DNA of 64,000 nt, taken from Sphingomonas immobilis. GTDB lineage: Bacteria; Pseudomonadota; Alphaproteobacteria; Sphingomonadales; Sphingomonadaceae. The position numbers and the translations under genes are program-made. Shown in pieces: positions 1 to 64,000 of the stretch. Below the pieces are notes generated by a model, which was not told the origin of the DNA, did not search any database, and saw only the letters and a program-made list of their open reading frames with translations. Position 1 is the stretch's first letter; each line of letters starts with the position of its first letter. Location: positions 248,001 through 312,000 of the forward strand of contig NZ_JAUQSZ010000003.1 in assembly GCF_030580995.1 (NCBI RefSeq), written 5' to 3'.

Positions 1-1
1 C

Positions 2-406
2 GTGATCACAGTGACCGGATATTCGGTACGACGCGACCGCGATCGCAAGATGATCATCTGCACCGTGAATGCGTCTTACGAGGAACAGCACTCCCTCACT
101 TTGCTCCCGGAACTGGCAGATGCGATTGCCTGGGCGCGCGCCTCTGCGTCGCTGAATGTCCTGTTTGACAATCGCGCAGGCCGCCCTCTTGCTCCAGCGA
201 CATCGGAAGCGATCCGCAAGATCATGTTTGAAGACGCGAGCCCCACCGATCGCGTCGCGATATTGGTGCCGTCCAGCGTCACGAAAGGCCTGGCACGCCC
301 GCAGACCAACGCACATTGCGGGCTTTTTCTCTCCGAGAGTGCGGCATTGATGTGGCTGATCGGCGAGCATCCGGCGCGACCCGGCGTTTACCAGGATGCC
401 ATTTGA
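2..406 (+). CDS. Hypothetical protein, possibly STAS/SpoIIAA-like (may be 5'-truncated)
   Basis: The frame opens with GTG at the second base of the window and runs 134 codons to a TGA, so the true start may lie outside. The product is soluble, with no signal peptide or membrane segment. Alternating short hydrophobic strands and helices (for example LNVLFDN, then VAILVPSS) resemble small SpoIIAA/STAS-like alpha/beta proteins, but I see no diagnostic motif. It precedes an HWE histidine kinase by about 210 bases and lies on the integrase side of the tRNA-Ser, so it may be cargo of an integrated element. The fold assignment is a guess. Confidence 0.5.
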   Translation: MITVTGYSVRRDRDRKMIICTVNASYEEQHSLTLLPELADAIAWARASASLNVLFDNRAGRPLAPATSEAIRKIMFEDASPTDRVAILVPSSVTKGLARPQTNAHCGLFLSESAALMWLIGEHPARPGVYQDAI

Positions 407-618
407 AACGAGCTTGAGCTTGAGGGCGCAAGCCAATTGCGCGGCGCGGCACTACAATCTTTGACCGTCGCTACCGGTTAAGGAAATGGCCGCGCGCGAT
501 CGTTAGCCAATTCGCAGCTCCCGTGATACGCAGTCATTGTCTCGCGACACGGTGTTATCGGAAAGTTGCTCCGAACGGATAGCATCCTGTCCAACCCGCG
601 CGGCTGCGCGGAGGACGA

Positions 619-1611
619 ATGAGCGATCAGCATGCGACTTGGGACGAAGGGGCGTTGCGGCGCGCAATCGACGCTGCAGAGGTCGCGTTGTGGCGCTGGA
701 ATGTCGACACCGACGCCCTACACATGGATGCTCGCGCTTATCGCCTGTGGGGCATAGCAGACGATGTTGTCGTAACGTTCGGTGCTCTCTCCGAGCATAT
801 TCATCCCGCTGACCGCGACCGCGTCGGCGCCGCGTTCAACGCGACGCGCGCTGGCCCGGGTGCCTATGAGATCGATTTTCGGATCGTGCTCGGCTCGGAA
901 ATCCGCTGGATTTCGGCGCGCGGCCAAGGCGGCGATGTCGGAATGATCGGGCGCCTCATGGCGGGCATCTTTCTCGACGTCACCGGACGCAAGCAAGCCG
1001 AGGAAGGGCATGAGCTGCTGGCTGGCGAAATGAGCCACCGGGTCAAGAATCTGCTCGCGATAGCGACGGGGTTGACGGCCATAACGTCACGCTCGGCGCG
1101 GTCCGCCAAAGACATGGCGGAACAGCTCACGGGCCGGCTGACGGCGCTTGGTCGAGCGCACGACCTTGTCAGGCCGATTGCTGGCAGCGATGGTGACGCC
1201 GCGCTGCTGGGTGACCTCCTGACTGTTCTGCTCGCTCCCTATGACGATGAGGGCGCTTTCGCCGGCCGCATCCGCGTCGCGGTGCCGCGCATGGGGATAG
1301 GAGAGACAAGCGCAACCACGCTTGCTCTGGTCATCCACGAACTGGCGACAAACTCTCTCAAATATGGCGCGCTATCCGACGAGAAGGGTACGCTTGATGT
1401 AAGCTGCGCCATCCAGGACGACGTCGTCGTGCTGATCTGGACCGAACGCGGCGGACCGGCGGTAGTGCCCCCTGCAAACGCCAAGGGTTTCGGCAGCGAT
1501 CTGGTCAATCGCAGCGTCAGGGGTCAGCTCGGCGGCAGCATCGACCATGACTGGTGCGCCGAAGGCGTCATCGTGACACTCCGCCTTGCCAAACAACGGC
1601 TAGCGAACTGA
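619..1611 (+). CDS. PAS domain-containing HWE-family sensor histidine kinase
   Basis: 330-residue cytoplasmic sensor kinase without membrane segments. An N-terminal PAS-like domain spans about residues 15-125, followed by the phospho-acceptor helix with H140 in SHRVKNLL. The ATP-binding domain has the N-box with N245 (ELATNSLKYG) and the WTE signature at 275-277 followed by GGP, which defines the HWE class. Such kinases pass phosphate to single response regulators and often carry light- or redox-sensing PAS (LOV) domains. I do not see the LOV cysteine motif, so the signal is unknown. The ATG at 619 follows a GGAGGA ribosome site. No response regulator is adjacent; PhyR at 33.8 kb is a conceivable partner because this kinase family feeds the general stress response (inference). 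Confidence 0.85.
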   Translation: MSDQHATWDEGALRRAIDAAEVALWRWNVDTDALHMDARAYRLWGIADDVVVTFGALSEHIHPADRDRVGAAFNATRAGPGAYEIDFRIVLGSEIRWISARGQGGDVGMIGRLMAGIFLDVTGRKQAEEGHELLAGEMSHRVKNLLAIATGLTAITSRSARSAKDMAEQLTGRLTALGRAHDLVRPIAGSDGDAALLGDLLTVLLAPYDDEGAFAGRIRVAVPRMGIGETSATTLALVIHELATNSLKYGALSDEKGTLDVSCAIQDDVVVLIWTERGGPAVVPPANAKGFGSDLVNRSVRGQLGGSIDHDWCAEGVIVTLRLAKQRLAN

Positions 1612-1762
1612 GCCACTGCGAGTCCAACGTTGCCACGATGCCGGCTCGGGTCCACCTACTAACCGGCGCTACTGCAAGCGGACACCCCAGCGCCCGGACG
1701 AAGCCCTATTCATCAATATCTTAATTGATAGCGACGATACTTGGAGGCCTGGAGAATGGCGT

Positions 1763-2161
1763 ATGTTGCAAATCGTCTACATCAGTAGCGCTCTATCGTC
1801 GGTTACGAATGCCGACGTATCGAGCTTGCTCGCTCGCTCACGTACGAACAATCAGCGAGATGGGATCACAGGGCTGCTGTTCTTCAACGGTCAGCGCTTT
1901 CTCCAAGCGCTTGAAGGGCCCGACGAGCATGTAGAGCGCACGATAGCGAAGATCGCGACCGACCCACGACATCGTGCGCTGGTCACCCTCTCCCGCCGTA
2001 CCATTGTTGCTAGAGAGTTTGGCGATTGGGCAATGGCATCGTTTGGCCCGCTCGACCGTGATGGAAAGGTTGCCATCGCCCGGATCGACACGCTGACCGC
2101 CCAAGCATCACCGAATGTCCGCGCGCTATTCACCAGCTATGCGAGACTGCGCGCGGCGTAA
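1763..2161 (+). CDS. BLUF domain blue-light sensor protein
   Basis: 132-residue stand-alone BLUF protein, a flavin-binding blue-light receptor. The conserved photocycle residues are visible: Y6 (IVYIS), N30 (NNQRDGITG), Q48 (RFLQALEG), and W89 with M91 near the end of the domain (FGDWAMAS). The remainder is a short C-terminal cap without an output domain, as in short BLUF proteins that act through a partner. It begins about 150 bases after the HWE kinase stop and is read in the same direction. Physical pairing with a histidine kinase suggests, but does not show, that the two act together. Confidence 0.88.
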   Translation: MLQIVYISSALSSVTNADVSSLLARSRTNNQRDGITGLLFFNGQRFLQALEGPDEHVERTIAKIATDPRHRALVTLSRRTIVAREFGDWAMASFGPLDRDGKVAIARIDTLTAQASPNVRALFTSYARLRAA

Positions 2162-2182
2162 CAGACCGCAGCCCCTTCGGGC

Positions 2183-2458
2183 TCATTTCGGCCGATCTGC
2201 CGGATAGTCTTCGGGTTTGACGCTGCCGACATTGGGGCGGTCTTCGACTTTTTCGGTCGGCTGCCCGCCCGGCGTATCGTTCTGTCCGCGATCGAGCGTA
2301 TCGCTAGGGCTGCGCGCATCGCCTTCACGCTGATGCTCAGTCGAGATATTAGGCGCAGGTTGTGTCTTGGTCGCCGTATTGGGCGCCAAGCCTTTCTTGC
2401 CCGGTTCGGTCGACAGGTTCGGACGGGGCTGTGTTTTGGTGCTCGTGTCGTCGGCCAT
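2183..2458 (-). CDS. Small hydrophilic protein with internal repeat, unknown function
   Basis: 91 residues, extremely polar, rich in P, T, K, D and N, with no predicted membrane or signal segment. A motif KTQPxPNxSTE occurs twice, at about residues 8-18 and 31-41, so part of the protein arose by a short tandem duplication. The ATG at 2458 is chosen because AAGGAG lies eight bases upstream; a longer in-frame extension has no such site. A sequence matching the EcfG stress promoter lies just upstream (2480-2505). It looks intrinsically disordered. I do not recognise a family; a role as a stress protectant is only a guess. Confidence 0.7.
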   Translation of the reverse strand: MADDTSTKTQPRPNLSTEPGKKGLAPNTATKTQPAPNISTEHQREGDARSPSDTLDRGQNDTPGGQPTEKVEDRPNVGSVKPEDYPADRPK

Positions 2459-2479
2459 CAGAAATCTCCTTAAGACTTC

Positions 2480-2505
2480 AACGAACCGGTCATGAACGGC
2501 GTTCC
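2480..2505 (-). promoter_or_regulatory. Candidate EcfG-type stress promoter
   Basis: Read on the minus strand: GGAAC, 17 bases, then CGTT. This fits the alphaproteobacterial EcfG/RpoE2 consensus (GGAAC, 18-19 bases, TT). It would start transcription around 2472, just before the ribosome site of the small hydrophilic gene at 2458. The match is exact but short, so chance is possible. Confidence 0.45.
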
Positions 2506-2694
2506 GTTGGTGGTTCGGTATCTTCGTTGAGGAACACATTTCGGTACGAACATTCTCTGCCACCGCAAGATGGACGCTTACATCGCCAGTGCCGGGCATC
2601 AGCACGAGCCAAGGGCGCTTCGCCATGACTCGCGCCAGCGGCCCTGCGGCGAGACAACCTGCTCGCGCGCGGTATTTTCTCGCGCAGGAATGAT

Positions 2695-3873
2695 TCAACT
2701 GGAATCTGTCGCCACATCGTAACCGCAATATTTCGCCCATTTCTTCATCAGCTTCCGACGTTTCATGAACAGGTCGCCGCGCCGATAGGCCGCTTCGGTT
2801 TTCCCCGCGATGACGTGCGCCAAGGCCATCTCACAAACCTCATTCGGAATGTTTGTCGTTTCCGAGGCCCAATCGCGAAAGGTGGAGCGGAATCCATGAA
2901 CCGTTTCGGGCCGGCCCATACGGCGGAGTAACATGGGCATGGCCATGTTCGAGAGCGGCTTGTCTCGAGCGACTGTTTTGAAGATAAGCCCAACTCGCTG
3001 CTCCTCGGGCGTGGCTTTGAGCAAGCACAGAGCGGGGGTCGAAAGCGGAACCCGGTGTTCGCGCTCGGATTTCATGCGCTCGGCAGGAACAATCCAGACC
3101 TTCTGAAGCAGGTCGATCTCGTCCCATTGCGCGGCCACGATTTCGTTCGTCCTCGCAGCCGTCAGGATAAGGAATTCGAGGGCCCGTGCCGCAGTGCCTT
3201 CTCGAGCACGAAGCTTCCGGATGAACACCTTGATCTTGGCAAACGGCAAGGCGGCGTGGTGGCCTCTGAGACCTTTGCGCCGCCGCGGAAGCAACTGGTC
3301 GAGATGGCCGCGCCAGCGCGCCGGATTCTCGCCGTCGCGCAGCCCTTCTGCTTTGGCAGCATTGAGGACGCTTTCAATGCGCCCTCTCAGCCTATTGGCG
3401 GTCTCAGGCACCCTGGACCAGTGCGGCTTTAGCACCCGCAAGATTTCTGGCGTGCCAATTTCCTCGAGGATCATCTTGCGGAGTGGTGCGGCGTACACGG
3501 TCAGCGTCATTTTCCACTGTGCGACGTGCTTTTCGTTGCGGAACGTCGCGCTCATCGTCTCAAAGAAAGCATCGGCATAGGTACCAAAAGTGACATTGCG
3601 TTCGGCACGATCGCGTTCGGCTTTCGGATTCTTGCCTTCGGCGATCAGCGCTCGGCATTCCGCAGCCCGCTCTCGCGCCTTGGCCAGCGACAGAATTCCC
3701 GCACCGCCCAGGCCCAGCTCGCAGCGTGCGCCGCGCCATGAATAGCGGTAAACCCAGCGACGCCGGCTTTCGCCTATGATGAGGTACAGGCCACCGCCAT
3801 CGGCATATTTGCCGGGCTTTGTCAGATTCGCGATTTTGAGGGCGGTAAGGCGGTGTATCGCGCGCGCGGTCAT
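2695..3873 (-). CDS. Tyrosine recombinase/integrase next to tRNA-Ser
   Basis: 392-residue phage/island-type integrase. The N-terminus (about 1-90) is an arm-type DNA-binding domain of the DUF4102 kind (ADGGGLYL, then YRYSWRG), followed by a core-binding domain and a C-terminal catalytic domain. Active-site residues visible are R241 (AARTNE), K268, H326 and R329 (HGFRSTF), H353 (LAHVIAG) and the nucleophile Y363 (AAYRRGDL), so the enzyme looks intact. The ATG at 3873 (MTARAIHR) is preferred over a longer frame because family members begin there. It reads away from the 3' end of tRNA-Ser(CGA), about 220 bases off, the usual arrangement for an element integrated into a tRNA 3' end. The element would extend leftward past the window edge. 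Confidence 0.93.
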   Translation of the reverse strand: MTARAIHRLTALKIANLTKPGKYADGGGLYLIIGESRRRWVYRYSWRGARCELGLGGAGILSLAKARERAAECRALIAEGKNPKAERDRAERNVTFGTYADAFFETMSATFRNEKHVAQWKMTLTVYAAPLRKMILEEIGTPEILRVLKPHWSRVPETANRLRGRIESVLNAAKAEGLRDGENPARWRGHLDQLLPRRRKGLRGHHAALPFAKIKVFIRKLRAREGTAARALEFLILTAARTNEIVAAQWDEIDLLQKVWIVPAERMKSEREHRVPLSTPALCLLKATPEEQRVGLIFKTVARDKPLSNMAMPMLLRRMGRPETVHGFRSTFRDWASETTNIPNEVCEMALAHVIAGKTEAAYRRGDLFMKRRKLMKKWAKYCGYDVATDSS

Positions 3874-3945
3874 AGTCTCGAACTCCGGTTCAAGACCCCT
3901 TCCCGCCATGGGTCGGATAGGGATTCCAGCAAATGCGCCTTGATC

Positions 3946-3967
3946 GGGTCCCCCATTGGGTCCCCCA
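3946..3967. repeat. Tandem 10-bp repeat GGGTCCCCCA, 12-bp period
   Basis: Two perfect copies of gggtccccca start at 3946 and 3958, between the integrase start and the tRNA-Ser. They lie in a non-coding stretch and could be part of the recombination region or a regulatory site of the integrase gene. No function is known to me. Confidence 0.5.
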
Positions 3968-3993
3968 ATTGCGGCGCGCTTGCACGATCCGGC

Positions 3994-4073
3994 TTGAGAC
4001 TAAGCGAGACGCCTGTGATTCTCAAGCGCTTGATATTTAAGGGTTTTTGAGACGTCTTGAGACGGTCTGAGAC
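3994..4073. repeat. Five phased 7-bp repeats, candidate integrase arm-type sites
   Basis: The heptamer TTGAGAC or a close variant occurs at 3994, 4004 (gcgagac), 4047, 4057 and 4067 (ctgagac). Within each group copies are spaced exactly 10 bp, one helical turn, and all point the same way. They sit between the integrase start and the tRNA 3' end at 4092, where arm-type binding sites of tyrosine recombinases are expected. A perfect 12-bp palindrome (tcaagcgcttga, 4022-4033) lies between the two groups. Binding by the integrase is inferred. Confidence 0.5.
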
Positions 4074-4091
4074 TCTGTGAAAAGGCATAGT

Positions 4092-4181
<90 letters not shown>

Positions 4182-4328
4182 GCGAGGTCGTAAGATGCCG
4201 TCTGATGGAAGGACCAAAGAGCCGGCACCGGTCGGTGAGCGGGCGCCTCTAACGCAATCGTCACAGGCAGACAAGAGCGTGTGTCGCTATCTTCTTGTGC
4301 GGCCGCGAACACACCCTAGATTGGTGTG

Positions 4329-4709
4329 ATGCAACGCACGACCCTCTCGGCTCCGCCCTTCGATTCGGCGGTGCCGCTTCCCGCCATCACGCACGCCCGT
4401 TTCGCGATCGGCGATGTGGTGCGGCACCGGAGCTACGATTTCCGGGGCGTGATCTTCGACGTCGATCCGGTCTTCGCGAACAGCGAGGAGTGGTATGAAT
4501 CGATCCCGGAAAGCGCCCGCCCGCGCAAGGATCAGCCCTATTATCACCTGCTCGCCGAGAACACCGAGTCGAGCTACGTCGCGTATGTGAGCCAGCAGAA
4601 TCTGGTGGTCGATGATACCGACGAGCCGGTCGATCATCCCGCCATCGCCGGGCTGTTCACCGAATTTGCCGACGGCCGCTACACCCTCCGCCGCGAGCAC
4701 CGCCACTAA
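4329..4709 (+). CDS. hspQ: Heat shock protein HspQ (YccV-like hemimethylated DNA-binding family)
   Basis: 126 residues matching the HspQ/YccV family throughout: FAIGDVVRHRSYDFRGVIF, then DQPYYHLLAE, then YVSQQNL. In enterobacteria HspQ is a small heat-inducible protein that modulates Lon and chaperone activity and was first described as binding hemimethylated oriC DNA. The ATG at 4329 directly follows a GTG; I take the ATG. The first 22 residues are extra relative to the conserved core. It is a single-gene unit ended by a strong hairpin at 4733. Confidence 0.88.
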   Translation: MQRTTLSAPPFDSAVPLPAITHARFAIGDVVRHRSYDFRGVIFDVDPVFANSEEWYESIPESARPRKDQPYYHLLAENTESSYVAYVSQQNLVVDDTDEPVDHPAIAGLFTEFADGRYTLRREHRH

Positions 4710-4732
4710 GTACTCTGACGACAGCGTAGAAG

Positions 4733-4762
4733 CCCCGGCGGATCGCTCCGCCGGGGTCTTTC
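4733..4762 (+). terminator. Rho-independent-type terminator after hspQ
   Basis: Perfect 10-bp stem ccccggcgga/tccgccgggg (4733-4742 with 4747-4756), loop tcgc, followed by tctttc. It lies 24 bases after the hspQ stop and also faces the 3' end of the convergent TonB receptor gene, so it may serve both. Confidence 0.8.
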
Positions 4763-4808
4763 GTGTGCCGGAACCCGGGACGCTTCGCCTCCCGGGGCCC
4801 TGCCCTTG

Positions 4809-7469
4809 TCAATATTTGGCGCGCAGGCGGACGTACCAGAAGCCGCCATTGAGACCGAAAGGCCCGCCGCTCGACGGATAGATCTGACCGTCCGAGCTGC
4901 CGCCGGTGATCGGGAAGATCGAATTCGACAGCGGCGACAGCTTGTCGGGGCGCTCGTCGAGGATGTTCTGCCCACCGACCGTCACCGAGTAATTCTCGGT
5001 AATGTTGTACGTCACGTCGAGATCGCTGACGAACTTCGAGCCGAAGGTCTGCGCCGGGCCGTAGCTGATCGCCGCTTTCCACCAGCTGTAGAAATTCTCG
5101 CGGAAGTTGATGCTCAGCGGGCCGAGCGCCCAGTTGGTGGTGAACACCGCGCGGTGATTCGGCGCGCCATGCTCGATATCGAGAATCTGGTCACTACTGA
5201 TCGAGGAGCCGGGCCGGGTGACCTCTGTCTTGTTGTAGTTATAGGCGAGCGTGAAGTTGATGATCGCCTCGCTCAGCGAGGTCTTGTAGGTCGCCACGAC
5301 GTCGATACCGCGCGTCCGGGTATCGAAATCGTTGGTGAAATACTGAACCGAGCCGCCAACCCCGACCGCCGCCAGCGCAGGCTGCGCGGCAATGTTCGCC
5401 GCCGTCACGTTGAAGGTTTTCGAAACGCCGATGCGGTCGCTCACGTCGATCTGATAGGCGTCGATCGTCAGCTTCAGGTTCTGCGCGGGGGACAGCACGA
5501 CGCCGAAGCCATAGTTCATCGACGTTTCGGGGCGCAGCGGCACCGCGCCGTAGAAACGCGAGATCGCCGTATCGACCGGATAGGTGCCCGTCTGCGTCTG
5601 CACGCCGTTGTTGAATGCGGTCGTCAGGATCGAGGTGTGCGACTGGCCCGGCGATGGCGCGTGGAAGCCGTTGCCGATCGTGCCGCGAACCGAGAGGAAA
5701 TCGGTCGCCTTCCAGATCGCGTTGAACTTGCCCACCCACGATCCGCCGAACGTGTTGTAATTCTCGTAACGGCCCGCAGCGCCGACGCTCAGATTTTCGA
5801 CGATGTCGGTTTCGAGATCGACATAGGCCGCGAAGCTGCGCTGCGTCCAACTCCCGGCTGCGTCCGGGCTGGTGCCGCCATAGCCACTGGCACCCGGCGA
5901 CTGCCCCTGCGTTTCGCGGGGATCCGTCGGCGTGTAGAGCGAATAGACGCCGGGCGAGACCAGAGTGTACAGCGTCTGAGCCGAGGCATAAGGCCCTGCG
6001 CCATAGGACTGCACGTCACCGGCGGTCAGCGTGTATTTCTCCTGCCGGAATTCGCCGCCGCCGGAGATCGTCAGCGGGCTCGCGAAGCCGACTTCGATCG
6101 GATAGCTCAAATCGATGTTGGCGTTGATTTCCTCCTGCTGGAGCGCGCCGAACTTGAAGCTGGTCTGCGACTGCGGGCCGTAAGAGCCGTTGAGCGAGCC
6201 GAACATCGACAGGTCGAGCGTGTTCTTCGCATAGGTGCCCGACAGATCGTAGGTGAAGTCGCCTGCGCTGCCCTTGTAGCCGAGCGTACCGTAGAACTGC
6301 TCGCTCACACCGACGAACTGCGGGGTGAACCCACCCGGGTAGACCGACGTGAACTGGAAGTTGTTGGCGTCGCGTACGAACCCGCCCGTCGGGCAGGTTG
6401 CGTTGCCGGCGGGGCACGGCGTCAGATAATAGATCTTCTTGAAATAGTCGTTGGCGCTGCCGCCGCCGATGCCGGTCGTGGTCGGGAAGGACCAGTCGAG
6501 CACGGGACGATAGTTGAAGCTCTGAGTCGCCTTCGAGCGCGCATAGTTGGCGAACAGATAGATCTTGCTGCTGTCGGTGACGTTGAGCGCCGAGTTGACG
6601 AAGAACTTGTAGCTCTCGGTCGGCGACGAGCCCCAGATCTGCGCCGGGCCTGGATAGTTGGGGATCCGGTTGACGACGCCGGGCTGTGCCTGCGCGAGGA
6701 ACACTGCCGAGGGGCGCGTCACGCCGCGGCTGGTCTGGCCGTCGTTATTGTATTCGCCGGCGATGTTGATGAAACCGAGATCGCCGATACCGAAGCCAAC
6801 GTCGCCCGCGACCTGCACGCTCTTGCCGTCGCCGTTCTGGTAATATTGACCATAGCGCGCCTGCAGCTCGATGCCGGTCTTTTCCTTGAGACCGTAGTTG
6901 AGCACGCCCGCGATCGCGTCCGATCCGTATTGCGCGGTCGCACCGTCGCGCAGCACCTGCAGGTTGCCGACCGCGATCGCCGGGATCAGCGAGATGTCGG
7001 CACCCTGCGAAGCCGCCGAAAGCGCGGTGTCGGAGCCGCCGGCGACCTGCACCAGCGCGGAGCGGTTGTAGCGCTTGCCGTTGATCATCACGAGCACTTC
7101 GCTGGCCGGCAGGCCGCGCAGCGACGGCGCGCGCACGAAGGTCGATGCGTCGGTGATGGTGTTCTGCGGCACGTAGAAGGACGGGATGATGTTCTTGACG
7201 ATGTCGAGCATGTTGCCCGACGGCTGGTTGGTGAGCTCGGTCGCGCTGATGACGTCGATCGGCGAGGCGGAACTCGTCACGGTGCGATCCGTACGGCGCG
7301 TGCCGAGCACGATGACGTCGGTTTTCTCGTCATCGGGTGCCACTGTGGCATCGGACGGCGGCGCATCGGGCGCGAGAGCGGCGGGCGCATCGGCCGGCGC
7401 GGCAAAAGCTGGCGTTGCCGCAATACTGGCTACCGCCAGCGCGAGCAGCGAAATCGAGTTCTTAATCAT
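4809..7469 (-). CDS. TonB-dependent outer membrane receptor
   Basis: 886-residue outer membrane receptor for active uptake of an unknown substrate. It has an N-terminal signal peptide (MIKNSISLLALAVASIAATPAFA), a TonB-box-like stretch after residue 48 (KTDVIVLG), a plug domain (about 65-185, with SLRGLPASEVLVMINGKR and DGATAQYGSDAIAGV) and a long 22-strand-type barrel ending in an aromatic-basic C-terminus (LRAKY). The gene stands alone, with no binding-protein or ABC genes adjacent, which is common among the many TonB receptors of sphingomonads. Length and plug type are closest to receptors often annotated as TonB-dependent receptor plug proteins; siderophore, sugar or peptide substrates are all possible. 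Confidence 0.93.
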   Translation of the reverse strand: MIKNSISLLALAVASIAATPAFAAPADAPAALAPDAPPSDATVAPDDEKTDVIVLGTRRTDRTVTSSASPIDVISATELTNQPSGNMLDIVKNIIPSFYVPQNTITDASTFVRAPSLRGLPASEVLVMINGKRYNRSALVQVAGGSDTALSAASQGADISLIPAIAVGNLQVLRDGATAQYGSDAIAGVLNYGLKEKTGIELQARYGQYYQNGDGKSVQVAGDVGFGIGDLGFINIAGEYNNDGQTSRGVTRPSAVFLAQAQPGVVNRIPNYPGPAQIWGSSPTESYKFFVNSALNVTDSSKIYLFANYARSKATQSFNYRPVLDWSFPTTTGIGGGSANDYFKKIYYLTPCPAGNATCPTGGFVRDANNFQFTSVYPGGFTPQFVGVSEQFYGTLGYKGSAGDFTYDLSGTYAKNTLDLSMFGSLNGSYGPQSQTSFKFGALQQEEINANIDLSYPIEVGFASPLTISGGGEFRQEKYTLTAGDVQSYGAGPYASAQTLYTLVSPGVYSLYTPTDPRETQGQSPGASGYGGTSPDAAGSWTQRSFAAYVDLETDIVENLSVGAAGRYENYNTFGGSWVGKFNAIWKATDFLSVRGTIGNGFHAPSPGQSHTSILTTAFNNGVQTQTGTYPVDTAISRFYGAVPLRPETSMNYGFGVVLSPAQNLKLTIDAYQIDVSDRIGVSKTFNVTAANIAAQPALAAVGVGGSVQYFTNDFDTRTRGIDVVATYKTSLSEAIINFTLAYNYNKTEVTRPGSSISSDQILDIEHGAPNHRAVFTTNWALGPLSINFRENFYSWWKAAISYGPAQTFGSKFVSDLDVTYNITENYSVTVGGQNILDERPDKLSPLSNSIFPITGGSSDGQIYPSSGGPFGLNGGFWYVRLRAKY

Positions 7470-8000
7470 ATCGTCTGAGTCCCCCAGGCTGATTCCGGTG
7501 GCTCTCAGGCTGTCCGCCCCTGACTATGTCTTTTCGTTGATGCTCCTTCGTTCCGCCTGCTTTTCTCAGATGCCGGTCTTTTCGCCGTACACCCCGACCG
7601 GACGCGCGCTACCCCTTGCCGCAAAGCGCAGCACGTCGGGGAAAACCCGCCATTCGATCTGTTCTGGTCGGCGATACGGAAACATCCCCCCGTTCGCCGA
7701 ATCGGATGACGCCACAACGCTCGCCGCATTGCAACATAAACTTCACGATTTTCGGGACGCCTCGGACCAATGGGCAAGTCCATCGGGAAGTGATGCAGAC
7801 CTGCAACGATTTCAGCACCTTGCCGCATCACTATTCGCAACGCATCGTACGAAAAATGTGCGCACCGCGTGCCTGCAAAACCGGCTGCCAAATGGCTTTC
7901 CAAGGTTGACAGCCGCGCCACCTTCGCATAGCTGGCGCTTCTTTCCCGCGCCGGGGCTGTCCTCAGCGTGGGCCATAGGTATTTGAAAGTGATGAAGGCC
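7470..8000. other. Divergent intergenic region between TonB receptor and rplU
   Basis: About 530 bases separate the two divergent starts. Reading frames here are short, have no ribosome sites and show no protein-like composition. Apart from the candidate rplU promoter near its right end I find no clear element. I looked for a cobalamin-type riboswitch before the receptor and did not find its conserved boxes. Confidence 0.6.
7906..7934 (+). promoter_or_regulatory. Candidate housekeeping promoter for rplU-rpmA
   Basis: TTGACA at 7906-7911, 17 bases, then TAGCTG. The -35 box is perfect and the -10 is poor, as is common in alphaproteobacteria. Transcription would begin near 7942, about 60 bases before the rplU start. 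Confidence 0.5.
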
Positions 8001-8378
8001 ATGTTCGCAGTCGTGCGCACGGGCGGCAAGCAGTATCGCGTTGCCGCTGGAGACAAGATCGTCGTCGAGAAGCTCGACGGGGAAGCCGGTTCGTCGATCA
8101 CGCTCGGCGATGTCCTGCTCGCGGGCGAAGGCTCCGAGCTGCAGTCGGTCGACGGCCTCACCGTCTCGGCCGAAATCATCGCGCAGGCGAAGGGCGAGAA
8201 GGTCATCGTCTTCAAGAAGCGCCGCCGTCACAACTATCGCCGCCGCAACGGCCACCGCCAGCAGCACACGATCCTGAAGATCGTGAGCATCGGCGCTGCC
8301 GAGAAGAAGGCGAAGACCAAGAAGGCCGATTCGGCCCCCGCAGCAGCCGAGGGCGAAGCCCCGGCAGCGCAGGCGTAA
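8001..8378 (+). CDS. rplU: 50S ribosomal protein L21
   Basis: 125 residues. The L21 core spans about residues 1-101 ([14 protein letters not shown] at the start, [15 protein letters not shown] toward the end) and binds 23S rRNA in the large subunit. It is followed by an Ala/Lys/Glu-rich tail of about 24 residues, a feature of alphaproteobacterial L21. The start is the ATG at 8001, where all L21 proteins begin; an upstream in-frame extension is not conserved. It is co-transcribed with rpmA 13 bases downstream. Confidence 0.97.
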
Positions 8379-8391
8379 GGAGTAGATCGAG

Positions 8392-8661
8392 ATGGCACAT
8401 AAGAAAGCAGGCGGTTCGTCGCGCAACGGTCGTGATTCGGCCGGCCGTCGCCTTGGCGTGAAGAAGTTCGGTGGCGAGATCGCCATTCCGGGCAACATTC
8501 TCGTGCGCCAGCGCGGCACCAAGTTCTACCCGGGCGTGAACGTCGGCATGGGCAAGGACCATACCCTTTTCGCGCTCGTCGAAGGCCGCGTGGCCTTCCA
8601 TCAGGGCAAGCTCGGCCGCAAGTTCTGCTCGGTCGAGATGGTGGCGGAAGCCGCCGAATAA
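8392..8661 (+). CDS. rpmA: 50S ribosomal protein L27
   Basis: 89 residues with the unmistakable L27 N-terminus [18 protein letters not shown], which reaches toward the peptidyl transferase centre. The length is normal. It directly follows rplU, forming the usual two-gene operon upstream of obgE. The operon is closed by two hairpins, one immediately after the stop (gggcaacc/ggttgccc, about 8661-8682) and a classical terminator at 8722. Confidence 0.98.
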
Positions 8662-8721
8662 CGGGCAACCGGACGGGTTGCCCACCAGGGCGACCCGGGT
8701 GTCCGAAACGGATACCGAAAC

Positions 8722-8753
8722 AAGGGAGACGGGTCGCCCCGGCTCCCTTTTTT
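8722..8753 (+). terminator. Terminator of rplU-rpmA
   Basis: Hairpin with agggag/ctccct outer stem and cggg/cccg inner stem, followed by six T residues (8748-8753). It ends the ribosomal operon before the GNAT gene. Confidence 0.8.
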
Positions 8754-8832
8754 CATGCTCCCTCCACGGCTTCTGTCGCGTCCCTGTCATCCCGGCATGC
8801 GAGCGCAGCGGCAACGACGAGGAGAGAGTCGC

Positions 8833-9378
8833 ATGTTCGCGCGGACTCAGAGACTGACGCTGCGGCCGCGCTGGCCGGAAGACGCCGCCGCCATCACGCG
8901 AGCCGTCGCACACGAAAGCGTGGTGACGAAGCTCGCCCACCTGCCCTGGCCCTATACGCAGGCCGATGCCGAGGCGTGGCTCGCCATGCCGCGTCCGAAG
9001 ATCGATGCGACCTGCCTGATCCTCGAGCATTGCGGCGAGCGGCCCCGGCTGATCGGCGCGATCGGCATCGAGGAGACGGCGAACGGTGCCGAGCTAGGCT
9101 ATTGGCTGACCCCGGACGCCTGGGGCCGCGGCTATGCGACCGAGGCGGGGCACGCGATGATCGGTATCGCGCGGCACGCGCTGGGGCTGAGGCGGCTGCG
9201 CGCGGGCTATTACCAGGGCAATGAAGCCTCAGGCAACGTCTTGCGAAAGCTCGGTTTTCGTGAGACGGGCGCGGCTACGCGCCCCTGCCGTGCGCTGCGC
9301 CGCGATGTGCCGTCGGTCGAGATGGCGTGCGATCTCGACGTATCTGACGTACCGGCGGACTTGTGCCTGGCGGCGTGA
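8833..9378 (+). CDS. GNAT family N-acetyltransferase (RimJ/RimL-like)
   Basis: 181-residue acetyltransferase. It begins like the RimJ/RimL branch (TQRLTLRPRWPEDAAAI), has the mid-domain ELGYWLTPDAWGRGYATEA, which forms the acetyl-CoA pyrophosphate-binding loop, and the late NEASGNVLRKLGFRETG motif. The acceptor could be a protein N-terminus or a small molecule. The ATG at 8833 has a GAGGAGAG ribosome site; the longer frame does not. A GNAT gene between rpmA and obgE is a frequent arrangement in sphingomonads. Confidence 0.85.
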   Translation: MFARTQRLTLRPRWPEDAAAITRAVAHESVVTKLAHLPWPYTQADAEAWLAMPRPKIDATCLILEHCGERPRLIGAIGIEETANGAELGYWLTPDAWGRGYATEAGHAMIGIARHALGLRRLRAGYYQGNEASGNVLRKLGFRETGAATRPCRALRRDVPSVEMACDLDVSDVPADLCLAA

Positions 9379-9504
9379 AAAGTCACACTAAGGTCACACT
9401 GATCGGACCTTTCGGGCGGGCGCGCAAAGCGTGGCAGAATCGAGCGGATCGGCAATGAGAAAGAGCGGGTCGCAGGATAGCGAATCGCGCCGCTGTAGGA
9501 CAGA

Positions 9505-10362
9505 TCAGGCCGCAGCCAATGTCTCTGGCGGCAGCACCGCATCGGCATAGTCGCTGGTCGCGCGGGCGATGAGGTGGCGGTCGTCCACTTTCCACGGGTG
9601 GAAGCCGGGCAGGAAATAGCCGAACCACGCGCCGAAGATCTTCCGCGCGATGCCCGGCCGCACCAGCGCATAGGCCAGCACCGCGCGGTGCGCGCGCCAG
9701 CCGGTGATGCCGTCCTGCCGCAACAATTCGATCATGCCGCGATAGCGATCGACGAAGAACTTCCGTGTCGCGCGCAGCATCGTCAGCGCCTTGACCAGCC
9801 AGCGCCGCAGGCGCGGCCACTCGCGCGTCGCGTGCAGCCATGTATCATAGGCGACGCCCTTGTGCTCGATCTCCTCGGCGGCGTGCCAGCGCCACATCGC
9901 GGCGGCCTGCGGCTCAGCCCCCGCGAAATGGCGGGGATCACGCAGCACCTGATGCGCGAGGATCGCGGTGAAATGTTCGAGCGCCATCGTCGCGGCGAGC
10001 TTCATGATGGCGGGCCGCCCCTCGGTCAGCGCGAGCGCTTCGTCGACATGCCTGTCGAGCAGCGACACGTCGTAGCCCTGATCGGTGACGTGGCGGTTGA
10101 AGGCGACATGCTCGCGCGTGTGCATCACCTCCTGGCGGATGAAGGCGTTGATCTCGCGTTCCAGCCGGGGCGGCGTCCCGTCGCGAAAGGCGCGGACGCT
10201 CTCGATGAAATAGCCCTCGCCCTTGGGGAAAGTGACGGAGAGCGCGTTCCAGAAGGCGGTGGCGATGGGGTCGCCGGCGAGCCACCAGCGGCCCATCGCC
10301 TGCCCGCGACCGAAGCGGAGGTCGCGCGGGGTGATGGTGAGGTCGGGCGGCGTACGGGTCAT
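9505..10362 (-). CDS. Predicted metal-dependent hydrolase (COG3687 family)
   Basis: 285 residues of the family often named metal-dependent hydrolase. The sequence shows several His/Glu pairs typical of a di-iron four-helix protein: RQEVMHTREHVAFNRH, LEHFTAILAHQ and WHAAEEIEHKGVAYD. The ligands ExxH and EExxH suggest a ferritin-like di-metal site, so an oxygenase or hydrolase role is possible; no member is well characterised to my knowledge. The start is the ATG at 10362 (MTRTPPDLTI), after which similarity begins. It converges with the GNAT gene. Confidence 0.82.
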   Translation of the reverse strand: MTRTPPDLTITPRDLRFGRGQAMGRWWLAGDPIATAFWNALSVTFPKGEGYFIESVRAFRDGTPPRLEREINAFIRQEVMHTREHVAFNRHVTDQGYDVSLLDRHVDEALALTEGRPAIMKLAATMALEHFTAILAHQVLRDPRHFAGAEPQAAAMWRWHAAEEIEHKGVAYDTWLHATREWPRLRRWLVKALTMLRATRKFFVDRYRGMIELLRQDGITGWRAHRAVLAYALVRPGIARKIFGAWFGYFLPGFHPWKVDDRHLIARATSDYADAVLPPETLAAA

Positions 10363-10501
10363 GGTGCGACGCGATATTGGGTTTTTGGGGGCTGGTGCAA
10401 GCGTCATGGCAAAGCCGTGCCGTCGGACGACGCTCGTCGCGCCGCCGGCCGGGCGCGCTCTAGCCTCGCTTTAGCTGCGCTAAAGCGTTAGGACGCGCGC
10501 C

Positions 10502-11548
10502 ATGCACTTTCTTGACCAAGCAAAGATCTTCGTCCGCTCGGGCGCGGGCGGCCCCGGGGCCGTTTCGTTCCGGCGTGAGAAGTTCATCGAATATGGCGGC
10601 CCCGATGGCGGCAATGGCGGCAAGGGCGGCGACATCGTGTTCGAGGCGGTGGCCGGGCTGAACACGCTGATCGACTTTCGCTACACGCAGCATTTCCGCG
10701 CGCCGCGCGGCCACGGCGGATCGGGCAGCAACCGCACCGGCGGTGGCGGCGACGATCTGCTTATCAAGGTGCCGGTCGGCACGCAGATCTTGGACGAGGA
10801 GCGCGAGGAAGTGCTGCTCGACTTCACCGAGGTGGGCCAGCGCGAGGTTTTCCTGCGCGGCGGCGACGGCGGGCGCGGCAACGCCAGCTACAAGACATCG
10901 ACCAACCGCGCCCCGCGCCAGCACGGCACCGGCTGGCCCTATGAAGAGGCCTGGGTATGGCTGCGGCTGAAGCTGCTCGCCGATGCGGGCCTCGTCGGCC
11001 TGCCGAATGCGGGCAAATCGACCTTCATCAATGCCTGCACCAATGCGCAGGCGAAAGTCGGCGCATACGCCTTCACCACCACCCGGCCGCAACTGGGCGT
11101 GGTGCGCCACAAGCAGCGCGAGTTCGTGATCGCCGACATTCCCGGCCTGATCGAGGGCGCCGCCGAGGGCGCTGGCATCGGCGACCGCTTCCTCGGCCAT
11201 ATCGAGCGCTGCAAGGTGCTGCTCCATCTGGTCGACGCCAATGACGACGATGTCGGTGAGAGCTACCGAATCGTGCGCGACGAGCTCGAGAATTACGGCG
11301 GCGGGCTGACCGACAAGCCGTTCGTCGTGGCGCTCAACAAGATCGACACGCTCGACGACGAGCTGATCGCGGCGCTGTGCGGCGAGCTGGAAGAGGCGAG
11401 CGGCGCGGAGGTGATCCCGGTGTCGGCGGCGGCGGGCACCGGCACCGACTGGGTGCTCGACCATCTGCTGGAGGCGATCGGGCCGGATGCGACCGCGGTC
11501 GCCGAGGATGACGAGGGCGAGGATTCGATCGAATGGTCGCCGCTCTAA
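10502..11548 (+). CDS. obgE: GTPase ObgE/CgtA
   Basis: 348-residue essential ribosome-associated GTPase involved in 50S assembly and stress or cell-cycle control. The glycine-rich Obg fold occupies residues 1-158 (GAGGPGAVSFRREKF, GGPDGGNGGKGGD). The G domain follows with G1 GLPNAGKS at 166-173, the switch I TTTRPQLG region, G3 DIPG at 212-215 and G4 NKID. The C-terminus is an acidic tail instead of a full OCT domain. The stop overlaps by four bases the stop of the convergent membrane protein gene. An inverted repeat (gctttag/ctaaagc) lies just before the start. Confidence 0.97.
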   Translation: MHFLDQAKIFVRSGAGGPGAVSFRREKFIEYGGPDGGNGGKGGDIVFEAVAGLNTLIDFRYTQHFRAPRGHGGSGSNRTGGGGDDLLIKVPVGTQILDEEREEVLLDFTEVGQREVFLRGGDGGRGNASYKTSTNRAPRQHGTGWPYEEAWVWLRLKLLADAGLVGLPNAGKSTFINACTNAQAKVGAYAFTTTRPQLGVVRHKQREFVIADIPGLIEGAAEGAGIGDRFLGHIERCKVLLHLVDANDDDVGESYRIVRDELENYGGGLTDKPFVVALNKIDTLDDELIAALCGELEEASGAEVIPVSAAAGTGTDWVLDHLLEAIGPDATAVAEDDEGEDSIEWSPL

Positions 11549-13218
11549 AGCGGTAAGATCACGCGCACGCCGTCGAGCGTCGCCACCCTGCCCTGCGCGG
11601 CCGCCGGCACCCTGGCATCGGGCAACAGGACGTAGAGGCGGTGCGGATCGAGGCGGCCCGCCTCGAAATCGCGCTGTTCCTGCGCCAGCCGCCGGGCGGT
11701 TTCGGCGCTGGTGCGCGCCTGGTAGACGAGGCGGACGGGCTTGCGCGCATCGACCGCGCGCCAGGCGACTTCCTGGAACAGATCGAGCTGCTCGGTCGCG
11801 TCGGGCGGCATGAAGGTGACGTCGCGCGCCGCGGCGATGGCGGCGGTCCAGCGCGGATCGCGCGTGCGTTTCCACTTGTCGCGGTCGCCAGCGATGGCGG
11901 CATCGTGGCGCATCATCGCCGAGAGCGGGATCATGTCGACGACCTGCAACGCGAGCGCGCCGGCCAGAACCAGGGCGGCGCGGCGGCTCGAAAGGCGGTA
12001 GGCGGCGGTGATCGCGACGAACACCAGGACATAGGCGACCGGCCAGAACAGCCGCGACGAGGCGCGCACCGGATCGAGCAGCGCGAGCCCGGCTTGCGAC
12101 AGCGGCAGCGTGAAGAGCGTCCGCCCGGCGAAATCGACGCGGTGCGAGATCGCCAGCAAGGTCAGCACGACTAACGCGGGGACCAGCCACAGCAGGCGGC
12201 GGTGCAGTGCGGCGATCGCCGGTGCGGGGGCGCTGCGCCACAGGATCAGCGGGGTGGCGACGATCAGCAGCAGGAGCCCCGCGCCGAGATACTGGAAGGC
12301 TTCCATCTGGCGGTCGGCGGCTTGCGCGTGCGCGGGGAGGAAGGCCGATAGCCCCTGCAGCGCCGGGTTCCAGACGGCATCGACCGGCATGCCGAAGCGG
12401 CCGTAAGTGCCCGACGACAGGATCGCGCCGCGATCGACCAGCATCGCGAGGATCGCCGCGACGAGGCAGAGCGCCCCTGCCGCGCCGAGCGCGAGGCCGG
12501 CGCGCCGCCGCCAGTCGGGCGCCGCGACGAAACGCTCGAGCATCGCCGATCCCCAGATCGCGGCGACCATCACCAGCAGATAGGAATGCATCGCCGCCGC
12601 GACGCCGAGCACAGCCAGCCACCAGCGCCAGTCGCCTGCGCGGCGTGGATCGACATAGACCCATAGCGCCCAGAGGATGAGCCAGTGAGCGCAGAGATTG
12701 GCATGGACCTGCCGCACGTAGAGCGTCGGCAGCAGCGTGAGCAGCAGCACGCCGCACCACAGGGCCAGCGGCGTTTTCGCATAGGGGGCGAGCAGCGCCC
12801 GTGCGAGGACCAGGTGGAGGATCAGGCACGCCAGGAACCACGGCCCCACGAACTGCAGATCCCCGCCGACATCGCGCGCGACCGGCGCGACGACGAGCGC
12901 AAGCAGCGGATTGCTGTCGGTGAACAGCAGGCTCACGCCCTCCGGCGCGCCGAGCAGGTGCGTGCGGAAGCCGTGCGCGGCCGGATCGGCGAGCCAGGCG
13001 TGAACGCCCAGCGCATTCTCGGCATTGTCGGTGCCGCGCAGCAGCCAGCCGATATTGGTGGGATCGAGCATCGCCACGTTGAAGAAGGCGACGAACAGCA
13101 ATGCCGCCAGCAGCGCGATGACGGCCATGTCGATGGGCGAGCGATGGAGCGGGCGCATCGCGTGCTTCTGGCCGATGCGGGCAAAGATACGGTTAATGCG
13201 GGTATAATGGCGCGTCAC
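11545..13218 (-). CDS. Polytopic membrane protein, DUF6311/glycosyltransferase-like
   Basis: 557 residues with roughly ten to twelve hydrophobic segments (for example MAVIALLAALLFVAFFNVAM, and LVVLTLLAISH). The layout, a first transmembrane helix followed by a large extracytoplasmic loop (GTDNAENALGVHAWL) and then many helices, resembles GT-C glycosyltransferases and the DUF6311 family of uncharacterised membrane proteins. The C-terminal 130 residues are soluble. Its start lies 37 bases from the divergent methyltransferase gene, and its stop overlaps that of obgE. The substrate is unknown. An internal ATG at 13161 (MRPLHRSP) is an alternative start. Confidence 0.7.
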   Translation of the reverse strand: MTRHYTRINRIFARIGQKHAMRPLHRSPIDMAVIALLAALLFVAFFNVAMLDPTNIGWLLRGTDNAENALGVHAWLADPAAHGFRTHLLGAPEGVSLLFTDSNPLLALVVAPVARDVGGDLQFVGPWFLACLILHLVLARALLAPYAKTPLALWCGVLLLTLLPTLYVRQVHANLCAHWLILWALWVYVDPRRAGDWRWWLAVLGVAAAMHSYLLVMVAAIWGSAMLERFVAAPDWRRRAGLALGAAGALCLVAAILAMLVDRGAILSSGTYGRFGMPVDAVWNPALQGLSAFLPAHAQAADRQMEAFQYLGAGLLLLIVATPLILWRSAPAPAIAALHRRLLWLVPALVVLTLLAISHRVDFAGRTLFTLPLSQAGLALLDPVRASSRLFWPVAYVLVFVAITAAYRLSSRRAALVLAGALALQVVDMIPLSAMMRHDAAIAGDRDKWKRTRDPRWTAAIAAARDVTFMPPDATEQLDLFQEVAWRAVDARKPVRLVYQARTSAETARRLAQEQRDFEAGRLDPHRLYVLLPDARVPAAAQGRVATLDGVRVILPL

Positions 13219-13255
13219 AAATCGGAAATGCGAAAGTCCTTATTCTTCGTCCGAA

Positions 13256-13996
13256 ATGCCGGTACAGCCGCTGCTTCGACAATCGTCGGGGGGCGATAGC
13301 GTGGGGATGTTTCAGCAATTCGGGAAATGGGGCTTCATCGCACCGCGCGATATCGGCCTGTTCCTGCGCAGCGCGCGCACCGACACGACGCTGGCCGATC
13401 TGCGCACGACCGTGGGGCAGCAGGCGGCGTTCGACACCGTCTATGCCAGCGGCGACCCCTGGGCATCGAGCGACCCGCGCTATTTCTACCAGCGGCGCAA
13501 GTATGAAGTGCTCGCCGGTCTCGTCCCGGATCGCCGCTTTTCGCGCGCGCTCGATCTCGGCTGCGGGCACGGCAACCTCGCGCGGAAGCTGGCGGCGAAG
13601 GCGGACAGCGTGCTCGGCGTCGATATCGCCGGTGTGGCGATGGAACAGGCGGCGATCACGCATGCCGACGTGCCCAATCTGCGCTTCGAACAGGGCGACG
13701 CGCTCGACCTGCCGGCGCGCTACGACGGCCAGTTCGATCTCATCACCATCGCCGACATGATCTATTATCTGCCGCCGCCGATCGAGGATGCGTGGCTGAA
13801 GGATCTCGCGACGAGCGTGGCGCGGTTGCTGAGCCCGGGCGGCATCCTGCTGCTGGCCAATCACTATGTCTACGCGCGCGACAAGGACAGCCGCATGTCG
13901 CGCCGCATCCATGACGCCTTCAGTTGGTCGCCGAGCCTGCGGGTCGTGTCGCAGCACCGGCGACCCTTCTATCTGGTGTCGGTGCTGGCGGGATAA
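13256..13996 (+). CDS. Class I SAM-dependent methyltransferase (NodS-like)
   Basis: 246 residues. The SAM-binding motif I is ALDLGCGHGNLARKLA at about 99-114, followed by the acidic residue of motif II (GVDIAGVAM) and the DLITIADMIYYL motif IV. The preceding DPW segment (SGDPWASSDPRYFYQRRKYE) is typical of NodS-type methyltransferases, which in rhizobia N-methylate Nod-factor glucosamine; here the acceptor could be a surface glycan. The start is uncertain: the ATG at 13256 has no ribosome site, whereas a GTG at 13301 or ATG at 13307 follows gggggg. Divergent from the DUF6311-like gene. Confidence 0.8.
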   Translation: MPVQPLLRQSSGGDSVGMFQQFGKWGFIAPRDIGLFLRSARTDTTLADLRTTVGQQAAFDTVYASGDPWASSDPRYFYQRRKYEVLAGLVPDRRFSRALDLGCGHGNLARKLAAKADSVLGVDIAGVAMEQAAITHADVPNLRFEQGDALDLPARYDGQFDLITIADMIYYLPPPIEDAWLKDLATSVARLLSPGGILLLANHYVYARDKDSRMSRRIHDAFSWSPSLRVVSQHRRPFYLVSVLAG

Positions 13997-14024
13997 GACG
14001 CGCCGCGCTAAGCGCCCTCCCGAT

Positions 14025-15131
14025 ATGTCGCTGTTCCCCCCCGCCTCCTGCCCGCGGCTGATCGTCAAGATCGGATCGGCGCTGCTCGTCGACGAAAGCG
14101 GCGGGGTGCGGCGCGAGTGGTTGGCCGGGATCGCCGCCGATATCGCCGCGCGGGCCAAGGCGGGGCAGCAGGTCGCGGTGGTGTCGTCGGGCGCGATCGC
14201 TTTGGGCGCACGGCGGCTCGGGCTGCCAAAGGGCGGCCGCGCGAGTCTGGAGGATGCGCAGGCGGCGGCGGCGACCGGGCAGATCGCGCTGTCGCAGGTC
14301 TGGGCGGAGATGCTGGGCGCGCAGGGTCTGACCGCGGCGCAGATCCTGGTGACGCTCGACGATCTCGAGGACCGGCGGCGCTACCTCAACGCCGCGGCGA
14401 CGCTCGACCGGCTGCTCGGGCTGGGCGTGGTGCCGGTGCTGAACGAGAATGACAGCGTCGCGACGGCGGAGATCCGCTTCGGCGACAACGACCGGCTGGC
14501 GGCGCGGGTCGCGCAGGCGGCGGGCGCGCAGGGCGTGGTGCTGCTGTCGGACGTCGATGGGCTGTACGACCGCAACCCGGCGCTGCCCGGCGCGGTGCAT
14601 ATCGAGCGGGTCGAGCGGATCGATGCCGCGATCGAAGGCATGGCGGACGCGGGCTCGGCCTCGGGCATGGGATCGGGCGGGATGGTCTCGAAGATCGCCG
14701 CCGCGCGCATCGCCAATGCGGCGGGCGCGCACCTCGCCATTGCCAGCGGGCGGACCGGGCATCCGCTGTCGATGGCGGCGCGGCATACTCTGTTCGTGGC
14801 GGAGAAGTCTGCCCCGGCGCGCAAGGCGTGGCTGGCCGGCGGGCTGACGGCGCGCGGCACGATCCATGTCGATGCCGGTGCGGCGAAGGCGTTGAAGGGT
14901 GGCGCGAGCCTGCTCGCGGCGGGAGCGACGCGGGTGGAGGGCGATTTCCGGCGCGGCGATCTGGTCGCGATCTGCGGGCTCGACGGGCGGACGCTGGCGC
15001 GCGGGCTGTCGGAATATGACGCGCCCGAGGCGGCGCTGCTTACCGGGAAGCGCAGCGGCGAGCATGCCGATATTCTTGGCTATGCGCCGCGTACCGCGAT
15101 GGTGCATCGCAATCATATGGCGTTGTTGTGA
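14025..15131 (+). CDS. proB: Glutamate 5-kinase
   Basis: 368 residues, first enzyme of proline synthesis, phosphorylating glutamate to glutamyl-5-phosphate. The amino acid kinase domain (about 1-255) begins RLIVKIGSALL and contains VAVVSSGAIALGARRLG and VLNENDSVATAEIRFGDNDRL. A PUA domain follows at about 275-355 (ARGTIHVDAGAAKALKGG). The ATG at 14025 is chosen by family N-termini. proB downstream of obgE is a conserved order in alphaproteobacteria; here two unrelated genes separate them. A REP-like repeat follows. Confidence 0.95.
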   Translation: MSLFPPASCPRLIVKIGSALLVDESGGVRREWLAGIAADIAARAKAGQQVAVVSSGAIALGARRLGLPKGGRASLEDAQAAAATGQIALSQVWAEMLGAQGLTAAQILVTLDDLEDRRRYLNAAATLDRLLGLGVVPVLNENDSVATAEIRFGDNDRLAARVAQAAGAQGVVLLSDVDGLYDRNPALPGAVHIERVERIDAAIEGMADAGSASGMGSGGMVSKIAAARIANAAGAHLAIASGRTGHPLSMAARHTLFVAEKSAPARKAWLAGGLTARGTIHVDAGAAKALKGGASLLAAGATRVEGDFRRGDLVAICGLDGRTLARGLSEYDAPEAALLTGKRSGEHADILGYAPRTAMVHRNHMALL

Positions 15132-15149
15132 ACCCACCCCTCCCCACTT

Positions 15150-15219
15150 CCGTTCGCCCTGAGCGAAGTCGAAGGGCATGCCCCGGAATACGTGCTTCGA
15201 CTTCGCTCAGCACGAACGG
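15150..15219. repeat. REP-like inverted repeat, copy 1
   Basis: Imperfect palindrome whose arms are ccgttcgccctgagcgaag and the reverse of cttcgctcagcacgaacgg, with a variable centre. Related copies occur at 22185, 55395 and 56419. It lies between proB and the SDR gene and could form a long hairpin in RNA. Confidence 0.8.
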
Positions 15220-15231
15220 TGGGGGTCTAGC

Positions 15232-16137
15232 GTGAGCATCCTCGCCATCACCGGCGGAACGGGTTTCGTCGGCAAGCGGCTGATCGACCGCGCGCTGGCG
15301 GACGGTCATCAGGTCCGCGCGCTCACCCGCCGCGCGCAGGCGCACCGGGCGGGGGTGACATGGATCGAGGGGGCGCTCGACACGCCCGATGCGCTGGCGC
15401 GGCTGATGGAGGGCGCGGAGGCGGTGATCCATGTCGCGGGCGTGCTCAACGTGCCGACGCGCGCGGACTTTGCAGCGGGCAATATCGCGGGAACGCAGGC
15501 CGTGGTCGATGCCGCCACGGCGGCGGACGTGCGGCGTTTCGTCCACGTCTCCTCGCTCGCCGCGCGCGAGCCGCAATTGTCGCTCTACGGCTGGTCGAAA
15601 CACGGCGCGGAAGAGGTCGTGGAGGCATCGTCGCTCGACTGGACGATGGTGCGCCCGCCCGCCGTCTATGGCCCCGGCGACATGGACATGCGCGACATGT
15701 TCCGCATGGCGAAGCACCGCCTCGCGCTGACGCCGCCTGCCGGACGGCTGTCGGTGATCCATGTCGACGATCTCGTGCGGTTGCTGCTGGTGCTGGTCGC
15801 CACCGATCCGGGGCGCATCATCCTGGAGCCCGACGACGGCACGCCGGGCGGCTGGACGCACAGGAGCTTCGCGCGCGCGCTCGGCGTGGCGGTGGGGCGC
15901 GGAGTGATGCCGATCGCGCTGCCGCGCGCGCTGATGAACGCGGCCGCCTCCGCCGACAAGGCGATCCGCCGGCGCGGCGCGCGGCTGACGCATGACCGCG
16001 TGGCCTATTTCTGCCACCCCGACTGGGCGAGCGTGCCCGAGCGGCGGCCCGACCCCGCGCTGTGGCGCCCCGAGATCGCGACGCCCGACGGCCTCGCGCA
16101 GACGGCGGCATGGTATCGCGCGAACGGCCTGCTATAG
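15232..16137 (+). CDS. cerR: SDR family NAD(P)-dependent reductase, probable ceramide reductase CerR
   Basis: 301-residue extended/atypical short-chain dehydrogenase. The Rossmann motif is ITGGTGFVG (6-14); the catalytic S107/S108 precede Y119-GWS-K123. The GTG start at 15232 begins exactly at the nucleotide-binding strand. Located directly upstream of an acyl carrier protein and serine palmitoyltransferase, it matches the place of cerR in Caulobacter, where an SDR reduces the 3-oxo group of the sphingolipid precursor. The assignment therefore rests on both fold and neighbourhood. Alternatively it could be an unrelated NDUFA9-like epimerase. Confidence 0.75.
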   Translation: MSILAITGGTGFVGKRLIDRALADGHQVRALTRRAQAHRAGVTWIEGALDTPDALARLMEGAEAVIHVAGVLNVPTRADFAAGNIAGTQAVVDAATAADVRRFVHVSSLAAREPQLSLYGWSKHGAEEVVEASSLDWTMVRPPAVYGPGDMDMRDMFRMAKHRLALTPPAGRLSVIHVDDLVRLLLVLVATDPGRIILEPDDGTPGGWTHRSFARALGVAVGRGVMPIALPRALMNAAASADKAIRRRGARLTHDRVAYFCHPDWASVPERRPDPALWRPEIATPDGLAQTAAWYRANGLL

Positions 16138-16204
16138 ATTTGCCGGAATGCCGCCGCATTTGCTTGGCAACGCTGGCGGGCGGCCACTTTCCACAAGGAT
16201 TTCC

Positions 16205-16447
16205 ATGAGCGACCGAGCCCAAGTCTTCGATACCGTCACCGGCCTGATCGAACCCTTCAACAAGAAGCAGGTCGCGCTGAGCGATGCGACCACCTTCCAG
16301 GGCGATCTCGAATGGGACAGCCTGACGGTGATGGATTTCGTCGCCGCGATCGAGGACGAATTCGACATCATCATCACGATGAACATGCAGGCCGAGATCG
16401 AGACCGTCGGCCAGCTCGTCGATGCCGTGATGAGCCTGAAGGCGTAA
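16205..16447 (+). CDS. Acyl carrier protein associated with serine palmitoyltransferase
   Basis: 80-residue acyl carrier protein with the phosphopantetheine attachment site S39 in EWDSLTVMDF. The four-helix pattern and acidic helix II are intact. It ends five bases before the serine palmitoyltransferase start. Known: an unusual ACP next to SPT has been described in Sphingomonas wittichii, and ceramide synthesis in Caulobacter needs a dedicated ACP, so this one probably carries the fatty acyl chain used by SPT rather than serving general fatty acid synthesis. Confidence 0.9.
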   Translation: MSDRAQVFDTVTGLIEPFNKKQVALSDATTFQGDLEWDSLTVMDFVAAIEDEFDIIITMNMQAEIETVGQLVDAVMSLKA

Positions 16448-16452
16448 CCGAC

Positions 16453-17715
16453 ATGACCGAAGCCGCCGCCACCGCAGACGCCCTGCCCGCCACGCCCGCC
16501 GCAGTCGCCCCCGAGCGCGACCTGTTCAGCAAGTTCGACGCGCTGATCGCCGAGCGCGAGGCGCTGATGGCGACGGGCGTGCGCGACCCGTTCGCGATCG
16601 TGATGGAGAAGGTGCTGTCGCCCACGCTGGCGATCATCAAGGGCAAGGAGACGATCCTGCTCGGCACGTACAATTACATGGGCATGACCTTCGACCCGGA
16701 CGTCGTGCAGGCCGGCAAGGACGCGCTCGATAACTTCGGATCGGGCACGACCGGCAGCCGCGTGCTCAACGGCACCTACTCCCCGCACAAGGATTGCGAG
16801 GAGGCGCTCAAGGAGTTCTACGACACCGATCACGCGATGGTGTTCTCGACCGGATATCAGGCCAATCTCGGCATGATCTCCACGCTCGCCGGCAAGGGCG
16901 AATACATCATCCTCGACGCCGACAGCCATGCGTCGATCTACGACGGCTGCGCGCTCGGCAATGCCGAGATCGTGCGCTTCCGCCACAACAGCGTCGAGGA
17001 TCTCGACAAGCGGCTCGGCCGTTTGCCCAAGGAGCCGGGCAAGCTCGTGGTGCTCGAAGGCGTCTATTCGATGTTCGGCGACATCGCCCCGCTGCCGGAA
17101 ATGGTCGCGGTCGCGAAGAAGCACGGGTGCATGGTGCTGGTCGACGAGGCGCACGGCATGGGCTTCTTCGGCCCCAACGGGCGCGGCGTGTACGAGGAAC
17201 AGGGCGTCGAGGCGGACGTGGATTTCGTCGTCGGCACCTTCTCCAAGTCGGTCGGCACGGTCGGCGGCTTCTGCGTGTCGAACCACCCGAAGTTCGACGT
17301 CATGCGGCTGGTGTGCCGCCCCTATGTTTTCACCGCCTCGCTGCCGCCGTCGGTCGTCGCCACCGCCGCGATCTCTATCCGCAAGCTGATGCATGCCGGC
17401 AACAAGCGCGCGCACCTTTGGGAAAATTCGAAGCGCCTCCACGGCGGCCTGAAGGAGATGGGCTACACGCTCGGCACCGAGACGCCGCAGTCGGCGATCA
17501 TCGCGGTGATCCTGGAGGACCAGACGCAGGCGGTCGCGCTGTGGCAATCGCTGCTGGAGGGCGGGCTCTACGTCAACATGGCGCGGCCGCCGGCGACGCC
17601 GGCGGGCACCTACCTGCTGCGCTGCTCGCTCTGCGCGGAGCATAGCGCCGAACAGGTCGAGACGATTCTCGGCCTGTTCAAGGCGGCGGGGCAAGCGGTC
17701 GGTGCGATCGGCTGA
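16453..17715 (+). CDS. spt: Serine palmitoyltransferase
   Basis: 420-residue soluble PLP enzyme of the alpha-oxoamine synthase family, condensing L-serine with a long-chain acyl thioester to 3-ketodihydrosphingosine, the first step of sphingolipid synthesis. Residue numbers equal those of the well-studied S. paucimobilis enzyme: H159 stacking on PLP (DADSHAS), D231 and H234 (VDEAHG), and the Schiff-base lysine K265 (GTFSKSVG). The C-terminal RPPATPAGTYLLR segment containing the mobile loop is also present. It is translated right after its acyl carrier protein gene. Confidence 0.97.
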   Translation: MTEAAATADALPATPAAVAPERDLFSKFDALIAEREALMATGVRDPFAIVMEKVLSPTLAIIKGKETILLGTYNYMGMTFDPDVVQAGKDALDNFGSGTTGSRVLNGTYSPHKDCEEALKEFYDTDHAMVFSTGYQANLGMISTLAGKGEYIILDADSHASIYDGCALGNAEIVRFRHNSVEDLDKRLGRLPKEPGKLVVLEGVYSMFGDIAPLPEMVAVAKKHGCMVLVDEAHGMGFFGPNGRGVYEEQGVEADVDFVVGTFSKSVGTVGGFCVSNHPKFDVMRLVCRPYVFTASLPPSVVATAAISIRKLMHAGNKRAHLWENSKRLHGGLKEMGYTLGTETPQSAIIAVILEDQTQAVALWQSLLEGGLYVNMARPPATPAGTYLLRCSLCAEHSAEQVETILGLFKAAGQAVGAIG

Positions 17716-17778
17716 GGAGCAATCCCTATGGGAAACTCCCGGCTTTTCACGAGTCGCGCTTCGCTGTAATCTCGCGCC

Positions 17779-19752
17779 ATGAGTGGGACAGAGGGGGACA
17801 GCGCCTTCTTGCAGGAGGCGGGCGATCAAACGGCGGGCACGGCCTGGCGGATGATTCTGCTGGTGATGATGGCCGTGCTGGGCGCGGCCGTCCTCGTCGG
17901 GCTGATCGTCACGCTCGCCACCGCAAATACCCGGCGCGACGAGGCGCTCAAGCTCCAGAGCCACAGCTATGAGGTGATGATCCTCGCCCGGACGCTGTCC
18001 GGCACGATCTCCGGCGCGGAGGCGTCGCTCGGCCGCTACGTCATCAGCGGCGACCAGCAGCTGGGGCAGGAATATTCGGAACGGTGGCAGCTCGCCGGCA
18101 CGCAGATCGCGCGGTTGAAGCAACAGGCGTCAGACAATCCGGCGCAGGTGCGGCTGATCAACGAACTCGCCGCCGCTTACCGCGCGCGCGGCCGGGCGCT
18201 GGAGGTGATCGCGCTCAGCACCAATTACAAAAAGAACGACCAGGCGCTGGGGCTCTATTACCAGGCGCGCAAGGCGGACTCGCTGCCGCGGATCGACCGG
18301 CTGCTCGAGGAGATTTCGGACCACGAGCATGATCTGCTCGACAGCCGCACCGCCAACGCGATGCGCAAGGTCGATCAATCCAATTTCTTCGCCAAGATCC
18401 TCGTGGTGTTCGGCGTGCTGATCGTGATCGGCGCAGTGGTGCTCGGCTGGCTGACGATCGAGGCGATGAAGCAGGAGGCGATCGCGACCGCCGATGCCGA
18501 AGCCGAGCGCGAGCGCGCGGGCCTGCTGGAAGAAGCCGTTACGCGCGCCACCGACGAACTGCGCGCGCAGGAGGCGCGGATGCGGCAGGCGCAGAAGATG
18601 GAGGCGATCGGCCAGCTTACCGGCGGCATCGCGCACGACTTCAACAATATGCTCGCCGTCGTCATGGGCGGGCTGGAGCTCGCCAAGCGCCAGCTCGGTC
18701 AGGACGACGAACTGGTCGAAAAGCATATCGACAGCGCGACCGAGGGTGCGCTCCGCGCCGCCGCGCTGACCCGGCGGTTGCTCGCCTTCACGCGCGAGGA
18801 AGCGCTGCGGACCGAGCCGGTCGATCCCGGTGCGGTGGTGGCGGGCATGTCCGACCTGCTCGACCGCACGCTCGGCGACACGATAGCGGTGGCCGTGCGC
18901 GATGCCGGCAGCGGGTGGCAGGTGCGGGTCGACCGCTTGCAGCTCGAGAACGTCGTCCTCAACCTCGCCGTCAACGCGCGCGATGCGATGGACGGACGCG
19001 GCACGCTGACGATCACGACCGCCGGCACGACGCTGTCGGCGGGTGCGGTCGGCGATTGCCCGGCGGGCGAATATGTCAGCCTCTCGGTCACAGACACCGG
19101 CGCGGGCATGACGCCCGAGGTGCTGGAGCGGGTTTTCGAACCGTTCTTCACCACCAAGCCGGTCGGCAAGGGCACCGGCCTGGGCCTAAGCCAGGTATTC
19201 GCCTTCACGCGCCAGGCCGAGGGGGAGATCGCGCTGCGATCGACGCCGGGCGAAGGCACGACCGTTACGCTCTACCTGCCGCGCCGTGACGGCAAGGCGG
19301 CAGCACCGGCGCTTCAGCGCCCTGCCCCCGCGGTTCGGCAGGACGTGGAAAGCGGGCCGCTCGACATCCTGGTCGTGGAGGACGATCCGCGCGTCCTGGC
19401 CTCGACGATCGGCGCGCTGGAAGAGCTCGGCCACCGCGCGACGGCGTGCAACGATCCGCTCGCCGCGCCCGCGATGATCGCGGCCGACCCGGCGATATCG
19501 CTCGTCATCTCCGACGTGCTGATGCCGGGACAGACCGGGCCCGAGATGATCGCGGGGCTGCTCACGCAATATCCGGCACTGACCGTGGTATACGTCACCG
19601 GCTATGCCGGCGATGCCGGCGGCGAGGCGGAATTCGGCGGGCACACGGTGTTGCGCAAGCCCTTCACCATCGCCGGCCTGGAAGCGGCGATTGCCGATGC
19701 AGCGGCAGGGAGCGGCCGCACGATGCCGCTGAACGGTATCGCCGCCGAGTGA
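17779..19752 (+). CDS. Hybrid sensor histidine kinase (CHASE3-like, HisKA, HATPase, receiver)
   Basis: 657 residues. Transmembrane segments at about 24-48 and 203-226 enclose a helical periplasmic CHASE3-like domain. A short coiled coil precedes the dimerisation helix with H286 (GGIAHDFNNML). The ATPase domain has NLAVNARDAMDG, DTGAGM and GTGLGLS. A C-terminal receiver carries the acidic pair in VVEDDPRV and the phospho-acceptor D579 (ISDVLMP). No output domain or separate regulator lies next to it. Its position between spt and lptF suggests envelope sensing, but this is inference only. Confidence 0.9.
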   Translation: MSGTEGDSAFLQEAGDQTAGTAWRMILLVMMAVLGAAVLVGLIVTLATANTRRDEALKLQSHSYEVMILARTLSGTISGAEASLGRYVISGDQQLGQEYSERWQLAGTQIARLKQQASDNPAQVRLINELAAAYRARGRALEVIALSTNYKKNDQALGLYYQARKADSLPRIDRLLEEISDHEHDLLDSRTANAMRKVDQSNFFAKILVVFGVLIVIGAVVLGWLTIEAMKQEAIATADAEAERERAGLLEEAVTRATDELRAQEARMRQAQKMEAIGQLTGGIAHDFNNMLAVVMGGLELAKRQLGQDDELVEKHIDSATEGALRAAALTRRLLAFTREEALRTEPVDPGAVVAGMSDLLDRTLGDTIAVAVRDAGSGWQVRVDRLQLENVVLNLAVNARDAMDGRGTLTITTAGTTLSAGAVGDCPAGEYVSLSVTDTGAGMTPEVLERVFEPFFTTKPVGKGTGLGLSQVFAFTRQAEGEIALRSTPGEGTTVTLYLPRRDGKAAAPALQRPAPAVRQDVESGPLDILVVEDDPRVLASTIGALEELGHRATACNDPLAAPAMIAADPAISLVISDVLMPGQTGPEMIAGLLTQYPALTVVYVTGYAGDAGGEAEFGGHTVLRKPFTIAGLEAAIADAAAGSGRTMPLNGIAAE

Positions 19753-19883
19753 TTGAAGGGCGCGTGATTTCGTAGCTGACGGGGGCGCCTTCCGCCGATA
19801 TAGCCCGCCGATCCGGCTCTTTTTCCCGCGCCGCCCGTTCTCCCGTCGCCCATCCCCGCATCCAAGGCCGCCTTAGTCAGTCC

Positions 19884-21080
19884 ATGAAGTCCATCGACCG
19901 ATACATGGCCCGGCTGATCGCGGTGCCGCTGTTCTCGACACTCGTCATCTCCGCGATGCTGCTGGTGCTCGATCGCATGCTGCGGCTGTTCGATTTCGTC
20001 GCGACCGAAGGCGGGCCGATCAGCGTGGTGTGGCGGATGCTCGCCAATCTGCTGCCCGAATATCTCGGTCTCGGCATCCCGATCGGCCTGTTGCTTGGGG
20101 TGATGCTGGCGTTTCGCAAGCTCGCGACCACGTCGGAGCTCGACGTGATGCGCGGCGTAGGGATGAGCTACACCCGGCTGCTCTACGTGCCCTTCCTCTA
20201 CGCGGTTGTGCTGGCGGCGATCAATCTCGCCATCGTCGGCTTCATCCAGCCCGACGCCCGCTACAATTACGAGAAGCTGCGCTTCGAGCTGCGCACGGGC
20301 GCGCTCGGCGCGTCGATCAAGGTCGGCGAGTTCACGCATTTCCCCAACGGCGCGACGGTGCGGATCGAGAAGAGCCAGAACAACGGGCACGATCTGTCGG
20401 GTATCTTCGTCCAATATGCGGGCAAGAAGGGCGAGTGGTACGCCGTCACCGCCGAAAGCGGGCAGTTCCTGGCGACGGACAATCCCGACGAGATCATCTT
20501 CCGCCTGACCCGCGGCACGCTCGTCAACAAAGCGCCGGAATTCGCGACGCCGCGCGTGCTGACCTTCACGTCGCACGATCTGCCGATCCCGCTGCCCAAA
20601 TACGAGAATTTCCGCGACCAGGGCACGACCAATCTCGAGCTTACCCTGCCCCGCCTGGTCGAGGTCGGGCATGATCCGAAGGCCGCCGCGAAGGACCGCG
20701 CGGAAAGCCGCGCCGCGTTCCATTACCGGATCGTCGAGGTGACGACGATGTTCCTGCTGCCGTTCCTCGCGCTCGCGCTCGGCGTGCCGCCGAAGCGGTC
20801 GACCTCGGCGCTGGGGGTCATCCTCGGGATCGTGATGATCGTCGCCTATCACAAGGTGAACGAGTATGCGATGGGCCTGGGCGGACGCGGCGGACTCGAT
20901 CCGATCTTCGCGCTCTGGGGGCCGTTCCTGATCTTCGCCGCGCTCGTCATGTGGATGTTCTACACCATCGCCTTCGTACCCGGCGGCCAGCCGATCGGCG
21001 GGCTGGAGCGGGTCGCGGCCAAGACGGGCAAGCTGCTCGGCCGGCTGCTGCCGCGCCGGCGCGCGGAGGCCACGGCATGA
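19884..21080 (+). CDS. lptF: LptF, permease subunit of the Lpt lipid export transporter
   Basis: 398 residues of the YjgP/YjgQ family: three N-terminal membrane helices (from MKSIDRYMARLIAVPLFSTL), a periplasmic jelly-roll domain of about 160 residues and three C-terminal helices. With LptG and the LptB2 ATPase it extracts lipid from the inner membrane into the periplasmic Lpt bridge. Its stop overlaps the lptG start (ATGA). Sphingomonads lack typical LPS and carry glycosphingolipids instead, so the cargo here may be sphingolipid. The next genes upstream are a kinase and spt. Confidence 0.92.
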   Translation: MKSIDRYMARLIAVPLFSTLVISAMLLVLDRMLRLFDFVATEGGPISVVWRMLANLLPEYLGLGIPIGLLLGVMLAFRKLATTSELDVMRGVGMSYTRLLYVPFLYAVVLAAINLAIVGFIQPDARYNYEKLRFELRTGALGASIKVGEFTHFPNGATVRIEKSQNNGHDLSGIFVQYAGKKGEWYAVTAESGQFLATDNPDEIIFRLTRGTLVNKAPEFATPRVLTFTSHDLPIPLPKYENFRDQGTTNLELTLPRLVEVGHDPKAAAKDRAESRAAFHYRIVEVTTMFLLPFLALALGVPPKRSTSALGVILGIVMIVAYHKVNEYAMGLGGRGGLDPIFALWGPFLIFAALVMWMFYTIAFVPGGQPIGGLERVAAKTGKLLGRLLPRRRAEATA

Positions 21081-22174
21081 GTTCGCTTCACCTTTTCCCG
21101 TCGCGCACCGTCTCGCTCTACATGGCGAAGATGTTCCTGGTGCGCGCCTTCGCGATCCTGGGCGTGCTGGTGCTGATCCTGCAATCGCTCGACCTGCTGA
21201 CCGAGAGCGGCAAGGTGCTGGCCTATCAGGGCAATGGCGATGCCGAGATCTGGCGCTACGTCGGCCTGCGCGTGCCCGAGATCATCGCGACCTTCCTGCC
21301 CTATTCGGTCCTGCTCGGCGCGATCATCACGCTGTCGACGCTCAACCAGAACAGCGAAGTCATCGCGCTGAAGGCATCGGGGCTGTCGGCGCATCAGATC
21401 CTTGCGCCGTTGATCGTCGCGGCGATGGGCGTGGCGGTAATCTCCTTCGGCTTCAACGAGCGGATCGTGGCGCGGGCGACCGCCTCGCTCAACCAGTGGC
21501 AGAAGGTCGGTTACGGCCCGATGCCGATCGACCGGGGCGACCGATCGAACGTATGGGTGCGTGACGGCGACGACCTGATCCAGGTCGACCAGATCAAGGG
21601 CCGCGGCGATGCGGCGAAGCTCGGCGGCGTGACGCTGTACGACCGCGACGGCGGATCGCTGAGCGGCGTGGTGCGCGCGACCTACGGCAAGCGCGAGGGC
21701 GACGGCTGGCGGATCTGGCCGGCGACGCGCTTCGACATCGCCACCGACAAGGAGACTGCCGAGGGCTCGATCGTGATCGGCCACGGCGTGCGGCCCGACC
21801 AGTTCACGCTCGCGAGCGTCGATGCCGACGGGCTCGACTTCATCCAGTTGCGCGAGGCGATCCACGACCTCAACGCCGCCGGCCGCCCGACGATGGCGCT
21901 GGAGGGGACGCTTTGGCACAAGCTCTCCGGGCCGCTGTCGGCGCTGCTGATGCCGCTGCTCGGTGCGGTGGCGGCGTTCGGCATCGCCAGGTCGGGCAAG
22001 CTGTTCATCCGCGCGGTGATCGGCATGGGGCTCGGCTTCCTGTACTTCGTCGCCGACAATTTCGCGCTCGCGATGGGCAATCTGGGGGCGTATCCCCCCT
22101 TCCTCGCCGCCTGGGCGCCGTTCCTGCTGTTCCTGATGATCGGCGAAGCGGTGCTGATCCGCACCGAGGAGTAA
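21077..22174 (+). CDS. lptG: LptG, permease subunit of the Lpt lipid export transporter
   Basis: 365 residues, partner of LptF with the same architecture (helices near 19-37 and 58-85, periplasmic beta domain with QWQKVGYGPMP, and three C-terminal helices beginning near LWHKLSGPLSALLMPLL). The ATG at 21077 overlaps the lptF stop by four bases, so translation is coupled. The gene is followed by REP-like copy 2, which lies between it and the convergent small membrane gene and could act as transcription end. Confidence 0.92.
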   Translation: MSSLHLFPSRTVSLYMAKMFLVRAFAILGVLVLILQSLDLLTESGKVLAYQGNGDAEIWRYVGLRVPEIIATFLPYSVLLGAIITLSTLNQNSEVIALKASGLSAHQILAPLIVAAMGVAVISFGFNERIVARATASLNQWQKVGYGPMPIDRGDRSNVWVRDGDDLIQVDQIKGRGDAAKLGGVTLYDRDGGSLSGVVRATYGKREGDGWRIWPATRFDIATDKETAEGSIVIGHGVRPDQFTLASVDADGLDFIQLREAIHDLNAAGRPTMALEGTLWHKLSGPLSALLMPLLGAVAAFGIARSGKLFIRAVIGMGLGFLYFVADNFALAMGNLGAYPPFLAAWAPFLLFLMIGEAVLIRTEE

Positions 22175-22184
22175 TCCCCGACCT

Positions 22185-22259
22185 CCGTTCGCCCTGAGCG
22201 AAGTCGAAGGGCACGGGTGGGCGTCGGACATGTGCTTCGACTTCGCTCAGCACGAACGG
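22185..22259. repeat. REP-like inverted repeat, copy 2
   Basis: Same arms as copy 1 (ccgttcgccctgagcgaag and cttcgctcagcacgaacgg), different centre. It occupies the gap between the convergent lptG and the 42-codon membrane gene. Confidence 0.8.
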
Positions 22260-22269
22260 CTGGGAGGAA

Positions 22270-22398
22270 CTACCCGAGCGACCGCCGGATCTCGAAGATC
22301 ACGCCGCCGAATACCGCCAGCCCCGCGAGCAGCGCCAGCAGCTTGAGCCACACCATCGCCGCTTCGCGCGCGGACGGGCGGGGTTGCGGCTCGCTCAT
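22270..22398 (-). CDS. 42-residue single-pass membrane protein coupled to the desaturase
   Basis: The ATG at 22398 overlaps the desaturase stop (ATGA), so it is very likely translated by coupling. The product has a polar 14-residue N-terminus rich in Pro and Arg, then one hydrophobic helix (MVWLKLLALLAGLAVFGGVIF) and a short basic tail (EIRRSLG). It is too short for a catalytic role; a membrane adapter for the desaturase is an obvious possibility. I do not recognise a family. Confidence 0.65.
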   Translation of the reverse strand: MSEPQPRPSAREAAMVWLKLLALLAGLAVFGGVIFEIRRSLG

Positions 22399-23498
22399 TC
22401 GCGCCGCGCGCCCATCGTGCTGCGCACCAGCCGCCCGACCAGACCCGGCAGCCCCGCATAGTTCGCGCCGTGATAGGGCGATCCCTCGCCGAGCGCCGCC
22501 GCAAGCCGGCGGTGCGCCTCGCCGAGCGCGTGATAGGGCACGCTCGGCACGAGATGGTGGAGCGCGTGGTAGCGAAGGCCGACCGGCGCCCACAGGAACG
22601 GCAGCAGCGCGGGCGGCGGCACGTTGACGCTGTCGAGATATTGCGCCGTGACGCTCATCGCCTCGCCCTCATTCTCCCACAGATGCGCGACCAAAGTGCG
22701 GACCTGGTTGAGCAGGGTCGCCACCGCATAGATGCCGAGGAAGATGGCGAAGGCGCGCAGCGGGATCACGCCGGTCGCGACGCCCGCGATCAGCGCCATC
22801 GCCCACAGGCTCGTGGCGGCCTCCAGCCGCAGCCAGAGATCGCGGGACTCGCCCTCGGGCGGGCGGCGCTTGAAGGCGGGGTTGATCTTGAGGCCCGAGC
22901 CCTGCTCGACCAGCCAGGTGCGCAGCGGCGGAATCACTAGCGACAGCGGCGTCAGCACGCCGAAGCGCAGCAGCAGCGCGACCGGCGCGAGCAGCGCAGT
23001 CAGCACGAACAAAGGCAAGGTCCATGGCTTCATCAGCGCGAGCGGGAGATATTCCGGATCCTCGATCGTGCCGTAGCGCGTGCGCGCGTGGTGAAGGTTG
23101 TGGACGCCCTCGTACATGAAGCTCGGCACCATCATCGGGATGCCGAACAGCAGGTTCCACCCGAGCCGGAAGCCGGGCAGCGCGCTGTGCTTCATGTGCG
23201 TGATCTCGTGGATGAAGCTGCCGGCGCGGAACAGCGCCAGCGCCGCGACCGCGCCCGCCAGGATCGCCCAGGGCGAATGGATCAGGATCGCGGCGGCGAG
23301 TGCGGCGTAACCCACCAAGGTCGAGGCGAGGAAATCGCCCCAGTAGATCGCCGGGCGGGGCACGTGCAGCTCGCGCGTCAGCTCGGCGGCGGTGCGCAGC
23401 ATGTCCATGTCGTCGGCAATACGCCCCACGCGCTGCGAAGCGGTCGGCGCGGCGGCTTTGTGGTCGGCAAAAGCGGCGGTCGTCATGGGGCGATGCAT
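22395..23498 (-). CDS. Membrane fatty acid desaturase
   Basis: 367 residues with the three histidine boxes of the membrane di-iron desaturase/hydroxylase superfamily: HEITH at 97-101, HNLHH at 133-137 and HALHH near the C-terminus. Hydrophobic stretches at about 57-92 and 168-190 fit the usual four-helix layout. It may introduce a double bond or hydroxyl into a fatty acyl chain or long-chain base. It lies head to head with the ceramide synthase-like gene, which suggests a role in sphingolipid or envelope lipid tailoring. Start uncertain: an ATG at 23486 is also possible. Confidence 0.88.
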   Translation of the reverse strand: MHRPMTTAAFADHKAAAPTASQRVGRIADDMDMLRTAAELTRELHVPRPAIYWGDFLASTLVGYAALAAAILIHSPWAILAGAVAALALFRAGSFIHEITHMKHSALPGFRLGWNLLFGIPMMVPSFMYEGVHNLHHARTRYGTIEDPEYLPLALMKPWTLPLFVLTALLAPVALLLRFGVLTPLSLVIPPLRTWLVEQGSGLKINPAFKRRPPEGESRDLWLRLEAATSLWAMALIAGVATGVIPLRAFAIFLGIYAVATLLNQVRTLVAHLWENEGEAMSVTAQYLDSVNVPPPALLPFLWAPVGLRYHALHHLVPSVPYHALGEAHRRLAAALGEGSPYHGANYAGLPGLVGRLVRSTMGARRE

Positions 23499-23638
23499 TC
23501 GCCCAACATAGTGGCGGCAGAAGGGCAGCAACAGGGCGGCCACCGATCTAACGGCTTGACGTCACGCGCGCCGTGCGGCTTCAAGCGCCAACGCGCGACG
23601 GGAGTGCGCGATTGACGCTTCAACCGAGGAACGCGGTC

Positions 23639-24793
23639 GTGCCCAAAGACTTCACCATCCGCCCGATCGACAGCAAGGCCGATCGCAAGACGTTCATCGA
23701 TCTGCCCTTCCGGCTCTATGCCGACGATCCCAATTGGGTGCCGCCGCTGAAGGGCGAAGCGCTGGGGCTGGTGACGCCCGCCAAGAACGGCTGGTTCAGC
23801 CATGCCAAGGCGCAGCTTTATCTGGCGGAGCGCGCGGGCAAGGTCGTCGGGCGCATCTCCGCGCATATCGATACGCTGGCGCTGGAAATGCCGGCCGCGC
23901 AGGGCTTCGGCCCCGGTGTCGGCCAGTTCGGGCTGCTCGATGCCGAAGACGGCGAGATTGCCGCCGCGCTGATCGAGACCGCCGAGGGCTGGCTGCGCGC
24001 GCAGGGGATGACGCGCGTGCTGGGGCCGATCAGCATGTCGATCTGGGAAGAACCGGGCCTGCTGATCGAAGGGTACGACCATCCCCCGACGATAATGATG
24101 GGCCATGCCAAGCCCGAATATCGCGGCTGGATCGAAGGCGCGGGCTATCTGCCGGTGAAGCAGTTGATGACCTACGACCTCGACATCACGCAGGAATTTC
24201 CGCCGATCGTGCGGCGCATCATCTCGTCGGGCGAGAAGAATCCGCGCATCGTCATCCGCGAGGTGAACAAGAACAGGTTCGACGAGGAAGCGGCGATCAT
24301 TCTCGCCATCCTCAACGATGCATGGTCGGATAATTGGGGCTTCGTGCCGCTGACGCCGCCCGAGATCAAGGACGTCGGCGTGAAGCTGAAGCCGATCGTG
24401 TTCAATGACCTGATCCGCATCGCCGAGGTCGACGGGCGGCCGGTGGCGTTCATGATCACCCTGCCCGATCTCAACGAGGCGATCGCGCCGTTCAAGGGCA
24501 AGCTCTTCCCCTTCAACGTCATCAAACTGCTGTGGTGGCTGCGCGCGCCGAAGGTGCGGACGATGCGCGTGCCGCTGATGGGCGTCGTGAAAGAACTGCA
24601 ATCGTCACGCCTGGCGAGCCAGCTCGCCTTCATGATGATCGAATATATCCGCCGCGCGGCGATCACCAAATATGCGGCGACGCGCGGCGAAATCGGCTGG
24701 GTGCTCGACGACAATCAGGGGATGCGATCGATCGCCGAGACGATCAACAGCAAGATCAACAAGGTCTATCAGGTCTACGAAAAGACGCTGTGA
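23639..24793 (+). CDS. bcerS: GNAT-superfamily protein, probable bacterial ceramide synthase (bCerS)
   Basis: 384 residues. The N-terminal half begins FTIRPIDSKADRKTFIDLPFRLY and has GNAT-like strands with acyl-CoA-binding features (AERAGKVVGRISAHID, then GQFGLLDAEDGE); the C-terminal half has the conserved EIGWVLDDNQGM near the end. This architecture matches the long GNAT-like protein shown in Caulobacter to N-acylate the long-chain base; homologues are often misannotated as dATP pyrophosphohydrolase. It lies 6 kb from spt, the acyl carrier gene and the CerR-like SDR, supporting the role. GTG at 23639 is chosen as start because GAGGA lies nine bases upstream. Confidence 0.75.
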   Translation: MPKDFTIRPIDSKADRKTFIDLPFRLYADDPNWVPPLKGEALGLVTPAKNGWFSHAKAQLYLAERAGKVVGRISAHIDTLALEMPAAQGFGPGVGQFGLLDAEDGEIAAALIETAEGWLRAQGMTRVLGPISMSIWEEPGLLIEGYDHPPTIMMGHAKPEYRGWIEGAGYLPVKQLMTYDLDITQEFPPIVRRIISSGEKNPRIVIREVNKNRFDEEAAIILAILNDAWSDNWGFVPLTPPEIKDVGVKLKPIVFNDLIRIAEVDGRPVAFMITLPDLNEAIAPFKGKLFPFNVIKLLWWLRAPKVRTMRVPLMGVVKELQSSRLASQLAFMMIEYIRRAAITKYAATRGEIGWVLDDNQGMRSIAETINSKINKVYQVYEKTL

Positions 24794-24799
24794 AAGGGT

Positions 24800-24833
24800 G
24801 CGCGGCGCCCCCGAGGGGTGAAGGGCGCCGCGC
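24800..24833. terminator. Bidirectional hairpin between convergent genes
   Basis: Perfect 11-bp stem gcgcggcgccc/gggcgccgcgc with a 12-base loop. It lies between the ceramide synthase-like stop and the convergent small secreted gene. No T tract follows, so it may be a Rho-assisted end or processing site. Confidence 0.6.
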
Positions 24834-24847
24834 GGACCGGCATCAGA

Positions 24848-25105
24848 TCACTTGTCGGTGAGCGGGTCGATGCCGGTCTTCTCGATCCACTCCTTGCGGG
24901 TGTGGCATTCCTTGTGCGGGATGCGCGATCCGATGATCGTGTCGATCACGCAATATTTGGTCTCGGCCTTCGGCGCGGCGGGGGCGACGTCGGCGATCTT
25001 CGCGCCTTCGCCGGAGACGGCGGTGGCTGCGGGTTCGGTGGCGAGGGCGGGGACGCTGGCGAGCGAGATTGCGGCTGCGGCGGCGAACAGGGTGAACTTG
25101 AGCAT
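24848..25105 (-). CDS. Small secreted protein of unknown function
   Basis: 85 residues. A clear signal peptide (MLKFTLFAAAAAISLASVPALA) precedes an Ala/Glu-rich linker and a conserved-looking core KYCVIDTIIGSRIPHKEC followed by HTRKEWIEKTG. The two cysteines could form a disulfide in the periplasm. GGAGG stands five bases before the ATG. Proteins with this CVxDxxxGSRIPxKxC core are common in sphingomonads, usually in several paralogous copies, but I know of no function. Confidence 0.78.
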   Translation of the reverse strand: MLKFTLFAAAAAISLASVPALATEPAATAVSGEGAKIADVAPAAPKAETKYCVIDTIIGSRIPHKECHTRKEWIEKTGIDPLTDK

Positions 25106-25284
25106 GACTTCCTCCACTAGAAGCGGCTCCGTCATCGTGCCGCATCTGTGTTAGTGCATTAGTCATGCCAAACACTAAAACATCGGGATTTCAATGGGTT
25201 GTTACGAAGTTGAACCGAAAATGAATGGTGCGCCTGGCTGAAGCTGCGCGTCATGTACCAGATGTTGGGAAAATTTCCGGGTGC

Positions 25285-26079
25285 CTAGATGCGGCGCGCG
25301 ATACCGAAATAGATTTCCGCGTCAGGCGCATCGTGATCGAGCCCGGCGATGCCGCCGATATCGAGCTGGAGATCGTCGCGCACCATCCACGCCAGCGACA
25401 GCGCGCCGAGCGCCTGGGTCGATTTTCCGGCGGGATCCTCGTCGCGCAGCAGCTGGACTTCGGCGGTGCCGGTCAGCTTCCTGGTGAGCGCCAGCGCGAG
25501 GCCTATTGTGGCACTGGCGGCGAAATGACGGCCGCGGCCATCCTCGTTCACCGCCGCGTCGATCTCCGGCGTTACTTCAAGATTGATTGCGTCGCTGACG
25601 TCGTAGGTTACGGGCAGCACCAGCCCCGCGCCCCAGTCCCCCGCTCCCACGGGCGCCCGACCGACCGGAACCGTCACGAACGGCAGCACGGCGATGCTGA
25701 GCCCCTTGCCGTCCGGGTGGAGCAGGTTCGCCTTCACCGCCAGCTCGACATCGCCGGTGCGCGTCGCGGTATCGACCGCGCCGCTCGCCTTGTCGCGGGC
25801 GCGGACAACGCCGAGCGGTGTCCAGTCGATCTGCGCCTCGATACTGTCGGTCAGGCCGACGCGCAGCTTGGTGTCGCCGATCAGAAACGTATCGGTTCGG
25901 CTGTCCGGGTCGTTCTGCAGGCTCCAGTCGCCGAGCGCGGTCTCGATCGAGACGCGGCCCGGCGCCACCGTGCAGGCAGGTGTACCGAGGCCGGGGCGCT
26001 CCGGGCAATACTCACGTTCCTCGGCGAAGGCGGGCGTCGCGACGAGCAGCGCCAGCGCGCCGAGCAGGAGGTGCCTCAC
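25285..26079 (-). CDS. Outer membrane transporter-like protein (phenol MetA degradation family fold)
   Basis: 264 residues with a signal peptide (RHLLLGALALLVATPAFAE) and a beta-rich body that looks like a small barrel of the family labelled transporter/MetA-pathway of phenol degradation (APGRVSIETALGDW, VGAGDWGAGLVLPVTYDV, terminal EIYFGIARRI). The GTG at 26079 overlaps the xth stop (GTGA), so the two are translationally coupled although unrelated in function. The name of the family comes from one catabolic operon and does not indicate the substrate here. Confidence 0.75.
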   Translation of the reverse strand: MRHLLLGALALLVATPAFAEEREYCPERPGLGTPACTVAPGRVSIETALGDWSLQNDPDSRTDTFLIGDTKLRVGLTDSIEAQIDWTPLGVVRARDKASGAVDTATRTGDVELAVKANLLHPDGKGLSIAVLPFVTVPVGRAPVGAGDWGAGLVLPVTYDVSDAINLEVTPEIDAAVNEDGRGRHFAASATIGLALALTRKLTGTAEVQLLRDEDPAGKSTQALGALSLAWMVRDDLQLDIGGIAGLDHDAPDAEIYFGIARRI

Positions 26080-26846
26080 CTGAGCCGCACCCAGGTCGGG
26101 GCATGATCGCTGGCTTTTTCCCGGCCGCGATAGTCCTTGTCGACGCCCGCATCGACGAGGCGGTCGGCGGCAATCGGCGAGAGCAGAAGGTGATCGATGC
26201 GGAAGCCCGCGTCGCGCTGCCACGCGCCGGCCTGATAGTCCCAGAAGGTCCAGATGCCACCCTTGGGATTGCGCGTGCGCAGTGCATCGGTCCAGCCCTG
26301 CGCGACGAGGCTGCGGAAACCGGCACGGCTTTCGGGCTGCATCAGCGCGTCTTCCTGCATCGCGCGCACCGAATAGGTGTCGTCGTCATTGGGGATGACA
26401 TTGTAGTCGCCCGCGAGCACCACAGGGACTTCCTCCGCCAGCAAATCCAGCGCGCGGGCGCGGAGGCGATCGATCCAGCGCAGTTTGTAGTCGAACTTGG
26501 GACCGGGCTGCGGATTGCCGTTGGGCAAATAGATCGAGGCGATGACGGTGCCGCCGACCTCGGCTTCGAGATAGCGGCTGTGTTCGTCCTCGACCTCACC
26601 GGCGAGGCCGCGCTGCCGTTCGACCGGCGCCGTGCCCTTGGCCAGCACAGCGACCCCGTTCCAGCTTTTCTGGCCGTGCCAGACCGCGCCGTAGCCTGCG
26701 GCCTCGATATCCTTGACCGGAAAGGTCTCGTCGCTCGCCTTCAGTTCCTGCAGGCAGACCACGTCCGGTTGCTGTTCGGCGAGATATTCGAGCAGGCGCG
26801 GCAGGCGCGCCTTGATGCCGTTGACGTTGTAAGTGACGATCTTCAC
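26076..26846 (-). CDS. xth: Exodeoxyribonuclease III (AP endonuclease)
   Basis: 256-residue base-excision repair nuclease of the exonuclease III family. Metal-binding and catalytic motifs are all present: VTYNVNGI with N7, LQELK with the metal-binding glutamate near residue 36, GDYNVIP, and the terminal SDHAP histidine. Length and order of motifs are standard. It follows erpA by 13 bases and is coupled to the downstream membrane protein gene through a GTGA overlap. Confidence 0.95.
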   Translation of the reverse strand: MKIVTYNVNGIKARLPRLLEYLAEQQPDVVCLQELKASDETFPVKDIEAAGYGAVWHGQKSWNGVAVLAKGTAPVERQRGLAGEVEDEHSRYLEAEVGGTVIASIYLPNGNPQPGPKFDYKLRWIDRLRARALDLLAEEVPVVLAGDYNVIPNDDDTYSVRAMQEDALMQPESRAGFRSLVAQGWTDALRTRNPKGGIWTFWDYQAGAWQRDAGFRIDHLLLSPIAADRLVDAGVDKDYRGREKASDHAPTWVRLR

Positions 26847-26859
26847 GCGAGGGTGAACG

Positions 26860-27201
26860 TCAGATCGAGAAGCTGGCGCCGCAGCCGCAGCCCGAGGCCG
26901 CCTGCGGATTGGTCACGCGGAAGGCCGCGCCGCCGAGTTCCTCGACATAATCGACCGCCGATCCGCGCACGAGATCGAGGCTGATCGCATCGACCACAAG
27001 CCGCACCTCCCCGTTTTCCGCGACAGTGTCGTCGCCCTCCACGCCGTCCGCGAAGCCGAACTTGTACTGGAAGCCCGAACAGCCCCCGCCATCGACCGAC
27101 AACCGCAGGATCGCGGGCTTGCCCTGCTTCGCCGCGATCGTCGCGACACGCGCGGCGGCGGAATCGGTGAGGATGATGTCGGGAGCGAGTGCGGTGGCCA
27201 T
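26860..27201 (-). CDS. erpA: Iron-sulfur cluster insertion protein ErpA
   Basis: 113-residue A-type carrier that receives Fe-S clusters and delivers them to apo-proteins. The three ligand cysteines are C41 (GGGCSGFQYKF), C105 and C107 (SGCGCGASF), the spacing of the ErpA/IscA family. Length is normal. It is upstream of xth with only a 13-base gap, probably one transcript. Confidence 0.94.
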   Translation of the reverse strand: MATALAPDIILTDSAAARVATIAAKQGKPAILRLSVDGGGCSGFQYKFGFADGVEGDDTVAENGEVRLVVDAISLDLVRGSAVDYVEELGGAAFRVTNPQAASGCGCGASFSI

Positions 27202-27253
27202 GCGACAGAGATAGGCGGTGCGGGGCGCGACGGCAATGCTCGGACGATGGGTG

Positions 27254-27721
27254 TCAGGTGATCACCGGCTCCACCGTCACCGGGAAATTCACCGAGCGGG
27301 CGATGAAGCACATTTCGTGCGCCTTGTGGTGCAACTCCAGCGCGAGCGCGGCGTCGGAGCCCTGAGCGATTTCCACGCGCGGGCGGAGCGTGACGGCGGT
27401 GAACTGCCCTGCCCCGTTCGCTTCCTCGGTCATCTCGCCTTCGGCATCGTCGACGTATGAGGTGACGACCACCCCCGCCCCCGCGCAGAGACCGAGATAC
27501 CAGAGCTTGTGACAGGCAGAGAGTGAGGCGAGCAGCAGTTCCTCCGGGTTCCAGCGCGCCGGGTCGCCGCGGAAGCTGGGGTCGGACGATCCGGCGATCG
27601 GCGGCTTGTCGCCTGCGGTGATCGCGTGGGCGCGGTCGTAGCCGGCATAGGAGGCGGTGCCCGCACCGCGATTGCCTTCCCATGTCACGCGGACCCGATA
27701 GCGGTGCTGCTTTACGGCCAT
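27254..27721 (-). CDS. OsmC-family peroxiredoxin-like protein
   Basis: 155 residues of the OsmC/Ohr superfamily. Peroxidatic and resolving cysteines are C70 (LLLASLSACHKLWYL) and C138 (HEMCFIARSVNFPV). The family reduces organic hydroperoxides with lipoyl or thiol donors. The branch with HKLWYLGLCA is usually annotated as an OsmC family protein and is distinct from Ohr. The ATG at 27721 begins MAVKQHRYRV. A terminator belonging to the M23 peptidase gene lies just upstream. Confidence 0.9.
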   Translation of the reverse strand: MAVKQHRYRVRVTWEGNRGAGTASYAGYDRAHAITAGDKPPIAGSSDPSFRGDPARWNPEELLLASLSACHKLWYLGLCAGAGVVVTSYVDDAEGEMTEEANGAGQFTAVTLRPRVEIAQGSDAALALELHHKAHEMCFIARSVNFPVTVEPVIT

Positions 27722-27742
27722 CTCACTCTCCCCCAAGTGCGA

Positions 27743-27771
27743 AGGGCGCCGGTCTCGCGACCGACGCCCTT
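27743..27771 (-). terminator. Terminator after the M23 peptidase gene
   Basis: 12-bp stem agggcgccggtc/gaccgacgccct with one mismatch and a TCGC loop. On the minus strand it lies about 25 bases after the M23 stop and before the OsmC start. Confidence 0.7.
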
Positions 27772-27795
27772 TGCGTAAACTCAAAGTCCGACGTC

Positions 27796-28557
27796 TCAAT
27801 CGGCGGAGTCGGAGGCCACTTCGCCGGTCGCTACGGGCACGGTGTGGATCGTCTTGTCCTGCGCGGCGACGGTGAAGTCGGCGCTCTGCAGGAACGGCAT
27901 CGGATTGACCGCATGGCCGTCCATGCGGACTTCGTAATGGAGGTGCGGGCCGGTCGAGCGGCCGGTCGAGCCGACCAAAGCAATCAGTTGGCCGCGATGG
28001 ACGCGGGTGCCGGCAGCGACGAGGATCTTCGAGAGGTGGCCGTAGCGGGTCTGGATACCCTTGCCATGATCGATCTCGACCATGTTTCCATAACCGCCCG
28101 CGCGCTCGGCACGGTCGATCATGCCGTCGGCAGTGGCGTAAACGGGCGTGCCGACCGGCTGGGCGATATCGACGCCGGCATGCATCGCGGCGACGCGGCG
28201 GAACGGATCCGAGCGGATGCCGAAGGTGCTGGTGAAGCGGATCTGATCGACTGGCTGCACCGACGGGATCGAGATCGAGCTGATCTGCTCCGCATCGTCG
28301 AGCTTCTTCCAGGTCTGGAAGAGCGAGCGGTACTGCATGTCCGCGCGGACATCGACGGCGGCATCGCTGGCGGTGCTGACGGCACTGGCAGCGTTGGCGG
28401 CGGCGGTGTTGGCGACTGCTGCATCCGCCGCATTCGCGGTGCCGGCGCAGGCGAAGGTCGCGAGACCTGCCAGCACGAGACCGGAAATTCGGGTGGTGAG
28501 CAACGATTCTACCTGCGCAAACTTCGGCAGGCTCGACGCAATCGTGTGTATCTTCAT
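27796..28557 (-). CDS. M23 family metallopeptidase (LytM-type endopeptidase)
   Basis: 253 residues. An N-terminal hydrophobic segment (about 24-43, ending AGTANAA) is a signal or anchor. A C-terminal LytM domain spans about 118-235, with the zinc ligands H126 and D130 (MHAGVDIA) and H205-L-H207 (GPHLHYEV), plus H174 in RYGHLSK. All catalytic residues are kept, so it should cleave peptidoglycan cross-links. It is a monocistronic unit flanked by a terminator. Confidence 0.93.
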   Translation of the reverse strand: MKIHTIASSLPKFAQVESLLTTRISGLVLAGLATFACAGTANAADAAVANTAAANAASAVSTASDAAVDVRADMQYRSLFQTWKKLDDAEQISSISIPSVQPVDQIRFTSTFGIRSDPFRRVAAMHAGVDIAQPVGTPVYATADGMIDRAERAGGYGNMVEIDHGKGIQTRYGHLSKILVAAGTRVHRGQLIALVGSTGRSTGPHLHYEVRMDGHAVNPMPFLQSADFTVAAQDKTIHTVPVATGEVASDSAD

Positions 28558-28608
28558 CTGTCCCCGGCGACTGTTATGCGTTTGCCGGAGAACAACGGCA
28601 CCCGCCCC

Positions 28609-29460
28609 TTACTGTCCTGGCCGCAGCCCCTCCGCGTCCCGGACACCCTCACCTGACGGGGAAATGCTTAATGAGGCAAGCACTTGGTAGTAATCGCGGG
28701 TTAGACCGGCCCGTCGGCGCGCCGAGTCGTTGAACGGAGGCTTCAAACTGCCTCGAAAATGGCGGCCGACGAGCGCCCGCCAGTAGAATCCCGGAGCCTC
28801 GCCGGCGGCATTGCAGCCATATTCGAACCACTTGGTGCCCGCCCCGACGTGGCGGATTTCGTCCTCGAAGATGCGCCGCAGGATGCGCGCCGTGGCGACA
28901 TCGCCGGCCGCATCGGCGCGCGCGATCATATCGGGCGTGACGTCGAGCCCGCGCGCCTCCAGCACCATCGGCACGATGGCGAGGCGGGCGAGCGGATCGT
29001 GCGCAGTTTCCGCGGCCGCCTCCCACAGTCCGTCGTGGGCGGGAAGCGCGCCGTAGTGGCTGCCGAGCGCCCGCAGCCGCCGGTCGAGCAGCGCGAAATG
29101 CATCGCCTCGTCCGCGCCGACCGCGAGCCAGTCGCTGGTGAAAGCGTCGGGGAAGCTCGCGCCGAACCGCCCCGCCATGTCGAAGGCGAGATCGATGGCA
29201 ATGAACTCGATATGCGCGAGCGCGTGGAGGAGCGCGATGCGAGCGCGTTGGGAGCCGGCCTTGCCGCGCCGGGGCATCAGGTTGGGCGCCAGAAGTTCTG
29301 GCGCGGCGGGGCGCCCCGGCCGGTCGGGCATAGCGCTGCCGTCTGCGGGGCCGAACGCGCCCTTCCGCCAGCCGCGCGCGGCGGCGCGGGCGGCCTTTAC
29401 CTTCGCATAGGGGTCGGTCGCCTCCAGCACCTGCCGGATGGCGACGGAGATGCTCGTCAC
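28609..29460 (-). CDS. DUF455 family ferritin-like protein
   Basis: 283 residues matching the DUF455 family, which has a ferritin-like di-metal helix bundle: ALAHIEFIAIDLAFDMAGRF, DEAMHFALLDRRL, and DEIRHVGAGTKWF hold the Glu/His ligand pairs. Function is unknown; a rhamnosyltransferase-related label sometimes given to this family is not supported by the fold. The GTG at 29460 overlaps the peroxiredoxin stop (GTGA), so both are likely one translational unit. Confidence 0.82.
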   Translation of the reverse strand: MTSISVAIRQVLEATDPYAKVKAARAAARGWRKGAFGPADGSAMPDRPGRPAAPELLAPNLMPRRGKAGSQRARIALLHALAHIEFIAIDLAFDMAGRFGASFPDAFTSDWLAVGADEAMHFALLDRRLRALGSHYGALPAHDGLWEAAAETAHDPLARLAIVPMVLEARGLDVTPDMIARADAAGDVATARILRRIFEDEIRHVGAGTKWFEYGCNAAGEAPGFYWRALVGRHFRGSLKPPFNDSARRRAGLTRDYYQVLASLSISPSGEGVRDAEGLRPGQ

Positions 29461-29927
29461 GTCAGGCTTTTCACCGCCGCCAGCACCGCTTCGGCATGGC
29501 CCGCGACCTTCACCTTGCGCCATACCTGCGCGAGCGTGCCGTCGGCGGCGAACAGGAATGTCGAGCGCTCGATGCCCATGTACTGCCGGCCGTACATGCT
29601 CTTTTCGACCCACACGCCGAATGCCTCCATCGCGACATGCTCGTCGTCCGAGGCGAGCGGCACGGCGAGATCGTATTTGGCGGTGAACTTGCGGTGCTTC
29701 GCAGGCGTGTCGGCGGAGACGCCGAGGACGTCGGCGCCGGACTTGCGGAACTCGGAATAGAGCGCGGTGAAATCCTGCGCCTCGCGCGTGCAGCCGGTCG
29801 TGTCGTCCTTGGGATAGAAATAGAGGACGAAGGGCGCGCCGGTTTTGTCGCGCAGCTTGAGCGGCGTGCCATCCGCCGCGACGAGTGTGACGTCGGGGAT
29901 CATCGCGCCGGGTTCAATCGCCATCAT
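29457..29927 (-). CDS. bcp: Thiol peroxidase Bcp-type peroxiredoxin (1-Cys)
   Basis: 156 residues of the PrxQ/Bcp family, reducing hydroperoxides in the cytoplasm. The peroxidatic cysteine is C46 in YPKDDTTGCTREAQDF. The position five residues later, where E. coli Bcp has its resolving cysteine, is Q, and I see no other cysteine, so this is a 1-Cys form that must be reduced by an external thiol. Its ATG at 29927 lies inside the end of glnE (14-base overlap) with GGAG upstream. Confidence 0.92.
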   Translation of the reverse strand: MMAIEPGAMIPDVTLVAADGTPLKLRDKTGAPFVLYFYPKDDTTGCTREAQDFTALYSEFRKSGADVLGVSADTPAKHRKFTAKYDLAVPLASDDEHVAMEAFGVWVEKSMYGRQYMGIERSTFLFAADGTLAQVWRKVKVAGHAEAVLAAVKSLT

Positions 29928-32601
29928 TCGCTCCTGTGATTTCGGCAAAATATCGTGAGACCTCCTGCCGGGTCGTCTCTAGGGTGGCAACCACCGCCGC
30001 CCAATCCGCCATGCCGAGCGCGCGCGCGATCAATGCCTGCGTCGGCGCGGACGGAATGGCGGAATCGGGTGCGACCAGGCGGAGGATGACGAGCAGCCGC
30101 GTCAGGAATGCGCCCGCCTCGACCAGTTCGGCGGGCGCGGCCCCTTCCGCGACCAGCCCGGCAATCGCTTTGCCGAGATTTGGATCGAGCCCGATGTGGC
30201 GAGTGAGTTGGACGATGTGGACCGCGAATTCGAGATCGACGAGCCCGCCCGGCAGCAGCTTCGCGTCGAGGGGGCCGTGCGGCGGCTTGTGCTTCGCCAT
30301 CTCCGCGCGCATCGCCAGCGCGTCGGCCGGGATATCGCGCACCGGGCGGTCGCCGTGCAGCACCGCCGTAACGCCGGCCGCGACCTGTTCGCGCGCCGCA
30401 ACCGATCCGAATACCGGTCGCGCGCGAGCGAGCGCCATATGCTCCCAGCTCCACGCGCTCTCGCGCTGATAGCGTTCGAAGCCGTCGAGCGAGACACTGA
30501 TCGGCCCCTGCGTGCCAGAGGGGCGCAGTCGCGTATCGACCTCGTAGAGCGGGCCGAAGGCGGTCGGCGTGGAGAGCGCGCTGCTCACGCGCTGCGCGAG
30601 GCGATTGTAGAAGAGGACCGCGCCGAGCGGCTTTTTGCCATCGGACTCGGCCTTGTAGTCGCCGGTGAAGAGGTAGACGAGATCGAGGTCGGAAGCGTGC
30701 GTCAGCGCGCCGCCGCCGAGGCGACCGAGGGCGAGGATGACGAGTTCGCTGTCGGGCACGCGGCCATGCACGCTCACAAATTCTGCGATCGTGGCGCTCG
30801 CGAGCACCTCGATCGCAGCCTCGGCGACGCGGCTGTAGCCGGCGGCGACGTCGAGCGCGTCGCTGGTGCCCGCGACGATCTGCGTGCCGAGCGCGAAGCG
30901 CTTCTCCGCCACGATACGGCGGACGTGATCGAGCCGCGCCTGATAATCGCCGCCGCCCGCCGCCATGACGCCAGCGAGGTCCGCGACCGACCCGACCGGG
31001 CCAAGCGCGCTTGCGTCGATCAGCCCGTCGAGCAGTTCAGGCCGCCCGGAAAGCGAATCCGCCAGCGTGACGGCGTGGGCGAGGATCAGCGCCAGCAGTC
31101 GCGCGAGCGCCGGCCGCGCCTCCAGCAGGCGGAAGAAGTTGATCGCGCTGGAGAGGCGCGACAGCATCTGGTCGAGCTTGGCGATGGCGGCATTGGGATC
31201 GGGCGCGGTCGCGAGCGCCTTGATGAGGCCGGGCAACACCGCCTCCAGCGCCGATTGCGCCGCCTCGCTGCGCAGCGCCGGATAGCTGCCGCCGCGCCAG
31301 TGCGTCACCATCCGCGCCGCCGCCGCGCCATCGGTGAAACCCGCAGCGGCGAGCTCTTCCGCGAGCGGATCGGCATCGAACGTCACGCCGCCGCTGTCGG
31401 GCGGGTCGAGCGCGTCATAGGCGCGGCCGACACGCTCGACGTGCGGGTGCAGCAGGTCGAGCAGCGCCGCGCTGCTTTCGACGCCGTGGAGATGCGCGAG
31501 ATTCTCAAGCGGGGCGCCTTCGGGCAGGCGGTGGAGCTGGAGGTCATCGACCATCTGCACGCGGTGCTCGATTGTCCGCAACAACGTGTAGGCGCTGGCG
31601 AGATCGCGCGCCTCGTCGCCATCGATCCACCCTGCCCCGGCCAGTTGCGCCAGCGCGTCGCGGGTCGCGGGCGCGCGCACCGAGACGTCTCGGCCGCCGT
31701 GGATGAGCTGGTGGATCTGCGCGAAGAACTCGACCTCGCGGATGCCGCCGCGCCCGCGCTTGAGATCGTAGCCGGGGCCGAACGCCTGCCCCTTGGCGTG
31801 ATGATCGCGGATGCGGCGTGAGATACCGCGAATCTCGCCGATCGCACCAAAATCGAGCGCGCGCCGCCAGATGAAGGGCTGGATGGCGGTGAGGAAGTGC
31901 CGCCCCAGCGCCAGGTCGCCGGAGGCCGCGCGCGCGCGGATGAAGGCCGCCCGCTCCCACGGCAGCGCCAGCGATTCGTAATAGGAAATGGCGGCATCGA
32001 CCGGCAACGCGAGCGGCGTCGCCTCGGGAGATGGCCGCAGCCGCAGATCGACGCGCAGCACATAGCCGTCGCCGTCGCGGTTCTGCAGGATCTCGACCGC
32101 GCGCCTGGCGATCCGCACCGCCGCCTCGACCGGCTCTTCCCGCGCGCGATGCGGCAGCGTCGCGGGGTCGAAGATCAGGATCGGGTCGATGTCCGAGGAA
32201 TAATTGAGCTCGCGGCTTCCCTGCTTGCCGAGCGCGATGCCGGCGAAGCCGCGCGGCTCCTCGCCCGGCATCTTCTCAAGGATGGCGGCATGGATCGCGG
32301 CGTTGAGCGCGCGGTCGGCGAAATCGGACAGCGCGTGCGTGACGGCGGTGAGATCGAGCGTTCCGGACAGGTCGCCGATCGCGACGATCAGCGCGAGCCT
32401 GCGTCGCTCCAGCCGCAGGCGCTTCGGCACCGGCATATCGGGATCATCGACCGCCACGACGTCGAGCGACGGCATCGCGCCGCTCTCGAGAAGCTCGGCG
32501 AGGTCCGGTTCGCGGTCCAGCAACAGCGACAAGAACGGCGCATGGGCCCGCGCCCGCGCCACCGCATCGACGATTGCGGATTCTTTTGCCAACTCAAGCA
32601 T
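29914..32601 (-). CDS. glnE: Bifunctional glutamine synthetase adenylyltransferase/deadenylase
   Basis: 895 residues. Two nucleotidyltransferase domains control glutamine synthetase by adding or removing AMP on a tyrosine. The N-terminal deadenylase half has GLALGKQG-like GSRELNYSSDIDPI, and the C-terminal half has GRLGGGALTHASDLDLVYLF, each with the paired aspartates of the active site. The start at 32601 (MLELAKES) is chosen because upstream residues are not conserved. It overlaps the peroxiredoxin gene, so the last three genes form one transcript. Confidence 0.94.
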   Translation of the reverse strand: MLELAKESAIVDAVARARAHAPFLSLLLDREPDLAELLESGAMPSLDVVAVDDPDMPVPKRLRLERRRLALIVAIGDLSGTLDLTAVTHALSDFADRALNAAIHAAILEKMPGEEPRGFAGIALGKQGSRELNYSSDIDPILIFDPATLPHRAREEPVEAAVRIARRAVEILQNRDGDGYVLRVDLRLRPSPEATPLALPVDAAISYYESLALPWERAAFIRARAASGDLALGRHFLTAIQPFIWRRALDFGAIGEIRGISRRIRDHHAKGQAFGPGYDLKRGRGGIREVEFFAQIHQLIHGGRDVSVRAPATRDALAQLAGAGWIDGDEARDLASAYTLLRTIEHRVQMVDDLQLHRLPEGAPLENLAHLHGVESSAALLDLLHPHVERVGRAYDALDPPDSGGVTFDADPLAEELAAAGFTDGAAAARMVTHWRGGSYPALRSEAAQSALEAVLPGLIKALATAPDPNAAIAKLDQMLSRLSSAINFFRLLEARPALARLLALILAHAVTLADSLSGRPELLDGLIDASALGPVGSVADLAGVMAAGGGDYQARLDHVRRIVAEKRFALGTQIVAGTSDALDVAAGYSRVAEAAIEVLASATIAEFVSVHGRVPDSELVILALGRLGGGALTHASDLDLVYLFTGDYKAESDGKKPLGAVLFYNRLAQRVSSALSTPTAFGPLYEVDTRLRPSGTQGPISVSLDGFERYQRESAWSWEHMALARARPVFGSVAAREQVAAGVTAVLHGDRPVRDIPADALAMRAEMAKHKPPHGPLDAKLLPGGLVDLEFAVHIVQLTRHIGLDPNLGKAIAGLVAEGAAPAELVEAGAFLTRLLVILRLVAPDSAIPSAPTQALIARALGMADWAAVVATLETTRQEVSRYFAEITGANDGD

Positions 32602-32672
32602 AACGAAGGTGACATCGCGGCTTGGCCAGCAAAAGGGAAGCAACAAAAGACGAACTCGCCCGTTGTAGCTTC

Positions 32673-32867
32673 ATGTCGATCAAGTCCGAACCGGCCGTGC
32701 GCGAAACGATCCAGAACGGATACGCTGTCGGCGTACCGCAATTCTGCGATACTGTTGGCGGATCGCTGGCACAGGCTTTTGCCACGGGCGACGACGATCT
32801 CGGCGATTTCGAAGCGTTGCTGCGCCAACTCGATGCCATTCCGGCGAGCGCCGAAACCCGCAATTGA
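32673..32867 (+). CDS. Possible small hypothetical protein
   Basis: 64 codons from ATG to TGA, acidic C-terminal half, no membrane segment. Third codon positions are GC-rich as in neighbouring genes, which supports coding. No convincing ribosome site is present, and a longer TTG-started frame from 32622 exists. The stop lies six bases from the convergent ecfG stop. I do not recognise a family. Confidence 0.4.
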   Translation: MSIKSEPAVRETIQNGYAVGVPQFCDTVGGSLAQAFATGDDDLGDFEALLRQLDAIPASAETRN

Positions 32868-32873
32868 GCCGCT

Positions 32874-33524
32874 TCAGCGGTCCTTGCTGAGATCCGCAAC
32901 CTCACCCATGATCGTGTCGAGCGCGGTCATTCCCGGTTCGTTGCTGTGTGTGCGACGCGACGGCAGGCTGTTGTCGTTCATCAGCGCCTCGAGCGCGACG
33001 CGGCCGCGCGCGACGCGGCTCTTGATCGTGCCGACAGCGACGCCGCAGATATCTGCCGCTTCCTCATAGGCGAAACCTCCCGCGCCGACCAGGATCAGCG
33101 CCTCGCGCTGCGGCTGGGGGAGATGCAACAAAGCGCGCTGCATGTCGCCGAGTTCGACGTGACGGTCCTGGCTGGCCGGAGCCGCGAGAATGCGGTCAGC
33201 GACGAGATCATCCCATTCGCCCTTGAAGCGCGCGCGGCGCATCTGCGAAAGATAGAGATTGCGCAAGATGATGAACGTCCAGGCGCGCATGTTTGTGCCG
33301 GCCTGGAATCGCTGACGAGCGGCCCATGCCTTCATCAGCGTTTCCTGGACAAGGTCGTCGGCGAGGTCGCGGCTGCCCGACAGCGAGCGCCCAAACGCGC
33401 GCAGGTGCGGGATGACGGTTGCCAATTCCTTTTTGAAATCACCATCCGAAAGCGCGACATGCTCCACCACCTCGGCCGGAGCGTCGTCATCGTCTTCGGT
33501 TATGTTCGAATCGCTCATCAGCAT
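32874..33524 (-). CDS. ecfG: General stress response ECF sigma factor EcfG
   Basis: 216 residues with sigma region 2 (DLADDLVQETLMKAWAARQR at about 54-73) and region 4 (REALILVGAGGFAYEEAADICG followed by VGTIKSRVARGR). Both are typical of the EcfG/RpoE2 group. EcfG directs transcription of stress genes from GGAAC-N16-CGTT promoters, is sequestered by NepR, and is released when phosphorylated PhyR binds NepR. phyR, nepR and phyP are the neighbouring genes. A 48-codon membrane protein gene and a hairpin precede it, so expression may be partly read-through from there. Confidence 0.95.
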   Translation of the reverse strand: MLMSDSNITEDDDDAPAEVVEHVALSDGDFKKELATVIPHLRAFGRSLSGSRDLADDLVQETLMKAWAARQRFQAGTNMRAWTFIILRNLYLSQMRRARFKGEWDDLVADRILAAPASQDRHVELGDMQRALLHLPQPQREALILVGAGGFAYEEAADICGVAVGTIKSRVARGRVALEALMNDNSLPSRRTHSNEPGMTALDTIMGEVADLSKDR

Positions 33525-33576
33525 CCGTTTCGTTTCCCGTGTCTCAACATGGTGAGGGGGGCGTCAAAGTCCAACC

Positions 33577-33598
33577 GGGCGGCCATAAAAGGCCGCCC
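33577..33598 (-). terminator. Hairpin between the 48-residue gene and ecfG
   Basis: Perfect 8-bp stem gggcggcc/ggccgccc around ataaaa. It begins two bases after the stop of the small gene on the minus strand and 53 bases before ecfG. It could terminate or attenuate transcription into ecfG. Confidence 0.6.
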
Positions 33599-33599
33599 G

Positions 33600-33746
33600 T
33601 CAGTGTCCGTTCCAGATGAGGATGATCGCGAACAGCACGATGATGGCGATTAGCGAGATGCCCAGAACGTAGCGCGTGACGTGAGGCGTTACTCCGCCGC
33701 GCGCGTCGTTTCCACTGATCTCAGTCGGTTCGTTTTCGTCAGCCAT
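33600..33746 (-). CDS. 48-residue single-pass membrane protein upstream of ecfG
   Basis: The frame encodes an acidic, polar N-terminus (MADENEPTEISGNDARGG) and one strongly hydrophobic helix of about 20 residues (YVLGISLIAIIVLFAIILIW) ending NGH. It is on the ecfG strand, directly upstream. There is no good ribosome site before the ATG; a near-EcfG promoter places transcription almost at the start codon, so it may be leaderless. Family unknown to me; position suggests a link to the stress response. Confidence 0.6.
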   Translation of the reverse strand: MADENEPTEISGNDARGGVTPHVTRYVLGISLIAIIVLFAIILIWNGH

Positions 33747-33754
33747 GAGGTAGA

Positions 33755-33779
33755 AACGGATGAAATCCGTTTTGGCTCC
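33755..33779 (-). promoter_or_regulatory. Near-consensus EcfG promoter before the ecfG unit
   Basis: Minus strand: GGAGC, 16 bases, CGTT. One mismatch to GGAAC. It would transcribe the 48-residue gene and possibly ecfG, giving autoregulation. The short distance to the start codon makes it uncertain. Confidence 0.35.
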
Positions 33780-33795
33780 GTACCGAATGGAACCG

Positions 33796-33817
33796 GGCCT
33801 GAAAAAAGTTTCAGGCC
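33796..33817 (-). terminator. Terminator overlapping the phyR stop
   Basis: 9-bp stem ggcctgaaa/tttcaggcc with a four-base loop; the phyR TGA lies in the stem. On the minus strand it closes the phyR transcript before the small membrane gene. Confidence 0.6.
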
Positions 33818-34614
33818 GGCACCGTCGCCGCGTCGAAGAACAAGGCCTGGCTGATCGCCGCCTTTACGGTAGACCGCTGGAAAGGCTTGGTAATCAGGAA
33901 GGTCGGCTCGGGGCGCTCGCCGGTCAGCAGACGCTCGGGGAAGGCAGTGATAAAGATCACCGGCACTTCGAACTCGGCAAGAATGTCCTTCACCGCGTCG
34001 ATGCCCGAACTGTCGTCGGCAAGCTGAATATCGGCCAGGACGAGGCCCGGACGGTCTTCCATCGCCAGCGCCACCGCTTCGTCGCGGGTGACGGCCACGC
34101 CGGTCACTTCGTGGCCGAGATCGCGCACGATCGTCTCGATATCCATTGCGATGATCGGCTCGTCCTCGATGATGAGAACGCGGCTGCGCGTCTGCTTCTC
34201 GATTTCGGACAACGCCTCGGCGACGAGCGATTCGACCTCAGCCGGTTCAACCTCGATAAGGTACGCCGTATCCTCGGGCGTGAAGCCTTCCATCGCTGTC
34301 AGCAATAGCGCCTGACGCGACAATGGCGTCATGCGGGCGAGGCGCGCGCGGGCGATCGCCTCTACGCTGGCACCTTCGTCGGCACCGGCATTTTCCGCCG
34401 TCTCGTCGTAGTTGGTCGAGCCCCAGATCGCCTGGAACATGCGATAGAGGCCCAGGCGCGGGTCCACGTCCTTGGGAAATTCGGTCGGTGCCGCGACGAT
34501 CGCCTCGAGCGTGGCGCGGACGTAGCGATCGCCGTGCGACTGGCTGCCGGTAAGGGCGCGGCCGTAGCGGCGAAGAAACGGAAGGTGCGGTGCGAGCTGC
34601 TGGCCAAGCGACAT
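33811..34614 (-). CDS. phyR: Response regulator PhyR (anti-anti-sigma factor of the general stress response)
   Basis: 267 residues in the inverted order unique to PhyR: an EcfG-like sigma domain without DNA-binding function at 1-140 (FLRRYGRALTGSQSHGD, MTPLSRQALLLTAMEGF) and a C-terminal receiver with E150/D151, phospho-acceptor D195 (LVLADIQLAD) and the conserved lysine in ITKPFQR. Phosphorylation exposes the sigma-like domain, which binds NepR and frees EcfG. The ATG at 34614 is chosen because PhyR proteins start there. nepR and phyP lie divergently upstream. Confidence 0.96.
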   Translation of the reverse strand: MSLGQQLAPHLPFLRRYGRALTGSQSHGDRYVRATLEAIVAAPTEFPKDVDPRLGLYRMFQAIWGSTNYDETAENAGADEGASVEAIARARLARMTPLSRQALLLTAMEGFTPEDTAYLIEVEPAEVESLVAEALSEIEKQTRSRVLIIEDEPIIAMDIETIVRDLGHEVTGVAVTRDEAVALAMEDRPGLVLADIQLADDSSGIDAVKDILAEFEVPVIFITAFPERLLTGERPEPTFLITKPFQRSTVKAAISQALFFDAATVPA

Positions 34615-34725
34615 GACTGTCGAAAACTCCTCGAAAAAAGCGACCGTCATTCTGAAAGCGACGGGACGCAGATGCAATGCGCTTCGCCCGGAAAACGACC
34701 CCCCGGAGTTTTTCGCATCGCAAGT

Positions 34726-34750
34726 GGAACAATCGAGCGGGTCTTTAGTT
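34726..34750 (+). promoter_or_regulatory. EcfG-type promoter upstream of nepR
   Basis: GGAAC, 17 bases, GTTT (equivalent to GGAAC-N16-aGTT). Directed toward nepR-phyP, with a leader of about 95 bases. Autoregulated nepR transcription is known in related bacteria. Confidence 0.6.
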
Positions 34751-34856
34751 TCATCGCCACTACACGACGTGTATCGACATTTTTCTCGTTTCCCGGAAAT
34801 GGTACGGGAGCATAACAATCTGCCGGGGTGAAACCCGATGCCCAAGGGGGACGACA

Positions 34857-35018
34857 TTGCGTTCTGGCGAAGAGTCTTCGAAAAAACCGCCGAGCGCGCG
34901 CGCGAAGATCCAAAGCAAGGATCGTGACATGGGCGCGGCGCTGCGCACGGTCTACCAAAAGACCGTGGACGAAAAAGTGCCGCCCGAGATGCTCGACCTT
35001 CTGGGCAAGCTCGACTGA
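34857..35018 (+). CDS. nepR: Anti-sigma factor NepR
   Basis: 53 residues from a TTG start, with AGGGGG six bases upstream. The C-terminal half carries the NepR signature: MGAALRTVYQKTVDEKVPP followed by EMLDLLGKLD, two short amphipathic helices that bind either EcfG or the sigma-like domain of phosphorylated PhyR. The basic N-terminus (SSKKPPSARAKIQSK) is disordered in this family. There is no ATG in frame before residue 25, so the TTG is needed to supply the usual length. It is followed by phyP after eight bases. Confidence 0.9.
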   Translation: MRSGEESSKKPPSARAKIQSKDRDMGAALRTVYQKTVDEKVPPEMLDLLGKLD

Positions 35019-35026
35019 CCCCAGTA

Positions 35027-36619
35027 ATGGACGAGCCAATCGGCGCGCCCGTCGTTGATCCGGTGCCGCATCGCAGCGCGATCGCCCGGATTCCGACGGG
35101 CGCGAAAGTTTTTCTGATTCTGAGCGCGGCGTTGCTGCCGCTGGCGATCATCGCCTTTTTCGCGACGATACGGACGACGCAGATCGCCGACCAAGGCGCA
35201 CGCGCGGCGCTGCGCATCGCCACCGCCGAGAGTGCGCGGAAAGTCTCCATCGAGCTTGTCGGCGACATGACCGCGCTGCGGGTGGCGTTGAGCGCGCTCG
35301 ACGCCGACCCCGGCGACGCGCCGAGTTGCGCCCGCGCGACCGGCGTGTTCGCGCCGCAATCCGCTAACGGTGCGCGCTTCGTAGTCTCCGATGCGCGCGG
35401 CCAGCCGATCTGCGGCAGCGCTTTTTCCGCCGATGTCGCTCCGGCCACCCCGGCGGGTGAAGATCCGATCGCCGCGCGCGTAATCGAAGGGCGCGGCGTG
35501 ACGTTGTCGATCCGCGGTGCGAGCGGGCGGACGCGCGCCGCCGCCTTCTTCCCCGCCACTCTCCTCGCCGACGTCGCACGACCGAGCGAATTCGCGCCCG
35601 ATTACGAGGCGAAGCTGGTGCTGGGCACCGATTCGGTCTCGCTGTTCGAACTGCCCGAACGCGGCGTTCTCGACCGGCGCGAGACGATCCGGCTTGGCAT
35701 CGGCATCGGTGGCCTGGTTTTGCAGACACGCGCATCGAGCGGCGAGATCACTTCGCCGCTGCTCGTCGCGATGCTGCTGCCGATCGTGATGTGGGCCGCG
35801 GCGGCGGGCATCGCGTGGTTCATCGTCGACCGGTTGCTGATCCGCCCGCTGCGCCGCCTGCGGCGTAGCGTCGCCGCCTATGTTCCCGGTGAAGAGATCG
35901 CGCTCGATACGATCAACGTGTTGCCCGCGCAGGAGATTCGTGAGCTCGGCGACACCTTCCGCACGATCAGCCGCACTGTCGCCGAACACGAGGCCGGCCT
36001 CGCGGAGGGACTGGTGCGTCAGACGAAGCTGACGCGCGAGGTGCATCACCGCGTGAAGAACAATTTGCAGGTCATCTCCAGCCTGATCAATTTCCACGCG
36101 CGCGGCGCGAAGAGCGCGGAGGCGACCGCCGCCTATGCCTCGATCCAGCGCCGGGTCGATGCGCTCGCCGTCGTCCATCGCCATCATTTCGCGGAGCTGG
36201 AAGAGAATCGCGGCCTGTCGTTGCGCTCGGTGATCGGCGAGCTTGCGTCGAACATCCGTGCGACGGCACCTGAGGGCACTGGCAAGCTCGGCATCGCGGT
36301 GGAGGTCGCGCCGCTTCTCGCCAGCCAGGATGTTGCGATCGCGATCAGCTTTCTGATCACAGAGCTCGTCGAACTGGCGATGACCTTCAGCCCGGCGGCG
36401 CAGGTGCGCGTCTCCATACGCGATGCCGACGTGCCCGATCGCGCGGTCGTCCGCGTGGCATCCCCGGCGCTGATCGAGACGGATGACCTGCGGCAGGTGA
36501 TCACGGATCGCTACGGTCGCGTTACCGAGGGGCTCGCGCGACAGCTGCGTTCGAAGCTGCACTACGATCCGTTGGTCGGCGCCTACGAAATACAAATTCC
36601 GGTTTCGGGCCGCGACTAA
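35027..36619 (+). CDS. phyP: PhyP, degenerate HisKA_2-type histidine kinase/phosphatase acting on PhyR
   Basis: 530 residues: membrane segments at about 28-46 and 246-268 flank a periplasmic domain, then a HAMP-like linker, then a HisKA_2 dimerisation domain with H341 (REVHHRVKNNLQVISSL). The ATPase region is degenerate: where active kinases have ELxxNAxKH, this has ELVELAMTFS, lacking the N-box asparagine, and I see no clear G-boxes. In Sphingomonas strain Fr1 the gene at this position encodes PhyP, a negative regulator thought to dephosphorylate PhyR. The gene follows nepR by eight bases. Confidence 0.88.
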   Translation: MDEPIGAPVVDPVPHRSAIARIPTGAKVFLILSAALLPLAIIAFFATIRTTQIADQGARAALRIATAESARKVSIELVGDMTALRVALSALDADPGDAPSCARATGVFAPQSANGARFVVSDARGQPICGSAFSADVAPATPAGEDPIAARVIEGRGVTLSIRGASGRTRAAAFFPATLLADVARPSEFAPDYEAKLVLGTDSVSLFELPERGVLDRRETIRLGIGIGGLVLQTRASSGEITSPLLVAMLLPIVMWAAAAGIAWFIVDRLLIRPLRRLRRSVAAYVPGEEIALDTINVLPAQEIRELGDTFRTISRTVAEHEAGLAEGLVRQTKLTREVHHRVKNNLQVISSLINFHARGAKSAEATAAYASIQRRVDALAVVHRHHFAELEENRGLSLRSVIGELASNIRATAPEGTGKLGIAVEVAPLLASQDVAIAISFLITELVELAMTFSPAAQVRVSIRDADVPDRAVVRVASPALIETDDLRQVITDRYGRVTEGLARQLRSKLHYDPLVGAYEIQIPVSGRD

Positions 36620-36659
36620 TTTTTTTGAGAAAAAATATCGAAAATTTCTCGTGGGGCCG

Positions 36660-36684
36660 GGAACCACTTTGGGCAGAGGCCGTT
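36660..36684 (+). promoter_or_regulatory. EcfG promoter downstream of phyP
   Basis: GGAAC, 16 bases, CGTT, an exact match. Transcription would start near 36692 and pass a 13-bp hairpin (36737-36789) before the entericidin-like gene at 36910. It may yield both a short RNA ending at the hairpin and a longer mRNA. Confidence 0.6.
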
Positions 36685-36736
36685 CTACACTTCGGATAGT
36701 GACCTTATGCCCCCCCGCTCTCGCTATCCAAGACAT

Positions 36737-36789
36737 GGGACCGAACCTGCCGCCCTTCCCCCCCCCCCCCCGGCGCCAGGTTCGGTCCC
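36737..36789 (+). terminator. 13-bp hairpin with a 14-C homopolymer in the loop
   Basis: Perfect stem gggaccgaacctg/caggttcggtccc (36737-36749 and 36777-36789). The 27-base loop contains 14 consecutive C (36758-36771). A run of A then TTTT follows. Likely terminator or attenuator of the upstream promoter. Confidence 0.6.
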
Positions 36790-36909
36790 AAAACTTTTCA
36801 GGCTCCTGAAATCCCCCACATTTTCGATTGATCTCATAAGCCGTTGCCGATGCGGAACGGACCACCGCGTCGATCATTGATCGCCTGCAAGGCTTTCAGG
36901 AGATCCCCA

Positions 36910-37002
36910 ATGCGCAAATATATCGGACTGGTCCTCGTCGCCGGAGCGTTGCTCGTCAGCGCGTGCAACACGGTCGCCAAGACCGCTCACGACACGAAAT
37001 AA
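36910..37002 (+). CDS. Entericidin-like small lipoprotein
   Basis: 30 residues: basic start, hydrophobic stretch and lipobox VSAC with C19 (LVLVAGALLVSACN), then a short mature part TVAKTAHDTK. This is the layout of EcnA/EcnB entericidins, membrane lipopeptides often induced by stress, though the mature part is shorter than usual. The ATG has no strong ribosome site (agatcccca upstream). Preceded by an EcfG promoter match, it is probably part of the general stress regulon (inference). Confidence 0.72.
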   Translation: MRKYIGLVLVAGALLVSACNTVAKTAHDTK

Positions 37003-37020
37003 GATCGGTTCGAGCGGCGT

Positions 37021-37045
37021 GGAACAGTCTTGCCGGGCGGGCGTT
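37021..37045 (+). promoter_or_regulatory. EcfG promoter before the GCG_CRPN protein gene
   Basis: GGAAC, 16 bases, CGTT, an exact match to the consensus. The expected start near 37052 leaves a 44-base leader to the ATG at 37096, with GAGAGG as ribosome site. Confidence 0.65.
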
Positions 37046-37095
37046 CCCCAGCCACCCGAAATCGGGTCACCAGCGTAACAAACCGAGAGGTTGTC

Positions 37096-37368
37096 ATGAA
37101 CAAATTGATTCTCCTCGCGCTCGCGGCCGGTGCCGCCATCGCGACGATTCCCGTGGCGGAGGCCCGCGACGGTTGCGGCCGGGGCTTCCATCGCGGTCCG
37201 GCCGGGCATTGCCGCCCGAACGGCTATGCGCGCGGCGGTCCCGTCGTGGTCGGCGGGCCCGGCGTGTCGCTGGTTGTCGGCAACTACTATCGTGGCAGGG
37301 GCTATTGGGATGGTCGCCGCTATTACCGCGAGCGCTATCGCCATCACGGCGGCTGGCGCTATCGCTGA
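37096..37368 (+). CDS. Exported GCG_CRPN-motif protein rich in Gly, Arg and Tyr
   Basis: 90 residues. A signal peptide (MNKLILLALAAGAAIATIPVAEA) precedes DGCGRGFHRGPAGHCRPNG, the GCG...CRPN motif that NCBI uses to define a family of small alphaproteobacterial proteins. The remainder is Gly-, Tyr- and Arg-rich (RGRGYWDGRRYYRERYRHH), highly basic and probably unstructured in the periplasm or at the cell surface. No function is known. It stands behind an EcfG promoter match and before a terminator shared with tatC. Confidence 0.8.
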   Translation: MNKLILLALAAGAAIATIPVAEARDGCGRGFHRGPAGHCRPNGYARGGPVVVGGPGVSLVVGNYYRGRGYWDGRRYYRERYRHHGGWRYR

Positions 37369-37391
37369 GGCGCGCGCCTTACGAGGCTGGA

Positions 37392-37421
37392 AGGGCGGTG
37401 GTCGCAAGACCGCCGCCCTTT
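37392..37421. terminator. Bidirectional terminator between GCG_CRPN gene and tatC
   Basis: 12-bp stem agggcggtggtc/gaccgccgccct with one G-T pair and loop gcaa, followed by TTTT on the plus strand and preceded by AA. It serves the convergent tatC gene as well. Confidence 0.75.
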
Positions 37422-37431
37422 TCGTTGGCGA

Positions 37432-38208
37432 TCAGGCGGCTTCGGTCTCGGCGGAGCGCTTGCGGCGGCCGCGTTCGGTAAACCAGATCGCAATCAGCGC
37501 GAGTTCGTAGAGCGCTACCAGCGGCACCGCGAGCATGATCATCGATCCGGCATCGGGCGGCGCCAGCACCAGCGCGATAGCGAAACAGCCGACGATTGCG
37601 TAGCGACGCGCGCCGATCAGTTGCTTGCGCGTCACCAGCCCAGCCCGCTCGACCAGCATCAGCACGACCGGCAGCAGGAACGAGATGCCGAAGGCAAACA
37701 GGAACTGCATCACGAAATCGAGATATTTGTCGACCGCCGGCAGCGCCGTCTGCTGAATGCCGCCGACATTGCCCTGATAGCTGAGCAGGAAATGCAGCGC
37801 GCCGGGGATCGCAACGAAATACGCTAGGCTCGCGCCCAGGACGAACAGGAACGGCGTCGCGATGAGAAACGGCAGCAGCGCGGCCTTTTCCTTGCGGTAG
37901 AGGCCGGGTGCTACGAACTGCCAGAGCTGGTTGGCGATGATCGGGAAGGAGATCATCAGCCCGGCGAAGAACGCCACCTTGATCTGGACGAAGAACGCCT
38001 CGAACAGACCGGTGTAGTAGATCTGCTTCTGCCCGGCGGCAATCAGCGGCTGGACGAGGAAGCCGAAGATCGGCTCCGCAAAAACGAAGCAGACGACGCA
38101 CGCCAGCGCCAGCGCGCCAAGGCTGAACAGCAGGCGGCGGCGCAGCTCGACGATATGATCGAGCAGCGGCGCACGTGACGCATCGAGATCGTCGGCGGGC
38201 GCGTTCAC
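37432..38208 (-). CDS. tatC: Sec-independent translocase subunit TatC
   Basis: 258 residues, six membrane helices, binding the twin-arginine signal. Conserved features are the N-terminal LLDHIVELRRRLLFSLGALA and FAEPIFGFLVQPL, plus the loop QLWQFVAPGLYRKEKA. The GTG start overlaps the tatB stop (GTGA). Last gene of the leftward argS-to-tatC block. Confidence 0.96.
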   Translation of the reverse strand: MNAPADDLDASRAPLLDHIVELRRRLLFSLGALALACVVCFVFAEPIFGFLVQPLIAAGQKQIYYTGLFEAFFVQIKVAFFAGLMISFPIIANQLWQFVAPGLYRKEKAALLPFLIATPFLFVLGASLAYFVAIPGALHFLLSYQGNVGGIQQTALPAVDKYLDFVMQFLFAFGISFLLPVVLMLVERAGLVTRKQLIGARRYAIVGCFAIALVLAPPDAGSMIMLAVPLVALYELALIAIWFTERGRRKRSAETEAA

Positions 38209-38612
38209 GACTGCGCCTTGCCCGTATCTCCGGCCGCGGGTGCCTGTTCGGGCTCGGCGGGCGCGAGCGGGGCGGGCTCGACCGAGGGATGCGCGACCAT
38301 CACCGGCGGACCATCCTCGCTATACGGCTCGTGGCCGATATCATGCTCAATCGCGCCATTCTCTAGAGCAGGCGCCGGCGGATGCTCGCGCATGATACGC
38401 GCATTCTCCTCCGCCCACTTCTTTTCCATTTCGTGCAGCTCGGCTTCGCGCACCATCGTGTCGAAGCCGCTGCGGAACTGCCCGGCGACGCCGCGCACCT
38501 TGCCGACCCAATAGCCGGCGACGCGCATCGCCTTGGGCAGATCCTTGGGCGGAATCACGACGATCGCGACGGTGCCCAGGATCAGAAGCTCCATCGGCGC
38601 AAAATCGAACAT
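38205..38612 (-). CDS. tatB: Sec-independent translocase subunit TatB
   Basis: 135 residues: an N-terminal membrane helix starting MFDFAPMELLILGTVAIVVI, the hinge PPKDLPKAMR, an amphipathic helix and a long acidic, Pro/Ala-rich tail typical of alphaproteobacterial TatB. It forms the substrate receptor with TatC, to which it is coupled by overlap, and follows tatA by about 34 bases. Confidence 0.94.
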   Translation of the reverse strand: MFDFAPMELLILGTVAIVVIPPKDLPKAMRVAGYWVGKVRGVAGQFRSGFDTMVREAELHEMEKKWAEENARIMREHPPAPALENGAIEHDIGHEPYSEDGPPVMVAHPSVEPAPLAPAEPEQAPAAGDTGKAQS

Positions 38613-38646
38613 CGTGAAGCAGCCGCCCTAGTGCGCAAAGACCGCC

Positions 38647-38880
38647 TTAGCGGTCCTCGCCGACCTTCTCGCCCTGTGCGGTGAAGGCGGGCTCGGCCAC
38701 CTTCTTCGCTTCGATACGGCTCGGCTCGCGGGCCGGCTCGTCCTCTTCGGCCATGCCCTTCTTGAACTGCTTGATGCCCTTGGCGACATCACCCATCATG
38801 TTCGAGAAACGGCCGCCACCGAGGATCAGGATCGCGATACCGCCGAAAATCAGCCAGTGGACGAGGCTAAAACTACCCAT
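38647..38880 (-). CDS. tatA: Sec-independent translocase subunit TatA
   Basis: 77 residues: membrane helix in [20 protein letters not shown], then [23 protein letters not shown], the amphipathic helix, and a charged tail. TatA oligomers form the protein-conducting pore. I take the ATG at 38880, with GGGAGA upstream, rather than the GTG one codon earlier. Confidence 0.95.
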
Positions 38881-38907
38881 CACAAATCTCCCAGGAGTTG
38901 AGCCTAT

Positions 38908-39507
38908 CTAGTCGCCTTCGTCGGCGTTTGCCACCTCGTTGATGTCCGTATCTTCGAGCGCGCTTTCGAAGGCGAGATCGACCGGATCGAGCAGCCCCGC
39001 AGCCTTGAGATCGTCGATTCCCGGCAGGTCGCGCCTGCTGGCGAGGCCGAAATGCGCGAGAAACTCCGGCGTCGTCGCGTACATCAACGGCCGGCCCGGC
39101 ACCTCGCGCCGCCCGGCGGGGCGCACCCAGCCGGCTTCCATCAACACGTCGATCGTCCCCTTGGAAATCTGCACGCCGCGGATCGCCTCGATCTCCGCGC
39201 GAGTCGCGGGCTCGTGATAGGCGATGATCGCCAGCGTCTCGATGCCCGCGCGGCTGAGTTTTCGAGGCTCCTCGCGGTCGCGGCGGAGCAGGTGCGCCAT
39301 GTCGGCCGCGGTCTGGAAATGCCAGCGCTCGCCGCGCCGCACGATCTCGATGCCACGCCCGGCATACTGGCCCTGCAGAGCCTCTAGCGCAGCGCGAACG
39401 TCAGCCTCCTGCCCGAGATGTGCGCGGATCGCGTCGAGCGTCAGCGGTTCGGTTGCGGCGAACAGGATCGCCTCTACCGCGCGAGTCAGGTCGTCCGGCG
39501 GCGTCAC
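38908..39507 (-). CDS. scpB: Segregation and condensation protein ScpB
   Basis: 199 residues with the paired winged-helix domains of ScpB (AVEAILFAATEPLTLDAI at the start, IAYHEPATRAEIEAIRGV in the middle, and RPGRPLMYATTPEFLAHFGL, here VPGRPLMYATTP). It binds ScpA in the SMC condensin complex. The GTG start overlaps the scpA stop. The tail is acidic. Confidence 0.94.
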   Translation of the reverse strand: MTPPDDLTRAVEAILFAATEPLTLDAIRAHLGQEADVRAALEALQGQYAGRGIEIVRRGERWHFQTAADMAHLLRRDREEPRKLSRAGIETLAIIAYHEPATRAEIEAIRGVQISKGTIDVLMEAGWVRPAGRREVPGRPLMYATTPEFLAHFGLASRRDLPGIDDLKAAGLLDPVDLAFESALEDTDINEVANADEGD

Positions 39508-40235
39508 GAGGCTGGAACCTTGAGATACAGCGGCGCGAAGGGCGACTTCTGCTGGAGTTCGACCCGGCCTTGCCGCGCCAGTTCGAGCGCGGCGAGAAAG
39601 CTGGAGGCGAGCGCCGACTTACGGAAGATGCCGCTCGCCGCCTCGGGCAGGAAGCTCTCGATCGCGGTCCACTCGACGCTCGCGCCGACCAGCCGCGAGA
39701 CGCGCTCCAGCGCCGCCTCCAGCGTCATCACCGGGCGATCGGCGACGATGTGCATCACCGGCCGGGTGCGCGCGTTGATCCGGCCATATGCGGCGATCAG
39801 ATCGTAGATCTCCGCCTGCCACAGCGCCTTGCGCACCGTCCGCAGACCCTCGGGCGCGCCGCGCCGGAAGACGTCGCGGTCGATCCGGTCGCGCGCGATC
39901 AGCCGCGCCCCCGCCTCGCGCATCGCGTTCAGCCGTTCGAGCCGCAGTTGCAGGCGCAGCGCCAGTTCCTCGGGGCTTGGCTCGACCTCGGGATCGCGCG
40001 GCAGCAGCAGCCCCGATTTGAGGAAGGCGAGCCACGCCGCCATCACCAGATAATCCGCCGCGATCTCCAGCTTCAGCTCGCGCGCCTCCTCGATGAAGCG
40101 CAGATACTGATCGACCAGCGCGAGGATCGAAATCTCGCGCAGATCGACCTTCTGGTTGCGCGCCAGCGCCAGCAGCAGATCGAGCGGGCCCTCCCAGCCC
40201 TCGACCTCTACGGTGAGGGTATCGTCGTCGCTCAC
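39504..40235 (-). CDS. scpA: Segregation and condensation protein ScpA
   Basis: 243-residue kleisin subunit of condensin. The N-terminal helix GPLDLLLALARNQKVDLREI contacts the SMC neck and the C-terminal winged helix contacts the SMC head. The GTG start overlaps the nagZ stop (GTGA), and the stop overlaps scpB, so nagZ-scpA-scpB are translated in series. Confidence 0.94.
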   Translation of the reverse strand: MSDDDTLTVEVEGWEGPLDLLLALARNQKVDLREISILALVDQYLRFIEEARELKLEIAADYLVMAAWLAFLKSGLLLPRDPEVEPSPEELALRLQLRLERLNAMREAGARLIARDRIDRDVFRRGAPEGLRTVRKALWQAEIYDLIAAYGRINARTRPVMHIVADRPVMTLEAALERVSRLVGASVEWTAIESFLPEAASGIFRKSALASSFLAALELARQGRVELQQKSPFAPLYLKVPAS

Positions 40236-41239
40236 ACGAGCGCCAGCAAAGCGTCGCGCTTGGCGATCAGTCCGGCGAAGTCCGCCTCTTGGCGCTTGTC
40301 CGCGACGCTCGCCATCGCGCGATCGAGCCGGTCGCGCGATTGCGGCGCCATGACGTCAAGGCGGCTGACGATCTCCTCCATCTCCTCCATCCGGCCCCAG
40401 CAATCGAGCACCAGATCGCATCCCGCCGCGATCGCACCCGCCGCCTTCTCGCCCGCCGTGCCCGATAGCGCCTTCATGTCGATATCGTCGGTCATCAGCA
40501 GTCCGTCGAAACCGATCTTTCCACGGATGACATCCGCGATGACGGTCGGCGACAGCGTCGCGGGCCGCTGGTTGTCCCAAGCGTCGAACACGATGTGCGT
40601 TGTCATTCCCATCGGTGCGTCATTCAGCGCGCGGAACGGCTCGAGGTCGATCTCCAGCTCAGCCTCGCCCGCCGTCACGCGCGGCAGTTCGAGGTGGCTG
40701 TCGACGAGTGCGCGGCCATGCCCCGGCATGTGCTTGACGACGCCGACCACGCCTGCACGCGCGAGGCCCTGCAGGATTGCCCGCCCCATCGCCGCGACGC
40801 GCATCGGCTCGTGCCCCAGCGCACGGCAGGTGATGATCTCGGCGGTGTCCGCCTGCGCAACATCGACGATGGGCCAGCAATCGACGGTAATGCCGACCTC
40901 GGCAAGCATCAGGCCGGTCGCATGGGCGTTGGCGCGCGCCGCCTCGATCGCGGAGATCGGCGCGATTTCGTAGAGCGCGTCGAAGGCCGGGCCGGCGGGA
41001 AACTCAGGCCATTCGGGCCCGCGCATCCGCGCCACGCGCCCGCCCTCCTGGTCGATCAGGATCGGCAGGTCGTCACGGCCCGTCATCGCGCGGAGATCGT
41101 CGGTCAGCGCGCGGACCTGCGCGCGCGTCTCGATATTGCGCCCGAACAGGATGTAGCCGGCGGGCTCGGCCGCCGTGAAGAACGCGCGTTCGTCAGGGGT
41201 GATGGCGGGGCCGGAGAGGCCGAAGATGACGGGCTTCAT
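40232..41239 (-). CDS. nagZ: Beta-N-acetylhexosaminidase NagZ (peptidoglycan recycling)
   Basis: 335-residue family 3 glycoside hydrolase removing N-acetylglucosamine from muropeptides in the cytoplasm. The NagZ motif KHMPGHG at 169-175 carries the catalytic histidine, and DDIDMKAL contains the nucleophile aspartate. LIDQEGGRVARMRG near 61-74 binds substrate. Products can induce AmpC-type beta-lactamases in other bacteria. The neighbouring SPOR gene also belongs to peptidoglycan biology. Confidence 0.94.
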   Translation of the reverse strand: MKPVIFGLSGPAITPDERAFFTAAEPAGYILFGRNIETRAQVRALTDDLRAMTGRDDLPILIDQEGGRVARMRGPEWPEFPAGPAFDALYEIAPISAIEAARANAHATGLMLAEVGITVDCWPIVDVAQADTAEIITCRALGHEPMRVAAMGRAILQGLARAGVVGVVKHMPGHGRALVDSHLELPRVTAGEAELEIDLEPFRALNDAPMGMTTHIVFDAWDNQRPATLSPTVIADVIRGKIGFDGLLMTDDIDMKALSGTAGEKAAGAIAAGCDLVLDCWGRMEEMEEIVSRLDVMAPQSRDRLDRAMASVADKRQEADFAGLIAKRDALLALV

Positions 41240-41278
41240 GGGAGCGGCATATCAGTGGGTCAACCCAACGCAAAACCG

Positions 41279-41353
41279 TTCTCCCGCGAAAGCGGGAGTC
41301 CAGTCACGAACGCTGCGCTGCTTGGCTCTGGGCCCCCGCTTTCGCGGGGGAAT
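41279..41353. repeat. Inverted repeat with CCCGCGAAAGCGGG palindromes
   Basis: Two short palindromes, ctcccgcgaaagcgggag at 41281 and cccccgctttcgcggggg near 41333, separated by about 35 bases, between nagZ and the SPOR gene. The outer halves pair with each other. It resembles dispersed extragenic repeats found in sphingomonads and differs from the other REP-like family of this window. Confidence 0.6.
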
Positions 41354-41362
41354 AGGTTGCGC

Positions 41363-42082
41363 TCAATCCTTTGCGACGAAACAGGCCTCGCCCGCGACCT
41401 TCATCTTGCCGCACAGTTCGCTCGCCTGCCCTGCGCTTCCGGCGTTGACGCGCAGGCGGTAGGTCGTGTGGCCGTTGACCTGCGCCGCCTGCACCGACTT
41501 GCCGAGCGAGGCGAGATAGATCAGCCGCTTCGAAATCTTGCCCCAGGCTTCGTTCGCCGCAGCCTCGGTCGGGAACGATCCGATCTGGACGAGCGCACCG
41601 CCGGACGTGCCCGACGCGATCGATGGGGTTGCCGTCTTCGCGGCGAGCTTGCCCGACGAGGGCGGCAGCGCGACGACGGCCTTGCTGGCGCCGGCACCTT
41701 CGGTCGTCGCGGGAGCCGCCTTGTGACCGGTGATCGGTGCCTCTGGCACACCCTTCAGATTGATCGATGCGTTCCCGTTGTGGGTGCCGTTGCTGGTGGC
41801 GATGGCGGTATCGCCTTCACCCTCGACCTTCATGCCGCCCGGCTCGTTGGGCTTGACCTTATAGTCGCCCTCCTGCGCAGCGATCATCGCGCCGTTGCCG
41901 TCCATGCCGGGGCCGGCGCGGAAATACTGGTAGCCGAAGATCGCCGCCGCCACGACCGCGAGCAGGCCGATGACGATGCCGACCACGGTCAGCGTCGAGG
42001 GGCCTTCGCGGTAATCGTCGTCGGCGGTTTCCAGCCAGGGCAGCCGATCGTCATCGGGGCCATCGGTCTCTACGCTACTCAT
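41363..42082 (-). CDS. SPOR domain-containing single-pass membrane protein
   Basis: 239 residues: cytoplasmic N-terminus of about 40 residues, one membrane helix (TLTVVGIVIGLLAVVAAAIFGY), a long periplasmic linker and a C-terminal SPOR domain (ALVQIGSFPTEAAANEAWG, then TTYRLRVNAGS). SPOR domains bind denuded glycan strands at division septa. The ATG overlaps the argS stop by one base. Linkage with nagZ and condensin genes is conserved in sphingomonads. Confidence 0.9.
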   Translation of the reverse strand: MSSVETDGPDDDRLPWLETADDDYREGPSTLTVVGIVIGLLAVVAAAIFGYQYFRAGPGMDGNGAMIAAQEGDYKVKPNEPGGMKVEGEGDTAIATSNGTHNGNASINLKGVPEAPITGHKAAPATTEGAGASKAVVALPPSSGKLAAKTATPSIASGTSGGALVQIGSFPTEAAANEAWGKISKRLIYLASLGKSVQAAQVNGHTTYRLRVNAGSAGQASELCGKMKVAGEACFVAKD

Positions 42083-43809
42083 CAGTTCATCTCCTGAACC
42101 GCCTCGACACCCATGATGGCGAGGCCGTTGCGGATGATCTGCCCTATCGCGTCGGCAAGGAAAAGACGCGCGCAGGTGACCGGCACGTTGTCCACGTTCA
42201 GGAAGCGCCGCTCGGGCCGGTCGTTGCCGGCATTCCAGAGGGAATGAAGTTCCGCCGCCAAGTCATAGAGATAGAATGCGATCCGGTGCGGCTCGCGTGC
42301 AGTGGCAGAGGTTTCGACGATACGCGGGAACTGGGCCGCGAGCTTCACCAGCGCAAGGTCTTCCGTTTCAAGCTGGGACAGATCGACCGCGCCGCACACG
42401 ATTCCGGCCTCCGCCGCGCGCCGGTGTAGCGAGGCGATGCGGGCGTGCGCATATTGAACGTAGAAAACCGGATTTTCCTTCGACGCCTCGACCACCTTGG
42501 CGAAGTCGAAGTCCATCTGCGCATCGGCCTTGCGCGTGAGCATGGTGAAGCGCACCACGTCCTTACCGACTTCGCGTACGACATCAGCCAACGTCACGAA
42601 GTTTCCGGAACGCTTGGACATTTTGACGGGTTCGCCGGCGCGCAGCAGCTTGACCATCTGCACGAGCTTGACGTCGAAGCGCGTCTTGCCGCCGGTCAGC
42701 GCCGCCACCGCCGCGACGATCCGCTTGACGGTGCCGGCATGGTCCGCGCCCCAGATGTCGATCAGCGCATCGGCGGTCTGCGCCTTCTGGTAATGGTAAG
42801 CGAGGTCGGCGCCGAAATAGGTCCACTGCCCGTTAGACTTCTTGATCGGCCGGTCCTGATCGTCGCCGAACTGGGTCGAGCGGAACAGCGGCAGCACGAC
42901 CGGCTCCCAGTCCTCGGGGGTCTCACCCTTCGGCGCCTCGAGCATGCCGTCATAGATCAGGCCCCGCGCGCGCAATTCGGCTTCCGCTGCTTCGGGCTTG
43001 CCCGCCGCCTGCAACTCCGCCTCCGACGAGAACAGGTCGTGATGAATGCCGAGCAGCGCGAGATCGCCCTTGATGAGCACGATCATTGCCGCAACGGCGG
43101 CCTTGCGGAACGGCACCAGCCATTCGCTCTCGGGCGCACCGACAAAGCGGTCTCCATATTCCTGTGTTAGCGCCTGCCCGACCGGCACGAGATAATCGCC
43201 CGGATACAGTCCCTCGGGGATCTCGCCGATATCCTCGCCGAGCGCCTCGCGGTAGCGCAGGTGGACCGAGCGCGCGAGCGTATCGACCTGCCCGCCCGCA
43301 TCGTTGACGTAATATTCGCGGATGACCTTGTGCCCGGCGAACTCCAGCAGCGCGGCAAGCGCATCGCCCACCACCGCGCCGCGGCAATGCCCCATGTGCA
43401 TCGGCCCCGTCGGATTGGCCGAGACGTACTCGACGTTAACGGTGATGCCCTTGCCTGTTTCCGAGCGCCCGTAATCGCCGCCCGCATCGCGGATCGCCGA
43501 CAATTCCGCGCGCCAGGTATCGTCGTTCAGCCGCAGATTGATGAAGCCCGGCCCCGCGATCTCTACCGCATCGACCTCGTCGAGCGCACGCAGCCGTTCG
43601 GCGATCTTCTCCGCCAGCGCGCGCGGATTGGTGCCGGCGGGTTTGGCGAGGACCATAGCCGCGTTGGTGGCGAGATCGCCGTGGCTCGGATCGCGCGGGG
43701 GCTCGACCGTGACGGCGGCGCGGTTGAGCCCGGCGGGCAGAGCGCCCGCCGCGACGAGCGCATCGAGCGCCGCATCGAGATGCGCGGTGAAACGAGTGTA
43801 AAGGGTCAT
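42082..43809 (-). CDS. argS: Arginyl-tRNA synthetase
   Basis: 575-residue class I synthetase. The N-terminal tRNA-recognition domain is followed by the HIGH motif as HMGH (138-141 in SANPTGPMHMGHCRG) and KMSKRSG near residue 395. The C-terminal anticodon-binding helix bundle is complete. First gene of the leftward block leading to tatC. Confidence 0.97.
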   Translation of the reverse strand: MTLYTRFTAHLDAALDALVAAGALPAGLNRAAVTVEPPRDPSHGDLATNAAMVLAKPAGTNPRALAEKIAERLRALDEVDAVEIAGPGFINLRLNDDTWRAELSAIRDAGGDYGRSETGKGITVNVEYVSANPTGPMHMGHCRGAVVGDALAALLEFAGHKVIREYYVNDAGGQVDTLARSVHLRYREALGEDIGEIPEGLYPGDYLVPVGQALTQEYGDRFVGAPESEWLVPFRKAAVAAMIVLIKGDLALLGIHHDLFSSEAELQAAGKPEAAEAELRARGLIYDGMLEAPKGETPEDWEPVVLPLFRSTQFGDDQDRPIKKSNGQWTYFGADLAYHYQKAQTADALIDIWGADHAGTVKRIVAAVAALTGGKTRFDVKLVQMVKLLRAGEPVKMSKRSGNFVTLADVVREVGKDVVRFTMLTRKADAQMDFDFAKVVEASKENPVFYVQYAHARIASLHRRAAEAGIVCGAVDLSQLETEDLALVKLAAQFPRIVETSATAREPHRIAFYLYDLAAELHSLWNAGNDRPERRFLNVDNVPVTCARLFLADAIGQIIRNGLAIMGVEAVQEMN

Positions 43810-43887
43810 GGCGGGTCCGGTCGTCAGAAGCGAGCGCGGGCCTTAGCGGAATGCCGCTCGCGACTCAAACTGCGCCCCGAACGGGCA

Positions 43888-43921
43888 GGCCCCGCCCCCT
43901 GCCGCAGCAGGAGACGGGGCC
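43888..43921 (-). terminator. Imperfect hairpin after the autotransporter gene
   Basis: Outer stem ggccccg/cggggcc and inner stem cctgc/gcagg with an internal loop. It lies just past the autotransporter stop on its strand and before argS. No T tract, so Rho-independent activity is doubtful. Confidence 0.5.
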
Positions 43922-43939
43922 ACCTCTCTCCCCGAAGGA

Positions 43940-46576
43940 TCAGAACGAGAAGCGCAGGCTCGCCTTGCCGCCGTTGTCGGTGCGGCCGCCGCCATGCCGA
44001 CCCGAATAGGACAGGCCGAACGTAAGCCGGCTGGCGAGTTTCGCATCGAGGCCGAGATCGAGCGAGAGCTGGTCGCTCGCGATCGGCGTGCCCGTCACCG
44101 TGAACAGCGAGCCGCCCGCGAAGGAGAGCGATGCCGCCGGCAGCGTCTTGCTGGCGAGACGATAGCCGACGTCGCCCTTCAGGCGTACCGCGCTGCCGAT
44201 CTTGGCGTCGACACGGATGCCGGCGGTGCCGACCACCCAGTCCTGCTTGCCCGAGCGGAGCGACAATGCCGCCGCGCCGCCGCGCTCGCCCGCCGCGTCG
44301 CCGTCGACGTTGACATAGGCGACGTTGACGAACGGCCCGAGCCCGCCGCCGGTCGGGAGCTGCCAGCGATAGGCGAGTTCGCCGAACACTTGCGCCACCT
44401 TGACCTTGTAGTTCGAGGCCAGCGAGTCGGTGAAGCCGGTGAAGGACGCCACGCGGTTCGCCTTGATGTCGCGCCAGGTATAGCCGCCGCCCAGGCTCGC
44501 GCTGAACTTGCCGTCGCCGTAACCACCGTAGACGCCGAGGTTGATGTCGTCGGCCGAAGCGTTCGAGACGCGGTCGGCGACGCGCAGCGTGCTGTTGGCA
44601 TAACCGCCCATCAGGCCGAGGCGGAAGGCATCGCCGTGTACCACGTCATAGCCCAGGAAAATGCCGCCGATGTCGCGGGTCGATGCCGCGGCATTGAAGT
44701 TGGTCTGCGCATTGCCCCACGATCCGAAGGCGTGGCCCCAGACCGGCTCCGGCGGCGCATCGGTGCCCGCCTGCTGCAGGTGGCCGAGCATCGCCTCGCG
44801 AACGAAGCGGCTGTCCTCGAACGCCTGGCCGCGCACCGTGGCGTGGAGTTCGCCCGAGGTGGCGTCGAACGCCGCGCGTGCTTCCGCATCGGTCTGCAGG
44901 TTTACGATCGGGGTCCAGATCGGCCCGCTGCCGATGTCCGACCCGCCCGCCGAGGCGATCTGGTTGGGCGTCAGGCCCGCCGCCGCGAAGCGCCGCGTCT
45001 GCAGCGCCGACAGATAGACGTTCGTCGCGTCATACGTGTCGACGAGGTTGGAGAAGGCCGAGACGCGCAGGTCGCCGGTCAGCGTGACCTTGCCCGTCAC
45101 CCCGCCCGCTGCCGTGATGATCGCATATTTCGAGCCGACCAGCACGCGCGTCGGAGCAGTGCGGGTGACGTTGACGACCGCGCCGGTGGCGACGGTGGCC
45201 GCACCGGTGGCGATGATGCGGTCGGACGAGGTCGTGTTCAGTTCGACCTGATAGGTCGCGCCGGCAGCCTGATTATAGTTGCCCGCCACATTGAGCGTGC
45301 CGATCGAGTTGCCGGGGGCGATCGTGCCGCCGGTCTGCACGTCGGTTGCGCCGACCGTGCCGCTGCCCTTCAGCGTGGCGCCGGTCCCGACGGTCACGGC
45401 CGAACCCGCGATCGAGCCATTGACGGCCAGCGTGCCGGCCGAAACCGTCGTCGGCCCGGTCATCGTGCTGGTGCCGCCGAGGATCAGCGTGCCCGCGCCG
45501 GTCTTCTCGACCGCAGCGGTGCCGGCGAGTGGCGTGTTGACCGTCGCCACCATGTTCGGCGCGGCGGTGCTTTCATCGCCGACGTTGAACTTCACGCTGG
45601 AGCCGGTCAGCTCAAGCCCGTCAGTGGCCGTGTTGCCGTTGATGATGTAACCGCCGACCTGGAAGTCGAGACCGGCGACCTTCACCTGGCCCATGCTGTT
45701 GTCGACGACGACCGTGCCGGGCGAACCCGCGAACACGATCTCCGCGCCCTGCGGCTGCGAATTGTCGGGGATGCCGTTGGCGCCGGTGAAGGTCGAGCGG
45801 TCGCTCGTCCATACGCCGTTGCCGCCCTGTACCACGCCATCCGCGCCGTGGCCCGCTGAGTCGCCGTCCCAATAGGCGCGCGGTGGAGTGCCGCCGGGGA
45901 TCGGGATGACACCGCCGAAACCATCGAGATAGGCATAGCCTGCGTGGCCGCCGTACGGACAGTCGTTGGCGAGCAGCGACAGGATGAAGTCGTGACCGAC
46001 GCGGCTCGACACGTCGATCGATTGCGTCAGCCAGTCGGTATAATACCAGCCCGAGTTCGACTGTGTGAACGTGCCCGAAGCCGCCGTGGCGGAGTTGAGG
46101 TTGTACGTGAACAGAACCTCATTGGTCGTCGCGTCGGTTAGCGTGATGATGAAAGCATCGGAATCGGTCGGGCCGTGCGAATCCTGCAAAACGGCCGCAT
46201 ATGCAAAGGCGATCTGACTGTCGGTATAGCCATTTACGCGCTGGCTGATCACTGACACGCTGTCGTTATTGACCGGGTTGTTGACCATCGCCGAATAGTT
46301 TCCGGCGTAGACCGTCCGCAGATTGTTGTCGGTGTACGCATCGAAGCCAGGCGTAGTCGTGACGACGACGCTCTGCGACGCATCATAGCGCGAACCACCG
46401 GGCAGATAGTCTGAAGCGACCGGATACGGTCCTCCCGTCCAGGTTCCGCCGCCTGTCGTCCAACCGTTGATAGTACCGTCCTCGAATCCACCGTTGACGA
46501 ACGTCTGCGAATACGCCGGATTGGCAACGGCGATTGCCGCCACCGACGTGGCCAATGAAATCAAAAGCTTTTTCAT
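43940..46576 (-). CDS. Autotransporter with C-terminal beta-barrel
   Basis: 878 residues. A signal peptide (MKKLLISLATSVAAIAVANPAYS) leads into a domain beginning FVNGGFEDGTINGWT, like the choice-of-anchor or lectin-like segments of secreted proteins. Autotransporter-associated repeats follow at about 375-450 (KTGAGTLILGGTSTMTG, TVSAGTLAVNGSIAG). A 12-strand barrel fills about the last 290 residues and ends KASLRFSF. The passenger is probably displayed at or released from the cell surface. No protease motif is seen, so an adhesin-like role is plausible. Start ATG at 46576 by signal peptide. Confidence 0.9.
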   Translation of the reverse strand: MKKLLISLATSVAAIAVANPAYSQTFVNGGFEDGTINGWTTGGGTWTGGPYPVASDYLPGGSRYDASQSVVVTTTPGFDAYTDNNLRTVYAGNYSAMVNNPVNNDSVSVISQRVNGYTDSQIAFAYAAVLQDSHGPTDSDAFIITLTDATTNEVLFTYNLNSATAASGTFTQSNSGWYYTDWLTQSIDVSSRVGHDFILSLLANDCPYGGHAGYAYLDGFGGVIPIPGGTPPRAYWDGDSAGHGADGVVQGGNGVWTSDRSTFTGANGIPDNSQPQGAEIVFAGSPGTVVVDNSMGQVKVAGLDFQVGGYIINGNTATDGLELTGSSVKFNVGDESTAAPNMVATVNTPLAGTAAVEKTGAGTLILGGTSTMTGPTTVSAGTLAVNGSIAGSAVTVGTGATLKGSGTVGATDVQTGGTIAPGNSIGTLNVAGNYNQAAGATYQVELNTTSSDRIIATGAATVATGAVVNVTRTAPTRVLVGSKYAIITAAGGVTGKVTLTGDLRVSAFSNLVDTYDATNVYLSALQTRRFAAAGLTPNQIASAGGSDIGSGPIWTPIVNLQTDAEARAAFDATSGELHATVRGQAFEDSRFVREAMLGHLQQAGTDAPPEPVWGHAFGSWGNAQTNFNAAASTRDIGGIFLGYDVVHGDAFRLGLMGGYANSTLRVADRVSNASADDINLGVYGGYGDGKFSASLGGGYTWRDIKANRVASFTGFTDSLASNYKVKVAQVFGELAYRWQLPTGGGLGPFVNVAYVNVDGDAAGERGGAAALSLRSGKQDWVVGTAGIRVDAKIGSAVRLKGDVGYRLASKTLPAASLSFAGGSLFTVTGTPIASDQLSLDLGLDAKLASRLTFGLSYSGRHGGGRTDNGGKASLRFSF

Positions 46577-46947
46577 GCTGTCCCCCGCACCCCTAACCAC
46601 GAAAAATCGCGGTGGTGATTGTCTGTGCAGGACGATTAGAGTCGCTGCGCCGGAACAGTATTGTATAAAATCAGCATCTTCGGTTTCGCGACGATGGCTG
46701 TACCGTTTATAGATTGATCTCGATTATAGATTCTGCGGGGTCATCTTTGCCGACTATGCGGCATGTCCTTTGATTATAAACGGAAAATAGGGATTGGCGC
46801 GCAGCGTCGGCAAACAGCTCGGCTGCAACTTTAGAAGGTCGCGCGTAACGTTTTTTTAACACTCTTGCTGCGCGCAGCGGCGTGCGGCGGCAAGATTCTG
46901 ACGCAACGACTCGGAAGGGCCAGTCCGGCCCGAACGCGGTTCGGGGA
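46577..46947. other. AT-richer intergenic region with 9-bp inverted arms
   Basis: About 370 bases upstream of the autotransporter and downstream of dgt. It is clearly richer in A/T than its surroundings. Arms ccgtttata (46703-46711) and tataaacgg (46775-46783) form an inverted pair, and ttatagatt occurs twice between 46707 and 46732. No coding frame. Probably the regulated promoter region of the autotransporter. Confidence 0.45.
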
Positions 46948-48117
46948 TCAGAACCCGTCGGGCAGGTCGATCGGGCCGACGACCTCGCGGTAACGCGAAA
47001 TGGCGTAACGGTCAGTCATGCCGGCGATGAAATCGGCGATGTGGCGGCTGCGGCGCGGCTCGTCGGGTGGCAGGCGCTCCGCCCAGCCCGCCGCCATCAG
47101 CGACGGATCGGCGCGATAGGCGGCGAACAGGCCGGCGACGATCCCTTCTGCCGCCTCCGCCGCCGCCAGTTGGCGCGGATGGTGATAGAGGTTGGCGTAC
47201 ATGAAGCGCTTTAATTCGCGCTCGGCCTCCGCCATTTCGGGCGAGAACACCGCCACGCAGCGCCCGGCCGCGCGCACGTCGTCGGCGTTCGCGAGCGCCA
47301 GCGTGTGCGCGGTCGCGGTGGTCGTCGCGATCAGATCGTTGACCATCGCGCCGATCTGGCTGCGGATCAGTTCGCCGATCAACCGCTCCGGCGCAATGCC
47401 CGGAAAGCGCGCGGTCACCCGTCCCCACCCGTTCGCGACCATCGGCACCGCCAGCAACTGGTCGAGCGTCAGCAGCCCCGCACGCAGGCCATCGTCGATA
47501 TCGTGATTGTCATAGGCGATGTCGTCGGCGATCGCCGCGACCTGTGCCTCGAGCGAGGGCCAGTGCTCGATCGCGAGCGGAAAGGTCGCATTGGCCTCTG
47601 CCAGCGCCCAGCCAGGCGCGGAGACAGGCCCGTTGTGCTTCGCCAGCCCCTCCAGCGTCTCCCAGCCGAGGTTGAGCCCCGGCCAGCGCGGATAAGGGCT
47701 GTCGATCCACATCAAGGCGCGCAGCGTGTTGCCGTTGTGATCGAAACCGCCCTGCATCGCCAGCGCGGCCTGCAACGCGGCCTCGCCGGCATGGCCGAAC
47801 GGCGGGTGACCAATATCATGCGCCAGCGCGAGCGCCTCGGTCAGATCCTCGTTGAGCCCGAGCGCGCGCGCGATCGTCCGCGCGATCTGCGCCACCTCCA
47901 GGCTGTGCGTCAGCCGCACGCGGAAATGGTCGCCATCAGGTGCCATGAACACCTGCGTCTTGTGGCGCAGGCGCCGGAAGCTGATCGAATGGATGATGCG
48001 ATCGCGGTCGCGCTGGAAAGCGTCGCGCGGGCCGCGAAGATCGCCGCCCTCCTCATGATAGAGCCGTCCGCGCGTGGCGGCGGGATCGGCGGCGAGGTTT
48101 GCAAGGGGCCGAGTCAT
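46948..48117 (-). CDS. dgt: dGTP triphosphohydrolase-like HD-domain protein
   Basis: 389 residues. The metal-binding HD motif is present: RLTHSLEV near residue 70, AHDIGHPPFGHAG and the later DDIAYDNHDIDD. The family converts dNTPs to deoxynucleosides and tripolyphosphate, keeping the pool balanced. This is the shorter type-2 Dgt common in alphaproteobacteria. The ATG at 48117 begins MTRPLANLAAD; a much longer frame upstream is antisense overlap with the TPR/SPOR gene region and is not coding. Confidence 0.92.
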   Translation of the reverse strand: MTRPLANLAADPAATRGRLYHEEGGDLRGPRDAFQRDRDRIIHSISFRRLRHKTQVFMAPDGDHFRVRLTHSLEVAQIARTIARALGLNEDLTEALALAHDIGHPPFGHAGEAALQAALAMQGGFDHNGNTLRALMWIDSPYPRWPGLNLGWETLEGLAKHNGPVSAPGWALAEANATFPLAIEHWPSLEAQVAAIADDIAYDNHDIDDGLRAGLLTLDQLLAVPMVANGWGRVTARFPGIAPERLIGELIRSQIGAMVNDLIATTTATAHTLALANADDVRAAGRCVAVFSPEMAEAERELKRFMYANLYHHPRQLAAAEAAEGIVAGLFAAYRADPSLMAAGWAERLPPDEPRRSRHIADFIAGMTDRYAISRYREVVGPIDLPDGF

Positions 48118-48131
48118 GCCGGAGGCGATAC

Positions 48132-50516
48132 TCACTTGGACGGCAACTTGTCGACCTTTTGGCCCACCTCGCTGGTGAAGACGAAGCCCGACATACCCTT
48201 TTTGGTAAGCGTGTTGACGAAGGCCTGCGCCTCCGCCTGCGTGGCGAAGGGGCCGGTCAGCAGGCGGTTGGTCGCCTTGAGCGGCGTCGCATAAGCCTGC
48301 TTGCCCTTGAGCGTATCGCCACCCTGCCCTTGCTTGAGCTTGTCCCACGCCTTGGGCAGATCCTTGGCATTGGCGCCGCCCGACACCTGTACCCAGATGC
48401 GCGGGGTCTCCTTCGGCTTTTTCTTCTCGTCGGCGAGCTTCCTGGCGTCCGCTTTCCTGTCCGCGGCCTTCTTGTCCTTGGCATCGGCGAGCTTGGGATC
48501 GGCCTTCTTGTCGGCGCCCTTTTTGCCATCGGCGAGCTTCGCGTCGGTCTTCTTGTCGCCCGGCTTGCGGCCCTTTGCCGTCGTGTCGTCCGGCGCATCG
48601 GCATCGGCCAGCTTCTTGCCGCTTGCGGTTTTCTTCGCATCCGCCGCCTTGGCGTCGAGCCTCTTCGCGTCGGCGAGCTTCTTTTCGGGGATCTTCTTTT
48701 CTTCCGGCGCGGGCTTGGGCTCGGCCGGTTTCTTCGCCGTGGCGACCGGCTTGGGCTGCACCGCCACAACCGGCGCAGGCTCCGTCCGCGCAACGATCGG
48801 CTCTGGCGCGGGTTCGGGCCTGGCGCGGGCGGGCGCGTTCACGCCCAGTTCGGACGCGGGCACGCCGATCCCCGCGATGATCGAGGAAAGAATCGAATCC
48901 TCGCTCCGCACCGGCGCGACAGCGGCAACCTCGACGGGCGGCGGCGCGGGTGCCGCCGCGACGGGTTCGGGCGAGAAGCCGGGTTGAGCAGCGGCGGACA
49001 CGGGCGGCGTAACCGCAGCGGCCGTCTGGGCAGGCGGCGGGGCGATCGGGGCGGCTGGCTGCGGCGTCTGCACGGCGGGCGTCGATGCCGCCGCGACGGG
49101 GACCACGACGCTGGTCTCGGGGCGCACCTCCGCGGGTACGGGCGCCACCACTTGCTGCGTGACGGGCGCAGGCGTCACCGCCCAAACCTCGGGCTTCGGT
49201 TCCGGCTTCGGCGGCAGCGCGGCGATCTCGATGCGCGTCGGAACCTGCGGGGCCGTCTTCACGACCTCGACAGGCTTCGGCGCGGGGGTGGCAGCGACGG
49301 GTGCGGCCGTGAACATTGTCCGCGACGGGGACGGCTCTGTCTTGAGCACTGCCTGCGGCGCAGGCACGGCAAGCGGCTGACGCGAGGGCACGACCGTCGC
49401 GACCTCGACCGGCGGCTTCGCGGTGGGCTGCGCGACGGGCGCACCCGGCTGGCGGGTTGGCAATTGCTGGACGAAGAAATTGCCCCCGGCCGGCACCGGC
49501 GGGCGATACGGGTCCGGTTGCCGGTAGCTATCGGCACGCTCGACATAGGCGGGCGGCGGCGGCAGCGGCGGCGGGCCCGGCGGCGCGGCGGACTGGAACG
49601 ACAGTTCGGCGCGGTCCTTGCGCCCGCGCCGGGGGCGCGACGTGCGATCGTCGCGCACCTTCTCTTCGCGCGGCTTCACCTTCAGTGCCGCCACCTGCGT
49701 CCGCGCATCGGGATCGGGGCCGAGCGGCGGCAGTTGCGGCACCTGCCGCGCGTCGATGATGCGCTCCGGCGTGGGCCGAATCTCGCCGAAATGCACCGCG
49801 AAGGCGCGATCGATCTTGGACAGCGACGGAAGGCGCTCGAAGAAAGGATGCAGGCCCTGCGCCATTCCCGCCGGCATCATCGTCGTCGCGATCTTGTCCG
49901 CGCCCGATTGATCTCCGCCCATCGCCAGCACAAAGGCGCGCACCCGCCACGCCGCCCGGTCGCTTTTGCGCAGCAACGGATCGAGCAGCGCCAGCGCCTC
50001 CTCGCGCTTGCCGCCGATGCCGAGCGAGAGCGCGTAGCGGCGCGTCGTCTCGTCGCTCGCCCCGGCCTTCAGCGCGAGGCGATAGTCGCGCTGTGCCCGC
50101 TCCTGCTCGCCGATCAGATCGTAGGCGAGGCCGCGGTCGGCGGCGAAATCAGCGACGCGCCCGCCCATCCCCTCCGCCTCGTTGAAACGGCGCAGCGCCT
50201 CGCCCGGCCGCTCGCCGCTGACGAGCAAGCTGCCGAGCCCGGCCTTGATGCGGGCGTTGCGCGGATCGATCCGCTCGGCGCGCGCGAAGAAGCGCGACGC
50301 CGCGGTCGGATCGCCCAGCCGCAGCGCGAGTTCGCCGGCGCGGATCAGCGCCTCCAGATCCTGCGGGTTGGTCGCCAGCGCGCGCATCTGATCGGCGAGC
50401 GAATCGGCGTCGGAGCGCGGCGGCGGGGCCGGCGTGTAATAGGGGTTCTGCGCGAGCGCGGGGACGGAGAGCAAGGCTGCGGCGGACGCGGCCAGAAGAA
50501 GCGGGATACGGCGCAT
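48132..50516 (-). CDS. TPR and SPOR domain exported protein with Lys/Ala/Asp-rich linker
   Basis: 794 residues. A signal peptide (MRRIPLLLAASAAALLSVPALA) is followed by TPR-like helices (about 45-215, for example AASRFFARAERIDPRNARIK), a very long Pro/Ala/Val linker, a block near 600-715 repeating ADAKK/KLADxKK-type units, and a C-terminal SPOR domain (about 725-794, RIWVQVSGGANAKDLPKAW). It is a periplasmic peptidoglycan-associated protein, perhaps at the septum. Ends next to dgt and begins next to ftsZ's downstream side. Confidence 0.85.
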   Translation of the reverse strand: MRRIPLLLAASAAALLSVPALAQNPYYTPAPPPRSDADSLADQMRALATNPQDLEALIRAGELALRLGDPTAASRFFARAERIDPRNARIKAGLGSLLVSGERPGEALRRFNEAEGMGGRVADFAADRGLAYDLIGEQERAQRDYRLALKAGASDETTRRYALSLGIGGKREEALALLDPLLRKSDRAAWRVRAFVLAMGGDQSGADKIATTMMPAGMAQGLHPFFERLPSLSKIDRAFAVHFGEIRPTPERIIDARQVPQLPPLGPDPDARTQVAALKVKPREEKVRDDRTSRPRRGRKDRAELSFQSAAPPGPPPLPPPPAYVERADSYRQPDPYRPPVPAGGNFFVQQLPTRQPGAPVAQPTAKPPVEVATVVPSRQPLAVPAPQAVLKTEPSPSRTMFTAAPVAATPAPKPVEVVKTAPQVPTRIEIAALPPKPEPKPEVWAVTPAPVTQQVVAPVPAEVRPETSVVVPVAAASTPAVQTPQPAAPIAPPPAQTAAAVTPPVSAAAQPGFSPEPVAAAPAPPPVEVAAVAPVRSEDSILSSIIAGIGVPASELGVNAPARARPEPAPEPIVARTEPAPVVAVQPKPVATAKKPAEPKPAPEEKKIPEKKLADAKRLDAKAADAKKTASGKKLADADAPDDTTAKGRKPGDKKTDAKLADGKKGADKKADPKLADAKDKKAADRKADARKLADEKKKPKETPRIWVQVSGGANAKDLPKAWDKLKQGQGGDTLKGKQAYATPLKATNRLLTGPFATQAEAQAFVNTLTKKGMSGFVFTSEVGQKVDKLPSK

Positions 50517-50615
50517 TGTCAGCAACCCTTGCACCCAACGCGCCTCAACGGGAAGTGGCTAGCGGCACGTGGATGCGCCAGATCGATACGTCGCGGCGAC
50601 GAGGATGCGCGGCCA

Positions 50616-50645
50616 CATCCACCCCGGCCTCCGCCGGGGTGGATG
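50616..50645. terminator. 13-bp hairpin downstream of ftsZ
   Basis: Perfect stem catccaccccggc/gccggggtggatg with loop ctcc, 9 bases past the ftsZ stop and before the TPR/SPOR start. No T run follows, so it could be a processing or Rho-linked end of the dcw transcript. Confidence 0.6.
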
Positions 50646-50653
50646 CATCCAGG

Positions 50654-52132
50654 TTACTGGTTGTTCTGGCGGTGCAGGAAACGCGGGATTTCGACCGCGT
50701 CCTTGTCGGCCGGGGCCTCGTCCTCGCGCGCGGCATTGCGCGACACGCTCGACATGCGCTCGAACAAGGTGCCGCCCAGCTTCACGCGCGGCGCAGGCGC
50801 TACGGGTTCGGGCGCAGGTTCCGCCTCTGCCGCGGGCGATCCGCCCGACAGCCAGCGGCGCTTGACGGGAGCCTCGGGAACAACCTCCGCGGCGGGCTCA
50901 TCGTCGCCGAACACCAAAGGCTTGGGCGCGGGTGCCACCTCGGATTCGCTGCCAAGTACGAGTTCGTCGGCATCGGCCGCCGCAATCGGCAGCGGTTCGT
51001 CGGCGACTGGCGTTTCTTCCGCAACCGGCGCGGGCTCGGCGGCGGCTTCGGGCTCCGCCGCAACCGGCTCGGGCGCCGCTACCGGAGCGGGCGCGGGTTC
51101 GGCTGCCTTGGGTGCGCTGAAGCTGAAGGCGCGGGTCGGCGCGGGTGCCGCCACCGCCGGCTGCGCATCCGCCTCGATGCCGGTCGCGACGACCGACACG
51201 CGGATCTTGCCCTCGAGATCGGGATTGAACGCCGAACCCCAGATGATGTTCGCATCCTCGTCGACCAGCTCGCGGATGTGGTTCGCGGCCTCGTCGACTT
51301 CGAGCAGGCGCATGTCGTCGCCGCCGGTGATCGAGACGATTACGCCCTTCGCGCCCTTCATCGACACGCCGTCGAGCAGCGGATTGGCGATCGCCTTGGA
51401 CGCGGCTTCGATGGCGCGGTTGTCGCCCTCGGCCTCGCCGGTGCCCATCATCGCCTTGCCCATCTCCTGCATCACCGAGCGGACGTCGGCGAAATCGAGG
51501 TTGATGAGGCCGGGCATCACCATCAGATCGGTGATGCCGCGCACGCCCTGCTGCAGCACCTCGTCCGCCATCTCGAACGCTTCCTTGAAGGTCGTGTTGG
51601 CGTTGGCGACCAGGAAGAGGTTCTGGTTGGGAATGACGATCAGGGTGTCGACGTACTTCTGCAGTTCCTCGATGCCGGCTTCCGCGCTCTTGGCGCGGCG
51701 ATTGCCCTCGAAGGCGAACGGCTTGGTGACGACGCCGACGGTCAGGATGCCCATGTCGCGCGCGGCCTTGGCGATGACGGGCGCGGCGCCGGTGCCGGTG
51801 CCGCCGCCCATGCCGGCGGCGATGAAGCACATGTGCGCGCCCTGCAGCATCTTGGCGACGCTATCGATCGTCTCCTCGGCGGCGGCGCGGCCGATCTCGG
51901 GGCGGCTGCCCGCGCCGAGCCCCTGCGTGATCTTCGCGCCGAGCTGGATCTTGTGGCTTGCGGTCGACTGCTTGAGCGCCTGCGAGTCCGTGTTCGCGAC
52001 GAAGAAATCCACCCCCTGGACGTCCGCGCGCATCATGTTCGCGATCGCGTTGCCGCCGGCCCCGCCGACGCCGATCACGGCGATCCGCGGCGTGAGTTCG
52101 TCGACTTCGGGCGCAAGAAATTCGATGCTCAT
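50654..52132 (-). CDS. ftsZ: Cell division protein FtsZ
   Basis: 492-residue tubulin homologue forming the Z ring. The GTPase signature GGGTGTG is at 109-115, and the synergy loop NLDFADV follows near residue 210. After residue 320 a Pro/Ala/Glu-rich linker of about 150 residues leads to the C-terminal peptide [12 protein letters not shown], which binds FtsA and other partners. The long linker accounts for the size above the usual 380. Last gene of the dcw cluster here. Confidence 0.98.
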
Positions 52133-52246
52133 CTTCGCTTCTCCACCGCGCCTCCCCCAAACGAACTTCGGCGCGTCTATGATTAACTATCCTGCACTAT
52201 CGGTCGGCGCTGTTCCAGCGGGAATGACGCCGACCGTCGTATTTCC

Positions 52247-53509
52247 TTAATAATTCGCCCTGGCGGCGGCGACGATCCGGCGGAACAGCCCGAAGCCCTT
52301 GGGCCGGTGGACGGTCTGCCCCGCGCGCGACAGCGAGCGCAGATCGATGGGATCGGTCGCCGCGTAGAAAGCGAGCCCCGCCAGCGTCGCGAAGGCCGGG
52401 CCCGAATGCGCCTCGGGCAGCGCGGAGAGGCCGCGCGGCTTGCCGATCCGCACCGATCGGCCGAGCGCAGCCTGCGCGTAATCGGCGATGCCGTTCAGGT
52501 CCGCGCCGCCGCCCGTCAGCACGACCTGCCGCCCGACCGGCCCCTCGAACTTGAGATCGACCAGTGCCTTTCGGATCTCGGCGATCAGATGATCGAGCCG
52601 CTGGCGGATCACCGCGATCAGTTGCGCCTTGGTGATGCGCGTGCCCTCGCCGGCATCCTCCTCGCCGGAAATCGGCGAGACGTCGATCATCTCGTGATTG
52701 TCGCGCGGGCTCGTGTTGGCCGAGCCATGCACACACTTTACCCGCTCCGCCTGCGCGCGGCGCATGCCGAAGGCGGAGGCGATGTCGTCGGTAATGTCGG
52801 CCGCCCCGACCGGGATCGAGGTCAGCCCGACCAGCATGCCGCCCGCGAACAGCGAAACGTTGGTGATGCCCGCGCCCATCTCGACCAGCGCCACGCCGAG
52901 CTCGCGCTCCTCTTCCGAAAGGCACGCCATGCCCGTCGCGACCGGCGATGCGATGATCGATTTCACCTCGAGATGCGCATTCGCCACGCAAAGCCCAAGG
53001 TTGCGCACCGGCGAGCCATCCGCCGCGACGACATGGATATGCACGCCGAGCCGGTCGGCATGCAGCCCGAGCGGCCGCTTCACCCCCGTGAGCCCGTCGA
53101 GCGTATAGAGCGCCGGCTGCGCGTGCAGCACGATGCGCCCGGCAGGATCGATCGACTCGCGCCCGGCCTGCAGCAGCGCATCGATGTCCGACTGTTCGAC
53201 GCGGTGCCCACCCAGCTCGAACTCGACCGAGGCGACGTCGGACACGAGGCCACCCGCCGAGAAGCTGACCCAGACATTCTCGATATTGGTGCCCGCGATC
53301 CGCTCGGCCTGCTCGACCGCCTCGCGCACCGCCGCCTCGGTCGCGGCGGCATCGGCGATATAGCCGCGCTTGACGCCGCGGCTCTCGCGCTGGCCGGTGC
53401 CGAGCACGATCAGTTCGCCGCCGTCGCCCTTCTGCGCGATCATCGCCGAAACCTTCGACGATCCGATATCGAGCGCGGTGATCAGTCCTTCCGGTGCCAT
53501 CTTCGCCAT
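52247..53509 (-). CDS. ftsA: Cell division protein FtsA
   Basis: 420-residue actin-like protein that anchors FtsZ filaments to the membrane. It begins GLITALDIGSSKVSAMIA (phosphate-1 motif), has VVLTGGGADLNGI (adenosine motif) and ends GLFRRIVAAARANY, a C-terminal amphipathic membrane-targeting helix. Located between ftsQ and ftsZ as in most dcw clusters; 114 bases separate it from ftsZ. Confidence 0.97.
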   Translation of the reverse strand: MAKMAPEGLITALDIGSSKVSAMIAQKGDGGELIVLGTGQRESRGVKRGYIADAAATEAAVREAVEQAERIAGTNIENVWVSFSAGGLVSDVASVEFELGGHRVEQSDIDALLQAGRESIDPAGRIVLHAQPALYTLDGLTGVKRPLGLHADRLGVHIHVVAADGSPVRNLGLCVANAHLEVKSIIASPVATGMACLSEEERELGVALVEMGAGITNVSLFAGGMLVGLTSIPVGAADITDDIASAFGMRRAQAERVKCVHGSANTSPRDNHEMIDVSPISGEEDAGEGTRITKAQLIAVIRQRLDHLIAEIRKALVDLKFEGPVGRQVVLTGGGADLNGIADYAQAALGRSVRIGKPRGLSALPEAHSGPAFATLAGLAFYAATDPIDLRSLSRAGQTVHRPKGFGLFRRIVAAARANY

Positions 53510-53514
53510 TACGC

Positions 53515-54453
53515 CTACCCCTGCCCTGCCGTAACCTTGCGCTTGCCCGCCGCCGACGGCGTCTGCGGCTTGATCTCCTCTTCGGAGGTGTCGCGACCCG
53601 CAATATCGCCGGATTTACGCGCCACCAACCTAGTAGGATCCCGCATGTCGAAGCGGATCCAGCCCTTGTTGAGCAAAGGCTGCACGCCGTCCATCTCCGC
53701 AAACTTGACCAGCGCCCGCGCCGCCGCATCCTCGCCCTCGGGCAGGACGAGCGTCTCGCCGGTCTCGAATGTCAGGTTCCAGCGGCGATTGCCTACCCAG
53801 GTCGCCGCCTTCACCATCGGCTTCAGCGCCGGGGCTGCATCGAGCAGCTTCTTGTAGGCATCATTCTGTTCGTTGGCATGCTCGCCGATCACCAACGGCA
53901 GATCGGGCATCGCATCGGCGCGCACCGGCTCCAGATACGTTCCGTTCGCGGAAATCAGCGCGAGATGGCCCTGGTTCTGCCAGATCGCCGCCGGCGTCCG
54001 CTCGACGATATGGACGAGGAGCGTATCGGGCAGCCGCCGCGACACGTGCGCATCCTCGATCCACCCGCTATGCGCCACCAGCCGCTCCCGCGTGCTTTCG
54101 AGGTTGACGAGCGGCATCGCCAGCGACGGCTGTTCGAGCGCGATCTTGTAGATCGTGTCCTGATCCATCCGGTTGAGCCCGGTGATCTGCACGTTGTTGA
54201 TGCGAAAACCCGCCTCGCCGATCCCCTCGCCCACCGCCTGGCCGACCGCACCGGGGATGCCCATCCACACTGCCATCGCCAGTACGCCCGCGCACACCGC
54301 GCCGACGATCGTCCACGATGCGATCCGCGTCAGCATCTCCTCGCTGATCGGTAGCCTGGCGATGATGCGGTCGATGATCGACTGGCGCGGTTGCTTGCGC
54401 CGCTTCTGCTGGACGGGCCGCCGCGCGGTGCCGCGCTTGATCGTGCGGCTCAT
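53515..54453 (-). CDS. ftsQ: Cell division protein FtsQ
   Basis: 312 residues: a very basic cytoplasmic N-terminus (SRTIKRGTARRPVQQKRRK), one membrane helix (about 47-70), a periplasmic POTRA domain starting near FRINNVQITGLNRMDQ and the FtsQ beta domain. It recruits FtsL/FtsB to the septum. The ATG overlaps the ddl stop (ATGA). Confidence 0.95.
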   Translation of the reverse strand: MSRTIKRGTARRPVQQKRRKQPRQSIIDRIIARLPISEEMLTRIASWTIVGAVCAGVLAMAVWMGIPGAVGQAVGEGIGEAGFRINNVQITGLNRMDQDTIYKIALEQPSLAMPLVNLESTRERLVAHSGWIEDAHVSRRLPDTLLVHIVERTPAAIWQNQGHLALISANGTYLEPVRADAMPDLPLVIGEHANEQNDAYKKLLDAAPALKPMVKAATWVGNRRWNLTFETGETLVLPEGEDAAARALVKFAEMDGVQPLLNKGWIRFDMRDPTRLVARKSGDIAGRDTSEEEIKPQTPSAAGKRKVTAGQG

Positions 54454-55385
54454 GCAAGCGCCTCCCCAAGCGCTTCGTCCACGATCTTCTGCACCAGTTC
54501 GGCATAGCTCATGCCGATATGTTTCGCCTGTTCGGGCACGAGGCTCAAGGGGGTCATGCCGGGTTGCGTGTTGACCTCCAGCAGGAACAGCCCGTCGACC
54601 CCGCGCTCGTCGTCCCAGCGGAAATCGGAGCGCGACGCGCCCTTGCAGCCGAGCACGCGGTGCGCATCGAGCGCGATGCGCTTGCAGGCGTCGGCGACAT
54701 CGTCGGGGATCTGCGCGGGGCAGACGTGTTCGGTCAGGCCGTCGGTGTATTTCGCGTCGAAATCGTACCAGCCGTTCTTGGGCTTGAGCTCGGTCACGCC
54801 GAGCGCCTCGCCACCCAGCACCGCCGTCGTCAGCTCGCGGCCGCGAATGTACGGCTCGGCGAGCAATTCCTCGAATTCCTGCCACGGCCCCGCTGCGCCG
54901 CGGGCGATGGGATTGCCGTAATTGCCGTCGTTCGTCACGATCGCGACGCCGACCGACGAGCCTTCGTTGACGGGCTTGAGCACATAGGGGCGCGGCAGCG
55001 GATCGCCTGCATACAGGCTCTCGGACTTGACGATCCGCCCGCCCGGCATCGGGATGCCTGCGGGCACGAGCAGCAACTTGGTCAGTTGCTTGTCGATCGC
55101 GATCACCGAAGTGGCGAGGCCGCTGTGCGTGTATTTCAGCCCCATCAGGTCGAGCAGGCCCTGCACCGTGCCGTCCTCGCCCGGCGTGCCGTGCAGCGCG
55201 TTGAAGACGATGTCGGGCTGCGCGGCGGCGAGCTTCGCGGCGACGTCGCGCGCCATGTCGATGCGCGTGACGCGGTGCCCGCGCGATTCCAGCGCGTCGG
55301 CCACGCCGTTCCCCGACATGAGCGAAACCTCACGCTCGGACGACCAGCCGCCCATGAGGACCGCGACGTGGAGGGAGGTGCTCAT
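54450..55385 (-). CDS. ddl: D-alanine--D-alanine ligase
   Basis: 311-residue ATP-grasp enzyme making the D-Ala-D-Ala dipeptide of peptidoglycan. It begins HVAVLMGGWSSEREVSL; substrate and ATP motifs include HGTPGEDGTVQGLL and YVLKPVNEGSSVGV, and RSDFRWD with LEVNTQPGMTPLSL near the end. The ATG at 55385 is taken rather than one three codons upstream that lies at the edge of the REP-like repeat. Confidence 0.96.
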   Translation of the reverse strand: MSTSLHVAVLMGGWSSEREVSLMSGNGVADALESRGHRVTRIDMARDVAAKLAAAQPDIVFNALHGTPGEDGTVQGLLDLMGLKYTHSGLATSVIAIDKQLTKLLLVPAGIPMPGGRIVKSESLYAGDPLPRPYVLKPVNEGSSVGVAIVTNDGNYGNPIARGAAGPWQEFEELLAEPYIRGRELTTAVLGGEALGVTELKPKNGWYDFDAKYTDGLTEHVCPAQIPDDVADACKRIALDAHRVLGCKGASRSDFRWDDERGVDGLFLLEVNTQPGMTPLSLVPEQAKHIGMSYAELVQKIVDEALGEALA

Positions 55386-55394
55386 GCAAAACAT

Positions 55395-55482
55395 CCGTTC
55401 GGGCTGAGCTTGTCGAAGCCCTGCCCTTCTTCTGCCACCGTCGAAAAGAAAGGCAGCCCTTCGACAAGCTCAGGGCGAACGG
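55395..55482. repeat. REP-like inverted repeat, copy 3
   Basis: Arms ccgttcgggctgagcttgtc and gacaagctcagggcgaacgg, inside the dcw cluster between murB and ddl. It is a variant subtype with agcttgtcgaa instead of agcgaagtcgaa. Confidence 0.8.
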
Positions 55483-55497
55483 AATTGGGGATCACCA

Positions 55498-56403
55498 TCA
55501 CGCCTTCACCCCCACCCGCTGGATTTCCCACTCCAGCGTCACGCCCGAATGCGCCTTCACCTTCTCGATCACCTCATCACCCAAAGCCTCGATATCCGCG
55601 CTCGTGGCGGAGCCGAGGTTCAGAAGGAAATTGCAATGTTTCTCGCTGACCTGCGCGTCGCCCTTGCGCAGGCCCCGGCATCCGGCGGCGTCGATCAGCG
55701 CCCACGCCTTGAGACCTGCCGGGTTCTTGAAAGTAGAGCCGCCGGTCTTGGAACGCAGCGGCTGCGACGCCTCGCGCTCGGCGGCGATGCGATCCATCTC
55801 GGCCTGGATCGCTTGTGCCTCGCCAGGCTCGCCCCGAAACGTCGCCGACACCACCACCGCGCCCTCGGGCAGTTCGCTGTGCCGATAGGTATAGCCGAGT
55901 TCATCCAGCGTCAGCATCGCCCGCGTGCCGTCGCGCAGCACCACGTCGCACTCCACCAGCACGTCTTTCACTTCGCGCCCATAGGCCCCGCCGTTCATCC
56001 GCACGAAGCCGCCGACCGTGCCGGGGATCGAGCGCAGGAACTCGACGCCTGCAATCCCCGCATCGCGGGCCTTCGACGAGACGAGGATACCCGATGCTCC
56101 GCCGCCGCACCTGAGTGTCGTCGCATCGACCTGCTCGACGCCCGCGAAAGCCTTGCCCAACCGCACCACCACGCCCGGCCAGCCGCCGTCGCGTACGATC
56201 ATGTTCGATCCCAGCCCCAGCGCCAACAGGGGGTAATCCGGACTGATGTCCGCCATGAAAATCGCGAGATCTTCGACGTCGGCGGGCTCGAACAATATGT
56301 TCGCCGCGCCGCCGCTCTTGAACCAGACGAGAGGAGCGAGCGGAGCGCCTGCCGTAACGCGTCCACGCGGCGGGTGCTGGCGAGAGATGCGCACCGTGTT
56401 CAT
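55498..56403 (-). CDS. murB: UDP-N-acetylenolpyruvoylglucosamine reductase
   Basis: 301-residue FAD-dependent reductase completing UDP-MurNAc. FAD-binding features are ALGLGSNMIVRDGGW and IPGTVGGFVRMNGGAYGRE, and the catalytic region GGSTFKNPAG is present. This is the compact type II form lacking the extra loop of E. coli MurB. REP-like repeats lie on both sides, unlike the tightly overlapping genes elsewhere in the cluster. Confidence 0.96.
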   Translation of the reverse strand: MNTVRISRQHPPRGRVTAGAPLAPLVWFKSGGAANILFEPADVEDLAIFMADISPDYPLLALGLGSNMIVRDGGWPGVVVRLGKAFAGVEQVDATTLRCGGGASGILVSSKARDAGIAGVEFLRSIPGTVGGFVRMNGGAYGREVKDVLVECDVVLRDGTRAMLTLDELGYTYRHSELPEGAVVVSATFRGEPGEAQAIQAEMDRIAAEREASQPLRSKTGGSTFKNPAGLKAWALIDAAGCRGLRKGDAQVSEKHCNFLLNLGSATSADIEALGDEVIEKVKAHSGVTLEWEIQRVGVKA

Positions 56404-56418
56404 CGACCGCCCCCTACC

Positions 56419-56501
56419 CCGTTCGTGCTGAGCGAAGTCGAAGCACGTGCGGCGAGCGAAGCGCCCGTGACACGTCCTTCGACTTCGCTCAGGACGAACG
56501 G
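56419..56501. repeat. REP-like inverted repeat, copy 4
   Basis: Arms ccgttcgtgctgagcgaag and cttcgctcaggacgaacgg, between murB and the 72-residue gene. Confidence 0.8.
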
Positions 56502-56524
56502 AGATTGGGTGGCGTGACCCGCCA

Positions 56525-56743
56525 TCACATCCACACGCTCCACAGCTTCGTCCAAGTCTGGATCGCCTCGAGGTTGGTCTTGGCCATCTGCTGGCCGACC
56601 TCCTGCATCTTCACGAAGGCGTCGCCCGCGCCGAGCGCCTTCTGCCCGGCCTTGAGCGAGGCACGCTGCGCGTCGAGCGACGCCTGTTGCGCATCGAGGA
56701 TCTGCTTCTGCAGCTTGAGTGAGGCTTCGATATAGTCCTTCAT
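56525..56743 (-). CDS. 72-residue helical protein inside the dcw cluster, unknown function
   Basis: The ATG at 56743 overlaps the murC stop (ATGA), so it is almost certainly translated with murC. The sequence is alpha-helical and strongly heptad-like: [19 protein letters not shown], then repeated [12 protein letters not shown] units, then an aromatic end (TWTKLWSVW). It has no signal or membrane helix and looks like a phasin-like or coiled-coil adapter. I recognise no family; it is not a standard dcw gene. Confidence 0.7.
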
Positions 56744-58158
56744 GTGCCTGCCGCCTCGATAGCGGGCGCGAGCCCCGCCGCCCATTTCGTAATATCCCCG
56801 GCCCCGAGGCACACCACCATGTCGCCGGGCCGCACGACACCGGCGAGCGCCTCGGCGAGCGCATCGGCATCGGCGATCGTCGCGGCCGAGCGATGCCCGC
56901 GCCGCTTCAGCCCCTCGACCAGCACGTCGCTGCTCACGCCCTCGACCGGCGCCTCGCCCGCCGCATAGACCGGCGCGACATAGACCATGTCGGCGTCGTT
57001 GAACGCGCCCTGGAAATCCTCCATCAGATCGCCGAGCCGTGAATAGCGATGCGGCTGCACCACCGCGATAACGCGGTTCTCCACGCCCTCGCGCGCCGCC
57101 GCCAGCACCGCTTTGATCTCGACCGGGTGGTGGCCGTAATCGTCGATGATCGTCACGCCCCCGGTCTCGCCGACCTTGGTGAAGCGCCGCTTCACGCCGC
57201 CGAACTTGGCGAAGCCCTGCTGGATCGTCGCGTCGTCGATGCCGAGTTCCAGCGCGACGCCGATCGCGGCGAGTGCGTTCTGGACGTTGTGCCGCCCCGG
57301 CATCGGCAGCTCGATCCCCTCGATCGACCGTGTCGTTCCGTCGCGCTGGCGCACGATCGTCTCGAAGCGGTTGCCGCCCGGTATCGGCACGACGTTGACG
57401 CCGCGCACGTCCGCCTGGGTCGAGAAGCCGTAGGTGACGATCCGCCGGTCGCGCACGCGCGGCAATATGCCCTGCACCTCGGGATGGTCGAGACACAGCA
57501 ACGCCGCACCGTAGAAGGGCACGTTCTCGACGAATTCGACAAAGGCGTCCTTCACCGCATCGAACGACCCATAATGATCGAGATGTTCGGGATCGATATT
57601 GGTCACCACCGCGACCGTGCCGTCGAGCCGCAGGAAGCTGCCGTCGCTCTCATCGGCCTCCACGACCATCCAGTCGCTGTCGCCGAGGCGCGCATTGGAG
57701 CCGTACTGGTTGATGATGCCGCCGTTGATCACGGTCGGGTCCACCCCGCCCGCGTCGAGCAGCGCCGCGACCATCGAGGTGGTCGTCGTCTTGCCGTGCG
57801 TGCCCGCGACCGCGACGGTCGACTTCAGCCGCATCAATTCCGCCAGCATCTCCGCGCGGCGCACGACCGGCACGCGGTTGGCTAGCGCCTCCTCCACCTC
57901 GGGGTTGCCGCGCTTGATCGCGGTCGAGGTGACGACCACCGCCGCGTCGCCGAGATTCTCCGCCTTGTGCCCGATCGCGACCGGGATGCCCTTGGCGCGC
58001 AGTCCCTCGACGACATAGCCCTCGGCCACGTCGGATCCCTGCACCTGATAGCCGAGGTTCTTCATCACCTCGGCGATGCCCGACATGCCGATGCCGCCGA
58101 TGCCGATGAAATGGATCGTGCCGATATCGGTCGCGACGCCCTTTTTCATGCGCGTCAT
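56740..58158 (-). CDS. murC: UDP-N-acetylmuramate--L-alanine ligase
   Basis: 472 residues. UDP-binding N-domain starts [16 protein letters not shown]; the ATP-binding loop is GTHGKTT at 119-125; the central domain has EADESDGSF and [10 protein letters not shown], and [10 protein letters not shown] opens the C-domain. It adds the first amino acid of the stem peptide. The ATG at 58158 (MTRMKKGV) overlaps the murG stop; the ATG three codons in is an alternative. Confidence 0.97.
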
Positions 58159-59315
58159 GCGAAAGCGGCTTTCTCTGGGAACTTGGCGGGCAAGGGCACG
58201 CCGATCTGCAATTCGTTGGGCTTGTCGCCGAGGCTCTCGACCAGATCGGCGAGATCGCGCGCCGCATCGGGCCGGCCGCAGCCGCGCGCGCGCACCGCCG
58301 CATTCTGGAGCGCGGCGGGATCGAGACCCAGCCGCTGCATCTGCTTGGCGAGTTCGACCGGCGTGAAATCGCGCTGGTTGATGGTCCGCGCGCCGCCCGC
58401 CATCGTCATCTCGCGCGCATTGACGGTCTGATGATCGTCGGTCGCGCTCGGCAACGGCACGAGGATCGCCGGCCGCCCCGCACAGGTCAGCTCCGCCAGC
58501 GTGGAGGCGCCCGCCCGCGCGATCACGACATGCGACCACGACAGATGCTCGGGCAGATCGGGAAGGTACGTCGCGAGATCGGCGGCGATGTCGAGTTCCT
58601 TGTATTTCGCCCGGCACGCCTCGATGTCCTCGGGCCGCGCCTGATGCGTCACCTGCAACCGGCGGCGGAAGGCGACCGGCAGCATCGACAGGCCATCGGG
58701 CACCACCTTCGACAGCACGCTCGCGCCCTGGCTGCCGCCCGTCACCAGCACGCGGAAGATGCTGTCCTCCTCCAGCAGCGGGAACGGCCTGGCGCGGATC
58801 GCCAGCACTTCCTCGCGCACCGGATTGCCGACGAGGTGCGTCTTTTCGTTATACGTCTCCTTCAGCCGCTCGACCTTGGCATAGGAGGTCGCGATCGCAT
58901 CGACTTTGCGCGCGACCAGCCGGTTGACGCGGCCCAGCACCGCATTCTGCTCATGCACCGCCGTCGGGATTTTCCGCGCGAACGCGCCGAGCAGCGCGGG
59001 CAGCGCGGGATAGCCGCCGAAGCCGATCACCGCATCGGGGCGGAAGGTGCGGTACAGCTCGATCGCCATCGCGCGGCCCCGCCACATATCGCGCGCCGCC
59101 TTGTAGTAGCCGACCGGCCCGCCGCCGAGCCGTCCGGCGGGCAGGATATGCGTCTGGATGCCCTCGAACAGGCCGGGGAAGCGCACGCCGCGCTCGTCGC
59201 TCACCAGCGCAACATAGTGGCCGCGCTTCATCAGCTCGGCGGCAAGCGCGGCGGCGGGCACCATGTGCCCCCCGGTGCCGCCGGCCGCGAGAACGAAATG
59301 ACGGGGTTTACTCAT
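58155..59315 (-). CDS. murG: UDP-GlcNAc:undecaprenyl-PP-MurNAc-pentapeptide GlcNAc transferase
   Basis: 386-residue peripheral GT-B glycosyltransferase making lipid II. The G-loop GGTGGH is at 12-17 ([15 protein letters not shown]), a second glycine-rich loop is [12 protein letters not shown], and [24 protein letters not shown] binds UDP-GlcNAc. ATG overlaps the ftsW stop. Normal length. Confidence 0.96.
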
Positions 59316-60511
59316 GCACCGCTCCACTTGGCGACATACGGGGACCGCAACACGAAGGGATTGCGCCGGGTCAGCGCCAGCAGCAAGCCCATCCCGATCG
59401 AAAGCGCGATCAGCGACGAGCCGCCGTAGCTGATAAACGGCAGCGTCATGCCCTTGGATGGCGCGAGGCCGGTGTTGACCGCCATCGAGATCAGCGCCTG
59501 CACGCCGAATTGCGTCGCAAGGCCGGCGGCGGCGAACAGCCGGAATTCATCCTGCTCGTCCAGCAGCTTGACGAACACCCGCACCACGATCGCGAGGAAC
59601 AGCAGCGCGATGATCATGCACGCGATCAGCCCGAATTCCTCGCCGATCACAGAGAAGATGTAATCGGTATGCCCCTCCGGCAGGCGGAATTTCATCGTAC
59701 CCCCGGCAGGCCCCGTGCCGCGCCAGCCGCCGTTGGTGATGGTGTTATAGGCCGCGTTGGTCTGGAAATGATCCTGCGCGCCCTCGCCCTCGACGTCGGG
59801 AAACAGGAAGGCGTTGATGCGGTTGCGCGCCGTTCCGTAGAAGAAATAGGCCGACACCAGCCCGGCCGGTGCCGCCGCGACCAGCGCCAGCATCACCTTC
59901 GTCGACGTGCCCGATATCATCAGCAGCGCGAACCACACGCTGACGAACACGATCGTCTGGCCGAAATCGGGCTGCATCATCAACATCGCACCGACCAGCG
60001 CGGTCAGCCCGCCAGTGATGAGCACGACCGGCAACGCCTCGTCCTGCGCGCGCAGCGCCAGCAGCCACGCCACCGTCACCACGAAGAACGGCTTGAGGAA
60101 TTCCGAAGGCTGCAGCAGCGAGATGCCGAAGTTGAGCCACCGCCGCGCCCCGTTCTTCTCCACCCCGAAGAACGGCACCAGAATCAACAGGATAACGCAC
60201 ACGATCATGCCGAGCAGCGCGAGCCGCCGCGCCACTGACACCGGCAGCATCGATACGACGAGCAGTACCGGGATCGATACGCCGACCCAACCGAGCTGCC
60301 ACCAGAGATAGAAGAGCGGCGGAATGTGGTGCCGCTCGTCCGAATAGCGCGTCGCCGCCGAGGGCGAGGCCGATCCCACCGCGACCAGACCGATGCCGAT
60401 CAGCAGCAGCACGAGCAGCAGCAGCACGCGGTCGATATCCCAGAACCACATGCCGAGCCACGAGCGGTCCCCGCGCCCACCACGGCCTTTCAGACGGCCG
60501 AACAGGCTCAC
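59312..60511 (-). CDS. ftsW: Lipid II polymerase FtsW (SEDS family)
   Basis: 399 residues, ten membrane helices, the SEDS glycosyltransferase of the divisome. Conserved features are NGARRWLNFGISLLQPSEFLKPF, TGPAGGTMKFRLPEGHTDYIFSVIGEEFGL and the C-terminal PFISYGGSSLIALSIGMGLLLALTRR. The GTG start at 60511 overlaps the murD stop (GTGA). Confidence 0.96.
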   Translation of the reverse strand: MSLFGRLKGRGGRGDRSWLGMWFWDIDRVLLLLVLLLIGIGLVAVGSASPSAATRYSDERHHIPPLFYLWWQLGWVGVSIPVLLVVSMLPVSVARRLALLGMIVCVILLILVPFFGVEKNGARRWLNFGISLLQPSEFLKPFFVVTVAWLLALRAQDEALPVVLITGGLTALVGAMLMMQPDFGQTIVFVSVWFALLMISGTSTKVMLALVAAAPAGLVSAYFFYGTARNRINAFLFPDVEGEGAQDHFQTNAAYNTITNGGWRGTGPAGGTMKFRLPEGHTDYIFSVIGEEFGLIACMIIALLFLAIVVRVFVKLLDEQDEFRLFAAAGLATQFGVQALISMAVNTGLAPSKGMTLPFISYGGSSLIALSIGMGLLLALTRRNPFVLRSPYVAKWSGA

Positions 60512-61863
60512 GACAGCGCCTCGACGAGCTTGCGGAACTGATCGCCACGATCCTCGAAATCGCGGAACTGGTCGAACGAGGCGGAAGCCGGCGACAGCAG
60601 CACGGTGTCGCCCGCCTGCCCGTTCGCGGCGGCATCGGCGACGGCCTGCGCCAGCGTGCCGCTCTCGCTGACGGGCAGCCCCGCGCCGCGCAGCAATTCG
60701 GCGAACACCGGCCCCGCCTCGCCAATCGTATAAACGTGCGTGACATGACCGAAATGCGGGCGACAGGCGTCGAGCTCGGCACCCTTGGCGCGGCCGCCGA
60801 CGATCCAGTGGATACGGTCGAACGCTGCCAGCGCGGGCGCGGTGCTTTCGGGATTGGTCGCCTTGCTGTCGTTGACGAAAGCGACGCCGCTGCGCGTGGC
60901 GACCTGCTCCATTCGGTGCGGCAGGCCCTTGAAGCTCGCCAGCCCCGCGTCGATCGCCGCGTTCGACACGCCGAGCGCCTCGCACACCGAGATCGCCGCG
61001 AGCGCGTTCTGCGCGTTGTGCGGGCCTTGCAACGACGGCCAGCGCGACTGATCCATGCACACGCCGGGCGCGATCTTGGTCAAATCCTCGCCGCGCGCCG
61101 AAAGGCTCCGCGCGATTTGGGCCGAGGCGACGTCGCTGATGCCGATCACCGCCGCATGGCCCTTCGACTGCATCGCGAACAGCCGCGCCTTGGAGGCGGC
61201 ATACCCCTCGAACCCGTCATAGCGATCGAGATGATCGGGCGTGATGTTGAGCAGCACCGCCACGTCGCAATCGAGGCTGAACGTCAGGTCGATCTGGTAG
61301 CTCGACAGCTCCAGCACATAGACGCCGCCGTCCGGCAGCGGCTCCTGCGCGAGAATGGGCAGGCCGATATTGCCGCCCATCAGGCTGGGGATGCCCGCCG
61401 TCTGCAGGATATGATGGACGAGCGCGGTGGTCGTCGACTTGCCGTTGGTGCCCGTGATGCCGACGACCTTGTGCGGCGGGAGATCGGCGCGAGCCTGCGC
61501 AAACAGTTCGATGTCGCCGATGATGGGAGTGCCGACGGCGCGGGCCGTGATCGCGATAGGATGTCTGTTGAGCGGTACACCAGGCGAAACAATAAGCGCA
61601 TCGAACCCGTCGATCGTCAAATTGTCCAGATGTTCGAGATCTTCGAGGACGAGATTGACGTTACCGTCGCGAAAGCTAGACCAGTCGCGACCGCTCGCCC
61701 AGTCAAAAAACTCATTGTCGAATGTGTCGCGCCTCTCAGCATTCGCATCCCAAGCCACCACAATCGCGTCGCTCGCAACCAAACTGCGCACCGTCGCCGC
61801 GCCGGAACGCGCAAGCCCCAGCACCGCATATGCCTTCCCGGCGAAGGCGGGACTCGTGATCAC
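60508..61863 (-). CDS. murD: UDP-N-acetylmuramoylalanine--D-glutamate ligase
   Basis: 451 residues. N-domain [16 protein letters not shown] loop GTNGKSTT at 138-145, central motifs EHLDRYD (here [10 protein letters not shown]) and [15 protein letters not shown] in the C-domain. Adds D-Glu to the stem peptide. GTG start overlaps the mraY stop. Confidence 0.96.
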
Positions 61864-62930
61864 CGCAGCTTCAGCGTCGAGAGACCGGCCAGCGCCAGCA
61901 CCAGCGCGACGATCCAGAAGCGGATCACGACCGTCGACTCAGCCCAGCCGAGCTGTTCGAAATGATGGTGGATCGGCGCCATCTTGAACACGCGGCGGCC
62001 GGTGCGCTTGTACCAGAACACCTGGATAATGACGCTCATCGCCTCGACCACGAACAGCCCGCCGATGATGCCGAGCACCAGCTCGTGATGCGCCACCACT
62101 GCGATCGTGCCCAGCGCGCCGCCGAGCGCCAGCGAGCCGGTATCGCCCATGAACACGGCGGCGGGCGGCGCGTTGAACCACAGGAAGGCGAGCCCCGCCC
62201 CCACGATCGCCCCGCAGAAGATCGCAAGGTCGCCCGCGCGCGGCACGTGCGGGATGCCGAGATAGGTCGCGAACTTGAAGTTGCCCGCCAGATACACGAT
62301 CAGCATGAAGCTCACCGCCGCGATGATCACCGGCATCGTCGCCAGCCCGTCGAGCCCGTCGGTCAGGTTCACGGCATTGCCGAACGCCACAATCGTGAAG
62401 GCCGCAAACACGACGTAGAACCAGCCGAGATCGAGCGCCGCGCCGTTGTAGAACGGGACGTAAAGGTGCGTGCCGTTCTGGTGGATGATCATCGTCGCCG
62501 CGATCCCCGCGATCAGGAACTCGCCGAGCAAGCGCACGCGCCCGGACACGCCCTTGGTGCTCGCCTTACGCACCTTGTCGTAATCGTCGAGGAAACCGAT
62601 CGCCGCGAAGCCGAGCGTCACGAAGGTGCAGGCCCACACGAACGGGTTCGACAGGTCCATCCACAGCAGGATCGACACGACCAGGCTGGTCAGGATCATC
62701 AGCCCGCCCATCGTCGGCGTGCCGCGCTTGGCGAGGTGCGATTGCGGGCCGTCCTCGCGGATCGGCTGCCCCTTGCCCTGCCGCACGCGCAGCCAGCCGA
62801 TGAAACGCGGGCCGATGACGAGGCCGAGGAACAGCGCCGTCGCCACCGCCCCGCCGGTGCGGAACGACAGATAGCGGAACAGGTTGAGCAGCCCGTGGAA
62901 GTGCAGCAGCTCGGCGATGAAATAGAGCAT
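61860..62930 (-). CDS. mraY: Phospho-N-acetylmuramoyl-pentapeptide transferase
   Basis: 356-residue polytopic enzyme transferring the MurNAc-pentapeptide to undecaprenyl phosphate (lipid I). Signatures are [23 protein letters not shown] with the paired aspartates, [10 protein letters not shown] and [12 protein letters not shown] near the end. Its ATG overlaps the murF TAA by one base. Confidence 0.97.
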
Positions 62931-64000
62931 TACAAATTCCCGCTTCGCAGCTGTGCGACCACCGCCGACAACCCTACCCCGTTCGAACCCTTGATGAGAA
63001 CCGCGTCGCCGGGCGCCAGCAGCTCCCGCAGGCGCGCCCGCGCGGCGGCGGCGTCGGGCACATGGACGAAATCGCCCCGCCCCTCAAGCGCCGTCGCAAG
63101 CGGGGTCATGGATTCACCGACGAGAATGCCCGTTTCGACGCCCGCCGCCGCGATCGGCTCGGCAAGGGCCGCGTGGAAGGCGGCGCTGCCTTCGCCCAGC
63201 TCGCGCATCTCGCCGAGCACGACGAGCTTGCGCGCCGCCTCCTGCGCGCCAAGCACGGCCAGCGTCGCGCGCATCGAGGAAGGATTGGCGTTGTAGCTCT
63301 CGTCGATGACGAGCGCCTCGCCGTCCCCGATCGCCACGCCGAAACGCGCGCCGCGACCGGTCAACCCCTCCATCTCGGCCAGCGCGAGCCCCGCCAGCGC
63401 AAGATCGCCGCCGACCGCGCGCACCGCCGCCATGACGGCGAGCGAATTGGAGACCCAGTGCGCGCCGGGCTGGCTGATCGTGTAGCTGATCTCGGTCGTG
63501 CCCAACCGCGCCGTGACGAAAGTGCCGCCGCTCGCCAAGGGCATCGCCTCGATCGCGCGAACGTCGGCGTCCTTGCCGCTGCCGAAGGTGACGATCTCGG
63601 CGGCGTACGGCTTGGCGGCGGCGATCAGCCGGTCGCGGTGCGGGCTGTCGAACGGCACGATCGCGGTGCCGCCCGGCTCCAACCCCTGGAAGATCTCGCC
63701 CTTGGCATCGGCGATCGCCTCCTCGCCCGAGAAGAAGGCGGTATGCGCCGGCGCGATCGCGGTGACGAGCGCGACATGCGGCCGCACCAATTGCGTCAGC
63801 GCAGCCAGCTCACCGGCATGGTTCATCCCCATTTCCAGCACCGCATATCGGCTCGCGGACGGCATGCGCGCGAGGCTCAGCGGCACGCCGGTATGGTTGT
63901 TGTAGCTCTTGACCGAGCGATGCGCGTTGCCGCGCGCGCAGCGGTCGAGCGCCGCGTAGAGCGCCTCTTTCGTGCCGGTTTTGCCGACCGATCCGGTGAC
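62930..64000 (-). CDS. murF: UDP-MurNAc-tripeptide--D-alanyl-D-alanine ligase, 5' end outside the window
   Basis: 356 codons of the C-terminal part are present; the reading frame stays open to the right edge. The first visible residues are the ATP loop [14 protein letters not shown], so only the N-terminal domain (about 100 residues) is missing. [14 protein letters not shown] and [14 protein letters not shown] are the expected later motifs. The enzyme adds D-Ala-D-Ala, completing the pentapeptide. It is the first dcw gene seen; murE, ftsI and mraW would lie further right. Confidence 0.96.

Follow-up and report, generated by a model that had tools for sequence, protein, structure and literature searches.

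The window, a 64,000-nucleotide stretch of the Sphingomonas immobilis genome, contains a general stress response (GSR) locus whose left part is read from the reverse strand. There lie ecfG (32874-33518), a 48-aa open reading frame (ORF) for a probable single-pass membrane protein (33600-33746), and phyR (33811-34614). The ecfG product contained sigma-70 regions 2 and 4 (r2 and r4_2) above their cut-offs, and among the 25 NCBIfam models shown for it, only the general ECF superfamily model, TIGR02937, exceeded its own cut-off; the position of the gene matches that in Sphingomonas melonis Fr1. The 48-aa ORF, between phyR and ecfG, occupies the same position as Fr1 #1446 and had a tblastn match in 47 of the 51 divergent phyR/nepR loci whose stretch includes ecfG. 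PhyR was assigned to its NCBIfam family (PRK09191.1) with 377.5 bits against a cut-off of 240 and combines a sigma-like domain with a receiver, as in a partner switch; in the order-wide sample, full-length PhyR was present in 13 of 14 genomes of the same family and in 1 of the 46 others. On the forward strand, nepR (34857-35018, with a putative TTG start) is preceded by a G-run Shine-Dalgarno sequence (34846-34850), assigned from the G-run statistics given below. Its product matched the Pfam NepR family (PF18557) with 27.7 bits (cut-off, 25.7) and fell far short of the NCBIfam NepR equivalog (19.8 against 100); a NepR2 candidate gave no BLASTP alignment with NepR. The next gene, a HisKA_2 kinase gene (35027-36619, forward strand), corresponds by position to S. 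melonis PhyP, since redesignated PhyT (PMC5898713); phyT was matched in 61 of 61 genomes of the genus, in 60 of them along the greater part of its sequence. These domain and family matches confirmed the initial annotation of an ecfG, phyR, nepR and phyP locus around one divergent region, a complete partner-switch locus with EcfG-type promoters, whose sigma factor is a probable EcfG-group member. The order agrees with that of Fr1, which by locus numbers runs #1442 (small secreted protein), phyT, nepR, phyR, #1446, ecfG and nepR2 (PMC6599016, PMC5898713).

Forward-strand EcfG-type promoters at 34726, 36660 and 37021 had been proposed earlier, and all three held, the latter two as exact matches. 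The nepR-phyT promoter (34726-34750, GGAAC-N16-AGTT) rests on its motif match and on conservation, with an EcfG-type promoter present between the genes of 80 of 82 divergent phyR/nepR pairs (GGTT in 62, TGTT in 10, and AGTT in 8). The promoter at 36660-36684 (GGAAC-N16-CGTT) is conserved after phyT: at all 60 phyT loci of the genus, GGAAC-N16-NGTT was found 16 to 107 nt past the phyT stop (CGTT 53, TGTT 4, and GGTT 3). These sites are significant because they are conserved across loci and not by the bare motif, for which the window held 3 matches to GGAAC-N15-19-CGTT against 2.15 expected, a nonsignificant difference, and the whole genome held 72 forward matches to GGAAC-N15-18-CGTT, fewer than the 112 reversed-control matches. 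Raw motif counts, not being above chance, were dropped as evidence.

Between the 36660 promoter and a downstream lipoprotein gene lies an intergenic region that folds with a z score of -7.35 and is predicted to encode a small RNA of about 105 nt on the forward strand (36692-36799, ends approximate). It consists of two hairpins, each with a C-rich loop, and the prediction draws on the fold, on covariation and on covariance-model matches. Stem 1 (36694-36702 with 36721-36729) encloses a loop (36703-36720) with a C7-GCT core that is exposed in the predicted fold, and the terminator-like stem 2 (36736-36749 with 36777-36790) encloses a loop with 14 C residues at 36758-36771. All 59 complete genus copies were predicted to form both stems when folded to minimum energy; the 60th (L011), truncated by a contig end, was left out of this count. 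Within the genus, 13 of 27 pairs had changed on both sides (alignment A1, MAFFT), and across genera 26 of 27 had done so (alignment A3, fitted to the model); stem 1 was 99.6% paired in 50 cross-genus sequences, with all 9 of its pairs changed on both sides. None of 500 shuffles equaled the observed covariation on any of five measures. While the stems covary, the C-run of loop 1 and the GC that follows it are 90 to 100% conserved. The promoter was present in all 139 loci with the RNA core (N16-NGTT in 130, N17-CGTT in 8, and N16-CATT in 1), and its end lay 9 nt from stem 1 in 123 of 130 measured loci, with a range of 8 to 12 nt. Taken together, these sequence comparisons demonstrate the promoter, structure, covariation and conservation of the predicted RNA. 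Rfam gave no match overlapping the RNA in 11 diverse loci; in the window, every overlapping match was subthreshold, namely mraW (21.2 bits, threshold 50), confined to stem 2, and U6 (15.7 against 44), on the opposite strand over the promoter and the first RNA bases.

The C-run of loop 1 could also be read as coding, with a small ORF beginning inside the RNA at the ATG or TTG that precedes the run and starting MPPRSRYP in the window. Such a codon stands there in 122 of 128 loci, with GTG in one more, and the run is 7 long in 116 of the 128, counts to be read knowing that 80 of the 140 starting loci had been picked by a pattern fixing TG plus seven C residues. The other 12 loci, however, have runs of 6, 8 or 9, and the number of C residues in loop 2 ranges from 6 to 14 between loci, so that the frames are not preserved; the start position is taken by ACG or AAG in 5 loci and by other codons in some other genera. 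Stem variants alter the amino acids yet preserve the pairs. An internal ORF is thus scarcely credible, and we rejected it.

The covariance model matched 97 of 249 genomes of the family, in 40 of 96 genera, and left 152 genomes without a match; 7 of the PhyR-bearing genomes without one (6 genera) likewise had no promoter plus C-rich hairpin near phyR. Of 22 RNA copies inspected, from which L086 and L087 were excluded as spurious, 21 had GGAAC-N16/17-NGTT just upstream, the exception being L080. The gene phyT lay no more than 400 nt upstream of the RNA in 111 of 122 loci and farther upstream in 6, and it was not found in 5. The short distance from the phyT stop to the promoter at all 60 genus loci means that the hairpins also end the nepR-phyT operon, and the element could be nothing more than the terminator or 3' end of that operon, from which processing may leave a stable fragment. 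We consider this very unlikely, given that the promoter keeps its fixed distance from stem 1 and that a simple terminator would have no use for a separate 5' hairpin whose loop is conserved. Furthermore, the RNA is unlinked from the GSR locus in some genera. In one genome (G094) it lies beside tatC on a different contig from phyR, hundreds of kilobases from the contig end, and retains a GGAAC-N17-CGTT promoter; in another (G124) the promoter is retained with no GSR gene within 10 kb around the RNA. Because the RNA and its promoter occur away from phyR in G094, the element is more than the end of a phyT transcript.

Downstream of the RNA, a 30-aa entericidin-like lipoprotein is encoded at 36910-37002 (forward strand). 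Relatives carry a 44-aa entericidin, of which the window copy is a shortened version, and three of their lipoproteins (that of L003 and two others) matched the entericidin EcnA/B family (PF08085) with scores of 25.9 to 30.5 against a cut-off of 23.3, whereas the window copy lacks a 14-residue stretch bearing most of the motif and matched no Pfam family, PF08085 included. The initial annotation had the 36660 promoter serve this gene. That assignment was not supported, as the conserved two-hairpin RNA follows the promoter in 60 of 60 loci and the lipoprotein gene has a promoter of its own, which had been overlooked (36854-36878, GGAAC-N16-CATT, forward strand, 31 nt upstream of the ATG). A related possibility is that the 36660 promoter yields the lipoprotein mRNA, in which the hairpins serve as 5' leader or attenuator. 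The U-tract 3' of stem 2 is indeed weak (36795-36798 in the window; longest T run no more than 3 in 83 of 126 loci), and a loose search pattern found a small lipoprotein ORF downstream of the RNA, in the same orientation, at 106 of 121 loci. Nevertheless, 95 of these 106 loci have a separate conserved lipoprotein promoter, nearly always GGAAC-N15-17-CATT, and in 15 of the 121 the RNA is present where no such ORF was found. In Fr1, Table 1 of PMC6599016 places the counterpart of this gene, #1442, among those most strongly regulated by EcfG, with a log2 ratio of -4.7 and a CATT promoter (GGAAC-N16-CATT) 30 nt before its start; promoter class and distance are the same as in the window. A leader or attenuator therefore appears improbable.

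The second small gene (37096-37368, forward strand) encodes a 90-aa exported GCG_CRPN protein that matched NF047412 with 45.9 against a cut-off of 24, the single match in the whole genome. Its promoter (37021-37045, GGAAC-N16-CGTT) recurs at -75 or -76 before the start in 4 of 11 GCG_CRPN loci, its own included; the others are L245, L246 and L247 (N17-GGTT in L247), and the nearest homologues thus keep the promoter at an unchanged distance. Of 61 genus genomes, 12 contained a homologue; apart from the one in the window, these lay on a different contig from phyT or megabases away (11 genomes); unlike the window, the published gene order of Fr1 has no GCG_CRPN gene (PMC6599016, PMC5898713). From these comparisons, the gene is placed outside the conserved locus, and its position here is private to the S. 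immobilis genome. Of the proposed regulator circuit with two envelope effectors side by side, the circuit and the two small envelope genes, each with an EcfG-type promoter of its own, are supported. Promoters were, as anticipated, conserved with the small genes, but the first conserved product proved to be the RNA. Rfam matches to ar35 (37313-37426) and asX1 (37345-37426) were set aside, as they owe most of their support to the terminator that follows the GCG_CRPN gene.

Taken together, the above-described results make it very probable that transcription from the 36660 promoter depends on EcfG and yields a small RNA in its own right, about 105 nt long, which serves the general stress response at the post-transcriptional level much as GsrN does in Caulobacter, and that the lipoprotein and GCG_CRPN genes are separate EcfG-type transcription units. 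We infer expression, EcfG dependence and termination of the RNA as follows. Under stress, PhyR would release EcfG, which would transcribe the RNA, and transcription would end at the strong 3' hairpin of the RNA itself, ahead of the lipoprotein gene; the weak U-tract that follows stem 2 makes read-through into that gene possible. By analogy with GsrN, mRNAs with G-rich sites in their 5' regions would be bound by base-pairing with the exposed C-rich loops. GsrN is directly activated by sigma-T, has a C-rich 5' loop and G-rich targets, and its homologues typically lie near the GSR locus (PMC5869019). The sphingomonad RNA shares with it a near-consensus EcfG/sigma-T-type promoter, a length of about 106 nt, a 5' C-rich loop, a location that in relatives is usually close to the GSR locus and the expectation of G-rich targets. 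The 3' terminator hairpin of GsrN has a possible counterpart in stem 2, a strong hairpin with a weak U-tract. Stem 2 differs in carrying a C-rich loop, the second in the RNA, and the two RNAs also differ in their relation to katG, the proven target of GsrN: complementarity to loop 1 was no greater in 30 katG leaders than in 372 control gene starts (P = 0.73), and katG is not supported as a conserved target. This test was coarse, with one loop sequence for all genomes, guessed starts of which some were wrong, and the best 30 of the 60 genomes with a katG match. Common origin with GsrN is unproven because the covariance model of the sphingomonad RNA (R2) had no credible match outside the family in 240 genomes of the class. 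Two weak class-wide matches (L108/L241 and L109/L242) lacked both a promoter next to them and GSR genes within 10 kb; they look like chance, as do L086 and L087. The best reading is that the RNA would work like GsrN, with kinship unproven.

Descriptions of the sphingomonad GSR, that of the model strain S. melonis Fr1 included, have so far rested on proteins, and the small RNA would add an RNA layer to it. No sphingomonad GSR small RNA was recognized among the papers listed in literature searches, judged by titles and the beginnings of abstracts; in one of these searches, all the papers on bacteria concerned Caulobacter. The main text of the Fr1 EcfG transcriptome paper mentions no sRNA, non-coding RNA or GsrN (PMC6599016), a second paper on the Fr1 GSR mentions no small RNA under the terms searched (PMC5898713), and the word Sphingomonas is absent from the main text of the GsrN paper, whose Figure 9 legend gives Erythrobacter litoralis as having no apparent gsrN-like gene (PMC5869019). 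The RNA seems to be a branch of the GSR in Sphingomonas and its relatives that has been overlooked, and it suggests that stress RNAs with C-rich loops recur in Alphaproteobacteria beyond the Caulobacteraceae and rhizobial groups of that paper.

A tentative and rather doubtful extension is a feedback loop within the locus, in which the C-rich loops of the RNA cover the G-run Shine-Dalgarno sequence of the anti-sigma gene nepR, located about 1.8 kb upstream, and alter NepR synthesis once EcfG is active. Pairing would lower NepR or, as GsrN does for katG, raise it, and if nepR is a target, the core partner switch itself would be RNA controlled. Of 85 loci, 84% had a G-run of at least 5 around the start of nepR, compared to 9% of 136 control ORFs and to 0 to 28% for six other locus genes. 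Duplex energies at nepR were better than those of controls for both loop 1 (one-sided P = 6e-10) and loop 2 (P = 3e-18). Across genera, the pattern G4+ N3-11 start codon occurred in 27 of 32 RNA-linked nepR genes versus 3 of 30 from genomes that the model did not match, G-runs of at least 4 in 30 of 32 versus 13 of 30, and G-runs of at least 5 in only 14 of 32 versus 5 of 30 (P = 0.03); shared ancestry, gene arrangement and G+C content (0.60 against 0.54) are confounders in this comparison. The phyT, ecfG, tatC and lipoprotein mRNAs showed no enrichment of loop complementarity, and the signal that was strong for nepR was weak, and limited to loop 2, for phyR and the 48-aa ORF.

The genes of the general stress response (GSR) locus and the three EcfG promoter sites placed by the initial annotation were all borne out at their positions in the window. 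We found 3 matches to the EcfG motif in the window versus 2.15 expected from shuffles, and genome-wide the forward matches (72) were fewer than the reversed ones (112); the bare motif proves nothing alone, and the weight of the evidence lies in conservation. Sixty-one genomes of the genus were searched and the phyT (formerly phyP) locus was taken from 60, leaving out G007, which gave a weak match only. GGAAC-N16-NGTT stood 16 to 107 nt 3' of the phyT stop codon in all 60 loci, as CGTT in 53, TGTT in 4, and GGTT in 3.

The promoter at 36660 had been assigned to a 30-residue lipoprotein (36910 to 37002). This assignment was abandoned because a conserved RNA directly follows the site and the lipoprotein has its own promoter, GGAAC-N16-CATT at 36854 to 36878, 31 nt 5' of the ATG. 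The RNA, predicted at approximately 36692 to 36799, forms two hairpins on the + strand between the promoter and the lipoprotein (z = -7.35, 200 shuffles), and the same RNA followed the promoter in 60 of 60 genus loci, one copy being clipped at a contig end. For each of the 59 complete genus copies, the minimum-energy fold of 112 nt contained both stems; in 130-nt folds, stem 1 was paired differently in a few (L023, L027, and L051). The first stem read GGATAGCGA, GGATCGCGA, GGACAGCGA, or GGACGGTGA, with 3' arms matching each variant. When 49 genus sequences were aligned without structure, 97.2% of cells were paired and both sides had changed in 13 of 27 pairs; none of 500 shuffles came close to the observed value, nor did any slid version. 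Both-side changes reached 26 of 27 pairs among 50 sequences from across genera, an alignment that leans towards the covariance model because its sequences were fitted to it. Loop 1 carried at least six C and then GCT in 49 of 49 aligned genus copies. Conservation was 90 to 100% over the loop-1 C-run and the GC that follows, versus 49% in the 3' tail. The U-tract is weak, and termination is predicted only. Loop 2 of the window copy holds a run of 14 C at 36758 to 36771; across 126 loci this run was 6 to 14 long, so its length may slip.

At E <= 1e-3, a first covariance model of the RNA matched 26 of the 147 genomes searched from the order, G062 among them probably by chance. A second matched 97 of 249 family genomes (40 of 96 genera), with no match in 152, and 4 of 240 class genomes, 2 of the genus and 2 weak, the weak ones having neither an adjacent promoter nor, in the surrounding 10 kb, GSR genes. 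A core pattern of 22 letters (20 fixed bases), run on named genomes, detected at least 80 loci in taxa including Sphingomonas, Stakelama, Hephaestia, Sphingomicrobium, Sphingosinicella, Parasphingopyxis, and Sphingorhabdus; among the matches listed, the other taxa were also of the order and four titles were unspecific. Since the seven C and a preceding TG are fixed in the pattern, the 80 listed loci are uninformative on variants. The genus set and these loci together made 140, 12 of them not distinct; 139 had the core as written (128 unique), and in every one of the 139 an EcfG-type promoter stood no more than 60 nt upstream (GGAAC-N16-NGTT in 130, N17-CGTT in 8, and N16-CATT in 1). Among distinct loci, phyT was no more than 400 nt upstream in 111 of the 122 with enough sequence, and tatC was on the opposite strand in 112 of 121. 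In G094 (genus g5) the RNA adjoins tatC and keeps its promoter while phyR is on a different contig, which argues that the RNA is a gene of its own. Full-length PhyR, in a 60-genome order sample, was found in 13 of 14 Sphingomonadaceae versus 1 of 46 others, indicating that the RNA accompanies the GSR. It is not universal, since seven PhyR-bearing genomes from six genera had neither a model match nor such a hairpin near phyR.

Five genomes (G194, G208, G215, G379, and G384) each gave two model matches, the second being weaker (E 1e-7 to 6.7e-4); these could be paralogues or chance, and that of G194 looks like chance. Divergent forms occurred in g5 (L080 to L083), g9 (L084), and g11 (L085), with a GGAAC-type promoter upstream of all except L080; L081 to L083 differ in stem-1 sequence and have the same C-run.

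GsrN of Caulobacter is a sigma-T-activated small RNA that uses its C-rich 5' loop to base-pair with mRNAs at G-rich sites, as shown for katG (PMC5869019). The sphingomonad RNA is like it in predicted structure, promoter, and place, and on these grounds probably works like GsrN. We withhold the name because no homology to GsrN was detected, the second model giving no credible match outside the family in the 240 class genomes, and a coarse complementarity test of the katG leader gave nothing. When the locus genes were compared for complementarity to the loops, nepR stood out, with duplex energies that hinge on guessed start codons. A G-run just before the nepR start was present in 27 of 32 genomes with a linked RNA versus 3 of 30 without a model match, across genera, a comparison confounded by ancestry, gene arrangement, and base composition; plain runs of at least five G near the start gave only 14 of 32 versus 5 of 30 (P 0.03). 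In the eight RNA-positive genomes classed as unlinked, a run of at least four G occurred in two. That nepR might be targeted through this G-run is our boldest lead rather than a result.

The lipoprotein's promoter is also conserved: GGAAC-N15-17-N(G/A)TT, nearly always CATT, preceded the small ORF in 95 of 106 loci, collected with a loose ORF pattern that made at least one false pick (L181). Its counterpart beside phyT in Sphingomonas melonis Fr1, #1442 ("Predicted small secreted protein"), has GGAACGAATGGCCCGACCGATCATT 30 nt upstream and a log2 ratio of -4.7 in the EcfG table (PMC6599016, Table 1). The three relatives' lipoproteins tested passed the Entericidin model, and the window's 30-aa copy did not; it is 14 residues shorter than their usual ~44 aa, with a gap where they carry two NTV-like repeats. 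It reads as an entericidin shortened by those residues, possibly via loss between the two NTV-coding repeats.

The GCG_CRPN gene (37096 to 37368, + strand; promoter site 37021 to 37045) had been proposed as a further EcfG target of the locus. Homologues were found in 12 of 61 genus genomes; L254 gave no tblastn match, leaving 11 of 12 loci for promoter comparison. GGAAC-N16-CGTT lies at -75/-76 in the window, L245, and L246, and an N17-GGTT variant at -75 in L247; no such site was found there in L244, L248, or L249 to L253, and L249 has GCAAC-N16-CGTT at -127. This recurrence, shared by L245 to L247, makes the promoter credible, but the gene's placement beside the GSR locus is particular to the S. 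immobilis genome.

Two more small ORFs occupy positions known from Fr1. A 64-aa ORF (32673 to 32867, + strand), convergent with ecfG, is preceded by GCAAC-N16-CGTT at 32640 to 32664 and is a possible nepR2, at the position of Fr1 nepR2 (#1448); it had no Pfam match and no BLASTP match to the window NepR. A NepR-like ORF with that promoter stood at the same place in 3 of 56 loci under a strict pattern (L048, L049, and L148). Between phyR and ecfG, at the position of Fr1 #1446 (log2 -6.2 in the EcfG table; PMC6599016), lies a 48-aa ORF (33600 to 33746, - strand) whose product is probably a single-pass membrane protein, with tblastn matches in 47 of the 51 loci of the divergent phyR/nepR set that had ecfG in the stretch.
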